From assembly GCF_900103485.1 (NCBI RefSeq), contig NZ_FNHW01000002.1, positions 62,001 through 126,000 on the forward strand: a DNA stretch of 64,000 bases. The letters are read 5' to 3'. A program made the translations under genes and the position numbers. Source of the DNA: Fictibacillus solisalsi. Its GTDB lineage: Bacteria > Bacillota > Bacilli > Bacillales > Fictibacillaceae. Of this stretch, positions 1 to 64,000 are shown piece after piece; the stretch's first letter is position 1; each line of letters starts with the position of its first letter. The notes beneath the pieces are model-generated. The model saw only the letters and a list, made by a program, of their open reading frames with translations, had not been told where the DNA came from and searched no databases.

Positions 1-49
1 CAACCGATGACTGTGAAACCTCCGTAATCAATAAAATTATCGCTTTAGT

Positions 50-84
50 AAAAGGCAACGATTCCTTTTGAGTGTTGCCTTTTT
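50..84 (+). terminator. Intrinsic terminator of a gene left of the window
   Basis: Ten-base arms (AAAAGGCAAC at 50-59, GTTGCCTTTT at 74-83) form a hairpin ending in a T run. No gene precedes it inside the window, so it probably ends a transcript that starts further left. Confidence 0.75.
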
Positions 85-120
85 ATATTTTTAAGAAGGA
101 TTGACTAGTTTTTCTCTACA

Positions 121-190
121 TGTTACTATTAGGTCACTTATTAAATGTTACCTTTAGGTCACTTGAAAGATTTCCGATTGTTACTGTGAG
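121..190 (+). promoter_or_regulatory. Direct repeats upstream of the ArsR-type regulator
   Basis: Two near-identical 19-base copies, TGTTACTATTAGGTCACTT at 121-139 and TGTTACCTTTAGGTCACTT at 146-164, lie 25 bases apart with two mismatches. A third partial copy beginning TGTTAC starts at 179, next to the ribosome binding site. The placement suggests operator sites for the regulator encoded just downstream. That assignment is inference. Confidence 0.5.
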
Positions 191-201
191 AGGAGTCTGA
201 A

Positions 202-978
202 ATGAAAGAAGAGCTTTCGAGCGTGTTTAGAGCTTTGGATCATCCGATTCGAAGAGGAATTCTTGACCTGCTCAAGATATCACCAAAAACAACAACTGAA
301 CTTAATGATTTTTTTCCTGATGTTACTCGATATTCTATTATGAAGCACTTGAATATTCTGGAAGACGGAAATTTGGTTATCGTTCGGCGTGAAGGAAAAT
401 ATAGAAGAAACTTTCTAAATGCGGTACCTCTCCAAGAGGTGCATAATCGCTGGGTAGGAAAATTCGTACAAACTGCGGCAAGTTCATTAATAAACTTACA
501 AACCACAGTAGAACAAGGGAGGACTAATACAATGGAAACTAAAAATAATCAATTTCATATTGAGCAAGAGATTTTTATGAATGCGCCTAGAGAAAAGGTT
601 TACAAGGCATTAACGGAAGATGTACAGGATTGGTGGGAATTCCGCCTAGCTCCAAAGGATCAAAGTTCTCAATTGATTTTTAACCCCGTTCTGGGAGGGC
701 AATTCATTGAAAAATGGGGAGAAAATCAGGGCGCTGTTTGGGGAAATGTTTATTATGTGAATGCCCCTGAAGAAATTCGTTTACAAGGTCATCTTGGGAT
801 GCAAGGAGCGGTAAATAGTGCTTATACCTATCGGCTAATTGAGAAGGATGGGGGAACCCTGCTTCAACTTTCGCATACTGCGTCAGGTATTATTAAAGAG
901 GATTGGAAACAAGAGCATACTAATGGATGGGAATATCTCCTGGGTACTTTATTAAAAAATTACCTTGAAAATAAATAA
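202..978 (+). CDS. ArsR-type HTH fused to SRPBCC (AHSA1-like) domain
   Basis: The first ~90 residues form a winged helix of the ArsR type, with ALDHPIRRGILDLL and a recognition region around YSIMKHLNILEDGNLV. A linker leads to an SRPBCC/AHSA1-like ligand-binding domain (~115-258) with the usual NAPREKVYKALTE and DWWEF stretches. Such fusions are normally repressors whose hydrophobic-cavity domain senses a small molecule; the ligand is unknown here. The ATG follows GAGAGGAG. A second SRPBCC protein begins 26 bases downstream in the same direction and is probably co-transcribed. Direct repeats upstream may be autoregulatory operators. Confidence 0.85.
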   Translation: MKEELSSVFRALDHPIRRGILDLLKISPKTTTELNDFFPDVTRYSIMKHLNILEDGNLVIVRREGKYRRNFLNAVPLQEVHNRWVGKFVQTAASSLINLQTTVEQGRTNTMETKNNQFHIEQEIFMNAPREKVYKALTEDVQDWWEFRLAPKDQSSQLIFNPVLGGQFIEKWGENQGAVWGNVYYVNAPEEIRLQGHLGMQGAVNSAYTYRLIEKDGGTLLQLSHTASGIIKEDWKQEHTNGWEYLLGTLLKNYLENK

Positions 979-1004
979 GGTCAAATATTTGGAGGATAAC
1001 CCGG

Positions 1005-1445
1005 ATGGTAGATGTTGTAACAGAAATTACTATAAACTGTCCTATAGATCAAGTTTCAAGCTATTCATCTGACCCTGAGAATGCACCGACTTGGTATGTA
1101 AACATTCATTCAGCGGAATGGAAAACATCTAAACCACTTATAATTGGTTCAAAAATTGCTTTCAAAGCAAAGTTTTTAGGCAGAGAGCTTGCATATGTAT
1201 ATGAAATTGTTGAAATTATACCAGAAAAGAAGCTTGTAATGAAAACGGCCAATGGCCCTTTTCCGATGGAAACGATTTATATTTGGTCTTCTTTGGATCA
1301 TAATCAGACTCGAATGATATTAAGAAACAAAGGAAACCCAACAGGCTTTTCTAAAATCATTACTCCATTGATAGCAAAGATGATGAAAAAGGCAAATATG
1401 AAGGACTTACAAAAACTAAAATATATCCTTGAAAATCCAAGTTAG
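1005..1445 (+). CDS. SRPBCC family protein
   Basis: This 146-residue single-domain protein opens with VTEITINCPIDQVSSYSSDPENAPTW, the typical first strand and helix of SRPBCC/polyketide-cyclase-like folds, and ends in a long amphipathic helix (MKKANMKDLQKLKYIL). The family binds hydrophobic ligands in a helix-grip cavity; no catalytic role can be read from the sequence. The start is set by GGAGG nine bases upstream. It sits directly behind the ArsR-SRPBCC fusion, probably in one operon, and a perfect terminator hairpin follows. Confidence 0.8.
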   Translation: MVDVVTEITINCPIDQVSSYSSDPENAPTWYVNIHSAEWKTSKPLIIGSKIAFKAKFLGRELAYVYEIVEIIPEKKLVMKTANGPFPMETIYIWSSLDHNQTRMILRNKGNPTGFSKIITPLIAKMMKKANMKDLQKLKYILENPS

Positions 1446-1494
1446 TAAAACAAAGTACAATCTATAATGGTTTTCCTGATCACGTCTTTTTAGT

Positions 1495-1536
1495 GACGGC
1501 ACATTGGCTAATGAATTACTGATGTGCCGTCCTCTT
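1495..1536 (+). terminator. Intrinsic terminator
   Basis: A perfect 10-base stem (GACGGCACAT at 1495-1504, ATGTGCCGTC at 1522-1531) is followed by CTCTTTT. It closes the ArsR/SRPBCC operon and may also act on the convergent gene that ends at 1558. Confidence 0.8.
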
Positions 1537-1557
1537 TTGCATCCATCCACTCAGTGA

Positions 1558-2520
1558 TTATTGGCAATACAAGCGTAACCGTTCCTGTAAATCTTCCAAA
1601 ACCTCTCCTGGCATTTTCCTCACTTTGACATCTGTACCTAAGAACATCAGCCAATTGGTCACATCGTTCAGTTCTTCCTGCTTATTCACATCGATAAAAG
1701 CCTTTAATAAAGCTGTAGTCTGATATGGGTTGGTATAGGAAATCGAAACTTTTAATGGGTGGTATTTTTTAAACTGGGAAATGGCTTTTGGACCGAGTTC
1801 AATGACAAGGTTGATGGCTTCTTCCTGTTTACTTATCTTTTCTAAAATCTTTTTCCTGCTTATTCTTTTTTTCGCCGGGTATAGCTTAACATCGGTGAGA
1901 TGGTCGACAGGAATAATCTTTTTCTTTTCTTCTTTTAAGTCGAAGCCTTCAATCAGCCAGGCGCTTTTTTCACGGTAAAGGTGCAAGAGATAAATCGAAT
2001 ACGAGGTGCTGATCTTATCTTCTCTGATCGTAATGGATAAATATCGATCGACAAGCAGGGTTTGTATGAGTATTTCCAGCATGGGATGGGGAAGGTCAGA
2101 GAGATCAAGCAAATCAGGATTATGAGGGTTGGTTCCTTCAAACAGCAGAATCTGATTTAAAAGAACGAGGTCATCCTGCTGGTTTTCAGAGATCAGACCC
2201 AGTAATTTTTCAGCTAAAGACTGACGGCTCTTCAGATAAGGGAGCTGCTGGTTTCTGGTGGCCATAAAGGCAATAAAAAGGGCTTTGACTTCATGATTCG
2301 TAAAGCGGACATCGGGCAGGACAGAGTTGTGCATGACAAAATAACCCCCATCCCTTCCAACTTCAGCGACAAGGGGCATCCCCATGGCTTCAATTTCTCT
2401 TATGTCTCGAATGGCGGTCGAACGGGAGATGTTAAACTCCCGCATGATTTCAGAAATGGTAAATTGGGCACGATTGTTGATGTACCGCATAATAACATTG
2501 ATCCGCTCAACTTTTTTCAT
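1558..2520 (-). CDS. YafY-type HTH/WYL-domain transcriptional regulator
   Basis: The N-terminal ~60 residues are a DeoR/HTH_11-like winged helix (FTISEIMREFNISRSTAIRDIREIEAMGMPL). The remainder matches the WYL-regulator layout: a middle helical linker, then a WYL-type sensor domain with SAWLIEGFDLKEEKKKI around residues 190-215. WYL proteins usually sense a ligand or nucleotide and act as one-component regulators. It is transcribed divergently from the GyrI-like gene at 2627; such pairs commonly have the regulator controlling its neighbour. The ligand is unknown. Confidence 0.85.
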   Translation of the reverse strand: MKKVERINVIMRYINNRAQFTISEIMREFNISRSTAIRDIREIEAMGMPLVAEVGRDGGYFVMHNSVLPDVRFTNHEVKALFIAFMATRNQQLPYLKSRQSLAEKLLGLISENQQDDLVLLNQILLFEGTNPHNPDLLDLSDLPHPMLEILIQTLLVDRYLSITIREDKISTSYSIYLLHLYREKSAWLIEGFDLKEEKKKIIPVDHLTDVKLYPAKKRISRKKILEKISKQEEAINLVIELGPKAISQFKKYHPLKVSISYTNPYQTTALLKAFIDVNKQEELNDVTNWLMFLGTDVKVRKMPGEVLEDLQERLRLYCQ

Positions 2521-2545
2521 CGGGGCTCCTAAACAGTATCATTTT

Positions 2546-2573
2546 TTGACATGATTTAAGGCTATGATATACC
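2546..2573 (+). promoter_or_regulatory. Probable sigma-A promoter for the GyrI-like gene
   Basis: TTGACA at 2546-2551 and TATACC at 2568-2573 are separated by 16 bases, placing a start site about 45 bases before the ATG at 2627. The promoter lies in the 106-base divergent gap with the WYL regulator, so it is a plausible target of that regulator. Confidence 0.5.
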
Positions 2574-2626
2574 TATCAAGCGATGAATACAAATCATTAA
2601 AAAATTTGAGAAGAGAGGTATTGAAC

Positions 2627-3106
2627 ATGGCGAATTATACATTGGAAGAAAAAGAAGGTTTTACCGTGATCGGTCTAGGAACGGAGCTTAAGAGCGATTA
2701 CACAGACTATGCCGGGATACACAAGGAAAAGGCAGATTTTTGGCAGGCAGTCGATCAGGATGGGAGGCTGGATACGTTAAAATCCATGGCGTCCAACGAC
2801 TACATTTTTGCGGTGAATGAAGCGGTGAACAACAAGATGATGCACTATGCCGGCGTTATGACAGAGGAACAGGCACCAGAAGAGGCAAGAGTGATTCAAT
2901 TTCCTAAAGGAGAATACGTAGTGGTCAAAGGGGAAGGGGAATCGGCTGATGATCTGAATAACAAGCTTGCTGCCGTTGCTTTTGGGCAAGTCCTGCCAGA
3001 AGCAACGAACGTTGCCTATGTTGGCGGACCCAATGCATCGGTTGAGATGGGGCAGCGCAACGGCTTGATCTATGGTGAAATGTGGATTCCTGTTATCCGC
3101 AAATAA
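2627..3106 (+). CDS. GyrI-like / AraC effector-binding domain protein
   Basis: The 159-residue protein is a stand-alone GyrI-like effector-binding domain: EGFTVIGLGTEL near the start, ARVIQFPKGEYVVVKGEGE in the middle and NGLIYGEMWIPVIRK at the end follow the family pattern. No DNA-binding domain is present. Family members bind small molecules or act as gyrase inhibitors or hydrolases; the role here is not known. The reading frame opens upstream at 2564, but the ATG at 2627 follows AGAAGAGAGG and gives the standard domain start. The next gene follows after 18 bases, suggesting co-transcription. Confidence 0.8.
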   Translation: MANYTLEEKEGFTVIGLGTELKSDYTDYAGIHKEKADFWQAVDQDGRLDTLKSMASNDYIFAVNEAVNNKMMHYAGVMTEEQAPEEARVIQFPKGEYVVVKGEGESADDLNNKLAAVAFGQVLPEATNVAYVGGPNASVEMGQRNGLIYGEMWIPVIRK

Positions 3107-3124
3107 AGAGAGGGAGGAAAGGCA

Positions 3125-3589
3125 ATGAGCTATACCGTTGATTTTAAAAATGTGTCTGAAACAGGTCTGGAGTCTTCACCTGCGTCAGTTGCACTTGCTG
3201 GTTTACGTGCGAATGAAGCCCGTTACTTTATGAACAAATACAAACACGAATTTACAGTTGTACCAGCCAGTGAAAGCCAGGAAACCCTGGATTATGTGAA
3301 CCGGATTCTAAAGGAAGAACGAGATATTGAGTTTGCGGCCAAACCGCTGGAAACATCAAGGTTTCAAGTGGAAAACATCCAATTCGCCTACGTCTTTTAC
3401 GAGGATGGCCTTTCGGTCAACGTCATGTATACGGTGGATAACCCTAAGAAGCGGGCCGTTGGTTTTAAGCTTTCTGAAGGGATGGAGATACCAAAGGAGC
3501 TAGAAGGTAAATTTAAGTTTGCCAGGCAGAAGTCTAAACTCGCCGGAACCATTCGGGGTTCGTTCTTTGTCATCAAGGGAGAATATTAA
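3125..3589 (+). CDS. Conserved hypothetical protein
   Basis: A 154-residue soluble protein that I cannot place in a named family. It is rich in short charged stretches, has no signal peptide or membrane segment, and contains the segment LAGLRANEARYFMNKYKHEF and a C-terminal KLAGTIRGSFFVIKGEY. A strong GAGGGAGGAAA site precedes the ATG. It follows the GyrI-like gene by 18 bases, so the two are probably one operon under the WYL regulator's promoter. Function unknown. Confidence 0.6.
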   Translation: MSYTVDFKNVSETGLESSPASVALAGLRANEARYFMNKYKHEFTVVPASESQETLDYVNRILKEERDIEFAAKPLETSRFQVENIQFAYVFYEDGLSVNVMYTVDNPKKRAVGFKLSEGMEIPKELEGKFKFARQKSKLAGTIRGSFFVIKGEY

Positions 3590-3689
3590 AGGAAACAAAA
3601 CCGTAAAGCAGCTGGGTGTTCATTGACCGGTGATGTTAGCCCTTTATTTCCGTTTTGGTAATCACATGCCATTATGAGGAGGAAACAAA

Positions 3690-4112
3690 ATGAGTAAAAG
3701 TATCGGTACGGAAACAACCGTGAAGGTAGCATCAGCGCCCCAGGAGAAAAAGATTTCTTATTGGTCAGTCACATTACTGCTTGCTGCAGCTGTTATGTTA
3801 AGTGGTATCGGTCAACTGATGCAATTTGGTGGCAACGTCGAGCTTGTTGCGAAAATTGGTTACCCATTGTACATCTTGACCATTCTCGGGATATGGAAAG
3901 TACTTGGATCCATTGCTCTCGTTTTGCCAGGTTTTCCAAGGCTTAAAGAATGGGTTCATGCGGGTATCTTCTTTTTAATGACTGGTGCAGCTTTATCTCA
4001 TGCGTTTGCTAACGATTATGGTGATTATGGCTTTAATATTATCCTTCCACTTTTTTATGCCGCGCTAAATATTGCCTCGTGGGCGCTGCGGCCGAAAAGC
4101 AGAATGCTTTAA
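3690..4112 (+). CDS. DoxX-like membrane protein
   Basis: The 140-residue protein has a ~20-residue cytosolic N-terminus and four predicted membrane helices (roughly residues 24-44, 55-78, 88-105 and 111-132). ILTILGIWKVLGSIALVLPGFPRLKEW is the family hallmark region of DoxX-like proteins (described here by its motif, positions ~60-86). DoxX-like proteins are linked to quinone or thiol redox processes, but this subgroup is uncharacterised. GAGGAGG precedes the ATG and a strong terminator follows. Confidence 0.75.
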   Translation: MSKSIGTETTVKVASAPQEKKISYWSVTLLLAAAVMLSGIGQLMQFGGNVELVAKIGYPLYILTILGIWKVLGSIALVLPGFPRLKEWVHAGIFFLMTGAALSHAFANDYGDYGFNIILPLFYAALNIASWALRPKSRML

Positions 4113-4172
4113 GAAGGCGTAATCAAGTGAGAATATTGAGAATTGGCCTGGATAATATATCTCTGTAAGGCA

Positions 4173-4210
4173 AAAAAGGCTTCAGCACTTGGTGTGCTGA
4201 GCCTTTTTTA
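4173..4210 (+). terminator. Intrinsic terminator after the DoxX-like gene
   Basis: A long stem (AAAAAAGGCTTCAGCA pairing with TGCTGAGCCTTTTTT) around a short loop, ending in six T. It separates the DoxX gene from truA. Confidence 0.85.
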
Positions 4211-4383
4211 CATGGGTTTGGGTTGTGGCAAGGATTCCTTTAGAAATTGAAAAAGGATGTGTTTGCTTGCTCGTTTATATATTTCGATAGTTACTACAGT
4301 TCTAGATGGGAAGTAGTGTTAAGGTTTGATTACAATGCAACAAAGACTCAGGCGTGTTCCGTTCCAATTTATTTTGGTTCAAT

Positions 4384-4412
4384 TTGATTCACTGCATAAT
4401 TATCGTTACACT
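4384..4412 (+). promoter_or_regulatory. Probable sigma-A promoter of truA
   Basis: TTGATT at 4384-4389 and TACACT at 4407-4412 are 17 bases apart, about 46 bases before the truA ATG. A private promoter fits the gene being outside the ribosomal-protein operon. Confidence 0.6.
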
Positions 4413-4458
4413 AACTCTATAGCTGCAAAGTTTTTTAGTACTAAACGAGGAGATAAAA

Positions 4459-5196
4459 ATGAACAATTATAAATTAACCATTCAATACGATGGCGGCCGT
4501 TACAAGGGCTGGCAGCGACTGGGCAATACTGAAAATACCATTCAAGGTAAAATCGAAAAGGTACTGACTGAAATGGCAGGAGAAGAGATCGAAATTATTG
4601 GATCGGGAAGAACGGATGCAGGTGCCCATGCGCTTGCCCAAATCGCCAATTTTAAGATGCGAAAGCGTATGAACGAAGAGGAAGTGATGAAGTATTTAAA
4701 CCGATACCTTCCTCAAGATATTAGTATTGTGGATATTGCGCTCGTTCATGACCGTTTCCATGCACGTTACAATGCCAAAGATAAAACCTATTCCTATAAA
4801 ATCTGGAATAAGCCATTTCCAAACCCGTTCATGCGAAAATACAGCATGCATGTAGAAGAAAAGCTGGATCAGAAAAAGATGAAAGAAGCCGCTAAACACT
4901 TTTTAGGGGAGCATGACTTTACGTCCTATTCCAATGCCAAGGGGAAGAAAAAGTCGATGGATCGTGAAATCTATTCGCTTGATATTAAGGAAAAAGAAGG
5001 CTTCATCGAAATTAAGATCCGCGGCAACGGGTTCCTTTACAATATGGTACGAAAGGTCGTTGGAACATTAATTGAAGTTGGATTAGGAGAAATCGAGGCA
5101 GCTGCAATACCTTCTATTCTCGAATCCAAAGAAAGAATCCAAACCGGTCGTATGGCAGAGGCTGAAGGATTGTATTTGGAGAAGGTTGGGTTTTAA
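4459..5196 (+). CDS. truA: tRNA pseudouridine synthase A (stand-alone copy)
   Basis: TruA converts uridines 38-40 of the tRNA anticodon stem-loop to pseudouridine. The 245-residue length is normal, and the catalytic motif GSGRTDAGAHA with Asp53 is intact, as are the later RFHARYNAKDKTYSYKI and GNGFLYNMVRKVVGTL segments. Start: AACGAGGAG precedes the ATG. In Bacillus the housekeeping truA usually lies between ecfT and rplM; this one is monocistronic, with its own promoter and terminator, among accessory genes. It may therefore be a second paralogue, as seen in some Bacillus species. That point is inference. Confidence 0.92.
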   Translation: MNNYKLTIQYDGGRYKGWQRLGNTENTIQGKIEKVLTEMAGEEIEIIGSGRTDAGAHALAQIANFKMRKRMNEEEVMKYLNRYLPQDISIVDIALVHDRFHARYNAKDKTYSYKIWNKPFPNPFMRKYSMHVEEKLDQKKMKEAAKHFLGEHDFTSYSNAKGKKKSMDREIYSLDIKEKEGFIEIKIRGNGFLYNMVRKVVGTLIEVGLGEIEAAAIPSILESKERIQTGRMAEAEGLYLEKVGF

Positions 5197-5233
5197 GCCG
5201 GCTGCTTGCATTTTCTGAACTTTTATAAATACG

Positions 5234-5280
5234 AAAACCCTGTTACGCAGATAACTTTGCAGCGTGACAGGGTTTTTTTA
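5234..5280. terminator. Bidirectional terminator, truA / MFS gene
   Basis: AAAACCCTGTTACGC pairs with GCGTGACAGGGTTTTTTT around a 12-base loop. It serves truA on the plus strand and the MFS operon ending at 5292 on the minus strand. Confidence 0.8.
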
Positions 5281-5291
5281 GTAATGTGAAC

Positions 5292-6596
5292 TTATTTCGT
5301 TTCAGTTAAAGGACGATCCGGCTTAACTGCAAACCACAAAATTACTGCTACAAGGATAGGCATGATGGAAATGATCAGTGTGTTTTCCCAACCGACTGTC
5401 TGAGCCAGCCAACCGCATAGGAGAGGGGACAAAAAGGCACCAATATTGCCCCAAAGATTCATCCAGCCGGATACCGATCCGGAGAATTCATTCCCCAGGT
5501 CAACTGCTGCTGCCCAAGATGTGACGACTGGAAATCCGAGCGCACCAAGTGAAAGGGTTAACCAGAGCACATTCATCCAAGGCGTGGTAGCATAAGCAGC
5601 CAAATACATGGAGATCGAGAAGACGATTAGTCCGCCAATGGCCAAAGCACCGCGGGCAATTAATTTTGATTTGCCGATTTTAACGAGATAATCAGAAATG
5701 GCTCCGCCTGTCATAACCGTTACGAAAATACAGAGCCAAGGGAGGCTTGCTGCAAATCCCATACTGGCCAGTGAGAAGTCTCTGGCCTCTTGGAGATAAG
5801 TTGGAAGCCATACTAAAAAGAAGGTAACGATATACAGAACCACAAAGTATTGAAGCCCCAGTGCCCAAAAACGGCCATTCTTTAAAAAGGCCTTCCAGGG
5901 AGCAACCTCTTTCTTTTCTTCTTGAACCGTACGATTTTCAAGAATATATTGGGTTTCTTCTTTGCTGATGTAAGGGTGATCTTCCGGTTTATTCCGTCCG
6001 AGCCAATACCACAAGAACGCAATACCTAATCCCAGAAAGCCAAAAATATAGAAAACAGCTTCCCATCCCCATTGTTGAAAGATGGCTACGGTAAGCACTG
6101 GTGCAATAACAGGACCAAAATAAGAACCAGCCAATAAAGCACTGGAAGCACGCCCTTTTTCCTGCTTAGGAAACCAGTACGTATTAAACACGGCATTTCC
6201 CGGATACATGGGTCCTTCGCCAACGCCAAAAAGGAAACGGACAGCAGCTAATAAACCATGTGATTTTACAATGGCTGTTAAACCAGTGAAAATGGACCAC
6301 CAGAGTAGAGCAAAGAACACAATTTTTCTGGCCCCGAAGCGTTCAGCTAGCATACCGGCTGGAATTTGAGACAAGGCATAGCCTAGTGAAAAGAAAGAAG
6401 CAAGAAGGCCGAATTGTACTTTCGACATATTTAAATCGTCCATCATGGGTTTTGCGATAACGGCGATATTGGAACGGTCCATATAGGCGATCAAACCAAT
6501 AACAAAGAATAATAAAGCGAGCCACCAGCGTACTCGGGAACGGGGCTGTGAACCACTGCTCAAACTTATTTCCTGATTTCTTATCGGTTGTTCCAT
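5292..6596 (-). CDS. MFS transporter, anion:cation symporter type
   Basis: A 434-residue, 12-helix major facilitator. DRSNIAVIAKPMMDDLNMSKVQFGLLAS and the loop GMLAERFGARKIV match the ACS subfamily that imports organic anions such as hexuronates, glucarate or aromatic acids. It is the last gene of a four-gene minus-strand operon (GntR, DUF2848, nitrilase, MFS), only 16 bases after the nitrilase gene, so it probably imports the substrate that the operon hydrolyses. The substrate is not readable from the sequence. Confidence 0.85.
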   Translation of the reverse strand: MEQPIRNQEISLSSGSQPRSRVRWWLALLFFVIGLIAYMDRSNIAVIAKPMMDDLNMSKVQFGLLASFFSLGYALSQIPAGMLAERFGARKIVFFALLWWSIFTGLTAIVKSHGLLAAVRFLFGVGEGPMYPGNAVFNTYWFPKQEKGRASSALLAGSYFGPVIAPVLTVAIFQQWGWEAVFYIFGFLGLGIAFLWYWLGRNKPEDHPYISKEETQYILENRTVQEEKKEVAPWKAFLKNGRFWALGLQYFVVLYIVTFFLVWLPTYLQEARDFSLASMGFAASLPWLCIFVTVMTGGAISDYLVKIGKSKLIARGALAIGGLIVFSISMYLAAYATTPWMNVLWLTLSLGALGFPVVTSWAAAVDLGNEFSGSVSGWMNLWGNIGAFLSPLLCGWLAQTVGWENTLIISIMPILVAVILWFAVKPDRPLTETK

Positions 6597-6612
6597 TTTT
6601 TCAGCGACCTCC

Positions 6613-7395
6613 TCAAATTTTATAAAGTTCCGGCTTCCTATCCTTTAGCACTGGCATCCTTTCACGGACGGAGGACACAGAGTCAAGATCGATTGTGGCA
6701 TAGAGTATAGTGGGTTCTGAACCTGCTTCCGCAATAATTTTCCCCAACGGATTGATGATCATGGAATGACCGTTGAATACGTCATTCTCGTTTCGGCCGG
6801 AAACATTGGCTCCAACCACAAAGAATTGATTTTCAATGGCTCGGGCGCGAAGAAGGATTTTCCAATGTTCTTCCCGTTGGATGGGCCATTGTGCGGGTAC
6901 AAAAAGGATTGAGGCATTTTCAACTGCGTAATGGCGCATGAGCTCGGGGAAACGGATATCATAGCAAATGACTGTGCTGGCCCTGTGGCTGCCCAAGTCA
7001 AATAGAGGGGAATCAAGGCCACCCCTTAAATACTGATCCTCATGCATTAGTCCAATTAAATGCATTTTGCTGTATGTATTGATAAGTTCCCCTGAGGGGC
7101 TAAAGGATAGGCTTGTATTGTAAACACCATCACCACGATCGGCTGTAAACGAGCCGCCGATGAGCCAGATTCGATGCTCCTTGGCTTTTCCAGATAAAAA
7201 GATGCTAGTTTCCCCATCTAGAGGTTCAATGTGTCTGCCTAAATGATTAAAGTCATAACCGCTTAGCCACATCTCCGGCAGGACAACAATTTCTGCTCCG
7301 TTGGATACTGCTTCATCAATTTTCTGCTCAGCATTTAACAGGTTGCTTTCACGATCCCCCTGCAGCACATTTAATTGGCAAACCGCTATTTTCAT
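6613..7395 (-). CDS. Carbon-nitrogen hydrolase (nitrilase superfamily, omega-amidase-like)
   Basis: The 260-residue protein has the full nitrilase triad: Glu41 (VVLPEMWLSG), Lys110 (YSKMHL) and Cys144 (VICYDIRFPE). These enzymes cleave non-peptide C-N bonds through a covalent thioester; this short subgroup mostly hydrolyses amides such as omega-amides. AAAGGAGG precedes the ATG, and the start overlaps the upstream DUF2848 stop by 4 bases (ATGA), implying coupled translation. Context suggests a catabolic amidase for the substrate imported by the neighbouring MFS protein. Confidence 0.88.
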   Translation of the reverse strand: MKIAVCQLNVLQGDRESNLLNAEQKIDEAVSNGAEIVVLPEMWLSGYDFNHLGRHIEPLDGETSIFLSGKAKEHRIWLIGGSFTADRGDGVYNTSLSFSPSGELINTYSKMHLIGLMHEDQYLRGGLDSPLFDLGSHRASTVICYDIRFPELMRHYAVENASILFVPAQWPIQREEHWKILLRARAIENQFFVVGANVSGRNENDVFNGHSMIINPLGKIIAEAGSEPTILYATIDLDSVSSVRERMPVLKDRKPELYKI

Positions 7396-8093
7396 TTCAC
7401 TGCCTCCTTTGTTAATAGAGCTTCTGTTTTCTCAACAGCAACCACTTCATATTCCAGCTTGATCTCTTTATGTAATACAGGATCTGTTAACGTCATACGG
7501 TAGGCATCAGCATATTTAAAATGGCCGTCTTTAATGGGTACAGTACCGCAAAAAAGGATCGTTCCATCTTGATCGATGCGGTCCCTCTTAGAGGCAAATT
7601 CAATAATGTCATTAACCGGGAGAACAGAAGAGATGCTGCCGTCCTGATAAGTCTCCCATTGATCCTGAATGAGGATTTCACATTTCAGCTTTAGCTGGTC
7701 CCAATGGGGGAGAAGGCTTTCCAGAGGCCACACCGTCTTGCCAATTGGTTTTGGACAAACTTGTTTTGCATATGGAATACTTATTGTTTCAAGTGAGCGG
7801 TCCGTATGATCAGATCCTACGGTAACGTAATTGCCCTGTGGGGTAATGACTAGAACGAATTCAACTTCTCCGGATGTTTTTCCGCCTAAAAGCTGAATCT
7901 GATCTTCTTGGGTGACAAGAAGGTTACTGACTGGATAGACCATGGGGATTTCCGGAGGAGCAGGAATCCCTTCGTTCGCCAACTCATCAATATGATGCTG
8001 AACCGATTCCTGGTTTCTTCCCGAGTACCCTATACATACACTTTGTTTGATCTCGATTGCTACATCCTCGATGCCATTTATAGAAAATCTCAT
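7392..8093 (-). CDS. DUF2848 family protein
   Basis: A soluble 233-residue protein recognised as DUF2848, with IEIKQSVCIGYSGRN near the start and TPQGNYVTVGSDHTDR in the middle; the GSDHTDR stretch may be metal- or acid-binding. DUF2848 proteins resemble fumarylacetoacetate-hydrolase folds and recur in catabolic operons, but no reaction is established. I place the start at the ATG at 8093, preceded by GAGGAGGAAGATTG; its A is shared with the stop of the GntR gene (TGATG). It overlaps the nitrilase gene by 4 bases. Confidence 0.75.
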   Translation of the reverse strand: MRFSINGIEDVAIEIKQSVCIGYSGRNQESVQHHIDELANEGIPAPPEIPMVYPVSNLLVTQEDQIQLLGGKTSGEVEFVLVITPQGNYVTVGSDHTDRSLETISIPYAKQVCPKPIGKTVWPLESLLPHWDQLKLKCEILIQDQWETYQDGSISSVLPVNDIIEFASKRDRIDQDGTILFCGTVPIKDGHFKYADAYRMTLTDPVLHKEIKLEYEVVAVEKTEALLTKEAVK

Positions 8094-8746
8094 CAATCTT
8101 CCTCCTCGTTTAGTTCTTCAAGTGCTGATTTTGTTTGCTCTAGGTGAATTTGCATAGCTTCCACTGCGTCTCCCTTTTTTAATCCTTCAATGATTTTTTT
8201 ATGTTCTGTAATGACCTCTTCCCCTCGATTTTTACGATGAATAACCTGAACACCTATTCTTCTGAACAGATCTGATATTTGTTCAGAAATACTAATGAGC
8301 CTTTTGTTTTCTGCAAGGTCATATAAGGTTTTGTGAAACTCCCGGTCCAGAATGATAAATTGATCTTCATTTCCCATTCTCAGTTCTTTTTCCATTAATA
8401 AAATGATGCCCTCTAACTCTTCTAAACTCTTTTCGCTTATAGTAGAACTTATTTTTTTCACAATATGCAGTTCAACCAGCATTCTTAGCTCAAAAACATC
8501 CTCAATGTCCTTCTTAGTTATAGGACTTACAAACGTCCCCTTGTAAGGAATGGATACGAGCCATCCTTCTGTTTCAAGGGATTGAACCGCTTCTCTGAAG
8601 GGTGTTCTGCTAATATTAAATTCTTCTAAGGCTCTTTTTTCTGTAATCACCTCATTTTTTTTGAAAAGCCCGTTTATAATCGCTTCTTTTAAAATATTGT
8701 AAGCTTGTACTTTTAACGGGTTAGCATGGAAGGATCGACTTTTCAT
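8093..8746 (-). CDS. GntR/FCD-family transcriptional regulator
   Basis: Residues ~8-75 form a GntR winged helix (AYNILKEAIINGLFKKNEVITEKRALEEFNISRTPFREAVQSL region). The C-terminal ~130 residues are an all-helical FCD effector domain that normally binds a metal and an organic acid. It is the first gene of its operon and probably autoregulates it. The upstream region carries three tandem copies of a 7-base AT unit. Confidence 0.88.
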   Translation of the reverse strand: MKSRSFHANPLKVQAYNILKEAIINGLFKKNEVITEKRALEEFNISRTPFREAVQSLETEGWLVSIPYKGTFVSPITKKDIEDVFELRMLVELHIVKKISSTISEKSLEELEGIILLMEKELRMGNEDQFIILDREFHKTLYDLAENKRLISISEQISDLFRRIGVQVIHRKNRGEEVITEHKKIIEGLKKGDAVEAMQIHLEQTKSALEELNEEED

Positions 8747-8763
8747 TTGTTAACACCTCAAAT

Positions 8764-8784
8764 ATATAATATATAATATATAAT
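8764..8784. repeat. Triple 7-base tandem repeat upstream of GntR gene
   Basis: ATATAAT is repeated three times without error at 8764-8784, 18 bases from the GntR start codon. It may supply the -10 region or an operator; the function is not proven. Confidence 0.55.
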
Positions 8785-8904
8785 ACAGATTATTCAGATA
8801 ATTACAAGGGTAAAATTCGATTCCGTATTAAATTTGATGACTCGCTTACTAAAGATAAAAAGAAATTTTATGAAGCTTGTCATAAACTGGTTCCAAAGAA
8901 TTAA
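8785..8904 (+). pseudogene. Possible C-terminal remnant of an unknown gene
   Basis: One frame encodes a plausible charged tail with segments NYKGKIRFRIKFDD and KKKFYEACHKLVPKN, then TAA at 8902. There is no start codon and the upstream sequence is AT-repeat DNA. I do not recognise the family. It could be a chance open frame, but it lies next to another clear gene remnant. Confidence 0.3.
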
Positions 8905-8948
8905 TGGATTGATTATTGGTAAGTTATAAGAAACAACGCCATCTTGAG

Positions 8949-9074
8949 TTCAGCAAGGGCATTCATATGTGTTTGGGCGCGCCTCGCGCCCGTGTTAAAG
9001 CGGATATTGTATTTACCACTCTGCTGAAAACTCATGCCAAATCTTCGTCTGAGTATCCCGCGAAAGAATGTTAA
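8949..9074 (+). pseudogene. Cytochrome P450 C-terminal fragment with heme-binding motif
   Basis: A 41-codon open frame ending in TAA at 9072 reads FSKGIHMCLGAPRARVKAD and continues to TTLLKTH. This matches the P450 heme-binding loop (F-x-x-G-x-H-x-C-x-G-x-x-x-A-R); the heme-ligand Cys codon is at 8970-8972. A normal P450 has ~400 residues, but everything upstream of the loop is missing or unreadable, so this is the tail of a deleted gene. Just before it, AACGCCATCTTGAG looks like a frameshifted version of the preceding N-x-H-L-S region. Confidence 0.75.
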
Positions 9075-9137
9075 CTGGCAATTCAAGCTAGCCGCACAAG
9101 GCTTAGAATCTCTTCCAGTTTCTTTTTAGAGAAAAAA

Positions 9138-9189
9138 GTCAAACCCAACAAAACCATCCGTTCTCGCAGGTGGTTTTGTTGGATTTGAC
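9138..9189 (+). terminator. Long inverted repeat, probable old P450 terminator
   Basis: Nineteen-base arms (GTCAAACCCAACAAAACCA and TGGTTTTGTTGGATTTGAC) differ at one position and flank a 14-base loop. It lies just after the P450 remnant and probably was its terminator. Confidence 0.55.
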
Positions 9190-9310
9190 TATTCAGTGTG
9201 CCATGGATTTATTGATATTTCAAAACTCTTAATTTCACACAAGTTATGGTGGTAATTAATTGGGAGGTACGAACTTTGATATCTAAGGCCACCGTTTTAT
9301 TCGGTGAAAG

Positions 9311-9769
9311 TTACCTCGGACAACGAATGATAAAAACTCTAGCCACCTCAGATCCTCTGAATGTAGTATCTATAAACGTTTCCTGACATTTAAAGACTCT
9401 CAGCCTGATGGTATTAGGGTTCTGTCTTAAATTCAGTTCAAAGTCTACTAATCTTCCTGACAATCTGCCAATACCAATAGCTCTCATCGTATTATTGAGA
9501 GGGCAGGTGGCAGTTTCCAAGAGTACTGCCTGAAAATCCAAGCCTGGTGCAGTATAGCCGAGTTCGATGCCAAAGCGGCATATCGTACAAAGGTTTCCTT
9601 CAATAAAACCGCCGTTTTGGACTTTCAACCCCGCAAACTCCGAACGGCATTCGCATCGGGCTTCGTTTTGAGGCGATCGTTTACAACAATTGGAAGGGCG
9701 CGTGGCACAACGATTACACCCTGATTTCCAACATCCACACTTCCTTATTTTCCTTTTATGAATCGACAT
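9311..9769 (-). CDS. Cysteine-rich hypothetical protein
   Basis: The 152-residue product has 13 cysteines, eight of them in a basic N-terminal ~45 residues (RKCGCWKSGCNRCATR, then a CC pair and a C-x-C pair). An LCTIC pair follows, and a beta-rich C-terminal part ends RVFIIRCPR. I do not recognise the family. Cys-rich proteins of this kind occur in spore coats and exosporia, but that is only a possibility. The frame opens at 9784, but that ATG is immediately followed by GGGGGAG, which is the ribosome binding site for the ATG at 9769 (MSIHKRK), so I use the latter. No membrane segment is seen. Confidence 0.6.
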   Translation of the reverse strand: MSIHKRKIRKCGCWKSGCNRCATRPSNCCKRSPQNEARCECRSEFAGLKVQNGGFIEGNLCTICRFGIELGYTAPGLDFQAVLLETATCPLNNTMRAIGIGRLSGRLVDFELNLRQNPNTIRLRVFKCQETFIDTTFRGSEVARVFIIRCPR

Positions 9770-9974
9770 TGCATTCTCCCCCAAAATAAAATAACTACCT
9801 AAGATTGAACTTATGATAGTATTACATTCTATGAAAACAAACGATTCAAGGTTCGGGATCTATTATTTTCAAGGTGGAAAAAGTTCCATTTGTTGGTTGA
9901 GAGTAATAGGGAAATGTGCAACATCTGCAGAATAAGTACTTGTTCGATTTCTTTTAGAAATAGGAGGGTATTAT

Positions 9975-10370
9975 ATGGGAAAAGTGGTTCATTTCGAAAT
10001 TCATGTAAGTGACATGGAACAGGCCAAGAAGTTTTATGGAGAGGTGTTCGGCTGGACGTTCGAGGATTGGAGCGAATACGCAGGGATGCCTTACTTTGGA
10101 GCAACAACGGGCAGCCGTGACGAAATAGGAATCGACGGCGCATTGATGCAGCGTCAGAGTGCTCCGCCCGAGCCGAATCAGGCGTTGAATGGGTTTGCCT
10201 GTACTATGGGTGTGGAGGATTACGATTCTACGGAAGCCAAAATTCTTGAGAATGGCGGCAAGGTGGCGATGCCTAAATATGCCCTTCCAGGAATGGCATG
10301 GCAAGGATATTACCTGGACCCCGAAGGAAACATCTTTGGCATTCATCAACCGGATCAAAACGCGAAGTAA
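9975..10370 (+). CDS. VOC family (glyoxalase-like) protein
   Basis: This 131-residue single VOC domain has paired beta-alpha-beta-beta-beta motifs: VVHFEIHVSDMEQAKKFYGEVFGW at the start and YYLDPEGNIFGIHQPD at the end. The family includes glyoxalases, dioxygenases and antibiotic-binding proteins; the reaction is not identifiable. His5 and a Glu in the second half are candidate metal ligands. AGGAGG precedes the ATG. Monocistronic, followed by a strong terminator. Confidence 0.85.
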   Translation: MGKVVHFEIHVSDMEQAKKFYGEVFGWTFEDWSEYAGMPYFGATTGSRDEIGIDGALMQRQSAPPEPNQALNGFACTMGVEDYDSTEAKILENGGKVAMPKYALPGMAWQGYYLDPEGNIFGIHQPDQNAK

Positions 10371-10387
10371 AATCATAAAAAATACGT

Positions 10388-10420
10388 AAAAGGAGTTCAG
10401 TGAGCTGAACTCCTTTTGTT
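10388..10420. terminator. Bidirectional terminator
   Basis: AAAAGGAGTTCAG (10388-10400) and CTGAACTCCTTTT (10405-10417) form a perfect 13-base stem with a 4-base loop. It serves the VOC gene and the convergent nucleoside hydrolase gene. Confidence 0.88.
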
Positions 10421-11352
10421 TATTTATTTAGCATCACTCTGAAAAATTCTTCAACAAATCGGTCATAGTGAAGATTCATAGCGATTCGGGTTTTTCCCTT
10501 TTGGCTTTTGGGCCTCAAATCGATATACGACAAGCCTTTTCCTTCTACGGTTCCATCAATGACCTTGGCATCGTAATAAATAAAATCCACAATGGACGGA
10601 TTGGCCACCACCATGACTGTAAGCAAGTCGTGGATGGGTGCACCCTGAATGCCGGGTATTAACTTTTTATAGGCCTCAAAATAATATTCAAAAATCGGGG
10701 ACAGCAAAAATTCAAACGGTGAATCGACTTCCTGGACAATTCGGTTAATCATGGCATCAGTCACAATGGCGTAGTTTGTGACATTCAGAGGGGTAATGGT
10801 TAAATTGTGGGCAAATTTGAGAAGGTAATTGCTAGAAGTGGGGTCTCCGAAAAAATTGGCCTCAGCTAAGGGGGTCGCGTTTCCAGGAACAAAAAAGGCC
10901 CCGCCCATGAGGTAAAAAGCACCCGCTTTTTTTATTTCCTGATTAAATAAAATAAACGCAGTAGCTAAACTGGTGGATCGCCCGGTATCCACCATAATCA
11001 GATCTTTACCATGTAGGTTGAGCAGATAGCGAATCATATCAAAAGGATAAATCTGATACTGCATATCACTGGGAGGACGGATAGGACCAATACTCTCCTT
11101 CCCATGAATCTCAGGGTAGTAGGTCACTTCTTCCTGCTGAACCGGATTGGCGGCACCCGGAATAATCGGGATGTTCTTATGACCGGCCAACTGAACTAAA
11201 TAATAGGCGTTAGCAGTTGCCGTTTCTTTTGTTACGTTCCCGTAACTGGTGACGATCCCGACGAGCTCAAGATCCGGATGCAAAAGGGTGTAAATGATCG
11301 CCAGCGAGTCATCAATCCCAGGATCACAGAACAAAAGAATTTTTTTCTTCAT
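10420..11352 (-). CDS. Nucleoside hydrolase (IUNH family)
   Basis: The enzyme hydrolyses the N-glycosidic bond of nucleosides. The 310-residue length is standard. The calcium-binding cluster Asp10, Asp14, Asp15 is present (CDPGIDDSLAI), and a distal Asp lies in APIHDLLTVM. The Asp that usually comes two residues earlier (D-x-D-P-G) is replaced by Phe8, so this is a divergent subgroup. GGGGGAGG precedes the ATG. No nucleoside transporter is adjacent, so its specificity and pathway are open. Confidence 0.85.
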   Translation of the reverse strand: MKKKILLFCDPGIDDSLAIIYTLLHPDLELVGIVTSYGNVTKETATANAYYLVQLAGHKNIPIIPGAANPVQQEEVTYYPEIHGKESIGPIRPPSDMQYQIYPFDMIRYLLNLHGKDLIMVDTGRSTSLATAFILFNQEIKKAGAFYLMGGAFFVPGNATPLAEANFFGDPTSSNYLLKFAHNLTITPLNVTNYAIVTDAMINRIVQEVDSPFEFLLSPIFEYYFEAYKKLIPGIQGAPIHDLLTVMVVANPSIVDFIYYDAKVIDGTVEGKGLSYIDLRPKSQKGKTRIAMNLHYDRFVEEFFRVMLNK

Positions 11353-11479
11353 AAATAGGCCTCCCCCGCATGGTAATCACATTTTATGCTGACGTTTATG
11401 TTATATTCCAATAAAATGGAAAACCTGGTATGATGAAGCGAACGGAGTAGTTCAGTAACTAATAGACAGGAAGATTGAA

Positions 11480-11725
11480 TTGAAAGAAGAAGGAATATTA
11501 TTAGCAATCTCAGTGGTTTTGACTTTACTGGGGATTTATTTATGGAGAAAAGGAAATACACGGGAATCCTTCTGGGAGGCTTTCATTGAAACAGTGGGGG
11601 ACATTGTGTTGTTCGAACTTCCCATCTTTACAACCTTTAGAGCCTGGTCTGTCTTCCTGTGGTTGGCAGCTCTTATTCTGTTTATACTGTTTATTTTAAT
11701 CAATGTAAGTAGACTGATTTATTAA
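11480..11725 (+). CDS. Small two-helix membrane protein
   Basis: This 81-residue protein has two hydrophobic helices (~6-22 and ~57-79) flanking a charged middle containing RKGNTRESFWEAF. The start is a TTG with AGGAAG nine bases upstream. A second small gene follows 23 bases later, suggesting a two-gene unit. The family is not recognised. Confidence 0.5.
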   Translation: MKEEGILLAISVVLTLLGIYLWRKGNTRESFWEAFIETVGDIVLFELPIFTTFRAWSVFLWLAALILFILFILINVSRLIY

Positions 11726-11748
11726 GGAAAACAGGCATGGAGAGGGAT

Positions 11749-12054
11749 ATGAAAAAGATACTTTCAGTTGTAATCGCTATGGTTTTAATTGGTGGTGGAG
11801 TTTGGGGTTGTTTTTCTTATAAAAAGCATGAGGTGAAAGAGGCAGTACACGAGTATCTCATTAAAAAAGGAACTCAAGAAAACCAGATTAAAGTTTTGGA
11901 CCCATTTATTGCGAATTTAGAAGGCGACAAAAATTTGCTGGTTGCGGTAAGGCTTAAAAATGATAAAAAGACTTATTATTATTACAAAGATCAGTCAAAA
12001 AACAAGTTTGTGTTAGAGTCTTACGCATTGAATGGGCAGGAATATGTGCAATAA
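11749..12054 (+). CDS. DUF3139 family secreted/anchored protein
   Basis: The 101-residue protein starts with a signal-anchor (MKKILSVVIAMVLIGGGVW) followed by a small extracellular domain with KEAVHEYLIKKGTQENQI and KTYYYYKDQSKNKFVLESY, the layout of DUF3139. The frame opens at an ATG at 11737, but GAGAGGG lies between that and the ATG at 11749, which is therefore the likely start. It has a Cys six residues after the hydrophobic core (WGCFSY), so lipidation is conceivable. Function unknown. Confidence 0.65.
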   Translation: MKKILSVVIAMVLIGGGVWGCFSYKKHEVKEAVHEYLIKKGTQENQIKVLDPFIANLEGDKNLLVAVRLKNDKKTYYYYKDQSKNKFVLESYALNGQEYVQ

Positions 12055-12091
12055 AAAAACGAACTCGCGGATTAGCGTGTTCGTTTTTTCC
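12054..12091. terminator. Intrinsic terminator
   Basis: AAAAAACGAAC and GTTCGTTTTTT form the stem. It ends the DUF3139 gene, and the nuclease-like gene converges from the other side. Confidence 0.8.
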
Positions 12092-12122
12092 TTCTCATTT
12101 GTCACCTACAGTAAAAGCAAAT

Positions 12123-13043
12123 TTAACTTAAATCATATGCCATATTAATTAGTTTTTTAGCCTTTTCAAAATTTTCACTTGTAGAGATTGTTACTTCTAA
12201 ATCGCCCGTACCATAATGCCCTATATTAGTAACATCACGGGTGAAAGCTTGCTCTAATTCAATAGTATCAGGTTGAACTTTCAAATAAAGAAGTATCTTC
12301 CCCGATTGAGGATGTATTTCAACACAGGCAAAGTTTTTTATACGTTTAAACGCTATGTAATGTTTAAGTATTTTCATTTGAATATCATCGCCTAATGCCA
12401 TAACATAAGATTTTAATGCTTCAAATCTATCGGTTAGCTCCGTGTTAGCTTGCTCCAAATAATCTGAAACCGTTTTCACGCGTAAATTGCGGCTAATAGC
12501 CGATACATTTGCATCTTCGCTTATATGTACAGTTTGTGCGGTTGTAGCGTTAACCAAATCGAGTAGCAGCAAACCATCTTCATAGTGCTTGTACTGGTAA
12601 AGCTCGATATTACGGTTAATCTGTTGCACAGCGTGTTCATCATACTTAGTAAAACCACCTGCAATACAGAGTAAGCGAGGGCTGCTCCAATCAATAGCAT
12701 CAGAAACGGTGTGTCCATATCTACGCATAACCATTAACTCAAATTCCGCTTTATGATCGAGTAGCCAATCTAAGTAAAATAAGCCTTGGTTTATGACATT
12801 CTCGTTAATGGATCGCTTATATTCAATAATTACGGGGGAGTTATTCTCATCAATGCCTAACGTATCAATTCGACCAGCATGCTTTTTACCAGTGCTATAT
12901 TCAGAGGCTAAAAAACGTACCCCTAAGAATGTATCCAAATTTCGTTCTAAGATTTCTTGCAATGATTTTTCAATGGATATGGACTGACCCGTCAATTCTT
13001 GTACGTTTTCTCCATTAAGTCGAAACAGTTTAATATCGCCCAT
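12123..13043 (-). CDS. PD-(D/E)XK nuclease-like protein with DUF5655-type C-terminus
   Basis: This 306-residue protein has an N-terminal NucS-like restriction-endonuclease fold. Asp60 (HAGRIDTLG) and Glu74-x-Lys76 (PVIIEYKRS) form the PD-(D/E)XK metal site. The C-terminal ~110 residues (LKHYIAFKRIKNFACVEIHPQSGKI) resemble DUF5655. Family members are predicted DNA nucleases, possibly in repair or defence; no biochemical role is established for this architecture. The open frame starts at a GTG (13058), but AGGAGG lies within it and best serves the ATG at 13043. It stands alone. Confidence 0.75.
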   Translation of the reverse strand: MGDIKLFRLNGENVQELTGQSISIEKSLQEILERNLDTFLGVRFLASEYSTGKKHAGRIDTLGIDENNSPVIIEYKRSINENVINQGLFYLDWLLDHKAEFELMVMRRYGHTVSDAIDWSSPRLLCIAGGFTKYDEHAVQQINRNIELYQYKHYEDGLLLLDLVNATTAQTVHISEDANVSAISRNLRVKTVSDYLEQANTELTDRFEALKSYVMALGDDIQMKILKHYIAFKRIKNFACVEIHPQSGKILLYLKVQPDTIELEQAFTRDVTNIGHYGTGDLEVTISTSENFEKAKKLINMAYDLS

Positions 13044-13121
13044 CATATGCCTCCTCACAAAAAAAGTATAACATTGGATGACTAATAAGATTACATGACA
13101 ACAAGTTGTAGACTATAAATT

Positions 13122-13994
13122 TCAGAATTGATTCATCACAAACTGCTGAAATTTCTGCGTGGCGGGGGATACATATCTTCCTTCCACCCAGGCAATCCCG
13201 ATGGTCCGCTGACAGTGCGGGTTTTGGATGGGGATTTTTGCGATCTTGCTCTGGTCGGTCCCTTTTAAATTGGGAAGAATGGAGATGCCAAGGCCCGCAG
13301 CAACCAGTGCTGCAGCGGTGTCCGCCTCTTCGCCTTCAAAGGTGATATTTGGCGTAAGTCCTGCTTCGTGAAACAACTGCTCGACCGTAATCCTTAGAGA
13401 GAATCCTTCTTTTAAATGGATAAATGATTCGTCTGCAATCTGTTCCAACGTGATCGATTCGTGATGGGCATATTTGTGGTCTTTCGGAACGATCACATAC
13501 AGTTCCTCATCCCAAAGTGGCTTCCATACGATCGGTGCTTTGCTTTCCATGGAGGCGATGAGGCAAAGGTCGAATTCTCCTGCCAGCAGCTTGGCTATAA
13601 GCTGATGGGAAGGGCCTTGTCCGAGACGGAAATTTACCTTTGGGTAGGATCGGCGAAAAGCGGAAAGCAAATCGGGTATACGGCCGGTGCTTAACGTATG
13701 CAAAAACCCGATGGAAACTTCCCCTTGATTGGGGTCGAGCAAATCCTGAATTTCCTGTTTTCCTTCTTCAAATTCACGCATAATGTTCTCCACGCGCTGT
13801 AAAAAGAGCTCGCCGTATTTATTCAGCCGGATGGATCGTCCTTGTCGTTCAAATAAAGGCACCCCGATTTCCTCCTCAAACCGGGTAATCGAACGGCTGA
13901 GGGCGGGCTGGGTAATCGACAGGGCTTCTGCAGCACGCGTGACATGCTGCAGCTGTGCCAGTGTTTTAAAATACTCAAACTGCTGCCATTCCAT
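13122..13994 (-). CDS. LysR-family transcriptional regulator
   Basis: The 290-residue protein has the LysR winged helix (LQHVTRAAEALSITQPALSRSITRFEEEIGVPLFER) and a periplasmic-binding-like effector domain. It is transcribed divergently from the MFS gene at 14169, separated by 174 bases, the classical arrangement for a LysR activator/repressor of its neighbour. The inducer is not predictable from the sequence. Confidence 0.9.
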   Translation of the reverse strand: MEWQQFEYFKTLAQLQHVTRAAEALSITQPALSRSITRFEEEIGVPLFERQGRSIRLNKYGELFLQRVENIMREFEEGKQEIQDLLDPNQGEVSIGFLHTLSTGRIPDLLSAFRRSYPKVNFRLGQGPSHQLIAKLLAGEFDLCLIASMESKAPIVWKPLWDEELYVIVPKDHKYAHHESITLEQIADESFIHLKEGFSLRITVEQLFHEAGLTPNITFEGEEADTAAALVAAGLGISILPNLKGTDQSKIAKIPIQNPHCQRTIGIAWVEGRYVSPATQKFQQFVMNQF

Positions 13995-14127
13995 GGATCA
14001 CACCACATTTCTTCTGGATTATATATTACATATATGCATGAAAAAGATGATTATAATGAATTATACAACATAAGTTGACGGTGGTACGATAGGGATATGA
14101 AAAATAAGATTCAAAGGGATGATAGAG

Positions 14128-14172
14128 ATGCCACACGATGAATGTCCTGCCAATGAGATGATGACAGAATGA
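14128..14172 (+). CDS. 14-residue leader ORF overlapping the MFS start
   Basis: ATG at 14128, preceded by AAAGGGATGATAGAG, opens a frame encoding MPHDECPANEMMTE. Its TGA overlaps the MFS ATG as ATGA. The MFS gene has no strong ribosome binding site of its own, so translation of this mini-ORF may load ribosomes onto it or gate its expression. No function for the peptide itself is claimed. Confidence 0.45.
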   Translation: MPHDECPANEMMTE

Positions 14173-15398
14173 GCTACATTCAAAAAGGAACACCACTTTT
14201 TCGAAAAACCAGTATGGCGTTCTTTGCCGCTGGTTTTAATACATTTGCGATACTTTACTGCGTACAGCCATTAATGCCCGAATTCTCAAAGGAGTTCAGC
14301 ATTTCACCGACAACGGCAAGCCTGTCCCTTTCTGTAACCACGATCGTATTAGCTATAAGCATGCTGATCTTTGGATCATTGTCGGAAGTATGGGGACGAA
14401 AACCGATCATGGTCATTTCCATGCTTGCGGCTTCTGTGTTCTGTATTCTTACCGCTTTTAGTCCTAATTTTCACTTTCTCTTGATTTTACGAACGCTGGA
14501 AGGAATCTCACTGGCCGGTCTGCCTTCTATTGCTATGGCGTATCTTGGGGAAGAGATCGAACCGAAAAGTTTGGGGGCAGCGATGGGTCTTTATATTTGC
14601 GGCAACTCCATAGGCGCCGTATTTGGCCGGGTGTACTCCGGCTTGATGAGCGATTTCTTTGGCTGGCATGTCGCCATAGCCGGAATCGGCATCATTAGTT
14701 TAGTGGCTACTCTTATTTTCTGGAAGAGTCTCCCGGCATCACAAAACTTCAATGCCCGCAAACTTCAGGTTGGAAAACTGGGGCAATCCATGGTTGACCA
14801 TTTGAAAGATCCAGGATTAGTTTGCCTGTTCTTCATGGGATTTTTACTATTGGGAAGCAATGTGGCGCTGTTCAACTATATCGCCTACGTATTGCTCGGC
14901 AAGCCGTATTCGCTGAGCCAAACGATTGTTGGCTGGATCTTTTTGATCATGATCATCGGCATGTTCAGCTCGGTTTGGACGGGAAAATGGGTGGACCGAC
15001 ATGGAAGGCAGCGCATCCTCTTCATCAATTTAGTTCTTGCGTTGGCTGGTGTGACAATGACACTAGACTCTCATTTGCTCATTAAGATTATGGGACTCGG
15101 ATTTTTTACGTACGGTTTCTTTGGCAGCCATGCCATCGCCAGCAGCTGGGTTGGCCAGCGAGCGACTCATGACAAAGCACAGGCGTCATCACTTTATCTG
15201 TTTCTTTACTACACCGGCTCAAGCGTAGGGGGAACACTCGCAGGATTCTTCTGGACCGATTTCGGATGGGGTGGCGTCATCAGCATGACCGCAGGCTTCC
15301 TTGTGATTGGTGTCATGCTTTGGGCCGCTGTCTCAAAAATTGCACAGAACGGAAAGAACGTCAGACGCCAGATCCGCAGCGAAAGTATGCAGCATTAA
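14169..15398 (+). CDS. MFS transporter, YnfM/drug-efflux-like
   Basis: A 409-residue, 12-helix transporter with SLSEVWGRKPIMVISM in the loop after helix 2 (the MFS signature) and AMGLYICGNSIGAVFGRVYSGL in helix 5, as in YnfM-type exporters. Divergent LysR control suggests substrate-induced export. Translation probably starts at the ATG that overlaps the stop of a 14-codon leader ORF. A terminator directly follows its stop codon. Confidence 0.85.
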   Translation: MSYIQKGTPLFRKTSMAFFAAGFNTFAILYCVQPLMPEFSKEFSISPTTASLSLSVTTIVLAISMLIFGSLSEVWGRKPIMVISMLAASVFCILTAFSPNFHFLLILRTLEGISLAGLPSIAMAYLGEEIEPKSLGAAMGLYICGNSIGAVFGRVYSGLMSDFFGWHVAIAGIGIISLVATLIFWKSLPASQNFNARKLQVGKLGQSMVDHLKDPGLVCLFFMGFLLLGSNVALFNYIAYVLLGKPYSLSQTIVGWIFLIMIIGMFSSVWTGKWVDRHGRQRILFINLVLALAGVTMTLDSHLLIKIMGLGFFTYGFFGSHAIASSWVGQRATHDKAQASSLYLFLYYTGSSVGGTLAGFFWTDFGWGGVISMTAGFLVIGVMLWAAVSKIAQNGKNVRRQIRSESMQH

Positions 15399-15424
15399 CA
15401 CCCGATGATTCGGGTGTTTTTTAT
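15397..15424 (+). terminator. Intrinsic terminator after MFS gene
   Basis: AACACCCG (15397-15404) and CGGGTGTT (15411-15418) close on a 6-base loop and are followed by a T run. The hairpin overlaps the MFS stop codon. Confidence 0.8.
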
Positions 15425-15532
15425 TTTGTAAAAGGGATTCTGCGATATATGTTGAATATAAACTTCAGCTATGTCTGTGAAATGCACTTTAAAATAACGG
15501 AACAATTAATCAAGGGAGAGAGGCAAAAGACG

Positions 15533-15910
15533 ATGTTCAGTAAACTAGGCGAAGTGATGCTGTATGTCAATGACCAGGATCAAGCAGTAAAGTTTTGGAC
15601 GGAAAAAGCAGGATTCACTGTCATCTCTGAGGGCGAAAGTGGTCCAATGAGATGGATTGCAATTGCTCCCAGTAAAAATTCAGAAACCACAATCGTGTTG
15701 TTCAACAAGGAAGTTGTAGCGAAAATGTCACCTGAGCTCAACCTCGGCACACCTTCCTTAATGTTCTTCACAGAAAATCTCGATGAACTGTACAAGAACC
15801 TATCCAGCAAAAATGTGAATGTCGGTGAAATGGTAGAAATGCCTTCTGGGCGGGTGTTTAACTTCTCGGATGATGAAGAGAATTATTTTGCGGTGATGGA
15901 AAGCCACTAA
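15533..15910 (+). CDS. VOC family (glyoxalase-like) protein
   Basis: A 125-residue single VOC domain: GEVMLYVNDQDQAVKFWTEK at the start and MPSGRVFNFSDDEENYFAVM at the end. Reaction unknown. The long open frame in this region starts at 15266 inside the MFS gene, but GGGAGAGAGG precedes the ATG at 15533 and the domain starts there. Monocistronic between two terminators. Confidence 0.85.
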   Translation: MFSKLGEVMLYVNDQDQAVKFWTEKAGFTVISEGESGPMRWIAIAPSKNSETTIVLFNKEVVAKMSPELNLGTPSLMFFTENLDELYKNLSSKNVNVGEMVEMPSGRVFNFSDDEENYFAVMESH

Positions 15911-15922
15911 CAATAAAAAATG

Positions 15923-15960
15923 AAAAAGGAGTGAATGGAGATTTCATTCACTCTTTTTTT
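15923..15960. terminator. Bidirectional terminator
   Basis: GTGAATG (15931-15937) and CATTCAC (15945-15951), extended by A/T pairs on both sides, form a hairpin with A and T tracts outside. It serves the VOC gene and the antiporter gene ending at 15959. Confidence 0.85.
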
Positions 15961-17983
15961 AATGAAAATGCACACTATTCTCTTCCATCCAATAGGCCTC
16001 ACGAATATTGATCTGCCTGCGGATGTCCCGGATCACATCAATGGTCACATCCCCTTCTTCGTACAGATGCTGGATTTCATCTCGTTCAGCCTGAAAAGCC
16101 TGAATCTGAAGATCACGCTGCATCCGGGCGAAATTAGTGGATTCCTCGCTCTTTTTGGCTAGATTGTATTTCACGATCAAATCGTTGTATTCTCCCATGA
16201 CATCGAGATAAAGGTGACGGGTTTCAGGTGTCATTTGTGTTTTTAAATAATGAATGGCAGCTTTGGCCATATTGACCTTTAAACCGACCAGACGCTTTCT
16301 TCGCCTGCGGCGCTGTTGGCGCTGCTCGCTGTTCCTTGGAATGAACAGCTGCAACAGGGCAAACACGCTGCGTTTGAAAAGGATCCAAATGAACAACCGG
16401 CGGTATTGAATCCGGTTGGTTTGGGCCAGCCGTCTGCGCTGCAGATGTTCTTCGATTAGGATGGCAGTATCCCGGTCGACTTTTCCGGCTTTCTTCAAGT
16501 TGGTATAGTAACGACTTTCCGCTTCAATTGCCTTCAGGCGGACGGCATTTTCCTGGCGTTCAATCTTCTCTGAGCTTTTAGAGCTAAGTTCATTGCGCAT
16601 ATTGTTGTAGGTGCTGATAATCGATACAGCAGCTTCCCGGTTTTCTTCGGTATAGGAATGATGAACCGAACCGATGGCTGCCTCAAACGTTCGAAGTGTA
16701 GCCTTGCGCTTCATTTCATCCTTAATCTCCTGCGCACCTGCTTTCTCACTTTTGGCGAGGATCGGCAGGAAAATGCTTGCGAGGATCAGGGTCACCAGGA
16801 TGACGCCGGCTGCGATGAAAATGATAAGCGAGCGGTCTGGAAAGGGAGCCCCGCCCTCAATGACAAATGGAATGGTAAATGCACCAGCGAGAGTAACCGC
16901 ACCCCGCACCCCCGAAATGGTGAGGATGGCAATGGCTCTTTGGGACTTCATATGGGGCATTCCTTTTTCTTTCCATTTTCGCCAGGTAACCGAAATCCAC
17001 AGAAATCGAAGGACCAGCAGGGCAACCGAGATGATAAGGATATACTGGATGACCTGCCAATTATCAAACAATGGATCTCTGAAAATTTCATTGAGTACAC
17101 CAGGGACCTGCAATCCAAGAATGACAAACACCAGTCCGTTTAAGATATAAATAAGGACGGTCCATGTACTTCTTGAAACGATTTCGAGTGACCCAGCCGG
17201 AATCCGGTTGCGGTCCTGATGAATGGCATGGACAATCCCTGCGGCAACCACTGACAGAATTCCGGAAAGGTGCAAATGCTCAATCACGAAAAAGATAACA
17301 AATGGGGTCAGGAGCTGGATAAGCATATGAATGGTGACATCATCCATGCCGAGCCGCCGGATAAAGGTCCGCAGTTGAATAATGATCAGGGCCAAAAGAG
17401 CACCGCCGAGAAAACCGCCAATTGAAATCACGAAGAAACTGCCGCTTGCGTCCGCGATGGAAAAGGCACCGGTTACGGTAGCGGCGACCGCAAATTTAAA
17501 CGCCACCAGTCCGGATGCATCATTCATCAGCCCTTCGCCTTCAAGAACATGCATGATTTGTTCTGGCATTTTTACCCGGCTTGAGATGGAACTGACGGCA
17601 ACAACGTCTGTAGGCGACAGAATCGCCGCGAGCGCAAAGGCTGCGGGCCAGGGGATGGAAGGGATGATCCAATGGATCAGACTGCCGATGGCAAATACCG
17701 TAATAAAGACGAGGCCAAGGGCAAGCAGGAGGATCGGTTTACGAAGCTTCCACAGTTCTTCTCTCGACGCATGCCGACCGTCATGGAAAAGCAGTGGCGC
17801 GATAAAGAGGATGAAAAACAGCTCGGGATTCATTGGGACTTTTATGCCCATTGGCAGTATGGCAAGTGTCACACCAAGCGCGATCTGGATCAGTGGGACA
17901 GGTATGTATGGAATAAAATGATTGATGAAACTGGCCAGCCCAATCAGGGCAAGCAAACTTAAAATAACGAGAAAAAATTCCAT
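15959..17983 (-). CDS. nhaK: Na+/H+ antiporter of the CPA1 family, NhaK-like
   Basis: The protein exports Na+ (or K+/Li+) in exchange for protons. It has 674 residues: an N-terminal membrane domain of about 12 helices (~1-410) with the conserved ATP-independent ion-site motifs AAILSPTDVVAVSSI and LEGEGLMNDASGLVAFKFA, and a charged cytosolic tail (~420-674). This layout and length match B. subtilis NhaK (YvgP). The frame opens with a TTG, but AAAGGAG lies six bases before the ATG at 17983, giving MEFFLVILSLL. Monocistronic. Confidence 0.88.
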   Translation of the reverse strand: MEFFLVILSLLALIGLASFINHFIPYIPVPLIQIALGVTLAILPMGIKVPMNPELFFILFIAPLLFHDGRHASREELWKLRKPILLLALGLVFITVFAIGSLIHWIIPSIPWPAAFALAAILSPTDVVAVSSISSRVKMPEQIMHVLEGEGLMNDASGLVAFKFAVAATVTGAFSIADASGSFFVISIGGFLGGALLALIIIQLRTFIRRLGMDDVTIHMLIQLLTPFVIFFVIEHLHLSGILSVVAAGIVHAIHQDRNRIPAGSLEIVSRSTWTVLIYILNGLVFVILGLQVPGVLNEIFRDPLFDNWQVIQYILIISVALLVLRFLWISVTWRKWKEKGMPHMKSQRAIAILTISGVRGAVTLAGAFTIPFVIEGGAPFPDRSLIIFIAAGVILVTLILASIFLPILAKSEKAGAQEIKDEMKRKATLRTFEAAIGSVHHSYTEENREAAVSIISTYNNMRNELSSKSSEKIERQENAVRLKAIEAESRYYTNLKKAGKVDRDTAILIEEHLQRRRLAQTNRIQYRRLFIWILFKRSVFALLQLFIPRNSEQRQQRRRRRKRLVGLKVNMAKAAIHYLKTQMTPETRHLYLDVMGEYNDLIVKYNLAKKSEESTNFARMQRDLQIQAFQAERDEIQHLYEEGDVTIDVIRDIRRQINIREAYWMEENSVHFH

Positions 17984-18084
17984 GCGCAACTCCTTTCATC
18001 TACATTTTGCACCATAATGAAAGATTTAAAAAATATTTTTATCTATTAGGAAATACCCATCCAATGAACCATGTAACCCCTTGA

Positions 18085-18112
18085 AAAACAAAAAGCATCC
18101 ATCAGATGCTTT
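18085..18112 (-). terminator. Terminator overlapping the GNAT stop codon
   Basis: On the minus strand AAAGCATC and GATGCTTT (plus positions 18112-18105 and 18099-18092) form a stem followed by TTTGTTTTTC. The stop codon of the acetyltransferase gene is in the loop region. Confidence 0.75.
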
Positions 18113-18635
18113 CCTCCGGAACCCTATTCCATTCCTCCTTCAAAATCGCGTAATAATATTCATCCCACCATCCATCTCCATGGGGGATGCACTTTTTAAA
18201 ATAACCTTCCCTTCGCATTCCGATCTTCTCCATCACCCGGTACGACGGCGGGTTTTCCGGCTGGCATGTGGCGACGATCCGGTGCAGTTTCAAAGAATCG
18301 AAGCCGTAATCCAACACAGCTTGAGCAGCTTCTGAAGCATACCCCTTATTGTGGTACGCCGGATTAAATACCCAGCCGATCTCGTATGTATGGGTGCCGA
18401 AATATCGGTGGAACACCATATGGCCGATTAATTGATTCTCTTCCCGCAGCACCACCGCATATTTCTCCGGATGGTCCCCGCTGTTCTCCTTGATGAATGC
18501 TTTGGCATCATCTTCGGTAAAAACTCCCTCTGGAATATATTCCATGACCGTTGGATTGGAGGTATAGTGATATACCGCTTGCCAATCGTCTGGAATGAAT
18601 CTTCGAATGTGAAGCCTCTTCGTTTTAATGTCCAT
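18102..18635 (-). CDS. GNAT acetyltransferase (RimJ/RimL type)
   Basis: This 177-residue N-acetyltransferase has LHIRRFIPDDWQAVYHY at the start, the acetyl-CoA loop in YEIGWVFNPAYHNKGYASEA and the C-terminal LHRIVATCQPENPPSYRVM, the standard RimL-like pattern. The acceptor could be a protein N-terminus or a small amine. GGAGGG precedes the ATG. Monocistronic. Confidence 0.85.
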   Translation of the reverse strand: MDIKTKRLHIRRFIPDDWQAVYHYTSNPTVMEYIPEGVFTEDDAKAFIKENSGDHPEKYAVVLREENQLIGHMVFHRYFGTHTYEIGWVFNPAYHNKGYASEAAQAVLDYGFDSLKLHRIVATCQPENPPSYRVMEKIGMRREGYFKKCIPHGDGWWDEYYYAILKEEWNRVPEESI

Positions 18636-18863
18636 TTTACCCTCCAGTAGCTGTTCTTTTCTCTTCTGAATTCAAGAAGGGAAACAAAATCTCCTTTGTC
18701 CATTTACACAAAAATGGTAGTTGAAATTTGGAATGAAAGCTATTATTATATAAATTATTAGAATATTACAAGTTTTATTATAATAAAAATTGTAATAAAG
18801 GGGGCTAAGAATAAAGGAATAGCAAGGAAGTAGATTTTGTTTCATTCTACAGTTTTTAGAATA

Positions 18864-18879
18864 ATGTAACCGCTTTCCG
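18864..18879 (+). promoter_or_regulatory. cre-like site upstream of the sugar porter
   Basis: ATGTAACCGCTTTCCG resembles the CcpA site WTGNAARCGNWWWCAW with three mismatches, 40 bases before the sugar porter start. A catabolite-control site is plausible for a sugar importer. Confidence 0.4.
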
Positions 18880-18918
18880 TTAGTAGGTTCAATTACTTCA
18901 CCAATAGGAGGAACTTTC

Positions 18919-20328
18919 ATGGCACGGTCCATCGAGATTGAATCATCTGCACAACAACATTCTGATAAGCATGTCGGGGTTAATGTCCGTTTTATTACGC
19001 TTGTTTCTATTGTGGTCGCTTTTGGCGGGTTGATGTTTGGGTATGATACGGCCGTTATTTCTGGGGCTATCGGTTTTTTGGATCAGCGTTTTTCACTTAG
19101 TCCTTCCATGTCCGGATGGGTCGTTTCCAGTTTGTTGCTGGGTGCTGCCATCGGTACAGCAGCAGGCGGTTATTTAAGTGACCGATTTGGCCGAAAGAAA
19201 ACGTTGATACTGTCCGGGATATTATTCGGAATAGGAACCATCGGTTCAGCATTGCCGAGCAGTGTATCCCTTCTGGTCTTAACCCGGATCCTGGGCGGAA
19301 TCGGTGTTGGGATGTCTGTATTTATCTCTCCGCTGTACATCGCTGAAACCGCACCGGCCCACCTTCGCGGCCGCTTGGGGTCTATGTCGCAGCTGGCCAT
19401 CAGTATCGGGCAGTCTGCTGTTTTTATCGTTAATTACATGATTGCCCAAAGCAGCACCGTTCAGTGGAATGTGGATGTAGGATGGCGCTGGATGTTCGCA
19501 CTCGGAGCCATTCCGGCTGTCGTTTACGTGATTTTCATGCCATTTGTGACGGAAACACCGAGGTGGCTGGCAGCGAACGGAAAAAGAAAAGAAGCGTTAT
19601 CTGTTTTAAACCGGATTAACCGGGACGAAGAGGTTTCGCGAAAAGAGCTGGAAGAAATTGAAGCATCCATCCGGCGGCACAAAGGAACCACTTTTAAGGA
19701 CGTATTTAAAAAGGAAAACAAGAAAGCGCTTATGGTTGGTGTCGTGATTGCCTTTATGACCCAGTGGGCAGGGATTAATGCGATCATGTACTACGCTCCT
19801 GAGATCTTTAAAAAGAGCGGAGCGAGCCTCGGATCGTCATTCCTGAACACCGTCTTTATGGGAGTGGTCATTGTTGTCTTTACGTTTGTTGGCTTGTACT
19901 TGATGGACAAGGCGGGCAGACGAAAATTGTTTTTAATCGGGTCACTCTTAATGGCATTGGCGCTGTTCTTGATCGGCCTCAGCTTTAAAACCGATACATC
20001 CGGAACAATGGTGCTCGTGTACACCTTGTTTTATCTCGCGGTATTCATGGCTACTGTTGGCCCGGGCATGTGGGTGCTGTTATCGGAAATCTTCCCGACA
20101 AAAATCAGAGGACAAGCCATGGCGGTTTCTACAATCTCACTTTGGATCGGAGATTATCTGGTGGCCCATTCCTTCCCGGTTTTCTTAAAGGAAATTGGCG
20201 GAATGCCTACGTTCTGGTTCTTTGCATTGGGATCCTTCCTGATGTGGCTGTTCACCTATAAATTTGTCCCTGAGACGAAAAACCGGACACTCGAGGAAAT
20301 TGAGCAGCTGTTTCAGACCAAATCATGA
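18919..20328 (+). CDS. Sugar-porter MFS transporter (IolT/AraE/XylE-like)
   Basis: The 469-residue, 12-helix proton-coupled sugar importer carries the family signatures: GGLMFGYDTAVISGAI in helix 1, DRFGRKKTLI after helix 2, PLYIAETAPAHLRGRLGSM after helix 6, and PETKNRTLEEIEQLF at the C-terminus. Related proteins import myo-inositol, arabinose, xylose or glucose; specificity is not resolvable here. AGGAGG precedes the ATG. A PhyH-family oxygenase follows 85 bases later in the same direction. Confidence 0.9.
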   Translation: MARSIEIESSAQQHSDKHVGVNVRFITLVSIVVAFGGLMFGYDTAVISGAIGFLDQRFSLSPSMSGWVVSSLLLGAAIGTAAGGYLSDRFGRKKTLILSGILFGIGTIGSALPSSVSLLVLTRILGGIGVGMSVFISPLYIAETAPAHLRGRLGSMSQLAISIGQSAVFIVNYMIAQSSTVQWNVDVGWRWMFALGAIPAVVYVIFMPFVTETPRWLAANGKRKEALSVLNRINRDEEVSRKELEEIEASIRRHKGTTFKDVFKKENKKALMVGVVIAFMTQWAGINAIMYYAPEIFKKSGASLGSSFLNTVFMGVVIVVFTFVGLYLMDKAGRRKLFLIGSLLMALALFLIGLSFKTDTSGTMVLVYTLFYLAVFMATVGPGMWVLLSEIFPTKIRGQAMAVSTISLWIGDYLVAHSFPVFLKEIGGMPTFWFFALGSFLMWLFTYKFVPETKNRTLEEIEQLFQTKS

Positions 20329-20413
20329 CTTGAGAAGATGTGGAAGGGGTGATGCTTGCCACCTTTGGAAGTACCACACTTGATGATATCTAATTTTTAG
20401 AGGAGGAATAAGA

Positions 20414-21253
20414 ATGAGCACACAGGTGAAAGAGATGCAAAATTACGATGTTGCCGAAATTATGGGAGGATTATACGGGGCTGGAACCATTGCACAAAAA
20501 GGGGCTTTCAGCCGTGAATGGGCCGCACAGCTTGGGGAAGATATCGAGAAGCTGTATGATGAGGCACTAAAACGTCCAAATGGTGCTATAGGCCGGGGGC
20601 CGAAGCGCCATTACGTGGAAATCCATCCGGAGGACATTCGCGGATTTGTTGACCTTGTCACACATCCATGGGTTCAGGCTGTATGTGAAGCTGTTCTTGG
20701 ACCTGATTATAAAGTCGTGGAGATTGGGTTTGATGTTCCCAATCCAGGTGCGGTGAACCAGCCGTGGCATCGTGACTTCCCGTCTCCGGAAGACACATAT
20801 AAAGGAAGAAGGATCAATTCATTGGCATTTAACCTGACAACGGTCGATGTGGATCCTGACATGGGGCCATTCGAGATTGCGCCAGGGACTCAATGGGATG
20901 ACGGCAGTGGATTTGAACACGAGATGTTCCCGGATAAAGGGAATTACAGCCGTTATGAAGAACGCGCACAGCGCAAAATGCCAAGCATGGGTGACATCTC
21001 TGCCCGTTCCGCGCTTACCATTCACCGCGGTACCGCCAATCATTCAATGAAATCACGGCCCACTTTGGTGCTGGGGGTAGATGCTCCAACCGCCAACAAT
21101 GCCGAACGCCATGACCTGCAGCTCACAAAGAAATTTTACGAAACGCTGCCAGAGTCGTTAAAGAAACATATAAACTGCCGCCTGGTAGATGAGCTCGAAG
21201 TCATTGAACAGGCGCATGACATTGAATTGCTTAAGATGGGCGAGGCGGAATAA
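20414..21253 (+). CDS. Phytanoyl-CoA dioxygenase (PhyH) family protein
   Basis: A 279-residue Fe(II)/2-oxoglutarate-dependent oxygenase fold. The H-x-D metal motif is His119-Arg-Asp121 (QPWHRDFPSP), the distal His is probably His210 (TANHSMKSRP) and the 2-oxoglutarate Arg is probably Arg215. Its substrate is unknown. It follows a sugar porter with a strong AGGAGG start, so it may act on the imported compound. A terminator follows. Confidence 0.8.
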   Translation: MSTQVKEMQNYDVAEIMGGLYGAGTIAQKGAFSREWAAQLGEDIEKLYDEALKRPNGAIGRGPKRHYVEIHPEDIRGFVDLVTHPWVQAVCEAVLGPDYKVVEIGFDVPNPGAVNQPWHRDFPSPEDTYKGRRINSLAFNLTTVDVDPDMGPFEIAPGTQWDDGSGFEHEMFPDKGNYSRYEERAQRKMPSMGDISARSALTIHRGTANHSMKSRPTLVLGVDAPTANNAERHDLQLTKKFYETLPESLKKHINCRLVDELEVIEQAHDIELLKMGEAE

Positions 21254-21267
21254 AGGGGAATAATGGA

Positions 21268-21301
21268 GGAAGCTGACTGATGACAGGTCAGCTTCTTTTT
21301 C
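21268..21301 (+). terminator. Intrinsic terminator after PhyH gene
   Basis: GAAGCTGAC (21269-21277) and GTCAGCTTC (21287-21295) form the stem, followed by TTTTTCTTG. Confidence 0.85.
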
Positions 21302-21380
21302 TTGTTTAGTAACAGCCCCCAGACATTAAGTGATATTCTTATGGGAGTATTACTTGAATTCTTATAGGAGGTTAATAGCC

Positions 21381-21878
21381 ATGGTAAAACTCAGATCATT
21401 CGAAACCGACGATATCAAGGAACTTCACCGCTGGTCTAATGATTCACGATCCATCTTAATGGTAGGCCGAACGCCGCTGACGTATGAACAGGTCCTCCAG
21501 GAAGTAGAAGAAAAGCGAAGGAACAACGATTTATTGCTGGGGATTGAAAATGAAGAACAGCAGCTGGTCGGATGGGTATTTCTGAAGGATATCGATCATG
21601 GACATGGAAGGGCCAGCATTGGAATCCTTCTCGCTCCCGAAGCAAGAGGGAAGGGCTATGGGAAAGTTGCCATGGAACAGATGATTGATGTTGGCTTTAA
21701 GCAGCTGAGATTGAACAAAATCTACTTAACTACGAGAGGGACCAATGAACAAGCGATTGGGCTGTATAAAAAGATTGGTTTTACGGTAGAGGGCAAGCTG
21801 AGGAAGCATGCTTATGTGGACGGCCAATACCTTGATACCTACTTTATGGGAATCCTGGCTTCTGAATGGAGGACATAA
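21381..21878 (+). CDS. GNAT acetyltransferase
   Basis: A 165-residue N-acetyltransferase with the acetyl-CoA motif LLAPEARGKGYGKVAME and the C-terminal LNKIYLTTRGTNEQAIGLYKKIGF, as in SpeG/RimJ-like enzymes. Substrate unknown. The frame extends upstream, but AGGAGG ten bases before the ATG at 21381 gives MVKLRSFETDD, the usual domain start. Confidence 0.85.
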   Translation: MVKLRSFETDDIKELHRWSNDSRSILMVGRTPLTYEQVLQEVEEKRRNNDLLLGIENEEQQLVGWVFLKDIDHGHGRASIGILLAPEARGKGYGKVAMEQMIDVGFKQLRLNKIYLTTRGTNEQAIGLYKKIGFTVEGKLRKHAYVDGQYLDTYFMGILASEWRT

Positions 21879-21884
21879 GGGTAA

Positions 21885-21898
21885 GGAAAGCGGTTTCA
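21885..21898 (+). promoter_or_regulatory. cre-like site upstream of the LacI gene
   Basis: GGAAAGCGGTTTCA matches the CcpA consensus TGNAARCGNWWWCA at all but the first base. It lies 160 bases before the LacI regulator at 22058, consistent with catabolite control of this sugar locus. Confidence 0.5.
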
Positions 21899-21947
21899 AA
21901 AACTTCTTGCATTTTCTATTTTCTCATGCTAGATTATATCCAAGAAC

Positions 21948-22042
21948 AAAAATCTAAACGTTTACATTAATTGTTCAAAACAGACATCAAGAATACCAGG
22001 CATAAATCTATTTTTTTGTAAAAAAATCTAAACGTTTACATT
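21948..22042 (+). promoter_or_regulatory. Duplicated LacI-type operator
   Basis: A 21-base sequence containing the perfect palindrome TAAACGTTTA occurs twice without change (21948-21968 and 22022-22042), with centres 74 bases apart, close to seven helical turns. The second copy ends 15 bases before the LacI start codon. This is a typical autoregulatory, loop-forming operator pair for the downstream regulator. Confidence 0.7.
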
Positions 22043-22057
22043 TAGGAGTTTTGTCCA

Positions 22058-23107
22058 ATGGAAGGGAAAGCAAACATTCAGGATGTGGCCAAGCGGGCGA
22101 ATGTTTCGATTGCCACGGTCTCCCGGGTCATCAATAATCAGGGCGGTGTGCGCAAGCAGACGGAGGAGCGGATTCTGAAAGCCATTAAGGACCTCGGCTA
22201 TATCCGTAATGCTGCGGCGCGTACGATGAAAAGCAAGGATACGAAGACAATTGGTGTCATTGTGCCGGACATCAACAACCCGTTTTTTCCATCCGTAATG
22301 GCTGGAATTGAACAGAAGGCCCGGGAAAAAGGGTACTTCGCAATCCTGAGCAGCACGAACGAATCACCGGTGGTCGAGCAGGAGATTCTGAAGAATTTCA
22401 TCGAGCGCGGGGTCGACGGGGTCATCATCACGACAGCCAACGAAAACGGTGATCACCTGAAGCAGGTTCATGAGCAGGGAATTCCGATAATCGCGGTTGA
22501 CCGGAGCATCCAGTACTATGACGTGGATACGGTGCTTGTCGATAACGTAAAAGGCTCCTACCAGGCGGTTCAGCACATGATTCTGCAGGGGCATGAGAAG
22601 ATCGCGATCATCTGCGGTCCGCAGAACACTACGCCAGGCCGCGAGCGTTTCATCGGCTACAAAAAAGCGCTCGAGGATTACAACCTGAAGCTGGATGAGC
22701 GCTACATCTTCCAGGGAGACTTTGGTGAGCGCAGCGGGTACCAGGGGGCACACCAGCTGTATTCACTGGAAGAGCGCCCGACGGCCATTTTTTCATCCAA
22801 CAACCTGATGACCATCGGGTGTGTGAAGGCGATGGGCGATCTGGACTGGAAGCTCGGGGAGGAGATTTCGTTTTTCGGGTTTGATGACGTGGATATTGCG
22901 ACCTTCTTGAATCCGAAGCTCAGCGTGGTTTCGCGGCCGATGCATGCGTTAGGGGAGCTTGCTTTTCAGCTGCTGCATGAACGGATCCAGTTTAAAGATC
23001 CGGTACCGAAGCGAGAATACAAGCTGTCTCCGGAACTCATTATCCGGGAATCGTGCCGGCTGCGCTATCCGAATAATTCACCTGACGGACAATCTCTTAA
23101 AAAGTAA
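22058..23107 (+). CDS. LacI-family transcriptional regulator (first copy)
   Basis: The 349-residue protein has the LacI HTH (IQDVAKRANVSIATVSRVINN) and a ribose-binding-like effector domain with GVIVPDINNPFFPSVM. The recognition residues SIATVSR resemble CcpA/PurR-type repressors that bind AAACGTTT cores, consistent with the two TAAACGTTTA sites just upstream. It precedes an FHS permease, an epimerase-like protein and a ribokinase, which it probably controls in response to a sugar. Confidence 0.9.
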   Translation: MEGKANIQDVAKRANVSIATVSRVINNQGGVRKQTEERILKAIKDLGYIRNAAARTMKSKDTKTIGVIVPDINNPFFPSVMAGIEQKAREKGYFAILSSTNESPVVEQEILKNFIERGVDGVIITTANENGDHLKQVHEQGIPIIAVDRSIQYYDVDTVLVDNVKGSYQAVQHMILQGHEKIAIICGPQNTTPGRERFIGYKKALEDYNLKLDERYIFQGDFGERSGYQGAHQLYSLEERPTAIFSSNNLMTIGCVKAMGDLDWKLGEEISFFGFDDVDIATFLNPKLSVVSRPMHALGELAFQLLHERIQFKDPVPKREYKLSPELIIRESCRLRYPNNSPDGQSLKK

Positions 23108-23111
23108 ACAG

Positions 23112-23168
23112 GGTACAGAACTGGTCATTCTGTACCTCTTCTGGAAAGTGATATGTAAGCGCTTTACT
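23112..23168 (+). promoter_or_regulatory. Hairpin and operator-like site between LacI gene and permease
   Basis: GGTACAGAA (23112-23120) and TTCTGTACC (23128-23136) form a hairpin with a weak CTCTTCT tail, a possible leaky terminator. Immediately after, ATGTAAGCGCTTTACT (23153-23168) resembles a cre or LacI-family operator with two mismatches to TGWAANCGNTNWCA. It could control the permease separately from the regulator. Confidence 0.5.
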
Positions 23169-23199
23169 ACTAATCAATTTGAAAAAAGGGGATGTACAC

Positions 23200-24540
23200 A
23201 TGAAGAACAGCAACCTGATCCAGCTGCCTGACGGCTATTTGAACAAAACACCGATTTTTCAATTTATCCTGGTCTCATTGCTTTTTCCATTATGGGCCGT
23301 GGCGGCGAGTCTGAACGACATTCTGATTGCTCAATTTAAACATGTGTTTGAACTTAGTGATTTTGCGAGTGCTTTTGTACAAAGTGCATTTTACGGCGGC
23401 TATTTTGTAGTAGCCATTCCGGCTTCGATGGTCATTAAGAAAATGAGCTACAAAATTGCGATCATGACAGGGCTTCTGTTTTATATCGTGGGCTGTTCAT
23501 TGTTTTACCCGGCGTCACACATGGGGACGTACACGATGTTCCTCTTCGCGATCTTTGCCATTGCCATTGGCCTGAGCTTTCTCGAAACAGCGGCCAACAC
23601 CTACAGCTCAATGATTGGACCGAAAAAATACGGCATTCTTCGCTTGAACATTTCCCAGACGTTTTATCCGCTGGGATCCATCGCAGGGATTTTACTAGGA
23701 AAGTATCTTGTGTTCCAGGAGGGGGCAAGCCTAGAGTCACAAATGGCCAAAATGTCTCCGGCTGAAGCCCATGCATTTGGATTGAAGATGCTTCAGCATA
23801 CCCTCCAGCCTTACAAATACATTATTTTCGTCCTGATCGCCATGCTTATTCTGTTTGCGATTACGAAGTTCCCGATTTGTAAGCCGGTGACCAACCGTGC
23901 AAAGGGCGGAGAAAAAGCTCCGGGAATCGGCCAGACACTTAAATACTTGGCAGGCAACAAACGATTCAAAAAAGGAATCGCGGCTCAGTTTTTATATGTC
24001 GGCATGCAGGTGACGGTCTGGTCGTTCACGATCCGTCTTGCGCTTGACTTGAATCCAAACTTTAACGAACGTACGGCCTCTAACTTTATGGTGTACAGCT
24101 TTATCGCCTTTTTCGTTGGGAAATTCATTGCGAACTTCCTGATGACACGCTTCTCTCCGTCCAAAATTCTGTTCAGTTATGCCATCATCGGATCCGCACT
24201 ATTGGCATATGTCGTGCTCGTCCCGAACATGACGGCGGTTTATGCGGCAATTGGAGTGAGCATGCTGTTTGGTCCTTGCTGGCCGACAATTTATGCTGAA
24301 ACGCTTGAAGTGGTGGATAAGAAATACACTGAAACAGCGGGTGCGATCCTTGTCATGGCGATTGTCGGCGGTGCTGTGATTCCGGCTCTGCAAGGCTATG
24401 CGTCTGACGTATTCGGCTCCATGCAAACGGCGTTCCTTGTATCCATGGCCTGCTTCGTCTATGTCGGCATCTACTTCTATGGCGAAATGAAAAAGTCTGC
24501 GGTGAAAAAAACAGACAAAACGATCGAGTTGGCACAATAA
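23200..24540 (+). CDS. FHS-family (FucP-like) sugar:H+ symporter, copy 1
   Basis: A 446-residue MFS protein of the fucose/galactose/glucose FHS subfamily: LNDILIAQFKHVFELSDFAS (the loop with the conserved substrate-binding Asn-Asp), SAFYGGYF, and FLETAANTYSSMIGP in helix 5. It closely resembles the second permease at 30576, with the same length and only scattered substitutions. The frame opens at a TTG at 23179, but AAGGGG seven bases before the ATG at 23200 and alignment with copy 2 fix the start. It is followed by an epimerase-like gene and a ribokinase. Confidence 0.88.
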   Translation: MKNSNLIQLPDGYLNKTPIFQFILVSLLFPLWAVAASLNDILIAQFKHVFELSDFASAFVQSAFYGGYFVVAIPASMVIKKMSYKIAIMTGLLFYIVGCSLFYPASHMGTYTMFLFAIFAIAIGLSFLETAANTYSSMIGPKKYGILRLNISQTFYPLGSIAGILLGKYLVFQEGASLESQMAKMSPAEAHAFGLKMLQHTLQPYKYIIFVLIAMLILFAITKFPICKPVTNRAKGGEKAPGIGQTLKYLAGNKRFKKGIAAQFLYVGMQVTVWSFTIRLALDLNPNFNERTASNFMVYSFIAFFVGKFIANFLMTRFSPSKILFSYAIIGSALLAYVVLVPNMTAVYAAIGVSMLFGPCWPTIYAETLEVVDKKYTETAGAILVMAIVGGAVIPALQGYASDVFGSMQTAFLVSMACFVYVGIYFYGEMKKSAVKKTDKTIELAQ

Positions 24541-24555
24541 ATAAGTAAACCTTGT

Positions 24556-24580
24556 CAGGCAGCCTTTTCCTGGCTGCCTT
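24556..24580 (+). other. Intercistronic hairpin
   Basis: AGGCAGCC and GGCTGCCT form a stem around TTTTCCT between the permease and the epimerase-like gene. No T run follows, so it may stabilise or attenuate the mRNA rather than end it. Confidence 0.5.
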
Positions 24581-24615
24581 GATAAGGTTAATCAGCAGGA
24601 AAGGGATGCTAGAAC

Positions 24616-25629
24616 ATGAATGGAATCATTGAACTTCAACGAGAGTTTTTTAAAGAAAACAAGAAAGTGATCTATCGTGACGATGAATTTACGGCAAGCC
24701 TTTTCCGTTATCCGTCGGGAGTGGAGGCGATTGAGCTGACGAACTCGCGGGGCGTGATGGTCGTGCTGCCATATATGGGGCAGATCATCTGGGACCTTGC
24801 GTTTGATGGGGTCGATTTGAAAATGAAAAATATGTTCTCACAGCCAAAGAACGTGCGTGAGATCGTGGATACGTACGGATGCTTTTCGTTTCATTCCGGA
24901 TTGATTGCCAATGGCTGTCCGGGACCGGAGGATGATCACGAGCTGCACGGGGAAATGGCATGTGCCGAAATGGACCGTGCGTGGCTCGAAATCAGCCGCC
25001 AGGGTATTAAGGTGGGTGGCGAAGCTGAATATGTAAAAGGATTCGGCCATCACTATTTGGCATCTCCGAGTGTTAAAATGGGCAGAGGAGATTCATTTAT
25101 TGAAATCAGAATGACGGTGAAAAATCTCTCCGGTGCACAGATGCCGCTCCATTATATGTGCCATACCAACTATGCGTATGTGGAAAACGGCGTCATGAAG
25201 CAAAGCATTCCAGATGATGCATTCGTGCTTCGGGAATCGATTCCAGCCCATGTAAGGCCGACGGAACAATGGCTCGGATATAATAAAAAGCTGTTGAGCG
25301 GGGAGGAAACGCTCAATGTACTGAACCAGCCGGACATGTATGATCCTGAGATTGTCTTTTTTGCCGACCAACTCGATCAATACGGGGAGGAAGTGGAATT
25401 CGAGATGCAATCACCGGATGGCACCATCTTTTTCACGAAATTTCCAACAGCCGAATTAAACTATGCCACACGCTGGCTTCTGTATAACAGCGATCAGCAG
25501 GTAGGAGCTTTCGTGCTGCCGGCCACCTGCCGGCCAGAAGGGTTTAAGGCCGCAGATAAAGCGGGAACGCAGATCAAGCTTGGTGCCGGAGAGGAACGTT
25601 CCTTTACCGTCATTACCGGAAAGAAATAG
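24616..25629 (+). CDS. DUF4432 / aldose-1-epimerase-like protein
   Basis: The 337-residue protein has the galactose-mutarotase-like beta-sandwich pattern of DUF4432, with GVMVVLPYMGQIIWDLAFDG near residue 50, HSGLIANGCPGPEDDHELHGE (positions ~93-113) and the later LHYMCHTNYAYVENG. Several conserved His residues could form the active site. Related enzymes interconvert sugar anomers. Placed between a sugar permease and a ribokinase, it probably prepares the imported sugar for phosphorylation. The exact substrate is unknown. Confidence 0.78.
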   Translation: MNGIIELQREFFKENKKVIYRDDEFTASLFRYPSGVEAIELTNSRGVMVVLPYMGQIIWDLAFDGVDLKMKNMFSQPKNVREIVDTYGCFSFHSGLIANGCPGPEDDHELHGEMACAEMDRAWLEISRQGIKVGGEAEYVKGFGHHYLASPSVKMGRGDSFIEIRMTVKNLSGAQMPLHYMCHTNYAYVENGVMKQSIPDDAFVLRESIPAHVRPTEQWLGYNKKLLSGEETLNVLNQPDMYDPEIVFFADQLDQYGEEVEFEMQSPDGTIFFTKFPTAELNYATRWLLYNSDQQVGAFVLPATCRPEGFKAADKAGTQIKLGAGEERSFTVITGKK

Positions 25630-25641
25630 GGAGGGAGAACA

Positions 25642-26562
25642 ATGGATATTGCAGTGATTGGATCCAACATGGTGGATTTGATTTCGTATATTGATAAGAT
25701 GCCAAAAGAAGGGGAAACGCTTGAAGCGCCGGATTTTGAAATCGGCTGTGGAGGAAAAGGGTGCAACCAGGCTGTGGCCGCGGCCAAGCTGGGCTCTGAC
25801 GTCATGATGGTGACAAAAGTCGGTGATGATTTGTTTGCCGATAACACAATTAATAACCTCGAGAAGTATGGCATTGATACGGAATATACCGTTAAAGTGC
25901 CCGGTACGTCCAGTGGCGTGGCGCCAATTTTCGTGGATCCGGATTCCAAGAACCGTATCTTGATCATTAAAGGAGCGAACAAGCATCTTTCGCCAGAGGA
26001 TGTAGATGGTGCAGCAGAAAAGCTGAAACAATGCTCCCTGATCGTCCTGCAGCTGGAAGTTCCGCTGCCAACCGTTTACCGTGCCATTGAATTTGGAAAT
26101 GAGCAAGGGATCCCGGTCATCCTGAACCCGGCGCCGGCTTCCAAGGAAATGGACTTTGAGTATGTGTGCAAAAGCGACTTTTTTGTTCCGAACGAAAGCG
26201 AGCTGGAGATTCTAACGGACCTGCCGGTGGAAACCGACGAACAGATTCGCACGGCCGCCATGACGCTCGTAGAGCGCGGAGTAAAGAACGTCATTGTAAC
26301 GATGGGCAGCCGCGGTGTGATGTGGGTAACGAAGGACAATGTCCAAACGGTATCCTCTCACAAAGTGGATGCGATGGATACAACAGGTGCCGGCGACGCC
26401 TTCATCGGCTGCTTCTCCCACTACTACGTTAAAACCGGTGATGTGCTCGAATCCATGAAAAAGGCCACTGCCTTTGCTGCACTTAGTGTGACCAAGCGGG
26501 GGACGCAGACTTCGTATCCGGAATTGGCGGAAGTCGAAGAGTTTTTGAAAGAGAGAGTTTAA
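25642..26562 (+). CDS. rbsK: Ribokinase-like PfkB-family sugar kinase
   Basis: The 306-residue enzyme has the two PfkB signatures: GCGGKGCNQAVAAAKLG at residues ~35-51 and DTTGAGDAFIGCF near residue 250, where the Asp of GAGD is the catalytic base. It phosphorylates ribose or a similar pentose/hexose with ATP. It starts 12 bases after the epimerase-like gene behind GGGAGGG and completes the LacI-permease-epimerase-kinase unit. No rbsDACB genes are nearby, so another sugar is possible. Confidence 0.82.
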   Translation: MDIAVIGSNMVDLISYIDKMPKEGETLEAPDFEIGCGGKGCNQAVAAAKLGSDVMMVTKVGDDLFADNTINNLEKYGIDTEYTVKVPGTSSGVAPIFVDPDSKNRILIIKGANKHLSPEDVDGAAEKLKQCSLIVLQLEVPLPTVYRAIEFGNEQGIPVILNPAPASKEMDFEYVCKSDFFVPNESELEILTDLPVETDEQIRTAAMTLVERGVKNVIVTMGSRGVMWVTKDNVQTVSSHKVDAMDTTGAGDAFIGCFSHYYVKTGDVLESMKKATAFAALSVTKRGTQTSYPELAEVEEFLKERV

Positions 26563-26570
26563 ATGTTGAG

Positions 26571-26604
26571 CACCGGCCTGGTGTAAAGGCTGGTGTTTGC
26601 TTTT
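26571..26604 (+). terminator. Terminator after the ribokinase gene
   Basis: CACCGGCCT (26571-26579) and AGGCTGGTG (26587-26595) pair with one G-U, followed by TTTGCTTTT. Confidence 0.75.
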
Positions 26605-26642
26605 ATACACGTCACTCTTCTTCCTGATAAAAGTTTGGTACA

Positions 26643-26659
26643 CTATCTATAATAGATAG
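26643..26659 (+). promoter_or_regulatory. Palindrome over the -10 of the second LacI gene
   Basis: CTATCTAT-A-ATAGATAG is a perfect 8-base inverted repeat around one A and contains TATAAT at 26648-26653, about 37 bases before the GTG start at 26690. A protein bound here would occlude the promoter, which suggests autoregulation or control by another factor. Confidence 0.5.
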
Positions 26660-26689
26660 AACGGGAAAACAAGAAGGCAGGTAAGTAAT

Positions 26690-27709
26690 GTGACGACGAT
26701 ATATGATATTGCCAAACGAGCCAACGTTTCCTCCATGACCGTCTCAAGGGTCATTAATAACAAAGGAAACATCAGTGAAGCAACAAGAAAAAAGGTAGAG
26801 GAAGCCATTAGGGAATTAAACTATATCCCGAATTCTGCCGCCCAAAGCCTTAATTTAAAGAAAACGAAGCTGCTTTCTCTCGTTATTACGGACATTACCA
26901 ATCCCTTTTTTACTAAAGTGGCGAGAGGAGCTACAGATAAAGCCAACCAGATGGGATATCAGCTCATTCTTTGTAATACCGATGAGGATTACGAGAAGGA
27001 AAGCGAGTATATTGATGCATTGATTGCGAAGCGGGTGGATGGGGTCATTATCGCACCGACTGGTGATTCTTCGCTTAAAAATTTAAAAAAGTTAATGAAA
27101 AACAGAATCCCTTTTACGTTGATTGACCGCAAAATTGAAAATGTACCGTGTGATATGGTGCTTGGGGATAATTACGAGGGAACACGATATCTGCTTCAGC
27201 ACCTCATCACCAATGGTCACCAACGAATCGCGATGGTCCATGGACCATTGACCATTTCAACGTCGAAGGAACGATATCAGGCGTATGTCGAGACGTTGAA
27301 GTTAAATGACCTCACTGTGAGTCCTTCCTTTTTGATTGAAGACCATTACAAGCAGGAAGACCAATTGGCGGGCATTAACCATCTGCTTGAACTTCCGGAG
27401 GATGAGCGCCCTACCGCGTTCTTTGCCGTTAACAATTTTATAGCGATTAAGCTCATTAAACAGCTCCGCCAGGGAGGCCTTCGGGTCCCGGAGGATATGG
27501 CAGTCGTGTGCTTTGATGACCTTGAACTTTTTATCGAGCTGGATCCATTTTTAACGGTATCCTCGCAGCCTGCCTATGACTTCGGTTACATGGGCACGCA
27601 ACTGGTCATTGAGCGGGTAGAAGGAAATAGTCCGACCGGTTACCGGTCCATTAATTTAAAGCCGGAATTGGTAATCAGAAAATCATCAGGAACTTCTATT
27701 AAAGAATAA
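26690..27709 (+). CDS. LacI-family transcriptional regulator (second copy)
   Basis: A 339-residue repressor with LacI HTH (IYDIAKRANVSSMTVSRVINN) and a sugar-binding domain starting LSLVITDITNPFFTKVARG. The recognition-helix residues MTVSR are those of E. coli GntR/IdnR-type LacI proteins that bind ATGTTA-N4-TAACAT. Exactly such a palindrome sits on the promoter of the lactonase operon at 28299, so this protein is the best candidate regulator of that operon. The start is a GTG preceded by AAGGCAGG. Confidence 0.88.
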   Translation: MTTIYDIAKRANVSSMTVSRVINNKGNISEATRKKVEEAIRELNYIPNSAAQSLNLKKTKLLSLVITDITNPFFTKVARGATDKANQMGYQLILCNTDEDYEKESEYIDALIAKRVDGVIIAPTGDSSLKNLKKLMKNRIPFTLIDRKIENVPCDMVLGDNYEGTRYLLQHLITNGHQRIAMVHGPLTISTSKERYQAYVETLKLNDLTVSPSFLIEDHYKQEDQLAGINHLLELPEDERPTAFFAVNNFIAIKLIKQLRQGGLRVPEDMAVVCFDDLELFIELDPFLTVSSQPAYDFGYMGTQLVIERVEGNSPTGYRSINLKPELVIRKSSGTSIKE

Positions 27710-27853
27710 AAGGGACAACCTGGATTTCTGTATAGTTAGCAATGTCTACTGTTATGTAATGCAATATCCTCATTTTTCCATAAGAGGATTTACAACCCTT
27801 CGGATACCGTAAAATGGAAGTTAGTGAAAAATACATTCTATAGGAGGATAACC

Positions 27854-28159
27854 TTGGCCCTTTTAATGGTGATTTCACTTGCCGTCTTCATTTTAATTAA
27901 CTGGATTCCCTATGCTTTAAATAAAAAGTTTAATGCTCGTTATTGGGTTTCTGGCATTGTCATTACGGTGATCGGTCCAACCATTGGTTATGTGGCTATT
28001 CGGATCTTTTTTCACCTCATTACAAATGATGAACAGCAAGCTTATGACGCTTACTTTACTGGGTTCGGTTTAGGGTTACTCCTTACACTTAGTGGTATCA
28101 TATATATTCTTGCTGCCATTGTTTCGACGATTAAAAAGAACAGGCATGTGAGCCGGTAG
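27854..28159 (+). CDS. Small three-helix membrane protein
   Basis: About 101 residues with three hydrophobic helices (LLMVISLAVFILINWIPYAL, ARYWVSGIVITVIGPTIGYV and the C-terminal LLTLSGIIYILAAIV region). The open frame begins at a GTG at 27824, but AGGAGG at 27842-27847 lies inside it and is placed correctly for a TTG at 27854. No family recognised; it stands between two sugar operons with its own terminator. Confidence 0.5.
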   Translation: MALLMVISLAVFILINWIPYALNKKFNARYWVSGIVITVIGPTIGYVAIRIFFHLITNDEQQAYDAYFTGFGLGLLLTLSGIIYILAAIVSTIKKNRHVSR

Positions 28160-28199
28160 AAAACATCCCTGTTCCTTCATAAACGGGATGACTGTTATT

Positions 28200-28231
28200 A
28201 AAGCCAGGGTGCAAACTTTGGCTTTTTTTAT
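28200..28231 (+). terminator. Intrinsic terminator
   Basis: AAGCCA (28201-28206) and TGGCTT (28219-28224) are followed by TTTTTTAT, ending the small membrane-protein transcript before the lactonase promoter. Confidence 0.7.
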
Positions 28232-28269
28232 GTAGGTTTCTCAAGTTTATAAATTTAACCTGAAATTAA

Positions 28270-28318
28270 TTGACAATTCTAACTACTTTTGTTATTAATA
28301 ATGTTACCGGTAACATTA
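28270..28318 (+). promoter_or_regulatory. Strong sigma-A promoter with LacI-family operator (fucose-type operon)
   Basis: TTGACA (28270-28275), a 17-base spacer and TATTAA (28293-28298) form a near-consensus promoter. Directly after it, TAATGTTACCGGTAACATTA (28299-28318) is a perfect 20-base palindrome covering the transcription start. It fits the gnt-box pattern ATGTTA-N4-TAACAT known for GntR/IdnR of the LacI family. The LacI regulator ending at 27709 is the likely ligand-controlled repressor. Confidence 0.8.
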
Positions 28319-28344
28319 AAATGAACATAAAGGGAGGAATGTGG

Positions 28345-29199
28345 ATGATTGATAGCCATCAGCACTTTTGGAAGCTGGAGAGAGGCGATTATGGATGGCT
28401 GATGGAAGACATGGAGGTTCTCTATCGGGATTACCTGCCTGAAGATTTGGTTCCTATGCTAGAACAATTCGATATATCCGGAACAATCGTGGTTCAAGCC
28501 GCACCTACATACGAAGAAACCTTATTTCTATTATCACTATATGAACGTCATGACTGGATCAAAGGAGTGGTCGGCTGGCTCGATCTGTCTTCACCTGCTT
28601 TTCCAGAGCAATTGAAAGAACTTCTAAATCACCCGGGTGTGGTTGGTCTTCGTCCGATGCTGCAGGACATCGAGGAAAGTGACTGGATTCTGCAGGAGCA
28701 AGTTGTTGAAAATGTGAAGCACCTTCACAAAAAAGATCTGCCGCTTGATTTGCTGATTAACAAAAAACACATTCCATTTGTACTGAAGTTATTGAAAGCG
28801 CTTCCTGAATTAAGAGCTGTGGTGGACCATATGGCTAAACCGAATATTGCAGAGGGGGAGCTGTCTGATTGGAAGGAAGACATGAAGGCTCTCGCACAAT
28901 ATCCCAATGTGTGGTGTAAGGTCTCCGGATTCATGACAGAAGCCGTTCCGTACGAATGGAGACCAGAGGATTTTAATCCATACATCCAGCATGTCCTAGA
29001 CGTATTTGGTCCATCGCGACTGCTGTTTGGTTCTGATTGGCCCGTCTGCTTATCAGCGGGAAGCTATGGCGATGCCATTAACATTATCAATCAAAATTTT
29101 CCTGATTCACTTACACCAGAAGAGAAAGAGGATATCTTCACGGAGAATGCCAAGACATTTTACCGACTAAATACCAAGACAGAGGAGAGTACAAGATGA
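28345..29199 (+). CDS. Amidohydrolase, L-fuconolactonase-like
   Basis: The 284-residue protein is an amidohydrolase-2 TIM barrel beginning MIDSHQHFWKLERGDYGW, the classical start of L-fucono- and L-rhamnono-lactonases, with RAVVDHMAKPNI in the middle and LLFGSDWPVC holding the conserved Asp. It would open the sugar lactone made by the downstream SDR. The frame extends upstream to 28270, across the promoter and operator; AGGGAGG seven bases before the ATG at 28345 fixes the start. It is the first gene of its operon and overlaps the SDR gene by 4 bases (ATGA). Confidence 0.85.
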   Translation: MIDSHQHFWKLERGDYGWLMEDMEVLYRDYLPEDLVPMLEQFDISGTIVVQAAPTYEETLFLLSLYERHDWIKGVVGWLDLSSPAFPEQLKELLNHPGVVGLRPMLQDIEESDWILQEQVVENVKHLHKKDLPLDLLINKKHIPFVLKLLKALPELRAVVDHMAKPNIAEGELSDWKEDMKALAQYPNVWCKVSGFMTEAVPYEWRPEDFNPYIQHVLDVFGPSRLLFGSDWPVCLSAGSYGDAINIINQNFPDSLTPEEKEDIFTENAKTFYRLNTKTEESTR

Positions 29200-30011
29200 G
29201 CAAATTCACGAACCGTACCGCACTTGTTACAGGAGGAAGCCAGGGAATTGGAGCAGCGATCGTAAAACGATTGGCAGAAGAAGGAGCTAATGTAGCCATT
29301 AACTATCTGTCATCAAGTGACCTTGAAAAGGCTGTCCAAGTAAAGGAGTACGTTGAAGTACAATTTGGGGTCCGTGCACTCACTGTTCAAGGGAATGTGG
29401 GCATGAAGCAGGATGTCGATCAAATGATCAGTGAAGTGGAACAGGAACTGGGGCCAGTGGATATCTTAGTCAACAATGCCGGAATCGCTCCATTTGAACC
29501 ATTTTTACGTCTTTCAGAAGAAACGTGGGATCGAACCTACCAGACGAATGTGAAATCGATCTTTCTAACCTCGCAGCGGGTGGCGAAGTCCATGATTCAA
29601 AGAAAATACGGAAAAATTGTAAATATCGCTTCGACAGCCAGTGTAATGGTCACCAGTCCTGTGGTGCCGCACTATATCTCATCCAAAGCAGCAGCCAGTC
29701 ATTTAACCAAAGCTCTGGCGATCGAACTGGGCAAATACAACATTAACGTCAACGCCGTTGGTCCAAGCACAACCGCCACACAGATGTGCGAAGAATATCT
29801 GGCAGACCCGGAAATTCTTGAAAAAGAAATTGAAGCCAATCCAATGAAACGATTGGGGACAGAAAAGCAAATCGGTGATGCGGTCGTCTTCCTGGCATCC
29901 GAGGAAGCCATGCAAATCAACGGCCATTTACTGATGGTAGATGGGGGTTTAACAGTTAAGGCGGCACAACCGGAGGATCACATGGATCACGAGCAGGAGG
30001 TTACCCTTTGA
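29196..30011 (+). CDS. SDR oxidoreductase, probable sugar 1-dehydrogenase
   Basis: A 271-residue short-chain dehydrogenase with the nucleotide motif TGGSQGIGAAI, the NNAG motif (ILVNNAGIAPF) and the catalytic Ser/Tyr/Lys region (STASVMVTSPVVPHYISSKAA, Tyr-x-x-x-Lys). Coupled by ATGA to the lactonase gene and followed by a FucU-type mutarotase, it most likely oxidises an aldose such as L-fucose to its lactone. The cofactor preference is not certain. Confidence 0.82.
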   Translation: MSKFTNRTALVTGGSQGIGAAIVKRLAEEGANVAINYLSSSDLEKAVQVKEYVEVQFGVRALTVQGNVGMKQDVDQMISEVEQELGPVDILVNNAGIAPFEPFLRLSEETWDRTYQTNVKSIFLTSQRVAKSMIQRKYGKIVNIASTASVMVTSPVVPHYISSKAAASHLTKALAIELGKYNINVNAVGPSTTATQMCEEYLADPEILEKEIEANPMKRLGTEKQIGDAVVFLASEEAMQINGHLLMVDGGLTVKAAQPEDHMDHEQEVTL

Positions 30012-30047
30012 TGAAAAGTTTTATGAAATACAGAGGAGAAGGAAGAC

Positions 30048-30473
30048 ATGCTTAAAGGGATACCCTCGATCCTGTCTCCTGAGTTGCTCAAGGTATTGAT
30101 GGAAATGGGGCATGGTGATGAAATTGTCATTGCGGATGGGAATTTTCCGGCGGCAAGCCACGCCCGCCGGCTGGTTCCCGGCTATGGCCACAGCGTCTGT
30201 GACTTTTTGCACGCTATTTTAGATTTATTTCCCCTTGATACCTATGTAGAGGCTCCTGTTCTGTTGATGAACCCTGTAGAGGGGGATGACAAGAATCCGC
30301 CGATCTGGAAAGAATTCGAAAAAGTTGTTGAAGCAGCCAACGGAAATAAGGTGCCAATTGAAAAGCTGGAACGGCACGCGTTTTATGAACGGAGCAAGGC
30401 GGCTTATGCGATTCTTGCGACAAGTGAACATGTGCCGTATGCCAATATCATTTTGAAAAAAGGTGTTTTATAA
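30048..30473 (+). CDS. fucU: RbsD/FucU family sugar mutarotase
   Basis: The 141-residue protein matches FucU: MLKGIPSILSPELLKVLMEMGHGDE with the active-site His, then ADGNFPAAS, and a C-terminal Tyr-containing motif around AYAILATSEHVPYANIIL. FucU interconverts alpha and beta anomers of L-fucose. AGAGGAGAAGG precedes the ATG. Its place between a sugar dehydrogenase and an FHS permease supports a fucose-like substrate. Confidence 0.85.
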   Translation: MLKGIPSILSPELLKVLMEMGHGDEIVIADGNFPAASHARRLVPGYGHSVCDFLHAILDLFPLDTYVEAPVLLMNPVEGDDKNPPIWKEFEKVVEAANGNKVPIEKLERHAFYERSKAAYAILATSEHVPYANIILKKGVL

Positions 30474-30532
30474 ACAACGTGGATAAAAGTGGGCACTGAA
30501 TCGAATGATCAGTGTCTTCTCTTAAGAAGTAT

Positions 30533-30544
30533 TGTAAGCCCTTA
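30533..30544 (+). promoter_or_regulatory. Degenerate operator-like site before permease copy 2
   Basis: TGTAAGCCCTTA resembles the TGTAAGCGCTTTAC site that precedes permease copy 1 at 23154. It looks like a degenerate version carried along with the gene duplication; present activity is uncertain. Confidence 0.35.
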
Positions 30545-30575
30545 TATTTATAATTGAACAGAAGGGGAGTTACCC

Positions 30576-31916
30576 ATGAAAAACGATTCTATTGTTCAGT
30601 TGCCTGATGGCTATTTAAACCGCACTCCTGTCTTTCAATTTATTCTCGTGTCATTGCTTTTCCCGATGTGGGCAGTTGCGGCAAGCTTAAATGATATTCT
30701 GATTGCCCAATTTAAACATGTGTTTGAACTCAGTGATTTTGCGACTGCCTTTGTGCAAAGCGCCTTTTATGGCGGCTACTTCCTAATTGCACTTCCGGCT
30801 TCTATGGTCATTAAAAAGAAGAGTTACAAGTTTGGTATTATTACAGGACTTCTATTTTATATTGCAGGCTGTTCCTTATTTTATCCCGCCTCCCACATGG
30901 CGACGTATACGATGTTTTTGATTGCTATTTTTGGAATTGCCGTCGGTCTCGGCTTTCTGGAAACAGCAGCCAATACGTACAGCTCCATGATTGGTCCCCG
31001 TAAATACAGCATCTTACGATTGAACATCTCACAAACGATTTATCCTATTGGAGCGATCTCCGGCATTCTATTAGGCAAATACCTTGTTTTCCAGGAAGGA
31101 GCGAGCCTTGAAGCCCGGATGGCCAATATGTCTCCAGCCGAGGCACAATCCTTTGGATTAAATATGCTTCAACATACTCTCCAACCCTATAAATATATTA
31201 TTTTTGTACTGATTGCCATACTTATTTTGTTTGCTGTTACAAAATTCCCTGCGTGTAAGTCCGCAGCTGAGGATAAGACAAATACAGCTGGTTTTAAAGA
31301 ATCTCTTAAATACCTTGGAGCTAATTCGCGCTTCCGCAAGGGAGTTGGAGCTCAGCTTTTGTATTGCGGCATGCAGACCGCCGTGTGGTCGTTTACCATT
31401 CGTCTGGCTTTGGACATGAACTCAGGCATCAATGAAAGAGCTGCTTCCAACTTTATGGTGTACAGCTTCATTTGCTTCTTTGCCGGAAGGTTCATTGCGA
31501 ACTTTTTGATGGCACGGTTCAAGCCGGCCAAGGTGCTCTTCTGTTATTCCATACTTGGTGCTCTTACGCTTGCTTATGTTGCATTTGTGCCAAACACCAC
31601 TGCCGTTTATGCAGCCATTGGTGTTAGTCTGCTGTTTGGACCATGCTGGCCAACGATTTACGGAAATACGCTGGAAGTGGTCAAAGACAAAAAATATACC
31701 GAAACCGCAGGCGGATTCCTCATCATGTCCATTGTGGGCGGAGCTGTCATTCCGGCCATACAGGGATATGCCTCCGACTTGTTCGGTTCCATGCAGACAG
31801 CCTTCCTCGTTTCCATGGCCTGCTTTATCTACATCGGCTTTTACTTTTATGGTGAAATGAAAAATCAGGAGACTGTTCAGAAAACCACTAAATCGTCTGT
31901 GAAGTTGGCACGGTAA
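30576..31916 (+). CDS. FHS-family (FucP-like) sugar:H+ symporter, copy 2
   Basis: A 446-residue proton-coupled sugar symporter, nearly the same as the copy at 23200 along its whole length (IVQLPDGYLN, SLNDILIAQFKHVFELSDF, FLETAANTYSSMIGP, LEVVKDKKYTETAGG). It has 12 helices and the central cytosolic loop near residue 225 is the most divergent part. Being inside the lactonase-SDR-fucU operon, it most likely imports L-fucose or a close relative. GAAGGGGAG precedes the ATG and a terminator follows. Confidence 0.9.
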   Translation: MKNDSIVQLPDGYLNRTPVFQFILVSLLFPMWAVAASLNDILIAQFKHVFELSDFATAFVQSAFYGGYFLIALPASMVIKKKSYKFGIITGLLFYIAGCSLFYPASHMATYTMFLIAIFGIAVGLGFLETAANTYSSMIGPRKYSILRLNISQTIYPIGAISGILLGKYLVFQEGASLEARMANMSPAEAQSFGLNMLQHTLQPYKYIIFVLIAILILFAVTKFPACKSAAEDKTNTAGFKESLKYLGANSRFRKGVGAQLLYCGMQTAVWSFTIRLALDMNSGINERAASNFMVYSFICFFAGRFIANFLMARFKPAKVLFCYSILGALTLAYVAFVPNTTAVYAAIGVSLLFGPCWPTIYGNTLEVVKDKKYTETAGGFLIMSIVGGAVIPAIQGYASDLFGSMQTAFLVSMACFIYIGFYFYGEMKNQETVQKTTKSSVKLAR

Positions 31917-31937
31917 AAAACATTAGTTATAAAGGTC

Positions 31938-31972
31938 AAACAGGTTCAGTTTGTTTATGAGCCTGTTTTTAT
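31938..31972 (+). terminator. Terminator after permease copy 2
   Basis: AAACAGGTTCA and TGAGCCTGTTT pair with one G-U around a 9-base loop, followed by TTATT. Confidence 0.75.
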
Positions 31973-31993
31973 TCGTTTATCGGGGAACATGCC

Positions 31994-32089
31994 TTGAAAT
32001 TCAGTCGCTTTTCGAATAGTATGAATACTATAGTTTGTTTAATGGGTAAACATAGTAGCCGGTCACCTGAGATTTAAACGAGTGTTTAA
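31994..32089 (+). promoter_or_regulatory. Promoter with palindromes upstream of the zinc dehydrogenase
   Basis: TTGAAA (31994-31999), 17 bases, TAGTAT (32017-32022) forms a good promoter. The -10 lies inside a perfect palindrome ATAGTAT-GA-ATACTAT (32016-32031). Downstream, TTAAAC-GAGT-GTTTAA (32074-32089) is a second inverted repeat. One or both are probable operators for the following genes. Confidence 0.6.
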
Positions 32090-32140
32090 TAATAAAAAGG
32101 TGGATAGTGGCTGAGGCGGCGGAATAAGAACCACATAGTA

Positions 32141-32410
32141 GTGAGTGACGGCGTTTATATTTCAACCAGACAAAATGAAGCCGGTTGGGAGGTTGTCCCT
32201 AACGGCCATTCAACGATTGATAAAAACACTATTCATATCCGGTTTGAAAATGCGGATGGGGAAAGCCGGCAGATGGTGGAATTCTCGCATTCCAATGGAG
32301 ATGACGAGAGAGTATTTAATCTGGAGAAGGTAACTGGGATTCAAAAGGTGACGTTTGTCTTCCTGCCAGGAAGCAACTTCGACTTTAACTGGTTTCGGTT
32401 CGAACAATAA
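32141..32410 (+). CDS. Small CBM6-like beta-sandwich protein or remnant
   Basis: An 89-residue frame starting at a GTG without a convincing ribosome binding site. The end, TGIQKVTFVFLPGSNFDFNWF plus RFEQ (shown by its motif), follows the C-terminal pattern of family 6 carbohydrate-binding modules, where the F-x-F-NWF-x-F strand closes the sandwich; the first half (GVYISTRQNEAGWEVV) also fits. A usual CBM6 has ~130 residues, so this may be a truncated relic of a glycosidase. Alternatively it is a small stand-alone binding protein. It lies 18 bases before the dehydrogenase gene. Confidence 0.45.
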   Translation: MSDGVYISTRQNEAGWEVVPNGHSTIDKNTIHIRFENADGESRQMVEFSHSNGDDERVFNLEKVTGIQKVTFVFLPGSNFDFNWFRFEQ

Positions 32411-32428
32411 TCAAAAGGAGAGATGGAC

Positions 32429-33484
32429 ATGGCAAACGCAACGATGGATGCGGCAGTGCTTACCGAATTGAAACATATTGAACTTCAGGAGCTTGGCATT
32501 CCGGCACCAAAAGACAACGAGGTGCTCATTCGTGTAAGGGCTGTGGGATTATGCGGCTCAGATATTCATTACTACGAACATGGCAGGATCGGAGGCTACG
32601 TGGTTGAGAAGCCGATCATCCTTGGACATGAGGTTTCCGGAGACATTGTGGCTGTCGGGGAAAAGGTTCAAAACCTGAAAGAAGGCCAGCGAGTGGCAAT
32701 CGAGCCGGGTGCAACATGCGGTGAATGTGAGCACTGCAAAGCGGGCCGCTACAATCTTTGCCCGGATGTGGAGTTTCTCGCCACCCCGCCGTATGATGGC
32801 GTGTTCTGCGAATACGTGGCGATGCGGGAGGATCTTGTGTTTCCGATTCCAGATGGGATGAGCTACGAAACAGCCGCGCTCGTTGAGCCGTTTTCTGTTG
32901 GTGTTCATGCCATTACAAGAGGAAGGCTTGATGCGGGCGAATCCGTAATTATTATGGGTATGGGGCCGATTGGAATGGTGACTGCAGCCGCAGCCAAAAT
33001 GGCAGGAGCCCGGCAAATCATTGGGGTGGATCTGGAACAAAGCCGCCTGAATACAGCGAAGGAGATGGGTGTCACCCATACAATCAATCTCAGGGAAGAT
33101 GATTTGGCTCAGAAGTTAAATGAATTTACCGCCGGTCGAGGGGTGGACCTGGCGATTGAAACGGCCGGCAGTCCGAAAGCCGTTCAGGGAACGATCTTTT
33201 CTGTCCGCAAAGGCGGTAGAGTAGCCATCGTCGGTATGTCTCCGCAGGATGAAGTTCCAATGAATGTAGCTCAGATCATTGATAAGGAAATCGATATTAT
33301 GGGAGTATTCCGCTATCATCACACTTACCCAAAAGCGCTCGAGATGCTCTCCAAAGCAGAGATTAACATTGAAACCATCATTACGGATAAATACACAATG
33401 GAACAGACCGCCGATGCCTTTGAAAAAGCGATTCATGACAAAACCAACACACTCAAGATTATGATTTATCCGAGTGGAGAGTGA
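32429..33484 (+). CDS. Zinc-dependent sorbitol/polyol dehydrogenase family protein
   Basis: The 351-residue medium-chain dehydrogenase has the catalytic-zinc motif GLCGSDIHYYEHGRIGGYV with GHE, the structural-zinc cysteines in CGECEHCKAGRYNLC, and the NAD motif GMGPIGMV. It closely follows B. subtilis GutB (sorbitol/L-iditol dehydrogenase). It would interconvert a polyol or acid sugar with its keto form. An ATG lies only two bases after GGAG, so I prefer the ATG at 32429 (8-base spacing). It may serve the adjacent fucose-type pathway or an independent polyol. Confidence 0.88.
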   Translation: MANATMDAAVLTELKHIELQELGIPAPKDNEVLIRVRAVGLCGSDIHYYEHGRIGGYVVEKPIILGHEVSGDIVAVGEKVQNLKEGQRVAIEPGATCGECEHCKAGRYNLCPDVEFLATPPYDGVFCEYVAMREDLVFPIPDGMSYETAALVEPFSVGVHAITRGRLDAGESVIIMGMGPIGMVTAAAAKMAGARQIIGVDLEQSRLNTAKEMGVTHTINLREDDLAQKLNEFTAGRGVDLAIETAGSPKAVQGTIFSVRKGGRVAIVGMSPQDEVPMNVAQIIDKEIDIMGVFRYHHTYPKALEMLSKAEINIETIITDKYTMEQTADAFEKAIHDKTNTLKIMIYPSGE

Positions 33485-33552
33485 TTGAGAAAAGGTGCTG
33501 CCTGTTAGCGGCAGTGCCTCCCTTAGTATGCAAGTCCGTTAGATCTGGCATA

Positions 33553-33590
33553 AAAAAACCTTCAACCCCAAGAGGGATCGAAGGTTTTAT
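33553..33590. terminator. Bidirectional terminator
   Basis: AAAACCTTC and GAAGGTTTT form the main stem around a loop with AACCCC and GGGAT. It lies between the convergent dehydrogenase and mqo genes. Confidence 0.75.
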
Positions 33591-33615
33591 TGATCTGCAA
33601 ATTAAACGTTTTCAC

Positions 33616-35145
33616 TTAGTAGACTGTTTCTGTTGTTTTTTCGTCTTTAAAGACGGGTTCTTTTTTTTTAAGACCGAGCGACTCGGCTGTGGATTGATGA
33701 ATTTTTCTCAGCAGATCCGGATTCTCCATCAAAGAAAGACCGTAGGAAGGAATCATTTCTTTGATTTTCGGCTCCCACTCTTTCATGCGATCAGGGAAAC
33801 ATTTGCTGATGATTTCAAGCATAACGTGAACCGCTGTGGAAGCACCCGGAGATGCACCCAGCAATGCGGCGATGGTTCCGTTGGCACCAGTAACCACTTC
33901 TGTACCGAACTGAAGGGTTCCTTTACCGCCAGCTTCTGTATCTTTGATAACCTGCACACGCTGGCCTGCCACCACTAGATCCCAATCTTCGCTTTTCGCG
34001 TTCGGGATAAATTCACGAAGCTCATCCATGCGCTGTTCCTTGGATAACATCACTTGCTGGATCAGATATTTGGTCAGGGACATTTCCTTTACGCCAGCAG
34101 CCAGCATCGTTAAGATATTATCCGGCTTAACAGAAGTAATCAAATCGAACATGGAGCCGGTTTTTAAGAACTTTGGTGAGAAGCCGGCAAATGGTCCGAA
34201 CAGCAGGGACTTTTTGTTATTTATAAATCGTGTGTCCAGATGCGGAACGGACATCGGAGGAGCACCCACTTTGGCTTTTCCATAAACTTTTGCATGGTGC
34301 TGCTCAATGACTTTTGGATTGTTACATACCATGAAAATACCGCTTACCGGGAATCCGCCAATATGCTTTCCTTCAGGAATCCCTGACTTTTGCAGTAGAT
34401 GAAGGCTTCCGCCGCCACCGCCGATAAAGACAAATTTTGCTTTATGGCGTTCCACGGTACCGCTGTCAATATTCTTAATTTTCAGTTCCCAAGATCCGTC
34501 ACTTGCACGCTTTAAATCATTGACACCATGCCCATAGAGTACATCCACATTTTTCGTTTTTAAATGATCAAACAGGATACGGGTTAGTGCACCAAAGTTA
34601 ACATCCGTTCCGGAGTCAATCTTTGTAGCCGCAATCGGTTCGTCCATTTTACGGCCTTCAAGAATAAGTGGAATCCATTCCAGTAATTTCTCCGTATCTT
34701 CGGAAAACTCCATTCCTTGGAACAGTGGATTCTTTGACAGCGCTTCAAACCGTTTCTTCAGGAAGTTCACATTTTTCTCGCCTTGCACCAAACTCATATG
34801 AGGAAGAGGCATGATAAATTCCTCTGGTTTCTGAATGAGCTTGCGATTTACCAGATGAGACCAGAACTGCATGGATACCTGAAACTGTTCATTTATGTTT
34901 ATTGCTTTACTAATATCAATGGATCCATCGGGCTTTTCAACCGTATAGTTAAGCTCGCACAGTGCCGCGTGTCCTGTTCCCGCATTGTTCCATTCATTGG
35001 AACTTTCCTCGCCTGGTTTTCCGAGCTTCTCAAACACTTTAATATTCCATTCCGGTACTAATTCTTTCAAGAGAGTTCCTAATGTCGCACTCATGATTCC
35101 GGCGCCAATTAAAATGACGTCTGTGTTAGTTTCTCTGTTGCTCAT
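33616..35145 (-). CDS. mqo: Malate:quinone oxidoreductase
   Basis: Mqo is a membrane-associated FAD enzyme that oxidises malate to oxaloacetate and passes electrons to quinone. The 509 residues are the normal size. The FAD motif [16 protein letters not shown] is near the start, followed by [19 protein letters not shown], and the C-terminal part has [25 protein letters not shown] (positions ~405-429). AAAGG precedes the ATG. It is monocistronic, with a perfect cre site in its leader. An Mqo is an alternative to the NAD-linked malate dehydrogenase. Confidence 0.94.
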
Positions 35146-35237
35146 TTATACCAACCTTTTCGCCTAATATTTGCAGAAAAGTTGCAGGAGTCACACCAAG
35201 TCAAGGTGCAATCGAGTCACACACTTTCCTGTCTTAA

Positions 35238-35251
35238 TGAAAACGATATCA
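35238..35251 (-). promoter_or_regulatory. Perfect cre (CcpA) site in the mqo leader
   Basis: TGAAAACGATATCA matches TGWAANCGNTNWCA at every defined position. A likely -10 (TATAAT on the minus strand, plus 35294-35289) lies upstream, so the site is about 30-45 bases into the transcript, where CcpA would block elongation. It implies glucose repression of mqo. Confidence 0.72.
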
Positions 35252-35533
35252 TCACGGATTACAATAATTAATGGATTGAACTATCTCTATTATATGACAA
35301 ATATCAATTATTTGAAAGCTGGTAGAAAGTGAGAAGCGCAAATAATTGCAGAAAAACCGATGATTTTTATCGATTTTTATAGGAAAGTCCGTTTCTATCG
35401 TAAAAAAACATTAAAATTTATCCAATTAAAGAGAGTTCCTTATTTTTTAGTAAGCTGGTGGGGTGTTTTATTGGGTGCCTATTTTTGCAATAAAGATTGA
35501 ACAGAAAGCATTAATAAGGAATAGCGAGGTATA

Positions 35534-35986
35534 ATGGAAATGAAAACTATGAAGAATATTTATCATGATGCAGCCAATCTTATAAACTAAATTATCCCAG
35601 ATTGTGGGAGACGGTATACATTTATGCTTTATTTTATTATGTTTCAAAAGAAAGCAATAAGCTTATTTATAGCCATAATATACCTGAATTATTATTTAAT
35701 GTGGAACAGGACAATTAGGATGAAATGTATCGTAACCTGTATTTTCTTTTTGATGATTTAAGATCTGAATTTATAATGAATCAACAAGAAGTATGGACAA
35801 GTCTCACCTTTACGTTACAAAACGATGGTGAGTTTAAAATTGACTCCGATTATAGGGACCTCTCTAATATGGCCTCTAGAGCACCAGACATATTGGGAAT
35901 ATAAAATGCTAGGAATGCTCCCTGAAGACGATTTTAAACAAGGCGTTTTGGATTCTTGTCTGGAGAAATTGGCAGAGAGCAAATAA
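35534..35986 (+). pseudogene. Degraded YezG/DUF600-type immunity protein gene
   Basis: When joined across lesions the frames encode a YezG-like protein of about 150 residues: MKNIYHDAANLIN, then IYSHNIPELLFNVEQD, RNLYFLFDDLRSEF, VWTSLTFTLQNDGEFKID and WEYKMLGMLPEDDF. Two in-frame stops (TAA at 35588, TAG at 35716) and two frameshifts (near 35600 and near 35885) inactivate it. YezG proteins are antitoxins/immunity factors for LXG-type polymorphic toxins such as YeeF. No toxin gene is present in the window, so this is an orphan relic. Confidence 0.75.
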
Positions 35987-36220
35987 ATGAGAATGGTCGC
36001 TTTAAACGGTTTTAAGATGATGTGGTTAAAACCATCAACCAAATGATTCCTGAAAAAAAACTAACCGTTAACTTTTAATTTTCATAAATGGTAATAAACT
36101 CTATCTTCATATTTCTTAATGAAAGCGTTTAATCCCGACCATTCCACGCAGAATAGTATTGACAAGGATAAAAAAGAATTTTATGATTAAAAATGTTCTA
36201 ATAATAATATAATAACTGTT

Positions 36221-36375
36221 CTTATCAAGAGAGACTGAGGGATTAGGCCCAATGACGTCCGGCAACCTCCATATGGAAAGGTGCCACTTCCTGCAGAATG
36301 AACTTCATTCTGAAAGATAAGGTGAGATTGAATGCATAATCAAAAGCCTCTTTCATGATGAAAGGGGCTTTTTTA
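36221..36375 (+). ncRNA. SAM-I (S-box) riboswitch with terminator
   Basis: The aptamer begins with CTTATCAAGAGAG and closes with AAGATAAGG (36314-36322). Inside are the conserved GGCCC-AATGA, CCGGCAACC and AAGGTGCCA-TTCCTGC elements of S-box RNAs. The expression platform is a strong terminator: AAAGCCTCTTTCAT (36343-36356) pairs with ATGAAAGGGGCTTT (36358-36371), followed by T. Binding of S-adenosylmethionine should favour the terminator and turn off metNIQ, so methionine uptake is switched on when SAM is scarce. Confidence 0.95.
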
Positions 36376-36401
36376 CATTGAAAGAAAAGGGGGGCAATTT
36401 C

Positions 36402-37415
36402 TTGATCGAAGTGAACAACCTGGTAAAGGTGTATCGTTCAAAGAAGAAAGAAATCGTAGGGGTGAACAACGTTTCCCTTAATGTAAAAGAAGGGGAAATC
36501 TACGGCATTATCGGGTATAGCGGTGCTGGTAAAAGCTCACTTATCCGCTGTTTGAATTTGCTTGAAAAGCCAACATCGGGTCATGTGAAAATTGATGGAG
36601 TCGACCTTACGACGCTGAAAGGTGATGGCCTGCGAAAAGCACGATTAAAAATCGGGATGATCTTTCAGCATTTTCATCTCGTGAGCTCAAAAACGGTTTA
36701 TGAAAATATTGCGTTTGCACTTAAAGCAGCAGGAAAGACGAAAGCTAAAGCAAATAAGCGTGTCTTGGAACTTTTGGATCTGGTCGATCTGACTGATAAA
36801 AAAGACCAGTATCCGGCACAGTTGAGTGGTGGACAAAAACAAAGAGTAGGGATTGCCAGGGCACTTGCCAACAATCCAAAGGTGCTGTTATGCGATGAGG
36901 CGACCTCAGCACTAGATCCGAGTACAACCAAATCCATTCTCAATCTGTTAAAAGATATAAATAAAAAACTTGGACTGACCATCGTTCTGATAACGCATGA
37001 GATGGAAGTGGTGAAGGAGATTTGCCATAAAATCGCGGTTATGCAGAACGGGGAAGTGATCGAAGAGGGAGAGGTGTATGAGATTTTTTCCAATCCGAAA
37101 AAGCCGCTGACCCGGGATTTCATTAATAGTATCCTTCAGTTCGATCTTCCAGAGCAGCTGATTGAGAAAAGAAAGGGAACCATCATCAAGATCCAGTTTA
37201 AAGGTGAAATCGCTGAGGAGTCTGTCGTATCCGAGCTTTTCCAGCGGTATCAGGTGAAAGGAAACATCCTGCACGGCAAAATAGAATACATTCAGGATAC
37301 ACCTCTTGGCATTTTCATTATGGAATTGACGGGAGAAGCGTCTGAAGTAAAAAAGGCAATTGATTACATCACCAGCAAAACGAGAAGCCTGGAGGTGGTC
37401 CATGATGCTGCTTGA
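36402..37415 (+). CDS. metN: Methionine ABC transporter ATP-binding protein
   Basis: The 337-residue ATPase powers methionine uptake. Walker A is GYSGAGKSS, the signature LSGGQKQRVGIARAL, Walker B VLLCDEATSALDP and the switch His lies in LITHEME. The C-terminal ~95 residues form the NIL/ACT-like domain that senses methionine. The open frame begins earlier, but AAGGGGGG positions a TTG at 36402 (MIEVNNLVKVY), matching the usual MetN start. It is first in metNIQ and under SAM-riboswitch control. Confidence 0.95.
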   Translation: MIEVNNLVKVYRSKKKEIVGVNNVSLNVKEGEIYGIIGYSGAGKSSLIRCLNLLEKPTSGHVKIDGVDLTTLKGDGLRKARLKIGMIFQHFHLVSSKTVYENIAFALKAAGKTKAKANKRVLELLDLVDLTDKKDQYPAQLSGGQKQRVGIARALANNPKVLLCDEATSALDPSTTKSILNLLKDINKKLGLTIVLITHEMEVVKEICHKIAVMQNGEVIEEGEVYEIFSNPKKPLTRDFINSILQFDLPEQLIEKRKGTIIKIQFKGEIAEESVVSELFQRYQVKGNILHGKIEYIQDTPLGIFIMELTGEASEVKKAIDYITSKTRSLEVVHDAA

Positions 37416-38070
37416 ATCGCTCGTCCAGCTTATGCCGGATATTAATAAGGCGTTTTTCGAGACTCTCTATATGGTGGGAATTTCGCTGCTTGTAGCAATT
37501 GTTCTCGGACTTCCGCTTGGTGTTTTGCTGTTTGTAACGGATAAAGGATTGTTTTTGGAGAATTCGGTGGTGAAAGGTGTTGCCGGATGGATCGTAAACT
37601 TGATTCGTTCTATTCCCTACATCATTCTTTTGGTGGCATTGCTTCCTCTAACGAATCTTCTTACCGGCACAACGATTGGCCCTACGGCGGCCTCTGTCTC
37701 TTTGTCGGTAGCAGCGATTCCTTTTTTTGCAAGAATGGTAGAAACGTCAATGAGAGAGATTGATAAGGGTGTCATAGAATCGGCGATTGCGGTGGGAGCC
37801 ACTTCATGGATGATCATTAAGGATGTTCTTCTTCCGGAAGCCAAGCCTGGACTTGTTCAAGGGCTCACAATTACAACAATTAGTTTGGTCGGCTATTCTG
37901 CAATGGCCGGAATTGTTGGGGGCGGAGGTATTGGGGATCTGGCCATTCGATTTGGATACTATCGTTACGATAACACCGTTATGATTACCACGGTGGTGGT
38001 TTTGATTCTCCTTGTGCAGGTTATTCAGCTTGCGGGAGACTCTATCTCTAAAAAAGTAGATAAAAGATAA
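37402..38070 (+). CDS. metI: Methionine ABC transporter permease
   Basis: A 222-residue permease with about five helices and the EAA-like loop around ESAIAVGATSWMIIKDVLLPEA, which contacts MetN. GGAGG six bases before ATG 37402 sets the start (ATG 37405 is an alternative); it overlaps metN by 14 bases, indicating coupled translation. The equivalent B. subtilis gene is also called metP. Confidence 0.93.
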   Translation: MMLLESLVQLMPDINKAFFETLYMVGISLLVAIVLGLPLGVLLFVTDKGLFLENSVVKGVAGWIVNLIRSIPYIILLVALLPLTNLLTGTTIGPTAASVSLSVAAIPFFARMVETSMREIDKGVIESAIAVGATSWMIIKDVLLPEAKPGLVQGLTITTISLVGYSAMAGIVGGGGIGDLAIRFGYYRYDNTVMITTVVVLILLVQVIQLAGDSISKKVDKR

Positions 38071-38092
38071 TAATTAATAGGAGAGAGAAACT

Positions 38093-38920
38093 ATGAAAAA
38101 GTATTTGTCTGCACTTATTTTACTGCTTGTAGTTGGCCTTTTGTCAGCTTGTGGATCTTCATCCAGTGGATCATCAGGCTCTGGTGATAAAAAGAATATT
38201 GCCATTGGCGCCACAGCCGGTCCATACAGCGACATGGTAACAAAAGCGATCAAGCCACAACTTGAGAAAAAGGGGTACAAAGTCAAAGTAGTAGAGTTCA
38301 GTGATTATGTACAGCCTAACCTGTCCTTATCCAAAGGATCCATTGATGCCAACTTGTTTCAACATAAGATCTATATGGAAAATTTCGCAAAAGAGAAGAA
38401 CCTAAAACTGTCTGAGCTAATCAGTGTGCCAACCGCTCCAATGGGAGTATACTCTGAGAAATTTAAAAAAATAGAAGACATTAAGAATGGAAGCACCATT
38501 GCCATTGCCAATGATCCAGTAAACCTGGCAAGAACGCTGTTAATGTTCCAGGATGCCGGGCTTATTACCATCAAAAAAGATGTTAATCCATTAACGGCTT
38601 CTGAAAAAGATATACAAGACAACCCAAAGAAACTTCAGTTTAAGCCTTTGGAGGCTGCCCAATTGCCACGTGCAGTCGGAAGTGCGGATGTTTCCGCTGT
38701 ACCGGGAAATTTTGCAATCGCAGCAAAAATGAATCTTCAGGATGCGTTATTCCTTGAGAACATGCCGGATCAATACCGAAATCGTGTGGTAGTGAATACG
38801 AAAGACGTGAAATCCCAGTTCGCTAAAGACATTAAAGCAGCGGTAGAGTCGAAAGAATTTGAACAAACAATGGATAAAGAATTTAAAGGCTTCGGCAAGC
38901 CGGAGTGGATGAAGAAGTAA
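38093..38920 (+). CDS. metQ: Methionine-binding lipoprotein
   Basis: The 275-residue solute-binding protein has a lipoprotein signal (MKKYLSALILLLVVGLLSAC) with the lipidated Cys at residue 20, then a Ser/Gly linker and a NLPA-type domain beginning IAIGATAGPYSDMV. It captures D/L-methionine at the cell surface for MetNI. Twenty-two bases separate it from metI, with GGAGAGAG before the ATG. Confidence 0.95.
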   Translation: MKKYLSALILLLVVGLLSACGSSSSGSSGSGDKKNIAIGATAGPYSDMVTKAIKPQLEKKGYKVKVVEFSDYVQPNLSLSKGSIDANLFQHKIYMENFAKEKNLKLSELISVPTAPMGVYSEKFKKIEDIKNGSTIAIANDPVNLARTLLMFQDAGLITIKKDVNPLTASEKDIQDNPKKLQFKPLEAAQLPRAVGSADVSAVPGNFAIAAKMNLQDALFLENMPDQYRNRVVVNTKDVKSQFAKDIKAAVESKEFEQTMDKEFKGFGKPEWMKK

Positions 38921-38941
38921 ATCTGAATAGTGTATTTTCAT

Positions 38942-38968
38942 AAGAGTCGCTCCGGCGGCTCTTTGTTT
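38942..38968 (+). terminator. Terminator after metNIQ
   Basis: AGAGTCGC and GCGGCTCT (one G-U pair) with loop TCCG, followed by TTGTTTTA. Confidence 0.75.
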
Positions 38969-39064
38969 TATATTCCAGACAATCTATACGATACAATAGA
39001 GGATAAAAAGAGCTGTAAGCAAGGGGAGGGGATGCTCCAAGGTTAAAAAGGAGGTGGGGATCAT

Positions 39065-39196
39065 TGGCTGGTAATCTTGCTGGTAGTCATTATCGGGGCT
39101 GCTATTTTACTGGACTGGAAACGCAAAAGAAATAACAACCATTCACAACCCCCGACGCATTCAGGTGCGAAACCAGGGGACAGCTCGATTACATGA
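39065..39196 (+). CDS. Possible small single-helix membrane protein, start unclear
   Basis: A 43-codon frame encodes one strong transmembrane helix (WLVILLVVIIGAAILLDW) followed by a basic KRKR stop-transfer and a polar tail ending SSIT. AAAGGAGG lies 13-20 bases upstream, but no ATG, GTG or TTG is in frame at the right distance; a CTG at 39068 is the nearest candidate. Either it uses a rare start, or a small indel has broken the link to a lost start codon. Confidence 0.35.
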   Translation, partial: WLVILLVVIIGAAILLDWKRKRNNNHSQPPTHSGAKPGDSSIT

Positions 39197-39216
39197 TGGG
39201 TGTTAATAAATATACA

Positions 39217-39248
39217 AACGGCGGGGGATCCTAACCCGCCGTTTTATT
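39217..39248. terminator. GC-rich terminator at the 3' end of the bacteriocin operon
   Basis: AACGGCGGG (39217-39225) and CCCGCCGTT (39235-39243) form a perfect stem. On the plus strand TTATTC follows; on the minus strand TTGTATATTT follows, just past the SagB stop codon. Confidence 0.75.
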
Positions 39249-39250
39249 CG

Positions 39251-40762
39251 CTATAATCGGCCCTGTAACCTCGGCAGGGGACGTGAGCTCCCTACTGGCA
39301 GGAACAACAGGCTTGTTTTTTTCCTTTCCTTCAGTTTATAGAGATCATCATAGGTATTCACATCAAACCCTAGGAGCGGATGCCCGGAGAGGTCCAACGC
39401 AGAAGCGGCGAGCAGCAAATGCTGGGAAAGAATTCCGGCCTCCATATGCTGGATGCGGTGGCCTCTGTATCCATAATCAGCTTGGTTATGGTCGCTTGAA
39501 CCGGCAATGACAAAATGTAGTGGAACCTGGGCCAGGTTGACCGTGTCTGCCAGCAATCCGTCCTGCAGCTCAGTGCGGAAATCACCTTCCTCAATAAGCG
39601 ATAAATCATGGCTTGATTCATCGTAAGAATAAAATCCGTTCGGTAAACCTGCCACGCTATAAGCATAGCAATACAGCGAAACATCCAATACATCCACATC
39701 ATTTTTGTGCAAAGAGGCAGAGAAGGCTTCGTTTAGAAGAGCCATTAAGGCAGACTTGCTTACAGGCTTTTGATAAAAGTCAAGCCCGGGAGAATGGCGT
39801 TTTTCACAGACAGAATAAAAGTCGTACGATAACCGCTCAGTTCGAGGAGGTTTTGGTATTTCGCTTTTCTCTCTTTTCCATGTTAACGAGTTCAGCAGGC
39901 AGGCTTCATTCATTTTTAGTATTACCGGGTATGGCCTGATTTCCCTTGATCGCACGTAATGACCATGGGAAAGTGGTGGCAGTTCGCTGGATAAGGAGGC
40001 GGCAGTAATCGATTCTTCGGGTTTCTCCTCTTTAATCCACGCCAATGCCGGATCAACGGCAAGAGGAAGTATCGCATATACACTTTCCTCTTGACCGGAT
40101 ATCCCTAGAAGATGGTTAATGGCACGGTCAAGAAACTGATAATATACACGGCTTTGAAACCCGATCCTCCTGCCCGTTTCCAGCAGCTGGCCGATCACAA
40201 ACCCGGTGTCCAGTCCCTGCAGCCGGTAGGAAAAGTTATGGTATTTGAAAAAGTTTTTCCAGAAAAAAACCGAGAGAAAAACTGTGCCAAAGGCGGAAGA
40301 AAGATCACAACGGCTCCCGAGAGCACGCTGGAGATAGCTGTCAAAATTCCCTTCTCGCAAAGCGACCAATCGGTGATGTGCTGCATCATAGTGATAAATG
40401 CCATGTGGCAGGCCTTCCATTTTTAAATAAAGATACAGCTCGCTTGGATAAAGGGCACCGCCCGAGGGGGCAAAACGCCGGAATGTGGTCCATTCTCCGG
40501 TCTGGTCATCAACCGGCAAAGTCTGGCTGATCTGGGTAAGGCCGAACGTGAATTTTAAAAAGTGGCCGAGCTCTTCTAGCGATGGAATGGATGTTTTTTT
40601 CTCTTTGAAATGGAAAAGGGGAGAAATAGGCAGTTCTACGGACGGCAATTCCTGGTACAGCTTATAGGGAAGGGGGGCGTCGTCCCAGTTCACCACCCAG
40701 TCCCCGGGCTTTACCCGGTCTGTCTCATAATGAAGTTTATATAAAAAATCATCGAGCTTCAT
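39251..40762 (-). CDS. SagB-type FMN dehydrogenase (azoline oxidation)
   Basis: The 503-residue protein has two tandem nitroreductase-like domains (~60-250 and ~310-495), as in the SagB/ThcOx family. RRFAPSGGALYPSELYLYLK in the first and RHSPGLDFYQKPVSKSALMALL in the second show the family pattern. SagB enzymes use FMN to oxidise thiazolines/oxazolines to thiazoles/oxazoles in TOMM peptides. It is the last gene of the cluster, 22 bases after the cyclodehydratase gene, with AAGGAGG before the ATG. The substrate is presumably the Cys-rich precursor encoded at 44753-45067. Confidence 0.88.
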   Translation of the reverse strand: MKLDDFLYKLHYETDRVKPGDWVVNWDDAPLPYKLYQELPSVELPISPLFHFKEKKTSIPSLEELGHFLKFTFGLTQISQTLPVDDQTGEWTTFRRFAPSGGALYPSELYLYLKMEGLPHGIYHYDAAHHRLVALREGNFDSYLQRALGSRCDLSSAFGTVFLSVFFWKNFFKYHNFSYRLQGLDTGFVIGQLLETGRRIGFQSRVYYQFLDRAINHLLGISGQEESVYAILPLAVDPALAWIKEEKPEESITAASLSSELPPLSHGHYVRSREIRPYPVILKMNEACLLNSLTWKREKSEIPKPPRTERLSYDFYSVCEKRHSPGLDFYQKPVSKSALMALLNEAFSASLHKNDVDVLDVSLYCYAYSVAGLPNGFYSYDESSHDLSLIEEGDFRTELQDGLLADTVNLAQVPLHFVIAGSSDHNQADYGYRGHRIQHMEAGILSQHLLLAASALDLSGHPLLGFDVNTYDDLYKLKERKKTSLLFLPVGSSRPLPRLQGRL

Positions 40763-40784
40763 GGTCTTCCTCCTTCGGGACGAA

Positions 40785-42725
40785 TTATGGAAACGGATGG
40801 GGAAAGGGGTTCAGGTCGCTGACGTTCAGCGGTTTTTTTGTATAACCGAGTTTCGCCGGTACGTTTAAGACACGGTCCAATCCTTTCAGGCGAGTCAGAT
40901 GATGCCCGAACGTCATGGGAATCATGCCAGGTATTATGACTTTGACACAATGAAGTCCGTTTCGTTTCAATTCCGGACTGGTTTGATCCACGACGATGAC
41001 TTCCATCTGGAGATCTTGAAAAATGTTCAGGATATCCTTTAAATCGTCAAGCAAATCCGGCTGCTGGCGGGGCGGCGAGAATTCCTCGTCAAAGCGCCTT
41101 ACCGGAGGTTGGGCAAGCAGGAACGACAGTCGTTCTTCTGTTTCCTTTAAGCCGTACAGCATCGAGTGGTCTTCCATTTGTTGGACGAGATAGGAATCAT
41201 GGTACATGCTGACGTATTTTTCCCGGTTCTGTTCGAGCTTTTCGTCCATGTTGAGCAGCATACCGGCAATCTCTTGTACCGCACCTTTTACTGCCCTCAA
41301 AGGATCAATGTGGGCTCCGGCGGCACAAACGACGTTCATTCCTGTCGGCTTTGTGCTTTTGGCAATAGCCCAGATACTTGGGATGCCGTTTTCGGTTGTT
41401 GAATTGTACAGCCGGACTTCATAGCCAGCCACCGTGTGTAGGCGCTCGATCATGAGCTGGAATTCCTGATCATCGATTGATCCGGGATCAAGACACGGTA
41501 GAGGAAGCCGGCCGTACCATGTCATTAGGAAAGAATCACGCTCCACAATTTCAAAAATTCCGTAGAGGATGGCTTCCTCAAGACTGCCGCCAAGTGCACA
41601 GCCGTTCGAGGTTTCATAGACAAACCCTCCGCCGCATCCCAGACTGTAATAGGCAAAGGTCTCTGGGACCAACAGCGGCTGTTTCTGTGTTAGCGAGTAG
41701 CCCCACACCCAATGGATGGATCGGTCAGGAGTGAGCGGCTGGAAAGGAAAATGGGGACGATTGTATTGCTCATCTGTATGAACGCCCACCGCTTTCGGAT
41801 TAAGGGCATGATCTGCCACCTCTTTATACGGCGCATAAACCGTTGTGCGTTTTCCTTTTGGCGCATAACCGCAGTATCTTTCGAGCCCCTCCAAGATGGC
41901 TCCCTGTTCACTTTGAACATAGGAATGGGTGCGTCCGGCGCATAATTCATTGCCCGTCAGCAGGGGCAGATTCACTACCGTATCAGCGAACGGCGAAGTG
42001 AGGTCGTAATGTTTTTGATTCAGAAGACCGGTTCGGTGGTCGATATAATTTCTGCCAAGTATCTTTTCCAGCTCTTCTAATGAGCGGCAGCGGAAGCTTT
42101 TGGGGGAGGTTTTAGGGCTGGGTTTCAAGTGAACTGTTGCTCTTTCTGCTGTATCCTCCGGCAGATTTCCGCATACCGGGCAGTACGGATCAGGCAGAAC
42201 GAGGTGGCTGGATAGCCGGAGCGTATTTAAATGCAGAAGAAAGACATGTTCAAAGGTACGGCTTTTTTTCCCCGACAAGATGTGATGGACTTCCTCCTGT
42301 ATAAGAAGGGAGGCATGTTTTAGACCGAGAGTGGAAGCCCAGGGATCATTTTCCGTTTGAGGATGGTCCATCATATATTCCTTCAGCTGGAAATGTTCTC
42401 TCCGGTTTGAACCGGCCATAAAGATACGCTGGTCTGCGCACTCTGAGCAGCCCTCATGATCAGGCTGAACAAGGGGGCCGATGCAGGCTTCGCCAAAGGC
42501 AATAAACCCCCGTAGCCAGGGAACGTGGGATGAGCGAAAGGCCTCTTCGGCTTTTCGATGTTCCCCGGGTATCCAGGAATCATGAAGCACCAGGGCCAGC
42601 GCTTGTTGATCCAAAACCGCTTCGCTTACTGTAGCTGCCCTTGATAATGGGTACTGTCCGCACAGCTCCCCGTGTACCTGATCAGCCAACATTCCGTTGC
42701 CGATAATAACGATGGATTGGCTCAT
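40785..42725 (-). CDS. E1-like/YcaO fused cyclodehydratase (SagC-SagD type)
   Basis: This 646-residue enzyme carries an N-terminal E1/ThiF-like leader-binding region (MSQSIVIIGNGMLADQ) with two Cys-x-x-Cys pairs (CSECADQR, YCPVCGN) forming a probable zinc site. A YcaO domain follows with SEQGAILEGLERYCG and GGSLEEAILYGIFEIVERDSF, where Glu residues bind Mg-ATP. It ends in the Pro-rich NPFPHPFP tail needed by azoline-forming YcaO proteins. It would activate backbone amides with ATP and cyclise Cys (Ser/Thr) residues. The frame extends upstream, but the ATG at 42725 overlaps the preceding stop (ATGA). Confidence 0.92.
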   Translation of the reverse strand: MSQSIVIIGNGMLADQVHGELCGQYPLSRAATVSEAVLDQQALALVLHDSWIPGEHRKAEEAFRSSHVPWLRGFIAFGEACIGPLVQPDHEGCSECADQRIFMAGSNRREHFQLKEYMMDHPQTENDPWASTLGLKHASLLIQEEVHHILSGKKSRTFEHVFLLHLNTLRLSSHLVLPDPYCPVCGNLPEDTAERATVHLKPSPKTSPKSFRCRSLEELEKILGRNYIDHRTGLLNQKHYDLTSPFADTVVNLPLLTGNELCAGRTHSYVQSEQGAILEGLERYCGYAPKGKRTTVYAPYKEVADHALNPKAVGVHTDEQYNRPHFPFQPLTPDRSIHWVWGYSLTQKQPLLVPETFAYYSLGCGGGFVYETSNGCALGGSLEEAILYGIFEIVERDSFLMTWYGRLPLPCLDPGSIDDQEFQLMIERLHTVAGYEVRLYNSTTENGIPSIWAIAKSTKPTGMNVVCAAGAHIDPLRAVKGAVQEIAGMLLNMDEKLEQNREKYVSMYHDSYLVQQMEDHSMLYGLKETEERLSFLLAQPPVRRFDEEFSPPRQQPDLLDDLKDILNIFQDLQMEVIVVDQTSPELKRNGLHCVKVIIPGMIPMTFGHHLTRLKGLDRVLNVPAKLGYTKKPLNVSDLNPFPHPFP

Positions 42726-44608
42726 GTTTGTTCCACCCCGCTTAGCACCACACCAAAAATATCCTTTGTATGTTCGTTGAAAAAGGATTCCGCTTGCAGT
42801 TCGTAAAATTGAACCTTCTGGTTTAGCCGGTTTAAAGGAGACAGAAAAGTTTCCTTCCATGTTTCTTCGTTAAAGGAAAACTCGGGCTGTTTCTCTTTAT
42901 AGACAGTAACAGAGGAAGCGGTAACCCCATATGGTAAATGACAGGTTTCCTTATCCTGAGCAGTTATCAAAGCCGTTTGCAAAGCACGGCTTACCGCCAT
43001 CTTTTGATTCAGTCCCACACTTCCATGCCAATTTTCGCCGGCCTTAACCCAAATCACTGGAAAACCGAGAACAGCTTCTCCAGAAAAGAGCTGAGGAGCC
43101 GGTTTGAGGGTTTTCAATGACTGCCATAAAAATTGGCACCGTTCATCTTCAAGGGAAGACAGGTTCAAAGGCGTTTCGCTGACAAAGTAATCCTGCTTTT
43201 TCTGAAACACCTCGTGAAGGGCATTCTGCAGTGCCCTGCCCATACCTTCCTCAGCGGTTTGGCCAATCCCCGCTCCCCAATTGAAGGGCCGGTTTTCACC
43301 AAAGAACTCGTTTTCATAGTTGCTGATATATTGTTCGAGGCCAAACAGACCCGCTTCAAGACGGGCTTCCTCATGGGTGAGACCTGAGCAAACGAGTTCG
43401 GGAAAGAGCCTGGATGGACCTTCTGAACGCGGATCAGCAACTTGAACCTTACACTGTGATAGCGGGAGCTGAGATAAATCAGCTTCCTCCCAAACATGAA
43501 AGATACCCGCTTCCGTCGACGTGATATGGAGGAAAAGGGGATACAGATTTGTTGGCTGATGGGCGCGGGTTTCAAGAAATTGAGCCGGGTTTTCAATAGG
43601 CTCTGCAGATACACGGCCGTTTATCAAAGGATGGGGAAGAAACGGCTGCCAGGTTCCTTCAAGTGTTTCAAGGTTGAGCTGGTAAAAGGATGTATCCTTC
43701 CGACCTTCATACACCCCTGTGACTTCTTTAAACCATTCAAAAACAGCCACGTTTGCCAACAGGGCACAAGCCGTTTGAGAAGGAGAAGTATGTGGTGCTT
43801 GATTCCGACACTGGTGAATGCGGCGAAACGCAGATTCCCAGGAAACTTCCGATTTGGCAGTGACGACAGGGCCGGCAAAAGCAAGGCCGTTTGAAATAGT
43901 AACCGGAAGAAAAGTCTTTCCCTGTTTCTTGCAAAGGGAATGAAGGGCATGAAGCTCGGTTAGATCACTGCCATGGGAACTGTAAAGAACAGAATCATAG
44001 GGTTTTAGCTCCGTGCTCCAATCATTTTTCAGGGATTGCATAATGGTGATTTTTGACTCGGAATCTTTCTTTGCGGCTTTTTTCATCATTTCATGCAGGC
44101 GAGGGCGCAGGGATTGTTGGGACTCGGTGAGGAAGATGGTAAAGCAAGGGAGACCGGATTGGATGAGAGATTGAACAAGAGAGGGAAGAAGGGAATCGGC
44201 TCCCATTACTGCGGCTTTTGTCTGGCGGTAAACCTGGAACCGGTAGGCTCCTGAATCTCGGATTTGGTCCAAATATTCGATTTGGGAAGCGTATTGACTA
44301 AGAACAGTTTCTGCCAGCTGGTGAGGTATGTTTTGGCTAACATCCCGGGCAAAACCGTTCTCGTACAGAATCTGGACGATTTTATAGACCTGTTCTTGAA
44401 AAGCCTCCGGCAGCCCATTTGTAATGGCTTGAAGGGTGTGGGTTCCGTCAAGCATCGGTGTCAGCCTTTCCAGCCAGCGGTCAATGGTGCTGCCTTCCAT
44501 TCGTAACGATTTTTCATTGTTCCGGACAGCCACTCCCTGGTTCGAATCAGGAATGATAAACGTGTCCCTGTTCATTTTTAAGCACATTGAATCATTAACC
44601 TTTTGCAT
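42722..44608 (-). CDS. Putative thiazole-containing bacteriocin maturation protein (ThiF-like)
   Basis: A 628-residue protein of the family annotated in Bacillus next to heterocycloanthracin/TOMM genes (ocin_ThiF_like). It opens with MQKVNDSMCLKMNRDTFIIPD and has a degenerate Rossmann-like region near QTKAAVMGADSLLPSLVQSL. The central part contains SPSQTACALLANVAVFEWFKEVTGV, typical of E1-like proteins that have lost catalysis. It probably helps bind the leader peptide or assemble the cyclodehydratase complex. GGAGGG precedes the ATG; it overlaps the YcaO gene by 4 bases. Confidence 0.88.
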   Translation of the reverse strand: MQKVNDSMCLKMNRDTFIIPDSNQGVAVRNNEKSLRMEGSTIDRWLERLTPMLDGTHTLQAITNGLPEAFQEQVYKIVQILYENGFARDVSQNIPHQLAETVLSQYASQIEYLDQIRDSGAYRFQVYRQTKAAVMGADSLLPSLVQSLIQSGLPCFTIFLTESQQSLRPRLHEMMKKAAKKDSESKITIMQSLKNDWSTELKPYDSVLYSSHGSDLTELHALHSLCKKQGKTFLPVTISNGLAFAGPVVTAKSEVSWESAFRRIHQCRNQAPHTSPSQTACALLANVAVFEWFKEVTGVYEGRKDTSFYQLNLETLEGTWQPFLPHPLINGRVSAEPIENPAQFLETRAHQPTNLYPLFLHITSTEAGIFHVWEEADLSQLPLSQCKVQVADPRSEGPSRLFPELVCSGLTHEEARLEAGLFGLEQYISNYENEFFGENRPFNWGAGIGQTAEEGMGRALQNALHEVFQKKQDYFVSETPLNLSSLEDERCQFLWQSLKTLKPAPQLFSGEAVLGFPVIWVKAGENWHGSVGLNQKMAVSRALQTALITAQDKETCHLPYGVTASSVTVYKEKQPEFSFNEETWKETFLSPLNRLNQKVQFYELQAESFFNEHTKDIFGVVLSGVEQT

Positions 44609-44694
44609 GAAGGCCCTCCTTTTCAGAAAACTCGATTATGACATCATTTAACTGTATGGATCGCTGATTGTCCTTTATGTCTGTCTCCATAAAG

Positions 44695-44729
44695 AAAAGC
44701 CCTGCATTTTGAAAGGATGCAAGACTTTT
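44695..44729 (-). terminator. Attenuator hairpin between precursor and maturation genes
   Basis: On the minus strand AAAAGTCTTGCAT pairs with ATGCAGGGCTTTT, using two G-U pairs that exist only in this orientation, followed by CTTTA. Partial termination here would make more precursor mRNA than enzyme mRNA, common in bacteriocin operons. Confidence 0.65.
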
Positions 44730-44752
44730 CTTTGTGTCCCTGATTCTTTTAC

Positions 44753-45067
44753 TTAACGGTGGCCTCCGCAATGGCCGCCACAACCGCCGCAGCGTCCGCC
44801 GCAACCGCCACAGCGTGCACAACCGCCGCAGCGCGCACAACCGCCGCATCCCGCACAGCGGGCACAGCCAACGCACCCGACACAACCGCCGCAGCCGCCA
44901 CAGCCTCCGCATGGTCCGATGCAGGTCCCAACCACACAGACACCAACGACGACACACTGTCGCGCAGGATCATTCATGTCCTGATACTGCGGATAGTTCG
45001 GCTGAACATTGCTGACATTGACATCTTCCGTGTTTAATCCCTCAAGATTCCACTTGAATTCATCCAA
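44753..45067 (-). CDS. Heterocycloanthracin/sonorensin-type TOMM precursor peptide
   Basis: The 104-residue precursor has an acidic leader (~1-37: MDEFKWNLEGLNTEDVNV to MNDPARQ) and a core with 19 cysteines. From residue ~52 the core consists mainly of three-residue units C-G-G, C-V-G, C-A-R (segment CGGCGGCGGCVGCVGCARC). It resembles the heterocycloanthracin/sonorensin family, whose Cys residues become thiazoles. The start is a TTG, eight bases after GGAGG; the nearby ATG is out of frame. It lies 144 bases ahead of the three modification genes. Confidence 0.9.
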   Translation of the reverse strand: MDEFKWNLEGLNTEDVNVSNVQPNYPQYQDMNDPARQCVVVGVCVVGTCIGPCGGCGGCGGCVGCVGCARCAGCGGCARCGGCARCGGCGGRCGGCGGHCGGHR

Positions 45068-45153
45068 TACGATAACCTCCTTTGCCTAAAAAGGTTGAAC
45101 GAACTAAAGACAACGCAAGGGACGTTCTGTCTTCCTGACAACTACCCTCACCA

Positions 45154-45162
45154 TAAAGTATG
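45154..45162 (-). promoter_or_regulatory. Possible sigma-K-like -10 element upstream of the precursor
   Basis: On the minus strand CATACTTTA matches the sigma-K -10 pattern CATANNNTA, with AAC about 17 bases further upstream as a weak -35. It lies about 87 bases before the TTG start. No good sigma-A promoter is evident, so mother-cell sporulation control is possible but speculative. Confidence 0.25.
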
Positions 45163-45292
45163 GATTCTGCTTGTACCAAGTTACCGACAGGAGCGGAATC
45201 CTGCACTTATGGGCTAAAGACTCGCTGAAATCCTGTCTTTAATAAAGAGGTTGTACATATACTGATTCATCAAGAACAAAAGGGGAGGTATT

Positions 45293-46015
45293 GTGGAGAT
45301 TAACCTTGGAATCTACATCAGTGCTTTGGGGACGGTTCTCGGAGCCTTGCCAGCGTTGTTAATCCGTAATGTATCCCACCGTGTAAAGGATAACCTGCTG
45401 GCATACAGTGCAGGGATTATGGTGGCGGCTTCTGCTTATGCATTAATTCCATCTACTTTAAAACTCTCAAATATGTTTGTCCTGACCGTTGGCATCCTGG
45501 TTGGAACCGCCGTGCTCACCCTGCTGGAGATTGTTCTACCCCATCAGGATGCAGGACATGGAGCTGACTCTGCTCAAATCCGCCCGCTTCTCATCATTGC
45601 GGCCATGGCTATACATAATATTCCTGAAGGAATTTCCGTCGGGGTGAGCTATGCCAGTCAGTTTGCTGAATTAGGGTCTTTGGTTTCTTTTTCGATCGGC
45701 CTGCAAAATATACCGGAGGGTTTTCTTGTATGCCTCTTTCTTGTAACGAACCGGATACCAAGATTACAGGCCTTTTTATATACGGCTTTTACAGGTTTAA
45801 TCGAATGTGTATCTTCGCTCATCGGGCTGCAGCTATCCGATGCATTTCTTGGCATCGTTCCATATGGACTGGCTTTTGCGGCAGGTGCTATGCTGTTTGT
45901 CGTATACAAAGAGCTGATCCCTGAAAGCCATGGTGATGGAAACGAACGCTCAGCAACCTTTTCGTTTGTCATCGGGCTGATTTCAATGATCTATCTCACC
46001 AACTTATCATTGTAG
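45293..46015 (+). CDS. ZIP-family metal transporter
   Basis: The 240-residue, eight-helix protein is a ZupT/ZIP-type divalent metal importer. The metal-site helix IIAAMAIHNIPEGISVGVSY and the following QNIPEGFLVCLFL contain the conserved H-N-x-P-E-G and N-x-P-E-G motifs. Zinc is the usual substrate, though iron or manganese is possible. The start is a GTG preceded by GGGGAGG. Divergent from the bacteriocin cluster; no functional link is shown. Confidence 0.88.
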   Translation: MEINLGIYISALGTVLGALPALLIRNVSHRVKDNLLAYSAGIMVAASAYALIPSTLKLSNMFVLTVGILVGTAVLTLLEIVLPHQDAGHGADSAQIRPLLIIAAMAIHNIPEGISVGVSYASQFAELGSLVSFSIGLQNIPEGFLVCLFLVTNRIPRLQAFLYTAFTGLIECVSSLIGLQLSDAFLGIVPYGLAFAAGAMLFVVYKELIPESHGDGNERSATFSFVIGLISMIYLTNLSL

Positions 46016-46040
46016 ATTGAAGAAGCTAAAAAAATGACAA

Positions 46041-46076
46041 AAGGCAGCCACCCTGATGGGAGAGCTGCCTTCTTAT
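46041..46076. terminator. Bidirectional terminator, ZIP / abgB
   Basis: AAGGCAGC (46041-46048) and GCTGCCTT (46064-46071) form the stem; A-rich and T-rich flanks suit both directions. Confidence 0.8.
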
Positions 46077-46085
46077 TAATCATCT

Positions 46086-47522
46086 TTAAAGCGGAGAAGG
46101 CGTAACCCCTTCTGGTATGGGACAATCATACGTTTGCCCTTCTGTTTGACTGTCCAGTTCATCCTTGGCCTGCTTCACAATCTCTGGGTCCTGAAGAATC
46201 TCCCATGCTGTGCCGGCCAGCACTTTCGCTGCCTGAAGCATGCCTTTGTGGGCCAGGGAGGTGGCACCCTGGCTGACGAGCTGCCAGGTATGGAGCGGTG
46301 TTCCAAAAACAAAGCAGGATCCGAAGAATTGGGCGGTCGGCACTGTCCAGCTGACATCGCCCACATCGGTAGAACCGAACATCAGCTCAGTCGTTTCTTC
46401 AAACGGAAGAACGGCTTCAAGGAATGTGCTATTAACGGTCTTCAGCCGGCTATTAGGCGTGAGCTTGTTGATTTCCTGGATCGTATTTTGAATATCATCT
46501 GCGGTAATCTGCTGGTGAATTTCCTCTGCAAACTTCATCTCGTTCTGGTCATAGTCAGGAATCCCATAGATTTCAAGCTGTTTATGCATAATGCTACCGA
46601 GCGAGGTGTTTGGCAAGTAATTGGAGCACGCTTTATCGAACCGGACATCGACCTCGGTTTCTGTCATGAGTGCTGCGCCTTTGGCAATGTTCAGCACCCG
46701 GTTGTAGATGCTCTTCACATCGCTCATTTGCGGCCCTCGGATGAGATAAAGCACCTCAGCTTCCGGCTGAACGACGTTCGGTGACAGTCCGCCCGTATTG
46801 GTGATGGCATAGTGGACGCGTGCTTCGGGAATGATATGCTCGCGCAAATAATTGACACCAACATTCATGAGCTCTACCGCATCCAGTGCGCTTCTTCCCA
46901 GGTGGGGAGAGTTAGCGGCATGGGACGCTTTTCCTTTGAACGTAAACGCAATCTGATAGTTTGCGAGAGACGAGAATGAAAAGATGCCGCTGTAAGAGCC
47001 CGGATGCCATGTGAGGGCACAATCGGCATCCTCAAACAGTCCTTCTCTTATCATGAAAGTTTTTCCGGATCCGCCTTCTTCACCCGGACAGCCATAGTAT
47101 TTAATGGTTCCCTTTACTCCTTCTGCTTCCATCTGTTTTTTTAAGGTAATGGCAGCCGCTAGAGGAGCGGTTCCAAGAAGGTTATGTCCGCACCCATGGC
47201 CGTTGCCGTTTGGGACCACAGGATTTGGTAAAGCTGTCTTTGCGTGCTGGCTTAATCCGGGGAGGGCGTCATATTCACCCAGAAGTGCAATGACGGGCTT
47301 GCCCTGTCCATACGTAGCGATAAAGGCCGTCTCGATTCCGCCAACGCCACGTTCTACATTGAATCCTTCTTTCTCAAGCGTACCGGCAAGAAGGTCAAAA
47401 GATTGGTATTCTTCGAATCTCGTTTCTGCCAAACCCCAGATGGTGTCGCTGAGGTTAATATACGTATCCCGGTTTTCTTCAATGAGTTTTTCAATTTGGG
47501 AGACAGACTCTGCTATTTTCAT
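46086..47522 (-). CDS. abgB: AbgB-like M20 amidohydrolase
   Basis: The 478-residue protein matches the B subunit of p-aminobenzoyl-glutamate hydrolase: metal-ligand motif NGHGCGHNLLGTAPLAAAI, then CPGEEGGSGKTFM with the catalytic Glu, and TDVGDVSWTVP. The E. coli subunit is nearly the same length (481). With AbgA it cleaves the folate breakdown product p-aminobenzoyl-glutamate to p-aminobenzoate and glutamate. The frame opens at a GTG, part of the GGCGGTG binding site; the ATG at 47522 is the likely start. Confidence 0.85.
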   Translation of the reverse strand: MKIAESVSQIEKLIEENRDTYINLSDTIWGLAETRFEEYQSFDLLAGTLEKEGFNVERGVGGIETAFIATYGQGKPVIALLGEYDALPGLSQHAKTALPNPVVPNGNGHGCGHNLLGTAPLAAAITLKKQMEAEGVKGTIKYYGCPGEEGGSGKTFMIREGLFEDADCALTWHPGSYSGIFSFSSLANYQIAFTFKGKASHAANSPHLGRSALDAVELMNVGVNYLREHIIPEARVHYAITNTGGLSPNVVQPEAEVLYLIRGPQMSDVKSIYNRVLNIAKGAALMTETEVDVRFDKACSNYLPNTSLGSIMHKQLEIYGIPDYDQNEMKFAEEIHQQITADDIQNTIQEINKLTPNSRLKTVNSTFLEAVLPFEETTELMFGSTDVGDVSWTVPTAQFFGSCFVFGTPLHTWQLVSQGATSLAHKGMLQAAKVLAGTAWEILQDPEIVKQAKDELDSQTEGQTYDCPIPEGVTPSPL

Positions 47523-47534
47523 AATTAACACCGC

Positions 47535-48848
47535 CTATTTAAGAATGAATTTCTCAACATGGGACACGAGCTTTTCAAGGGAGGAAACCGCAATTTTCAT
47601 GGCCGATTCATCAATATCGAATTTCTCGTGATGATGGCCGGCAGCAAGCGTTGTCCCGAAGATCAGATACGTGGCATAGCCGCCAAGCTCTTTGACTCGT
47701 TCCAGCATATAGGTCGCATCCTCGGAGCCCGAGCCAAACGGGGAATCACTGATCACTGAGTCTACACCCTCGATATCCTTGACGATTTCTTCCACGTACG
47801 TTTTTAGCTCCGGACTAGAATCACTCGTCTTGGCCTCACCCACAACTTCCGTTTTGACTTCCACATCATGCATGGAGGCAGCTCCGTAAATGATGTTCAG
47901 CGCTTGTTTGAGGATATATTGATTGATCTCGGTCGTTTCGCCACGAGTTTCCACTTTTAAATGTGCCGAAGAAGGAATGATATTTCGTCCGGTTCCGGCT
48001 TGAAACACACCAACGTTAATTCTGGATTGGCCGGCGCTGTGCCTGCTGATGCCGTACAGATTCAGTACAGCCGTCGAGGCAGCGAGGAGCGCGTTTTTTC
48101 CGTCTTCCGGATTGCTTCCGGCATGTGCGGCTTGCCCTGTATAGTCCACATCAATTTTTGTGGTGGACAGGAATCCATTGGCTCCGCTCACGATCTGTCC
48201 GAGCGGAATGCCCACGCCGATATGAGAGGCAAAAAAGACATCCACGTCATCAACAACACCTGCCGCTACCATGGATTTGGCCCCGCGGACACCTTCTTCT
48301 GCCGGCTGAAAGATCAATTTTATTCTTCCGGTCAGTTCGTTCTTTTTATCGGATAAAAGCTTGGCCAGGCCAAGACCGATGGAAGTGTGGGCATCATGGC
48401 CGCAGGCGTGCATCATGTTGACGTTTCGGGATTGAAAGCCTTCCTTCACCGGCACATGGGAGGCATCTGACGACTCCTTCAAATCGAGCGCGTCCATGTC
48501 AAAACGAAGCCCGACCGTTGGCCCGGGTTTGCCTGTGTCCAGGAGGCCGACCACTCCGGTAAAGCCGCCAGATAAATAAGGAAGCCACTTGGGAGCAGCT
48601 CCCTGGGCAAGCGCACGTTCTTCCTGTTCTTTTAAAAAGGATTCGGGAGGCACACCCATGCGGGACTCTTCATCTACCACTTCCTTTCCTGCCTTTACTT
48701 CATACCCCCACTCTTCCAGACGGGATGCTACAAGTGATGCCGTACGGAATTCCACCCATCCAGATTCGGCGTGCTGGTGGAAGTCTCTGCGCCATTCTAT
48801 AATTTGCGGATATAAATCATGAACAGAACTTGTTTTTGTTGTTGTCAT
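47535..48848 (-). CDS. abgA: AbgA-like M20 amidohydrolase
   Basis: A 437-residue M20 metallo-amidohydrolase similar in size to E. coli AbgA (436). Metal and catalytic motifs are visible: MMHACGHDAHTSIGLGLA, IFQPAEEGVRGAKSMVAAG and GSGSEDATYMLERV. It lies between the transporter gene and abgB, 12 bases before the latter, and probably forms the heteromeric hydrolase with AbgB. GGAGAGTGAT precedes the ATG. Confidence 0.85.
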   Translation of the reverse strand: MTTTKTSSVHDLYPQIIEWRRDFHQHAESGWVEFRTASLVASRLEEWGYEVKAGKEVVDEESRMGVPPESFLKEQEERALAQGAAPKWLPYLSGGFTGVVGLLDTGKPGPTVGLRFDMDALDLKESSDASHVPVKEGFQSRNVNMMHACGHDAHTSIGLGLAKLLSDKKNELTGRIKLIFQPAEEGVRGAKSMVAAGVVDDVDVFFASHIGVGIPLGQIVSGANGFLSTTKIDVDYTGQAAHAGSNPEDGKNALLAASTAVLNLYGISRHSAGQSRINVGVFQAGTGRNIIPSSAHLKVETRGETTEINQYILKQALNIIYGAASMHDVEVKTEVVGEAKTSDSSPELKTYVEEIVKDIEGVDSVISDSPFGSGSEDATYMLERVKELGGYATYLIFGTTLAAGHHHEKFDIDESAMKIAVSSLEKLVSHVEKFILK

Positions 48849-48878
48849 TTGTAATCACTCTCCACGATGTTCAAAGTT

Positions 48879-50420
48879 TTAATTAATGTACATGCCGACT
48901 CCCGGTCCAACCGGAATGCCTAGAAGTCCGAAGGCCAGAAGCAAGATAATCCATACAATCAAAAATACAACCGTATATGGAATCATTAACGACATCAGCG
49001 TGCCGATTCCCGCCTTTTTGTCATATTCATTCATGAACGACAGCAGAATGGCGAAGTACGGATTAAGCGGTGTGACCATGTTGGTGGAAGATTCCCCGAT
49101 GCGGTAGGCCACCTGAATGAACGCGGGATTATAATTCAGCAGCATCAGCATCGGCATGAAAACCGGAGCCTCCAGTGCCCATAGTGCTGAGCCGCTGATG
49201 ATGAACAGGCTGAGGAAAGCTGTTACGAGCACAAAGCCAATAACGACGGGCAGCCCGGTCAAGTTGATGGAGCTCAAGCCGTCTGCTGTATTAACCGCAA
49301 TCCATGTGGCAAGGTTGCTCCAGTTAAAGTAGGCAATAAACTGGGCGATGGCAAACACGAGCACAATATAGCCGGCCATATCCCGGATGGAATCGGTCAT
49401 CAGTGCAGGCACATCGCTCGTTTTCTTAATTTTTTTCATTGTGACCCCGAATGTGACGCCAACGGTAATGAAAAAGAGCAGGATAATAGGCACAATCCCG
49501 TCCAAAAACGGGGAAGGGATAATCGTTCCGCCATCTCCTCTCAGTGGAGAGTTTGGAAGAAACAGCACAAGAGCCACAAGCCCGATGTAAACAATGGCAG
49601 CGATGAATGCGTTGCGAAGCGCCTTATTTTCAAGGGTATTGGAGGTGAAATCGAGTTCCTTTTTTCCAGTTTCTCCGTCATAGGCGCCAAGGCGGGGTTC
49701 AATAAATTTCTCTGTCACCAGGCCTCCGACGATCGTCAGAACAATAGTGGAAACGCTCATAAAGTACCAGTTATCCACAGGTGAAACAGACGCGTTCGCA
49801 TCAATCGTTTGAGCCACTTCAGTAGAGATGCCGGAAAGAAGCGCATCTGTTCCTGCGATTAAAATATTGGCCGTAAATCCAATTCCCGAACTGGCAAAAC
49901 CAGCAGCGAGCCCTGCGATCGGGTGGCGCCCGATGGAGTAAAACACTACAGCGGCCAAGGGCGGAATGATAACAAAAGCGGCATCGGACGCAATGTTGGC
50001 CATAATGCCAATGAAAAACACGGTATAAGTGATAACCGATTTGTGTGCTTTAATAATCGTCTTTGTGATCACGCTCTCGAACAATCCGACGCGCTGGGTC
50101 AGCCCAATCCCGAGCACCATCGCCAAAACAAGACCGAGCGGTTTAAATCCGGTGAAATTTTCAAGCATGGACGTGAGTATGAATTTCAAGCCTTCACCGG
50201 AGATCAGGCTTTTGACTTTCAGTGTTTCTTTGGTTGCAGGATGCACAACAGATACATCAAACAAGCTGACAAGTGCAGATAAAACAATCATGAATAATGC
50301 CAGATACACAAAAAGCATAAAAGGGTGGGGAAGACGGTTCCCAAGCCGTTCAATGGTATTTAATAAACCTGAAATGTTCCTTGCACTTCTTTTTTGAACA
50401 CTGGCTGATAGTTCTGCCAT
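48879..50420 (-). CDS. abgT: AbgT-family transporter
   Basis: A 513-residue, multi-helix transporter of the AbgT family. Key segments are GNRLPHPFMLFVYLALFMIV near the start and SGSALWALEAPVFMPMLMLL late in the sequence. E. coli AbgT imports p-aminobenzoyl-glutamate; some relatives export sulfonamides. Together with the two hydrolase genes it forms an uptake-and-cleavage operon for folate fragments. It is the first gene of the operon, under a good promoter with a palindromic operator. Confidence 0.88.
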   Translation of the reverse strand: MAELSASVQKRSARNISGLLNTIERLGNRLPHPFMLFVYLALFMIVLSALVSLFDVSVVHPATKETLKVKSLISGEGLKFILTSMLENFTGFKPLGLVLAMVLGIGLTQRVGLFESVITKTIIKAHKSVITYTVFFIGIMANIASDAAFVIIPPLAAVVFYSIGRHPIAGLAAGFASSGIGFTANILIAGTDALLSGISTEVAQTIDANASVSPVDNWYFMSVSTIVLTIVGGLVTEKFIEPRLGAYDGETGKKELDFTSNTLENKALRNAFIAAIVYIGLVALVLFLPNSPLRGDGGTIIPSPFLDGIVPIILLFFITVGVTFGVTMKKIKKTSDVPALMTDSIRDMAGYIVLVFAIAQFIAYFNWSNLATWIAVNTADGLSSINLTGLPVVIGFVLVTAFLSLFIISGSALWALEAPVFMPMLMLLNYNPAFIQVAYRIGESSTNMVTPLNPYFAILLSFMNEYDKKAGIGTLMSLMIPYTVVFLIVWIILLLAFGLLGIPVGPGVGMYIN

Positions 50421-50450
50421 TTCAAAATCACCTTCTTTTGCAGTTTTTTT

Positions 50451-50508
50451 ATTAACGGAAATTGTCCGTTAATCTTCCGATAACAAAGTATTCAGCAAAG
50501 TCTGACAA
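50451..50508 (-). promoter_or_regulatory. abgTAB promoter and operator
   Basis: On the minus strand TTGTCA (plus 50508-50503), 17 bases and TGTTAT (plus 50485-50480) form a promoter. Just downstream, ATTAACGGA-N5-TCCGTTAAT (50451-50473) is a perfect 9-base inverted repeat covering the transcription start. This is a clear repressor site; the regulator encoded at 50979-52280 is the nearest candidate. Confidence 0.68.
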
Positions 50509-50596
50509 AATCCTTCTTCTATTACAATAAAAATTTTAATCATGTTAAGATTCCTTACATATTTATGGAATATAGGATAATAAAGGAGATTTTAAA

Positions 50597-50659
50597 ATGA
50601 AAGCGAATTCATTTAATGGGGATTTTTTTATGGAGGTGAATGGCTTTGAAACTATTTAA
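50597..50659 (+). CDS. 20-residue leader ORF overlapping the next gene
   Basis: ATG at 50597 follows the best binding site in the region (AAAGGAG) and encodes 20 codons ending in TAA at 50657. The frame contains the ribosome binding site (GGAGG) of the following gene and ends 14 bases inside it. Its translation could expose or block that start. The peptide itself has no recognisable features. Confidence 0.4.
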   Translation: MKANSFNGDFFMEVNGFETI

Positions 50660-50894
50660 TTTTTTCTCAAAAAATGTACCGGTTTATACCGCATTTGACC
50701 AGGGCACGTATTTTAAGGTAGCTCAACGATTTCAAAGCGAAGGCTTGCGTTACAAAGTGAAACGTGTGAACCACGGAAGCTGGGCGCCTGGCTCTCACTT
50801 CAGTTCAAACGATTTTAATGGATCAACCTTTTATGAATTTTTTGTTAAAAGTGAGGAAGAGCATAAAGCCTATCAGGTATTGTCAAACTTATGA
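50646..50894 (+). CDS. Small hypothetical protein
   Basis: An 82-residue basic, aromatic-rich protein (NVPVYTAFDQGTYFKVAQRF, later STFYEFFVKSEEEHKAY); no membrane segment or known family. Two starts are possible: an ATG at 50640 only three bases after GGAGG, or a TTG at 50646 with nine-base spacing, which I favour. An overlapping leader ORF precedes it. Confidence 0.5.
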   Translation: MKLFNFFSKNVPVYTAFDQGTYFKVAQRFQSEGLRYKVKRVNHGSWAPGSHFSSNDFNGSTFYEFFVKSEEEHKAYQVLSNL

Positions 50895-50951
50895 GAGAAC
50901 CTTAAGGATGAGTGGTTCTGTGAGTAGCCTGCTAAAGCTTATCTTCCAAAC

Positions 50952-50983
50952 GTAAAAGCCCTCCATTATGGAGGGCTTTTACA
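50952..50983. terminator. Bidirectional terminator
   Basis: GTAAAAGCCCTCCA (50952-50965) and TGGAGGGCTTTTAC (50969-50982) form a perfect 14-base stem with a 3-base loop. It overlaps the stop codon of the minus-strand regulator. Confidence 0.88.
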
Positions 50984-52280
50984 ATTTCAGCGCATAAATT
51001 TTGCGAGGCCGGCCGCGGTATCCGGACTGTTCCTCGCCGGTGACCTCAGCCAGGTTTAATTTTTCGAGTTCAGTTAATATGCGCCTTGCGTTTCGTTCGG
51101 TTCCTTTTAGCCATTGCGATACTTCCAGGGCGGTAACGGTATTCTTTTTATAATGCTGGGCGAACGATTGAATTTTCCCGACTACCGCCGGACTGAGGTT
51201 GGCGTTTTTTAAGGTTTCCTTCCAATGGTCTCCGAGTGTCCGTCCGTTATAGGAGACCTGTTCATTGGTCTGCAGGCTTTCGGTTACGGTTTTGTCCTCA
51301 TTCACCTGGATGATCACCGGCTTGTCATACCGGCGGGCAAACCGAAAGGCGAGTCTCACGTTTTGCTCGGCCTCAAGCGCCGTTAGGCCGTAGCCGAGCC
51401 CGATGTTGATTTGCAGGTTGCTGTGAAGCTTCGTATCCTCGATCAGCTGGTGCAGCGAATTGTCTCCGAAGTGGAGGTCCATTTCGCCTCGGGTGGTGTA
51501 GATGTAAAAATGATCGTCACCGATCTGCTGAAATGAACCATGGACCAGTTCTGCATAATGAAGCAGAATCCGTTGCAGCTCAAGCTCCTGTTGCCTCCGT
51601 TTGTACGTGTAAAAGGACTCGTCGGAAGAGGACGGAGAATCGAATACGGTGATGCCGAGAATCGCCGTCTGGGCTTTCTTGTACCATTGCGACAGGCTGT
51701 ACTCTTTTAAATACTGAAGCATGAGCCGGATGGACGGGATGCCAGGCGTTACCCGGTAACAAGGGATTCCCAGCGCCTTCAGCTCAAAATACACCTCTTG
51801 GATAAACGTAATGGCAACCTCAGTTTTTCCCTCTCTGTACAGTTGGACATGAAAATCAATCAGGTCCTCTGGAGGAAGGTAGCCGGTATACGGAAGAGTA
51901 TACAGTTGAAAAGTCGGAATGGTTTCGCCAATATCTTTGAGTTCCTCATCCTGAATACTGTCGAGGCTCATGGTTGAAAAAATTTTGTCTTCTTTCACCT
52001 GAGCTTCCAGTAAGGTTTTATACAGGCTGATGCCGTTTACGGGTGCATAACTGCCTTCTTTTTCTTCGATGATTCCGTTGGCCAGAGCATAATGGTAAGG
52101 GGCCTGACCGGAAAAAAACCACTGGTCCACCCGGTGTTTGTTTCCCTCGATTAAAGTCACGGTTTCCTCGAGCCTTTTATAAACAAATGGAAGGACATCA
52201 ATATTATCGAAATGTTCTGCTGCTTTTTTGACCAATTCTACTGAATCGGACGGACCGATCACGCCTAACTGAATTCTCAT
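50979..52280 (-). CDS. Transcriptional regulator with C-terminal winged helix
   Basis: A 433-residue multi-domain protein. The N-terminal half (MRIQLGVIGPSDSVELVKKAAEHF) looks like a ligand-sensing domain. The middle (GDDHFYIYTTRGEMDL, INIGLGYGLTALEAEQNVRLAF) resembles a GGDEF/nucleotide-cyclase fold without an obvious active motif. The last ~75 residues form a winged helix (VTALEVSQWLKGTERNARRILTEL) with basic end GYRGRPRKIYALKL. Lying just upstream of abgTAB, it probably controls that operon. The frame opens at a TTG; AAAGGACG places the start at ATG 52280. Confidence 0.7.
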   Translation of the reverse strand: MRIQLGVIGPSDSVELVKKAAEHFDNIDVLPFVYKRLEETVTLIEGNKHRVDQWFFSGQAPYHYALANGIIEEKEGSYAPVNGISLYKTLLEAQVKEDKIFSTMSLDSIQDEELKDIGETIPTFQLYTLPYTGYLPPEDLIDFHVQLYREGKTEVAITFIQEVYFELKALGIPCYRVTPGIPSIRLMLQYLKEYSLSQWYKKAQTAILGITVFDSPSSSDESFYTYKRRQQELELQRILLHYAELVHGSFQQIGDDHFYIYTTRGEMDLHFGDNSLHQLIEDTKLHSNLQINIGLGYGLTALEAEQNVRLAFRFARRYDKPVIIQVNEDKTVTESLQTNEQVSYNGRTLGDHWKETLKNANLSPAVVGKIQSFAQHYKKNTVTALEVSQWLKGTERNARRILTELEKLNLAEVTGEEQSGYRGRPRKIYALKL

Positions 52281-52470
52281 GATAAAACGTCCTTTTGGAA
52301 GCAATGGGCCTTCTTTTTTCAGGGCCAGAGGCTCCTCATTTACTGGATAACTCTATTCTTATCATAAAACAGGAAGGGAATGGTTTTCAAATCTTCCATG
52401 AAGTTTTAGCGCAGCGGTGAAAAGGGAAGAAAGAAATGGGAGAGTAAATGATCAGGAGGAGTTTTACTAT

Positions 52471-53256
52471 ATGTCAAAAACCATTTTTATTACAGGTGCA
52501 GGAAGTGGACTGGGGAGAGGGACAGCCATCGGGCTCGCCCAAAACGGGCATAAGGTAATTGCAACGACGGAGCTGACGTCCCAGCAAAGTGATCTCATGA
52601 AGGAAGTGCGTGAAAAGAATCTCGATATTGAAGTCTTCAAGCTTGATATCACCAACGAGCGTGACCGCGGGCAAATTAAGGAGCATGATTTTGATATCTT
52701 TTTGGCCAATGCGGCGATCAATGAAGGCGGGCCATTGTCGGAAGTTCCTTTGGACCGTATTAGAGCGCTGTTTGAAGTGAACGTATTTGCCACACTTGAA
52801 ACGGTACAGCTTGCCGCCGCGAAGCTGGTGGAAAAAGGGTTCGGGAAAATTGTATTTATGAGTTCCATCGCTGGGATTGCGGCTACTCCCTACGTTGGTC
52901 CATATACGGCAACAAAACATGCCATTGAGGGCATCGCACAGACCTTGCGGAAGGAATTGGAGGAGTTCGGTGTACAGGTGGCGACCATCAACCCTGGCCC
53001 ATTTGCGACTGGTTTCAACGACCGGAGTGCAGAGGAGAAGTACAAGTGGTTTGAAAAAGGAAAGAATTTCACACGGATCGAGGATATGAAAAAACAAGAG
53101 GAAAGTTTAAAAGATCAGTACGATCCGGAAGACATGATCCGCAAAATGGTGGAAATCATTCCATTGGAGCACCACCCATTCCGCACCGCCTATCCGGAAG
53201 AAACCGAAAAGAAAATGAAGGATTCCGAAAAGGAACATTGGGAACTGGAAATTTAA
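52471..53256 (+). CDS. Short-chain dehydrogenase/reductase
   Basis: A 261-residue SDR with the nucleotide motif TGAGSGLGRGTA, an unusual NAAINEG in place of NNAG, and the catalytic Ser and Tyr-x-x-x-Lys (MSSIAGIAATPYVGPYTATKHA). The substrate is unknown. AGGAGGAG precedes ATG 52471, although the open frame extends further upstream. Monocistronic with its own terminator. Confidence 0.82.
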   Translation: MSKTIFITGAGSGLGRGTAIGLAQNGHKVIATTELTSQQSDLMKEVREKNLDIEVFKLDITNERDRGQIKEHDFDIFLANAAINEGGPLSEVPLDRIRALFEVNVFATLETVQLAAAKLVEKGFGKIVFMSSIAGIAATPYVGPYTATKHAIEGIAQTLRKELEEFGVQVATINPGPFATGFNDRSAEEKYKWFEKGKNFTRIEDMKKQEESLKDQYDPEDMIRKMVEIIPLEHHPFRTAYPEETEKKMKDSEKEHWELEI

Positions 53257-53268
53257 AAGCTGACATCA

Positions 53269-53298
53269 AAAAGCACTCATACAACGAGTGCTTTTTAT
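53269..53298 (+). terminator. Intrinsic terminator
   Basis: AAAAGCACTC (53269-53278) and GAGTGCTTTT (53286-53295) form a perfect 10-base stem with a 7-base loop, followed by TATC. Confidence 0.85.
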
Positions 53299-53399
53299 CT
53301 TTGACAAAACCCATCCATTTACACAGAAAGAAAGGTTCGCTACACTTATAGACAGACAATTCAGCCAATACATACTCATAAACAGAAGGAGAGTTGTTT

Positions 53400-54149
53400 A
53401 TGTTTTCACTGGAAGGTAAGGTTGCGGCGATTACTGGTGCAACCAGGGGAATTGGCCGTGAGATGGCACTTGCCCTGGCGGAAGCTGGTGCTGACGTTGC
53501 GCTTCTACAGCGGAACACCGCCGATGAGACTGTAAAAAAAGAGATCGAAGCTCTTGGGCAGCGTTCGATGATTGTACATTGCAACCTAGAGGAGCAGACT
53601 CATGTTCGGGATGCCATCCCGACCGTGGTGAGAGAGCTTGGCAAGATCGATATTCTGGTGAACAATGCCGGCATCCAGCGCCGGTCTCCCTCGGTATCAT
53701 TCTCGGAAACCGACTGGGATGATGTCATCAATGTCAATTTAAAGTGTGTTTGGCTGTTATGCCAAGAAGCAGGAAAGTTCATGGTTCCGCAGCAGTCGGG
53801 AAAAATTATTAACATGGCTTCCCTCTTATCGTTTCAGGGCGGATTGACCGTCCCGGCGTATGCCGCAGCAAAAGGCGGCGTAGCTCAATTGACAAAAGCC
53901 CTGTCCAATGAATGGGCGAAGGAAAATGTCAACGTGAATGCCATTGTTCCGGGATACATCGCTACGGATATGAACTCTGCGTTAATTGCGGATGAAACGC
54001 GAAACCGTCAGATTCTTGAACGGATACCGGCAGGACGATGGGGATCCGCTGAAGATTTTAAGGGGACTGTTGTGTTTCTTGCATCGGATGCATCAAACTA
54101 TATTCATGGCCATTTGCTGGCGGTAGATGGAGGCTGGCTCGGCAGGTAA
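53400..54149 (+). CDS. kduD: KduD-like SDR (2-dehydro-3-deoxy-D-gluconate 5-dehydrogenase)
   Basis: The 249-residue SDR has TGATRGIGREMALALAEAGADV, NNAGIQRRSPS and the active-site stretch ASLLSFQGGLTVPAYAAAK. The late segment TDMNSALIADETRNRQILER is characteristic of KduD, which interconverts keto-deoxy sugar acids in pectin/uronate degradation. No kduI or pectinase genes are adjacent, so a related deoxy-keto acid from another pathway is possible. AAGGAGAG precedes the ATG. Confidence 0.75.
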   Translation: MFSLEGKVAAITGATRGIGREMALALAEAGADVALLQRNTADETVKKEIEALGQRSMIVHCNLEEQTHVRDAIPTVVRELGKIDILVNNAGIQRRSPSVSFSETDWDDVINVNLKCVWLLCQEAGKFMVPQQSGKIINMASLLSFQGGLTVPAYAAAKGGVAQLTKALSNEWAKENVNVNAIVPGYIATDMNSALIADETRNRQILERIPAGRWGSAEDFKGTVVFLASDASNYIHGHLLAVDGGWLGR

Positions 54150-54160
54150 GGGAGCAAGGG

Positions 54161-54206
54161 AAAAAGGCAGCATTTCTGTTTGGACCAGAGCCGCTGCCTT
54201 TTTTCG
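54161..54206 (+). terminator. Intrinsic terminator after kduD
   Basis: AAAAAGGCAGC and GCTGCCTTTTTT form the stem around a 21-base loop, with a strong T run. Confidence 0.82.
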
Positions 54207-54280
54207 TATATAGAGGTGTGTATGTGCTGTGATTGTTAGTAGTACGTTTAAGTACCATAGAGGAACGGGTGCTTAGACTA

Positions 54281-54457
54281 TTACTGCGACTTTTTCTCAC
54301 TTAAAAACTGTGTAAATTGCTCTTTTGTTATGCTGGAATCCATGGCTTCTTTTACAAGTTTCAGCCATTCAGGATCTGTTAGCTCGTCTTTAGCTGGAAT
54401 GGAGACGTTATTCATTTCTTGATGTGGTACTTTCAAAATCTTAAATGTTTTGTACAT
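54281..54457 (-). CDS. SinI-domain (anti-repressor-like) small protein
   Basis: The 58-residue protein ends in a SinI-type helical hairpin, DPEWLKLVKEAMDSSITKEQ with QFLSEKK, the part that in B. subtilis SinI binds and inactivates SinR. The first ~27 residues (MYKTFKILKVPHQEMNNVS) are extra and unlike SinI. No sinR-like gene is nearby. It may act on SinR/SlrR elsewhere in the genome to tune biofilm genes. The frame opens at 54466, but AAGGAG points to ATG 54457. Confidence 0.7.
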   Translation of the reverse strand: MYKTFKILKVPHQEMNNVSIPAKDELTDPEWLKLVKEAMDSSITKEQFTQFLSEKKSQ

Positions 54458-54664
54458 TATACACACTCCTTATCTAACTAAATAGTAATTCATTTGTAAA
54501 CCGAAATATGAGTGGCAATTTGCAACATTTGTATTTAATTTAAAAATAAACGATGTATCATAAGATTCGCACGATTCAGAACAGTTTAAAACCGTCACAA
54601 AAAATTATTTTTAAAGGACTATTTTTCAGTGTTTATTTCACTTTGTGAATTTATCATTATGTGT

Positions 54665-54689
54665 ATTGTTACAGGTTGAATTGTTACAG
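54665..54689. repeat. Direct repeat upstream of the MFS/amidase operon
   Basis: ATTGTTACAG occurs at 54665-54674 and 54680-54689 with a 15-base period. Possible activator or repressor site for the operon beginning at 54737. Confidence 0.4.
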
Positions 54690-54736
54690 AAAGGGAATAG
54701 ATTAAGTGTTTTACATAACGAAGGGAGAGAATTAGC

Positions 54737-56071
54737 GTGAAGGGGAAATACCGGTATTTTATCATCGGCATGATTGTATTTATGACCGTTGTGAACTACA
54801 TCGACCGGGGTGCCATCTCCTATGCCCAAGAGGCGATCATCGGGGAATTCGGATTGAACCCAAAGACGTGGGGGCAAATTCTAGGGTATTTTGGCTACGG
54901 TTACATGTTTGGTGCCTTGTTCGGAGGCATGTTGGCGGACAAAAAAGGACCGAAGTTTGTTTGGATCGTAGTCGGGATTGCCTGGTCTCTTTTTGAAATG
55001 GGCACAGCTTTTGCCGGAGAAATCGGTCTTGCCTTGTTTGGCGGATCGGCCATTGCCGGTTTTGCCGTTTTCCGGATTCTTTTTGGCTTTGCGGAAGGAC
55101 CAACCTTTTCAACCATTAACCGGACGATGGCGAACTGGGCAGCACCGAAAGAAAGAGGATTTGCTGCTTCACTCGGATTGTTGGGAACGCCACTTGGTGC
55201 TCTTCTGACAGCACCCATTGCTGTTGCGCTATTATCGTTTACCAGCTGGAAAGTGATGTTTATTATTCTTGGTGTCATCGGATTGATTTGGATCATTGCT
55301 TGGATGAAGGTGTTTACCGATCAGCCGGAGGACAACCCGAAGGTATCCAAGGAGGAACTGGCTGAAATCCGGAATGAAAAGGAGCTGTTAAGTTCAGAAA
55401 AACTGGTGGACGAAAAAGAGGAAGAGCAGGTACCATGGCATCACTTTTTCCGTAATCCGACGTTGATTATGAATGCGATCGGATACTTCGCGTTTCAGTA
55501 TGTTAATTTCCTGATCTTAACCTGGACACCGAAATACTTGCAGGATACGTTTGACTTTAAACTTGCCTCCCTCTGGTATTTGGGAATGATTCCATGGGCA
55601 GGTGCGTGTGTGACCGTGCTGCTGGGCGGAAGAATTTCCGATTTTCTCCGAAAAAAAACAGGAAGTCTTCGCATTGCGCGCTCAGGTCTGGCGGTTGTGT
55701 CCCTGCTGTTAACGGCAATCTGTTTTATTCTTATTCCAACTGTAAATAGTGTGACCGCGGTTCTTACGCTTATGACAATTGGAAATGCGTTTAACTTTTT
55801 GCCTAACTCTGTGTATTGGACCGTCATCATTGATACGGAGCCGTCCAAGGCGGGTACGTTTGGCGGAGTCACTCATTTCTTCACCAATATTGCCACCATT
55901 GTGGCACCGACTTTAACCGGGGCTTTGGTGGCCATGAGCGGCTACGGAGCCATGTTTGTCGCGGCTGCCATCGCTTCTGCAGTGGGTATGGTCGCGATGA
56001 TCTTTGTTAAACCGGGAACCTCCAAACGCAAGATTAATCCATCATCAACAGCCAGCCGGCCGTCTGTTTGA
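54737..56071 (+). CDS. MFS transporter, anion:cation symporter type
   Basis: A 444-residue, 12-helix importer with VNYIDRGAISYAQEAIIGEF near the start and GGMLADKKGPKFVW after helix 2, matching the ACS subfamily (hexuronate, glucarate and related acids). The start is a GTG behind GGGAGAG. The amidase gene follows 14 bases later, so it probably imports the compound the amidase cleaves. Confidence 0.87.
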   Translation: MKGKYRYFIIGMIVFMTVVNYIDRGAISYAQEAIIGEFGLNPKTWGQILGYFGYGYMFGALFGGMLADKKGPKFVWIVVGIAWSLFEMGTAFAGEIGLALFGGSAIAGFAVFRILFGFAEGPTFSTINRTMANWAAPKERGFAASLGLLGTPLGALLTAPIAVALLSFTSWKVMFIILGVIGLIWIIAWMKVFTDQPEDNPKVSKEELAEIRNEKELLSSEKLVDEKEEEQVPWHHFFRNPTLIMNAIGYFAFQYVNFLILTWTPKYLQDTFDFKLASLWYLGMIPWAGACVTVLLGGRISDFLRKKTGSLRIARSGLAVVSLLLTAICFILIPTVNSVTAVLTLMTIGNAFNFLPNSVYWTVIIDTEPSKAGTFGGVTHFFTNIATIVAPTLTGALVAMSGYGAMFVAAAIASAVGMVAMIFVKPGTSKRKINPSSTASRPSV

Positions 56072-56085
56072 AGGAGAGGGAATCG

Positions 56086-57519
56086 ATGAATAACAATAAG
56101 GTTTTACATTTAAGTCTTTCGGCACTCTCTGAAGAAATCAAATCGAAAGAGATTTCGCCTGTAGAGGTCGTCCTTGAGTTATTGGCGAGAATTCAAGAGA
56201 TCAACCCTGTGGTTAACGCCTTTATCACGGTCCTTGAAGAGCAGGCGGTGAAAGAAGCGAAGCAGGCAGAAGAGGAAATCATGGCGGGACACTGCCGGGG
56301 ACCGCTTCATGGTATCCCGGTCGGACTGAAGGATCTGATTTATACAAAGGGAATCCGGACAACAATGGGCTCTAAAATTTATCAAAACTATATCCCGGAC
56401 CGGGATGCAACCGTTGTACAGAAGCTAAAAAAAGCCGGAGCGGTCCTAATCGGCAAATGCAACACACAGGAGTTCGCATATGGGCCGACAGGCGATGCTT
56501 CGTACTTTGGCCCGGCACGAAATCCGTACAATCCTTCAAAAATGACTGGAGGCTCGAGCAGCGGATCGGGAGCGGCAGTGGCTTCTGGCCTGTGTTTTGG
56601 AGCACTGGGAACAGATACGGGGGGATCCATCCGGATTCCCGCTGCAGCTACAGGGATTGTGGGGATGAAACCAACCTTCGGACGGGTAAGCAAGGCTGGG
56701 GTTCACCCGCTTGGCAGGACACTCGACCATGTGGGGCCAATGACGCGCAGCATCCGTGATAATGCTATGCTGCTTTCCGTGCTGGCCGGTTTTGATCATG
56801 AGGATCCATTCTCCCATAATCTTGGGAACGAAGATTTTACGCGCTGTATCGGTGAGTCCATATCCGGAAAAGTCATTGGTATTCCAACCAGCTTTTATTT
56901 TGACCGGGTGGATGAAGAGGTGAAGGGCAAGGTAAAGAAAGCGATTAAGGTGTTGGAAGACTTAGGTGCTGTCATACAGGATGTGGAGATTCCTGTATTA
57001 TCAAAGGTTTCCTATGCTCAACTCAAAACCCTGCAAAGTGAAGCCTATGCACTTCATGAAGAACTTGTCCTCTCTCGTCCGCAGGATTACCAGGCACCGG
57101 TTCTGGAACGACTGAAACAAAGTGCAGAAGCTCTCGGGTTTGAATATGTAAAAGCTCAGGATATCCGCCAGGAAGCAAGAGAAGCCTTCAACACGGTGTT
57201 TGACCGGGTTGATGTGATTGCTGCGCCGACCGTTGGCATTTTGCCGCCGGATATCGGACAAACGGAAATCTTCGTTGGCGGGAAAACAGAGCAGGTCCGT
57301 TCGGCGCTTTTGCGATTGACGGAACCAGCTTGTGTAACAGGTCTGCCCAGCTTGTCTGTCCCTTGCGGATTCTCTGAAAGGGCACTTCCAATCGGCTTGC
57401 AGTTAATCGGCAAACCGTTTAGTGAGGCCCGGCTGTATCAAGTTGGAGCGGCCTTTGAGCAGGAAGCCTCTCTATCAACACTGAAGTGGGACGTGCCGCC
57501 GCTCGTACAACAATCTTAG
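56086..57519 (+). CDS. Amidase signature family enzyme
   Basis: The 477-residue hydrolase carries the Ser-cisSer-Lys triad: Lys in GIPVGLKDLIYTKG, cis-Ser in GGSSSGSGAAVASGL and the nucleophile in GTDTGGSIRIPAA. It is similar to GatA but the genome context (an MFS importer, no gatB/gatC) points to a catabolic amidase releasing ammonia from a small amide. AAGGAGAGGG precedes ATG 56086. The substrate is unknown. Confidence 0.88.
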   Translation: MNNNKVLHLSLSALSEEIKSKEISPVEVVLELLARIQEINPVVNAFITVLEEQAVKEAKQAEEEIMAGHCRGPLHGIPVGLKDLIYTKGIRTTMGSKIYQNYIPDRDATVVQKLKKAGAVLIGKCNTQEFAYGPTGDASYFGPARNPYNPSKMTGGSSSGSGAAVASGLCFGALGTDTGGSIRIPAAATGIVGMKPTFGRVSKAGVHPLGRTLDHVGPMTRSIRDNAMLLSVLAGFDHEDPFSHNLGNEDFTRCIGESISGKVIGIPTSFYFDRVDEEVKGKVKKAIKVLEDLGAVIQDVEIPVLSKVSYAQLKTLQSEAYALHEELVLSRPQDYQAPVLERLKQSAEALGFEYVKAQDIRQEAREAFNTVFDRVDVIAAPTVGILPPDIGQTEIFVGGKTEQVRSALLRLTEPACVTGLPSLSVPCGFSERALPIGLQLIGKPFSEARLYQVGAAFEQEASLSTLKWDVPPLVQQS

Positions 57520-57530
57520 TTATTTAGTGA

Positions 57531-57558
57531 AGCATCTGAGGATTCAGGTGCTTTTTTT
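57531..57558 (+). terminator. Terminator after the amidase gene
   Basis: AGCATCTGA and TCAGGTGCT (one G-U pair) with a 4-base loop, followed by seven T. Confidence 0.82.
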
Positions 57559-57566
57559 GTGCCAAA

Positions 57567-57598
57567 AAAAACATCCCTCAATAACTGAAGGATGTTAA
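57567..57598 (-). terminator. Terminator after the GntR gene
   Basis: On the minus strand AACATCC and GGGATGTT form a stem around TTCAGTTATTGA, followed by an eight-T run. Confidence 0.82.
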
Positions 57599-57605
57599 AG
57601 TATCG

Positions 57606-58223
57606 TCAGCCGATGATATGGAGGCAAAAATCCAAGTCCGCTTGCAGGTGGCTTTTCATCAGATCTGCGGCTTTTTCCCCGTTTCGTGCTTTAATGGCTT
57701 CGTAAATTTGTTCGTGTTCATCGATGAGATGAGGGCGCTGATTAAGAACAACGGTTTTGCGAAACAGATAAATCAGCGACTGCATACGGTCAATCGTATC
57801 AATCATGACAGCATTATTGCTGGCCCGTACGATAATTTCATGAAACCGCTCATTGGCGTCCATGATTTCTTCATTCGTTCCTTTTCTTCCGATCTCCACA
57901 CATTCATACAGTGCCTGTAAATCCTGTTCAGGGAGAAAGGAGGCTGCACATTGAGCAGCATACCCTTCGAGCAGGATCCGCATTTGAAAGTTATTCCGCA
58001 GATCCTTTTCCGTCGGTTTGACGACCCGTTTATTGATAATGAGCCCTTCGTATTCCAGCTTCCGAATGGATTCTCTGATAGGTGTCCGGCTGAAGCCCAG
58101 TTCGGAGGCTATTTTTTCTTCCACGATCTTAGTGCCCCCTGGGAGTTGGCCATTTAAAATCCTGTCCCGAAGGACAGCGTAGGATTGATGGGTGGCCGAG
58201 CGTGAACGATCATTTTCCAACAC
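57606..58223 (-). CDS. GntR/FCD-family transcriptional regulator
   Basis: A 205-residue regulator with a GntR winged helix (ILNGQLPGGTKIVEEKIASELGFSRTPIRESIRKL region) and an FCD domain whose His residues (ANERFHEIIVRAS, SHLQADLDFCLH) can hold a metal. The open frame begins at TTG 58247 without a binding site; GAGGTG lies six bases before GTG 58223, the preferred start. Divergent from the acid-sugar operon at 58433, with three GTATAC-type sites in between, it probably represses that operon. Confidence 0.85.
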   Translation of the reverse strand: MLENDRSRSATHQSYAVLRDRILNGQLPGGTKIVEEKIASELGFSRTPIRESIRKLEYEGLIINKRVVKPTEKDLRNNFQMRILLEGYAAQCAASFLPEQDLQALYECVEIGRKGTNEEIMDANERFHEIIVRASNNAVMIDTIDRMQSLIYLFRKTVVLNQRPHLIDEHEQIYEAIKARNGEKAADLMKSHLQADLDFCLHIIG

Positions 58224-58316
58224 AATTTTCACCTCAAGTTCCTTCAACAGTCTATCTACATCTTACCAAAACCATGGAGAAAAAAATATAACCGTTCCTT
58301 GTTCAGACGAATATTC

Positions 58317-58367
58317 GTATACAAATTTATTAAAAATGTATACAAAAATTAAAAAACCGTGTACAAT
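58317..58367 (+). promoter_or_regulatory. Promoter of the acid-sugar operon with GntR operators
   Basis: TATACA (58339-58344), 17 bases and TACAAT (58362-58367) form a promoter. GTATAC at 58317-58322, TGTATACA at 58337-58344 (covering the -35) and TGTACA at 58360-58365 (covering the -10) are palindromes of the TTGTATACAA type bound by FCD-class GntR proteins. Confidence 0.65.
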
Positions 58368-58432
58368 GTCAACTGTAAGCATCACTGAAAGCGATTGCAG
58401 ATCGATTTCACCAAACTCAAGGAGGAATATCG

Positions 58433-59359
58433 ATGGAACACAAGGTTGGTTTTATTGGACTGGGAATCATGGGTAAGCCCATGTCATTAAATTTGATAAA
58501 CGCAGGATTTTCAATAACGGTTTTTGATTTGAATCAGGAAAGTGTAAACGCTGTCGCAGATGCAGGAGCAACATCTGCCGGCTCTCCAAAGGAAGTAGCG
58601 GAACAAAGCGATGTCATCATTACGATGCTTCCGGCATCCAAGCACGTACAGCAAGTCGTATTGGGAGAGAACGGAATTTTGGAGGGGGCCAAAGAAGGCT
58701 CCGTCATTATCGATATGAGTTCCATAACACCTGACGTATCCCGCGAGCTGGCAGAGCAGGCAGCAAAGCAAGGCGTTGAGATGCTTGATGCGCCTGTAAG
58801 CGGTGGGGAGCCAAAAGCAATCGACGGAACGCTTGCCATTATGGTTGGCGGGAAAGAGGACGTTTTTGAAAGCGTTCTTTCTGTTTTATACGGAATGGGT
58901 AAAGACGTCACGCTGGTGGGCGGAAATGGCTGCGGGGTTACTGCAAAACTGGCCAATCAAATTATTGTAAACCTTAACATTGCGGCTATGTCGGAAGCGC
59001 TGGTGCTGGCTGCTAAAGCAGGAATTGATGTGGAGAAAATGTACAAGGCGATCCGGGGAGGACTTGCGGGAAGTGCGGTGCTTGATGCGAAAGTGCCGAT
59101 GATTCTTGATCGAAACTTCGTTGCCGGAGGCAGCATTGCCATCAACATGAAGGATATTGGCAATGTGATGGATACGGCTCACGATATCGGGGTTCCACTC
59201 CCGCTGTCCAGCCAGCTTCTTGAAATCTTCCATACCTTAAAAGTGGATGGAAAAATCAATGACGACCATGGAAGCATTGTGAGGTATTATGAAAAACTTG
59301 CACAGATCGAAGTAAAGAGGGGGATTAACCATGACGAAAAATCAGAGAGTCTCCGCTGA
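58433..59359 (+). CDS. 3-hydroxyisobutyrate dehydrogenase-family reductase (L-threonate dehydrogenase-like)
   Basis: A 308-residue beta-hydroxyacid dehydrogenase with the NAD(P) motif GFIGLGIMGKPMSLNLINAG, the substrate motif DAPVSGGEPKAIDGTL and the catalytic Lys in GCGVTAKLANQIIVN. Relatives include tartronate-semialdehyde reductase and L-threonate dehydrogenase (LtnD). Because a DUF1537 kinase gene overlaps its end, oxidation of a four-carbon acid sugar is the best guess. AAGGAGG precedes the ATG. Confidence 0.83.
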   Translation: MEHKVGFIGLGIMGKPMSLNLINAGFSITVFDLNQESVNAVADAGATSAGSPKEVAEQSDVIITMLPASKHVQQVVLGENGILEGAKEGSVIIDMSSITPDVSRELAEQAAKQGVEMLDAPVSGGEPKAIDGTLAIMVGGKEDVFESVLSVLYGMGKDVTLVGGNGCGVTAKLANQIIVNLNIAAMSEALVLAAKAGIDVEKMYKAIRGGLAGSAVLDAKVPMILDRNFVAGGSIAINMKDIGNVMDTAHDIGVPLPLSSQLLEIFHTLKVDGKINDDHGSIVRYYEKLAQIEVKRGINHDEKSESLR

Positions 59360-60767
59360 TCTTCTCGAAAATCTTCCAACGCTTCTTAATGATAAAGCAG
59401 ATGCGCTTATACAGGAAGCTCTTGGGACATTCAATAAAAAAGTTATCGTGCTGGATGATGATCCAACAGGCGTTCAAACGGTGCATGACATTTCGGTATT
59501 CACCGACTGGTCTGTTGAGAGCATTACAAAAGGCTTTTTGGAAGAGCAGTCCATGTTCTTTATCCTGACGAACTCCAGAGGATTCACCGAAGAAGAAACA
59601 GCGAGGGAGCATATCAAAATCGCTGAAAATATTCTTGCGGTATCCAAGAAACTGAACCGTGATTACCTGATCATCAGCCGTGGCGATTCCACGCTCAGAG
59701 GGCATTATCCGCTGGAAACGACTGTGCTTAAGGAAACGATCGAATCCGCTTCCGAAAAAAAGATTGATGGAGAAGTGATTCTGCCGTTCTTTAAAGAAGG
59801 TGGACGTTTCACTGTAAATAATATCCACTACGTTCAGGATGGCAGTGAGCTTGTGCCGGCAGGCGAAACCGAGTTCGCGAAGGATCGTACCTTTGGCTAT
59901 ACCAAGTCGGACCTGGGTGAATGGATCGAGGAAAAATCCCGCGGAGAATATAAAGCAGCCGACACTCTCTATCTTCCGATTGAAACGTTGCGTTCCATGG
60001 ACGTTGACGGGATTGCCAGCCAGTTGATGGAGGTTAAAGGTTTCAACAAAGTCGTCGTGAATGCTGTGGATGAGGGGGATGTAAAAATCTTTACAGCCGC
60101 GCTCATTCAAGCGATCAATGCAGGAAAGAACTTTTTGTTCCGGAGTGCAGCAGCGCTGCCAAAAGTCATAGGCGGTGTACAGGATAAGGCATTGCTTACA
60201 AGAAACGAAATGATCCAGGAAGAAACTGGACATGGCGGACTCATCATCATCGGCTCCCACGTAAAGAAAACCACAGAACAACTGGAGCGGTTAAAAGAAA
60301 TAAAGGAAATCGAATTTATTGAATTCAACAGCCATCTCGTTTTGGAGCCGGAACGCTTTTTGCAGGAAACCGACCGTGTCATTGAAACCACAGAATCACT
60401 CGTACGTTCGGGTAAAACGGTGGCGGTCTATACGAGCAGGGAGCGTCTCGATCTCGGCGAGAACAAAAAAGAAGAGGAACTGAAACTATCCGTCGCCATT
60501 TCCGATGCCGTTACAAGCATTGTAACAAGGCTTCAGGTCAAGCCGAATTTCCTTATCGCCAAAGGCGGAATCACTTCAAGTGATGTCGGGACAAAAGGCT
60601 TGAGCGTTAAACGGGCAACGGTGGCCGGGCAGGTCCGGCCGGGAATCCCGGTTTGGCGAACAGGAGACGAAAGCAAGTATCCTGGAATGTCCTATGTGAT
60701 TTTTCCGGGCAATGTTGGCACGAAAAGCGACTTAAAAGAAGTAACTGAAATGCTTATTCATCCTTAA
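59331..60767 (+). CDS. Four-carbon acid sugar kinase (DUF1537 family)
   Basis: The 478-residue protein has the DUF1537 N-terminal substrate domain (VLDDDPTGVQTVHDISV, and ISRGDSTLRGHYPLE) and a C-terminal nucleotide-binding domain (LIAKGGITSSDVGTKGL, ending in GMSYVIFPGNVG). Members phosphorylate 3-oxo-tetronates (OtnK) or D-threonate/D-erythronate (DtnK). It overlaps the dehydrogenase gene by 29 bases, so the pair probably acts sequentially: oxidation, then 4-phosphorylation. Confidence 0.87.
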   Translation: MTKNQRVSADLLENLPTLLNDKADALIQEALGTFNKKVIVLDDDPTGVQTVHDISVFTDWSVESITKGFLEEQSMFFILTNSRGFTEEETAREHIKIAENILAVSKKLNRDYLIISRGDSTLRGHYPLETTVLKETIESASEKKIDGEVILPFFKEGGRFTVNNIHYVQDGSELVPAGETEFAKDRTFGYTKSDLGEWIEEKSRGEYKAADTLYLPIETLRSMDVDGIASQLMEVKGFNKVVVNAVDEGDVKIFTAALIQAINAGKNFLFRSAAALPKVIGGVQDKALLTRNEMIQEETGHGGLIIIGSHVKKTTEQLERLKEIKEIEFIEFNSHLVLEPERFLQETDRVIETTESLVRSGKTVAVYTSRERLDLGENKKEEELKLSVAISDAVTSIVTRLQVKPNFLIAKGGITSSDVGTKGLSVKRATVAGQVRPGIPVWRTGDESKYPGMSYVIFPGNVGTKSDLKEVTEMLIHP

Positions 60768-60833
60768 GAATTGAGGGGATGCACGGCAGAAGAGTGGTGC
60801 ATTCCGGACTACAGAAGAAAAGAGGTAGAAATC

Positions 60834-62156
60834 ATGCCAATCGTATATATTTGCATAGGGATTGCCCTGTTGTTGCTGCTCATGGTGGTCTTTAAGTTAA
60901 ACGCTTTCATCTCATTGATTATTGTTGGAGTGCTTGTCGGGATTATGGAAGGCATGACCCCGGCGGAAGCTATGACGTCAGTAACGAACGGTTTGGGCGG
61001 AACGCTTGGAAGCCTGGCTCTGGTCATCGGGTTTGGAGGCATGCTCGGTAAATTGATGGCAGACTCGGGCGGTGCACAGCGAATCGCTACCACATTGATC
61101 CGGGTATTTGGCAGAAACCGGGTTCAGTTTGCTGCTGTTCTTACTGCTATCATTGTTGGAATCGCTTTATTTTTTGAAACAGGCGTGGTTGTCCTTATTC
61201 CGCTCGTCTTTGTTATTGCAGCGGAAGCGAGTGTGCCTATTCTCTATATCGGGATGCCGGTCATTGCGGCGCTCATTACGATGCACGGATTTGTTCCGCC
61301 GCATCCGGGGCCAACGGCGGTTGCCGGAATCTTTCATGCCAATCTGGGTCTGACCTTGCTGTACGGAGTGATTATCGCAGTTCCCGCCGTTATTCTGAGC
61401 GGGCCGATGTACACCAGGCTCTTTAAGAAAGAAGATCTGGAAGTTGAAATTCCAAAAGGATTGTTTACACCAAAGCATTTTGAAGAACATGAGATGCCTG
61501 GCTTTGGCATCAGTGTCTTTACGGCTCTTATTCCTGTTATTTTGATCGCCTTCCAGGCAGTTGTGGAAATTGCCACGCCGGATTCTTCACTGGTTCCGAC
61601 GGCTCAGTTCCTTGGAAATCCGGGAGTTGCCCTATTAATCGCGGTCATCGTCGCCATTTTCACATTTGGCTTGAACCGCGGAAAGAAAATGCCTGAACTG
61701 ATGAACTCGGTCTCAGAATCCATCGCAAGCATTGCCATGATCCTGTTGATCATTGGTGGTGGGGGTGCCTTCAAGCAAGTACTGATCGACAGCCATGTGG
61801 ACAAATATGTGGCAAACCTAATGGAAGGTTCATCAATGTCACCCTTGCTGCTTGCCTGGCTGATCGCAGCCATCCTTAGGGTCGTTCTCGGATCAGCAAC
61901 AGTAGCCGGGATGACAGCCGCGGGGATTGCCGCCCCATTAGTGGCGGCGACACATGTCAGTCCGGAGCTCATGGTTCTGGCTACCGGAGCAGGAAGCATG
62001 ACCTTCTCCCATGTAAATGATGCAGGGTTCTGGATTTACAAGGAATTCTTTAATCTTTCCATTGGGAAAACGATCAAAACCTGGTCCGTGATGGTTACCA
62101 TTGCATCGCTTGTTGGTTTGGCAGGTGTATTGATTATTAACGCGCTGATCAGTTAA
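60834..62156 (+). CDS. GntP-family acid-sugar permease
   Basis: A 440-residue, multi-helix permease of the gluconate:H+ symporter family, with FFETGVVVLIPLVFVIAAE, MHGFVPPHPGPTAVAGIFHAN and VLGSATVAGMTAAGIAAP as family landmarks. The open frame begins upstream, but AAAAGAGG precedes ATG 60834, giving MPIVYICIGIALLLLL. As the last gene of the operon it should import the acid sugar handled by the two preceding enzymes. Confidence 0.88.
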   Translation: MPIVYICIGIALLLLLMVVFKLNAFISLIIVGVLVGIMEGMTPAEAMTSVTNGLGGTLGSLALVIGFGGMLGKLMADSGGAQRIATTLIRVFGRNRVQFAAVLTAIIVGIALFFETGVVVLIPLVFVIAAEASVPILYIGMPVIAALITMHGFVPPHPGPTAVAGIFHANLGLTLLYGVIIAVPAVILSGPMYTRLFKKEDLEVEIPKGLFTPKHFEEHEMPGFGISVFTALIPVILIAFQAVVEIATPDSSLVPTAQFLGNPGVALLIAVIVAIFTFGLNRGKKMPELMNSVSESIASIAMILLIIGGGGAFKQVLIDSHVDKYVANLMEGSSMSPLLLAWLIAAILRVVLGSATVAGMTAAGIAAPLVAATHVSPELMVLATGAGSMTFSHVNDAGFWIYKEFFNLSIGKTIKTWSVMVTIASLVGLAGVLIINALIS

Positions 62157-62195
62157 AAAAACACCGGTTTCAGGAATACCCTGAACCGGTGTTTT
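62157..62195. terminator. Bidirectional terminator
   Basis: AAAACACCGGTTTCAGG and CCTGAACCGGTGTTTT pair with one bulge. It serves the permease gene and the convergent ROK gene. Confidence 0.85.
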
Positions 62196-62200
62196 GCTGT

Positions 62201-63361
62201 TTAGAGGACAGTGACGCCATCGCGGATAAAGTTTTCAACAACAAAAGCGGAAACGCCAAGTGCTGCTGAATGAACCGAAAGCCGAGAGAACTGCAGCTGC
62301 ACTTCTTTTTGATGAAACGGAAGGGTATGGGTTTGGATGGTTTCCAGTATCGGTTTTTCGAGCCATTGTTTGGCGACCACCAGCCGATTCCCAATAATGA
62401 CCTGCTCGGGGTTAAAGGCGTTAATGATGTTGTTCACGCCGATTCCGATGGAGGCTCCAATTTTTTCAAACAACGCAATGGCTTCCGAGTCGTTCTCTTC
62501 TGCCAGCGCAACCAGTGATTCGAGTGTGGCATCTTGTTGGGGTGCCATTTCGAGCAGTGCGTTTTCAGAAGCATAAACCTCCCAGCAGCCCTGGCTCCCG
62601 CAGCTGCATTTTTTGCCGTTGGCCTGAATGATGACATGTCCGAGTTCTCCGGAGTATCCGTTTTTGCCTTGGTATAATTCTCCGTTCAGAATAATTCCGG
62701 CACCAATTCCGATTCCGGCACTGACATAAATGATGTCCTGAAAGCTTTGGCCGGCTCCCAGCTGCTTTTCGCCATATGCGCCTGCATTGGCTTCATTTTC
62801 AATAAGGACCGGCAGCTTGAACTCTTCTTCAATATGCTGTTTTAACGAAATGTTGCTCCAGTTCAGGTTTGGGGCAAAAAGAACAGTTCCTTGCTTGTCC
62901 ACAATGCCTGGTACGCCGATTCCAATTCCGACTGCACCGTAGGAGCTTTCAGGCATTTCAAGGATCAAAGAGCGGATCATTTCACTGACCACGTCTGTCA
63001 CTGCTTCAAACGCCACATTCTTTATCGGCTGATTTTTTTCAATAAGGATGTTTCCTTTTAAATCCGTCAGAATGCTCAAGACGTAATTGACCCCGATATC
63101 AATACCGATTGCATATCCGGCGGTCTTGTTGAAGTGAAGGAGTACTGGCCGCCGCCCCCCGCTGGATTCCCCCGGGCCGGATTCAAAGATCAAATTCTCT
63201 TCCAGAATATCGTTCACAAGAGAGGAGACGGTCGCTTTGTTCAGCCCGGTAATTTGGGCGATGTCGGCGCGTGAAACGGGTTCTTTTTCGATGATCGTCT
63301 GCAATACGAGCGATTTATTGTTTCTTTTTACAACTTGCTGGTTCCAGGTAATGGTCTGCAT
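62201..63361 (-). CDS. ROK-family repressor, XylR/NagC-like
   Basis: The 386-residue repressor has an N-terminal winged helix (SRADIAQITGLNKATVSSLVNDIL), the wing end SGGRRPVLLHFNKTAGYAIGID as in B. subtilis XylR, and a ROK domain with the zinc motif KKCSCGSQGCWEVYAS. ROK repressors respond to a sugar. It is divergent from the Gfo/Idh/MocA gene at 63554, with two tandem operators in the 192-base gap. No xylose genes are visible in the window. Confidence 0.88.
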   Translation of the reverse strand: MQTITWNQQVVKRNNKSLVLQTIIEKEPVSRADIAQITGLNKATVSSLVNDILEENLIFESGPGESSGGRRPVLLHFNKTAGYAIGIDIGVNYVLSILTDLKGNILIEKNQPIKNVAFEAVTDVVSEMIRSLILEMPESSYGAVGIGIGVPGIVDKQGTVLFAPNLNWSNISLKQHIEEEFKLPVLIENEANAGAYGEKQLGAGQSFQDIIYVSAGIGIGAGIILNGELYQGKNGYSGELGHVIIQANGKKCSCGSQGCWEVYASENALLEMAPQQDATLESLVALAEENDSEAIALFEKIGASIGIGVNNIINAFNPEQVIIGNRLVVAKQWLEKPILETIQTHTLPFHQKEVQLQFSRLSVHSAALGVSAFVVENFIRDGVTVL

Positions 63362-63397
63362 AAAATTCTCCTAACATTTGAGCGTTTATATTAGTAT

Positions 63398-63430
63398 AAA
63401 CTTAGTTTGGTCAATATACAAACTTAGTTA
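63398..63430. promoter_or_regulatory. Tandem ROK operator sites
   Basis: AAACTTAGTTT (63398-63408), a palindrome around one T, recurs as AAACTTAGTTA (63420-63430). Start-to-start spacing is 22 bases, two helical turns, so two dimers could bind the same face of the DNA. Confidence 0.6.
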
Positions 63431-63553
63431 TTCATGCTAAGATAAGAAATAGAAAGAACAGTGAATCCATTTACTTACAATTATAAAACAATACAGAACA
63501 GCTAACCATGCTGTAAAACCAGACGATCACACTTTTAAAATGGAGGACAAAAC

Positions 63554-64000
63554 ATGAAAAAAGTCCGCTGGGGTGTATTAAGTACTGCAACCATTGGTTT
63601 GACTCAGGGCATACCGGCCATACAGCGATCGGAAAATGCAGAACTCGTTGGCTTGGCTAGCAGGGGAGACAGAGGGAAGGCAAAGGCTGAAGAACTGTCG
63701 ATTCCAAGGTACTATGATAGCTATGAAAAGCTGCTGGATGACCCGGAAATTGAATCCGTTTACATTCCGCTGCCCAATCACCTGCATCTGGAATGGGCGG
63801 TAAAAGCAGCCCGCAATGGCAAGCATGTTCTGTGTGAAAAGCCGGCATTTCTTCATGCAGAAGATACGAAGGGAATGGCGGAGGTGTGCCGCGAACAGGG
63901 TGTTTATTTTATGGAAGCCTTTATGTATCAGTTTCATCCTCAGCACGAACGTGTGAAAGAAATTATCGCCTCCGGGGAGATCGGCGAGGTGAAGCTCATG
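63554..64000 (+). CDS. Gfo/Idh/MocA-family oxidoreductase, 3' end outside window
   Basis: The first 149 codons are present and open to the window edge. The NAD-binding fold begins VRWGVLSTATIGLTQGIPAI, and the conserved E-K-P motif is in HVLCEKPAFLHAED, whose Lys contacts the cofactor and substrate. Family members oxidise or reduce sugars and inositols. TGGAGG with seven-base spacing sets the ATG. It is divergent from the ROK repressor and probably regulated by it. Confidence 0.85.
   Translation, partial: MKKVRWGVLSTATIGLTQGIPAIQRSENAELVGLASRGDRGKAKAEELSIPRYYDSYEKLLDDPEIESVYIPLPNHLHLEWAVKAARNGKHVLCEKPAFLHAEDTKGMAEVCREQGVYFMEAFMYQFHPQHERVKEIIASGEIGEVKLM

Follow-up and report, generated by a model that had tools for sequence, protein, structure and literature searches.

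A heterocycloanthracin/sonorensin-type cassette in Fictibacillus and its candidate sigma-K- and sigma-E-class promoters

Four adjoining minus-strand genes in the window analysed here (the whole 64,000-nt stretch of Fictibacillus solisalsi DNA) look equipped to make an azole peptide, which raises the question of what kind of system they form and when in the life of the cell it would be used. Our reading, to which we give a probability of about 0.8, is that the locus is an azole-peptide cassette of the heterocycloanthracin/sonorensin (HCA) type run by the mother-cell sporulation programme.

Gene content and family assignment

By gene content and family matches, the stretch 45067-39251 (minus strand) is an HCA cassette of a Fictibacillus, with the following features:

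Putative sigma-K-class promoter of A, 45154-45184, minus: GTAAC, 17 nt, CATACTTTA (sequence match and conservation in relatives)
Precursor A, 45067-44753, minus: 104 aa, TTG start with AGGAGG, Cys-Xaa-Xaa core, 19 Cys (TIGR03601)
Terminator-like hairpin between A and F, 44691-44733, minus: RNA fold -20.6 kcal/mol, z -6.2
Putative sigma-E-class promoter of F-D-B, 44650-44680, minus: ACATAA, CATACAGTT, 18 nt between AT and CATA
F protein, 44608-42722, minus: N-terminus (18-90) RRE-like, middle E1/ThiF-like, fold of the C-terminal part uncertain (TIGR03693)
D protein, 42725-40785, minus: YcaO cyclodehydratase carrying a fused, truncated E1-like domain, with CxxC pairs and PHPFP at the C-terminus
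B protein, 40762-39251, minus: SagB-type FMN dehydrogenase, tandem nitroreductase domains, Lys173-Tyr174

The preliminary description had named a Cys-rich precursor, a ThiF-like, an E1-like/YcaO and a SagB-type gene, all on the minus strand; the four genes are present with exact coordinates, as is the ATGA overlap between D (from 42725) and F (to 42722). Profile searches placed A, D and B in the expected TOMM families, and placement outside TOMM families did not occur. A scored 46.2 bits against TIGR03601 (NCBIfam; cut-off 35), D matched TIGR03604 (415.5 bits) and TIGR03882 (NCBIfam) as well as PF02624, and B matched TIGR03605 (221.3 bits) and PF00881, each over two stretches. F matched TIGR03693 over residues 1-623 (552.3 bits, E 1.3e-165), just below the curated cut-off of 561.9; scores under the cut-off are common in this family, in which 28/34 genomes match and 12 exceed it. 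Genome-wide, the profile search returned one TIGR03601 match and one YcaO.

Structural likenesses agree with these assignments. F resembles PbtF (8t19) and MccB, and its RRE and E1 parts are supported by structure comparison, model and fold search; the VIA-align rows for the F model span residues 8-341 only, with no YcaO structure among the rows shown. D, which resembles LynD/TruD, is a C-D fusion cyclodehydratase without the N-terminal part that binds the leader (its residue 41 lines up with LynD residue 151). B resembles McbC and 3eo7, and at least 95% of 86 sequences conserve its Lys173-Tyr174. The polythiazole product proposed earlier fits this gene set (cyclodehydratase, Lys-Tyr dehydrogenase, 19 Cys), the product itself being a prediction.

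Cassettes of this type have already been described, and the compact layout is common. The HCA system of the Bacillus cereus group (Haft 2009, PMC2674419) also comprises a TIGR03601 precursor with a Cys-Xaa-Xaa core, F, a fused truncated C-D protein and B; here, in contrast, the precursor adjoins the enzymes and the host is Fictibacillus, and sporulation control does not figure in PMC2674419. In the B. licheniformis/sonorensin-type cassette, whose family model (TIGR03601) is named heterocycloanthracin/sonorensin, the precursor is likewise adjacent to the maturation genes, whereas the core triplets differ (Cys-Trp-Ser; PMC2674419). Both the distant B. cereus-group and the adjacent B. licheniformis precursor are in print (Haft 2009, PMC2674419; Cox 2015, PMC4603692). 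The thiopeptide machinery that depends on F (PbtF; micrococcin TclI/TclJ/TclN, as covered in part of PMC10634744) shares the RRE on an ocin-ThiF protein, the E1-YcaO cyclodehydratase and the FMN dehydrogenase, but no macrocyclisation gene is found among the four cassette genes, and F has 628 aa whereas the same part of that source describes TclI up to residue 242.

For comparison, we took 60/66 order genomes with an F match (leaving out G104, G110, G277, G292, G293 and G318) and 27/30 F matches of the family (leaving out G015, G016 and G022); most loci had been selected for having a precursor match, and the promoter samples lay outside the B. cereus group. The set of 82 precursors excludes L126, whose frame is altered and contains N, and L129, for which the wrong ORF had been picked; L099, L113 and L122 have no Cys-rich ORF directly before F. 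The precursor-enzyme gap was at most 414 nt in 80/82 measured cases. The preliminary description had set the cassette against a B. cereus-group background and singled out adjacency as its special feature; neither point held, the host being a Fictibacillus (F is 91% identical to its F. enclensis counterpart) and adjacency being rejected as a point of interest because it is usual in the sampled relatives. In these loci, whose flanks were short, the 25 largest ORF clusters (ORFs of at least 90 aa) revealed no conserved extra cassette gene. Judged by position and reading, the clusters besides A were mostly antisense or out-of-frame shadows of F, D or B; other flank clusters comprised an ABC-type ATPase (8 loci) and lineage-limited genes.

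Candidate promoters of the precursor and enzyme genes

Upstream of A lies a -35 element with AC, followed after 17 nt by a CATANNNTA -10 that begins 95 nt upstream of the TTG start; a second GTAAC-N17-CATANNNTA match occurs within F, on the opposite strand of the window. Sites of the form AC-N16:18-CATANNNT preceded 72/82 precursors (shuffle mean 3.9, max 9), a count that, like the others given here, does not represent independent events because the sequences share descent. The site was present in half or more of the members of 23/27 genera; 10/82 precursors are without it, and it is mostly missing in four genera. Precursors lying 4-10 kb from their enzymes (L099, L113 and L129) retain it at -85 to -89. 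The sigma-E version, with AT, showed no excess before precursors (6/82 vs 7.1 in shuffles), and random 250-nt windows of the same loci (n=2610) carried AC and AT sites at 4.9% and 6.3%. Nor was there a clear excess of sigA, sigB, sigE, sigG, sigH or sigW sites before the precursors (sigH, 5 vs 2.6, max 7).

The enzyme genes carry the reverse pattern. Upstream of F we found a -35 with AT(A) and a CATACAnT-like -10, and an AT-N18-CATA-type site occurred before the enzyme genes in 71/87 cassettes, this one included (shuffles 6.1, max 13), as opposed to 4/87 for the AC version (2.6 in shuffles). Half or more of the members had the AT site in 26/27 genera; the strict site was absent from one genus of 12 cassettes.

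Control genes from 30 of the same genomes gave AC 29/30 and AT 1/30 for dpaA (sigma-K), and AC 1/30 and AT 21/30 for spoIIIAA (sigma-E). Separation was less clean for the sigma-K control yabG (AC 21/30, AT 9/30), whose AT sites exceeded shuffles (9 vs 1.8, max 6). The precursor and enzyme promoter classes each match their own control genes. The 17-nt spacing and the C-versus-T rule agree with mapped B. subtilis promoters and with C. difficile (parts of PMC517825 and PMC3789822, respectively), and the AC or AT of the -35, the CATA of the -10, the spacing and the early/late split are shared with the sigma-K/sigma-E mother-cell regulons described there; the words bacteriocin, antibiotic and antimicrobial are absent from the main text of PMC517825.

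An ordinary linear-azole bacteriocin, secreted by growing or stationary cells, with the boxes being sites of another regulator or inherited non-functional sequence, would accord with the family name, with the antibacterial activity reported for sonorensin (part of PMC4544038) and with the common ancestry of the related cassettes. We consider this improbable: the promoter-like blocks stand out from unconserved flanks when relatives are compared, and each class matches its own controls, whereas a sigma-A-type site is absent from the window's two intergenic regions and shows no excess before precursors (13/82 vs 12.2 expected). Moreover, the short flanks of the 87 cassettes (median length about 1.5 kb on the upstream side and 2.6 kb on the downstream side) contain no recurring gene for an exporter, a protease or immunity.

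A terminator-like hairpin was found in 47/79 A-F gaps (shuffle 0.7, max 2); the one in the window has a loop of 9 and was not listed by a stock terminator scan covering loops of 3-8. These elements suggest that A is transcribed separately from F-D-B; judged from the -10 boxes, transcripts would begin near 45147 for A and near 44643 for F. The genes do adjoin, as the preliminary description had it, but its "one unit" is doubtful for transcription, because the hairpin and a sigma-E-class promoter separate the sigma-K-class A from the enzymes.

Boxes for two further mother-cell regulators were also sought. SpoIIID binds a box with the consensus WWRRACARNY, and a similar box at the F promoter (15/62 vs 2.3, max 6) is suggestive only. 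The GerE consensus is RWWTRGGY. A GerE-like box upstream of the -35, AC and CATA formed a composite at 35/82 precursors in the order sample, none of them from Fictibacillaceae; no such box occurs at any Fictibacillaceae site or in the 250 nt before A, in which the cassette differs from the sigma-K/GerE regulon. This lack, together with the F score slightly under the curated cut-off, could indicate a cassette that is degenerate or silent in this strain. We regard that as very unlikely: all four reading frames are open, near-invariant residues, the PHPFP end and the Lys-Tyr pair are retained, and A, F, D and B share 79-95% identity with their counterparts in the two nearest genomes.

Precursors from other orders (26, being the 30 best-scoring matches with a locus minus 4 of the own order; 13 from a single family, f68) matched the strict -10 rule in only 4/26 cases, and a sigma-class scan on 24 other-order loci found nothing enriched. 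Under a relaxed -10 rule, defined after these 26 sequences had been seen, AC sites occurred in 21/26 (3.0, max 8 in shuffles) and AT sites in 4/26 (5.5), with L249, which has no readable frame, scored as a miss. The relaxed AC site was present in 12/13 in f68 (shuffle 1.6, max 5) and 9/13 elsewhere (1.3, max 4). The GerE composite occurred in 14/26 (shuffle 0.03, max 1), f68 supplying 12 of the 14 (12/13, as against 2/13 in the rest).

A proposed mother-cell pathway and the possible fate of its product

In the sporulation reading, sigma-E RNA polymerase would transcribe F-D-B early in the mother cell and sigma-K would later turn on A, in many relatives with an upstream box fitting GerE, so that the substrate would arrive with the enzymes already present. 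B would carry out the oxidation to thiazoles. We infer that the leader of A ends near Arg36. A search for an Arg with Asp/Glu at most five residues before it found one at the leader/core boundary in 79/82 precursors; this is no more than a lead, because such a rule itself favours a match. A sporulation protease, YabG for example, may cut the leader after this Arg, and the product may be retained on the spore surface or released by mother-cell lysis. Either fate would account for the lack of a recurrent exporter, leader protease or immunity gene in the short flanks of the cassette.

What the product does is a separate matter. The polyazole chain could help to build or shield the spore surface instead of acting as an antibiotic, a tentative view with the odds against it. 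It accords with sigma-K and GerE driving the last mother-cell genes (part of PMC517825) and with the core of A, which is long, of low complexity and variable among relatives; cores differ strongly from genus to genus, however, as is usual for antibacterial peptides, and sonorensin is reported to permeabilise membranes (part of PMC4544038).

HCA is a large azole-peptide group, with 254 clusters in the pertinent part of Cox 2015 (PMC4603692). An increase of HCA genes is reported for B. cereus biofilm (PMC6962202), an observation compatible with sporulation without being specific to it. A literature search confined largely to papers outside subscription journals returned no statement linking HCA to sporulation. 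The mother-cell reading can be extended to the whole HCA/sonorensin family, which would then be a RiPP system of endospore development: sigma-E enzymes, a sigma-K (often GerE) substrate, leader removal by a sporulation protease (YabG, for instance) and delivery on the spore or by mother-cell lysis. In our judgement this is slightly better than an even bet, and such delivery would also explain how the native product could have escaped notice. Should the precursor gene belong to sigma-K, late sporulation would be the time to sample cultures, from spores and lysates. A natural-product pathway would then be tied to a well understood cell-fate programme, from which a simple mutant test follows.

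Sigma-K-class and sigma-E-class sites in the cassette

The heterocycloanthracin/sonorensin (HCA) cassette consists of four genes:

45067-44753, minus strand, precursor A (family TIGR03601)
44608-42722, minus strand, F, ocin-ThiF-like protein
42725-40785, minus strand, D, fused E1/YcaO cyclodehydratase
40762-39251, minus strand, B, SagB dehydrogenase

Sigma-E and sigma-K promoters are described as sharing a common -10 and differing at one base of the -35, T or C, with 15 +/- 1 nt between the 5-nt -35 and the 10-nt -10 (Eichenberger et al., PMC517825), which by our own count corresponds to ~17 nt between AC and CATA. This spacing and the C/T difference also fit promoters of C. difficile (PMC3789822). 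Scanning the 300 nt 5' of 82 precursor starts returned a sigma-K pattern in 24 (shuffles 1.4, max 5), with no clear excess of sigA, sigE, sigB, sigG, sigH or sigW patterns in the same regions. A score combining GTAAC with a one-mismatch -10, devised after viewing these strict matches (mostly Fictibacillaceae), was then run on the 57 precursors outside Fictibacillaceae, where 42 scored >=7, against a shuffle mean of 1.5 (max 4), and 29 scored >=8, against 0.07 (max 1). The 69 aligned sites form a block, AAAATAGGC...ATCAGTAACAAtgcCCAA...CATATTTTGTTG.gGAGAGT, at a median of 116 nt 5' of the start, outside of which the sequence is little conserved.

Precursor and enzyme genes differed in the class of promoter-like pattern before them. 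Precursors carried the sigma-K-class pattern (AC) in 72/82 cases and the sigma-E-class pattern (AT) in 6/82, and the regions upstream of the enzymes carried AT in 71/87 and AC in 4/87; random windows from the same loci (n = 2610) gave 4.9% AC and 6.3% AT. When a single locus was drawn per genus, AC preceded A in at least 21 of 27 genera (shuffle mean 1.2, max 5; 100 draws) and AT preceded F in at least 23 of 27 (shuffle mean 1.4, max 5; 100 draws). As controls we used dpaA, reported to be under sigma-K in C. difficile and B. subtilis, as is a YabG-like gene (PMC3789822), and spoIIIA, reported to be under sigma-E (PMC517825). Across 30 genomes, AC and AT were found before dpaA in 29 and 1 and before spoIIIAA in 1 and 21, respectively; yabG (AC 21/30) is not a clean control, because its AT count of 9/30 exceeds that of shuffles (1.8, max 6). 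The dpaA gene of the genome that holds the window carries GTAAC-N17-CATATGATG, close to the site of the window's precursor.

Four precursors sit 4-10 kb from F. Three of these (L099, L113, L129) keep the sigma-K-class site at -85 to -89, in the fourth (L122), by inspection, a site lies at 2990 and the precursor frame opens at 3056, and all four separated enzyme operons keep AT. RNA folding of the A-F gap of the window predicts a hairpin of 17 pairs (-20.6 kcal/mol, z -6.2), past which the sigma-E-class site of F is located, and terminator-like hairpins occurred in this gap in 47/79 cassettes (shuffles 0.7, max 2). From their sequences, precursor and enzyme genes thus look like two transcription units, with read-through from A into F possible.

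No sigma-K-class site was found before the L126 precursor. This second cassette of genome G030 has a precursor frame with a His-rich altered stretch and one N, and is possibly decaying or an assembly fault. The L119 and L120 precursors, whose repeats (FCAGRCGG) have a period unlike that of the others, also had no such site in the scanned region. The L142 precursor, upstream of F, has a core with a run of Cys-Ser dipeptides in place of Cys-Xaa-Xaa triplets; three precursors from other orders (L233, L241, L260) show similar Cys-Ser runs.

Precursors of other orders and a GerE-like box

Among 26 precursors of other orders, taken from the class sample, the strict sigma-K-class site was present in 4; a relaxed AC-N16:18-CATA rule, set after viewing them, matched 21 (shuffles 3.0, max 8), and its AT counterpart matched 4. 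A composite of this site with a GerE-like box occurred in 14/26 (shuffles 0.03, max 1). Half of the 26 come from one family; of the 13 outside it, 9 had the relaxed site (shuffles 1.3, max 4) and 2 had the composite. Within the order set the composite preceded 35/82 precursors, all 35 outside Fictibacillaceae, and was absent from the window's own cassette, from each control gene (0/30) and from the region before F (0/87).

Gene layout, relatives and the F protein

The locus is a new member of an already known family. Its nearest named relatives by F identity are Fictibacillus enclensis (91%) and F. fluitans (79%), and F was present in 6/7 genomes of the genus, 28/34 of the family and 76/299 of the order sample (3 of them weak partial matches); the precursor occurred in 71/398 genomes of the class sample. 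In the 87 loci compared (7 genus, 20 family, 60 order), F, D and B adjoin each other except in L126 (B not found), L084 (D split across two frames) and L099 (B cut at the locus end).

The preliminary description had set the adjacent precursor against the distant ones of the B. cereus group. This contrast is right, as precursors far from the enzymes were described in both B. anthracis and B. cereus, with one beside them in B. licheniformis (Haft, PMC2674419), but adjacency is common rather than a special trait: a Cys-rich ORF directly preceded F in 84/87 loci, and 80/82 A-F gaps (two wrongly picked ORFs removed) measured -31 to 414 nt, negative values reflecting start choice, the other two being 1.3 and 1.6 kb. 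Sampling favoured adjacency, because 55/60 order loci were located via a precursor match.

One Fictibacillus genome (G006) carries two complete cassettes (L011, L012) with very different cores, one of Phe/Ser/Asn-rich CxxC repeats and the other of Gly/Phe-rich repeats. Two genomes outside the order (G489, G499), both listed with contamination 8, hold six separate TIGR03601 matches each. Two tandem M20-type amidohydrolases and a transporter that we read as AbgT-like (46089-50420) adjoin the cassette here and in two near species; a methionine-type ABC operon (36378-38920) lies on its other side.

F as modelled by AlphaFold2 matched LynD/TruD along its length (Foldseek, best E 2.7e-17, TMq 0.53-0.57), so its C-terminal 300 residues may form a degenerate YcaO-like domain. 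Pfam YcaO gave no match in F, and the C-terminal part fell outside the coverage of a second structure aligner.

A possible link to sporulation

F-dependent azoline formation by HCA enzymes is reported as reconstituted in vitro (PMC4603692, PMC10634744). The promoter evidence as a whole is a comparison of sequences between related loci. The timing model, the cleavage of the leader and the fate of the product are inferred. YabG is described as cutting preproSleC after Arg in SR/QS and may recognise structure, not sequence (PMC6464247); under a permissive rule, 79/82 HCA leaders carry an Arg close to residue 35. The reported rise of HCA genes in B. cereus biofilm, where sporulation genes rise too (PMC6962202), is compatible with a sporulation reading and not specific to it. 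If the regulatory wiring is confirmed, the HCA family would be a developmental product.
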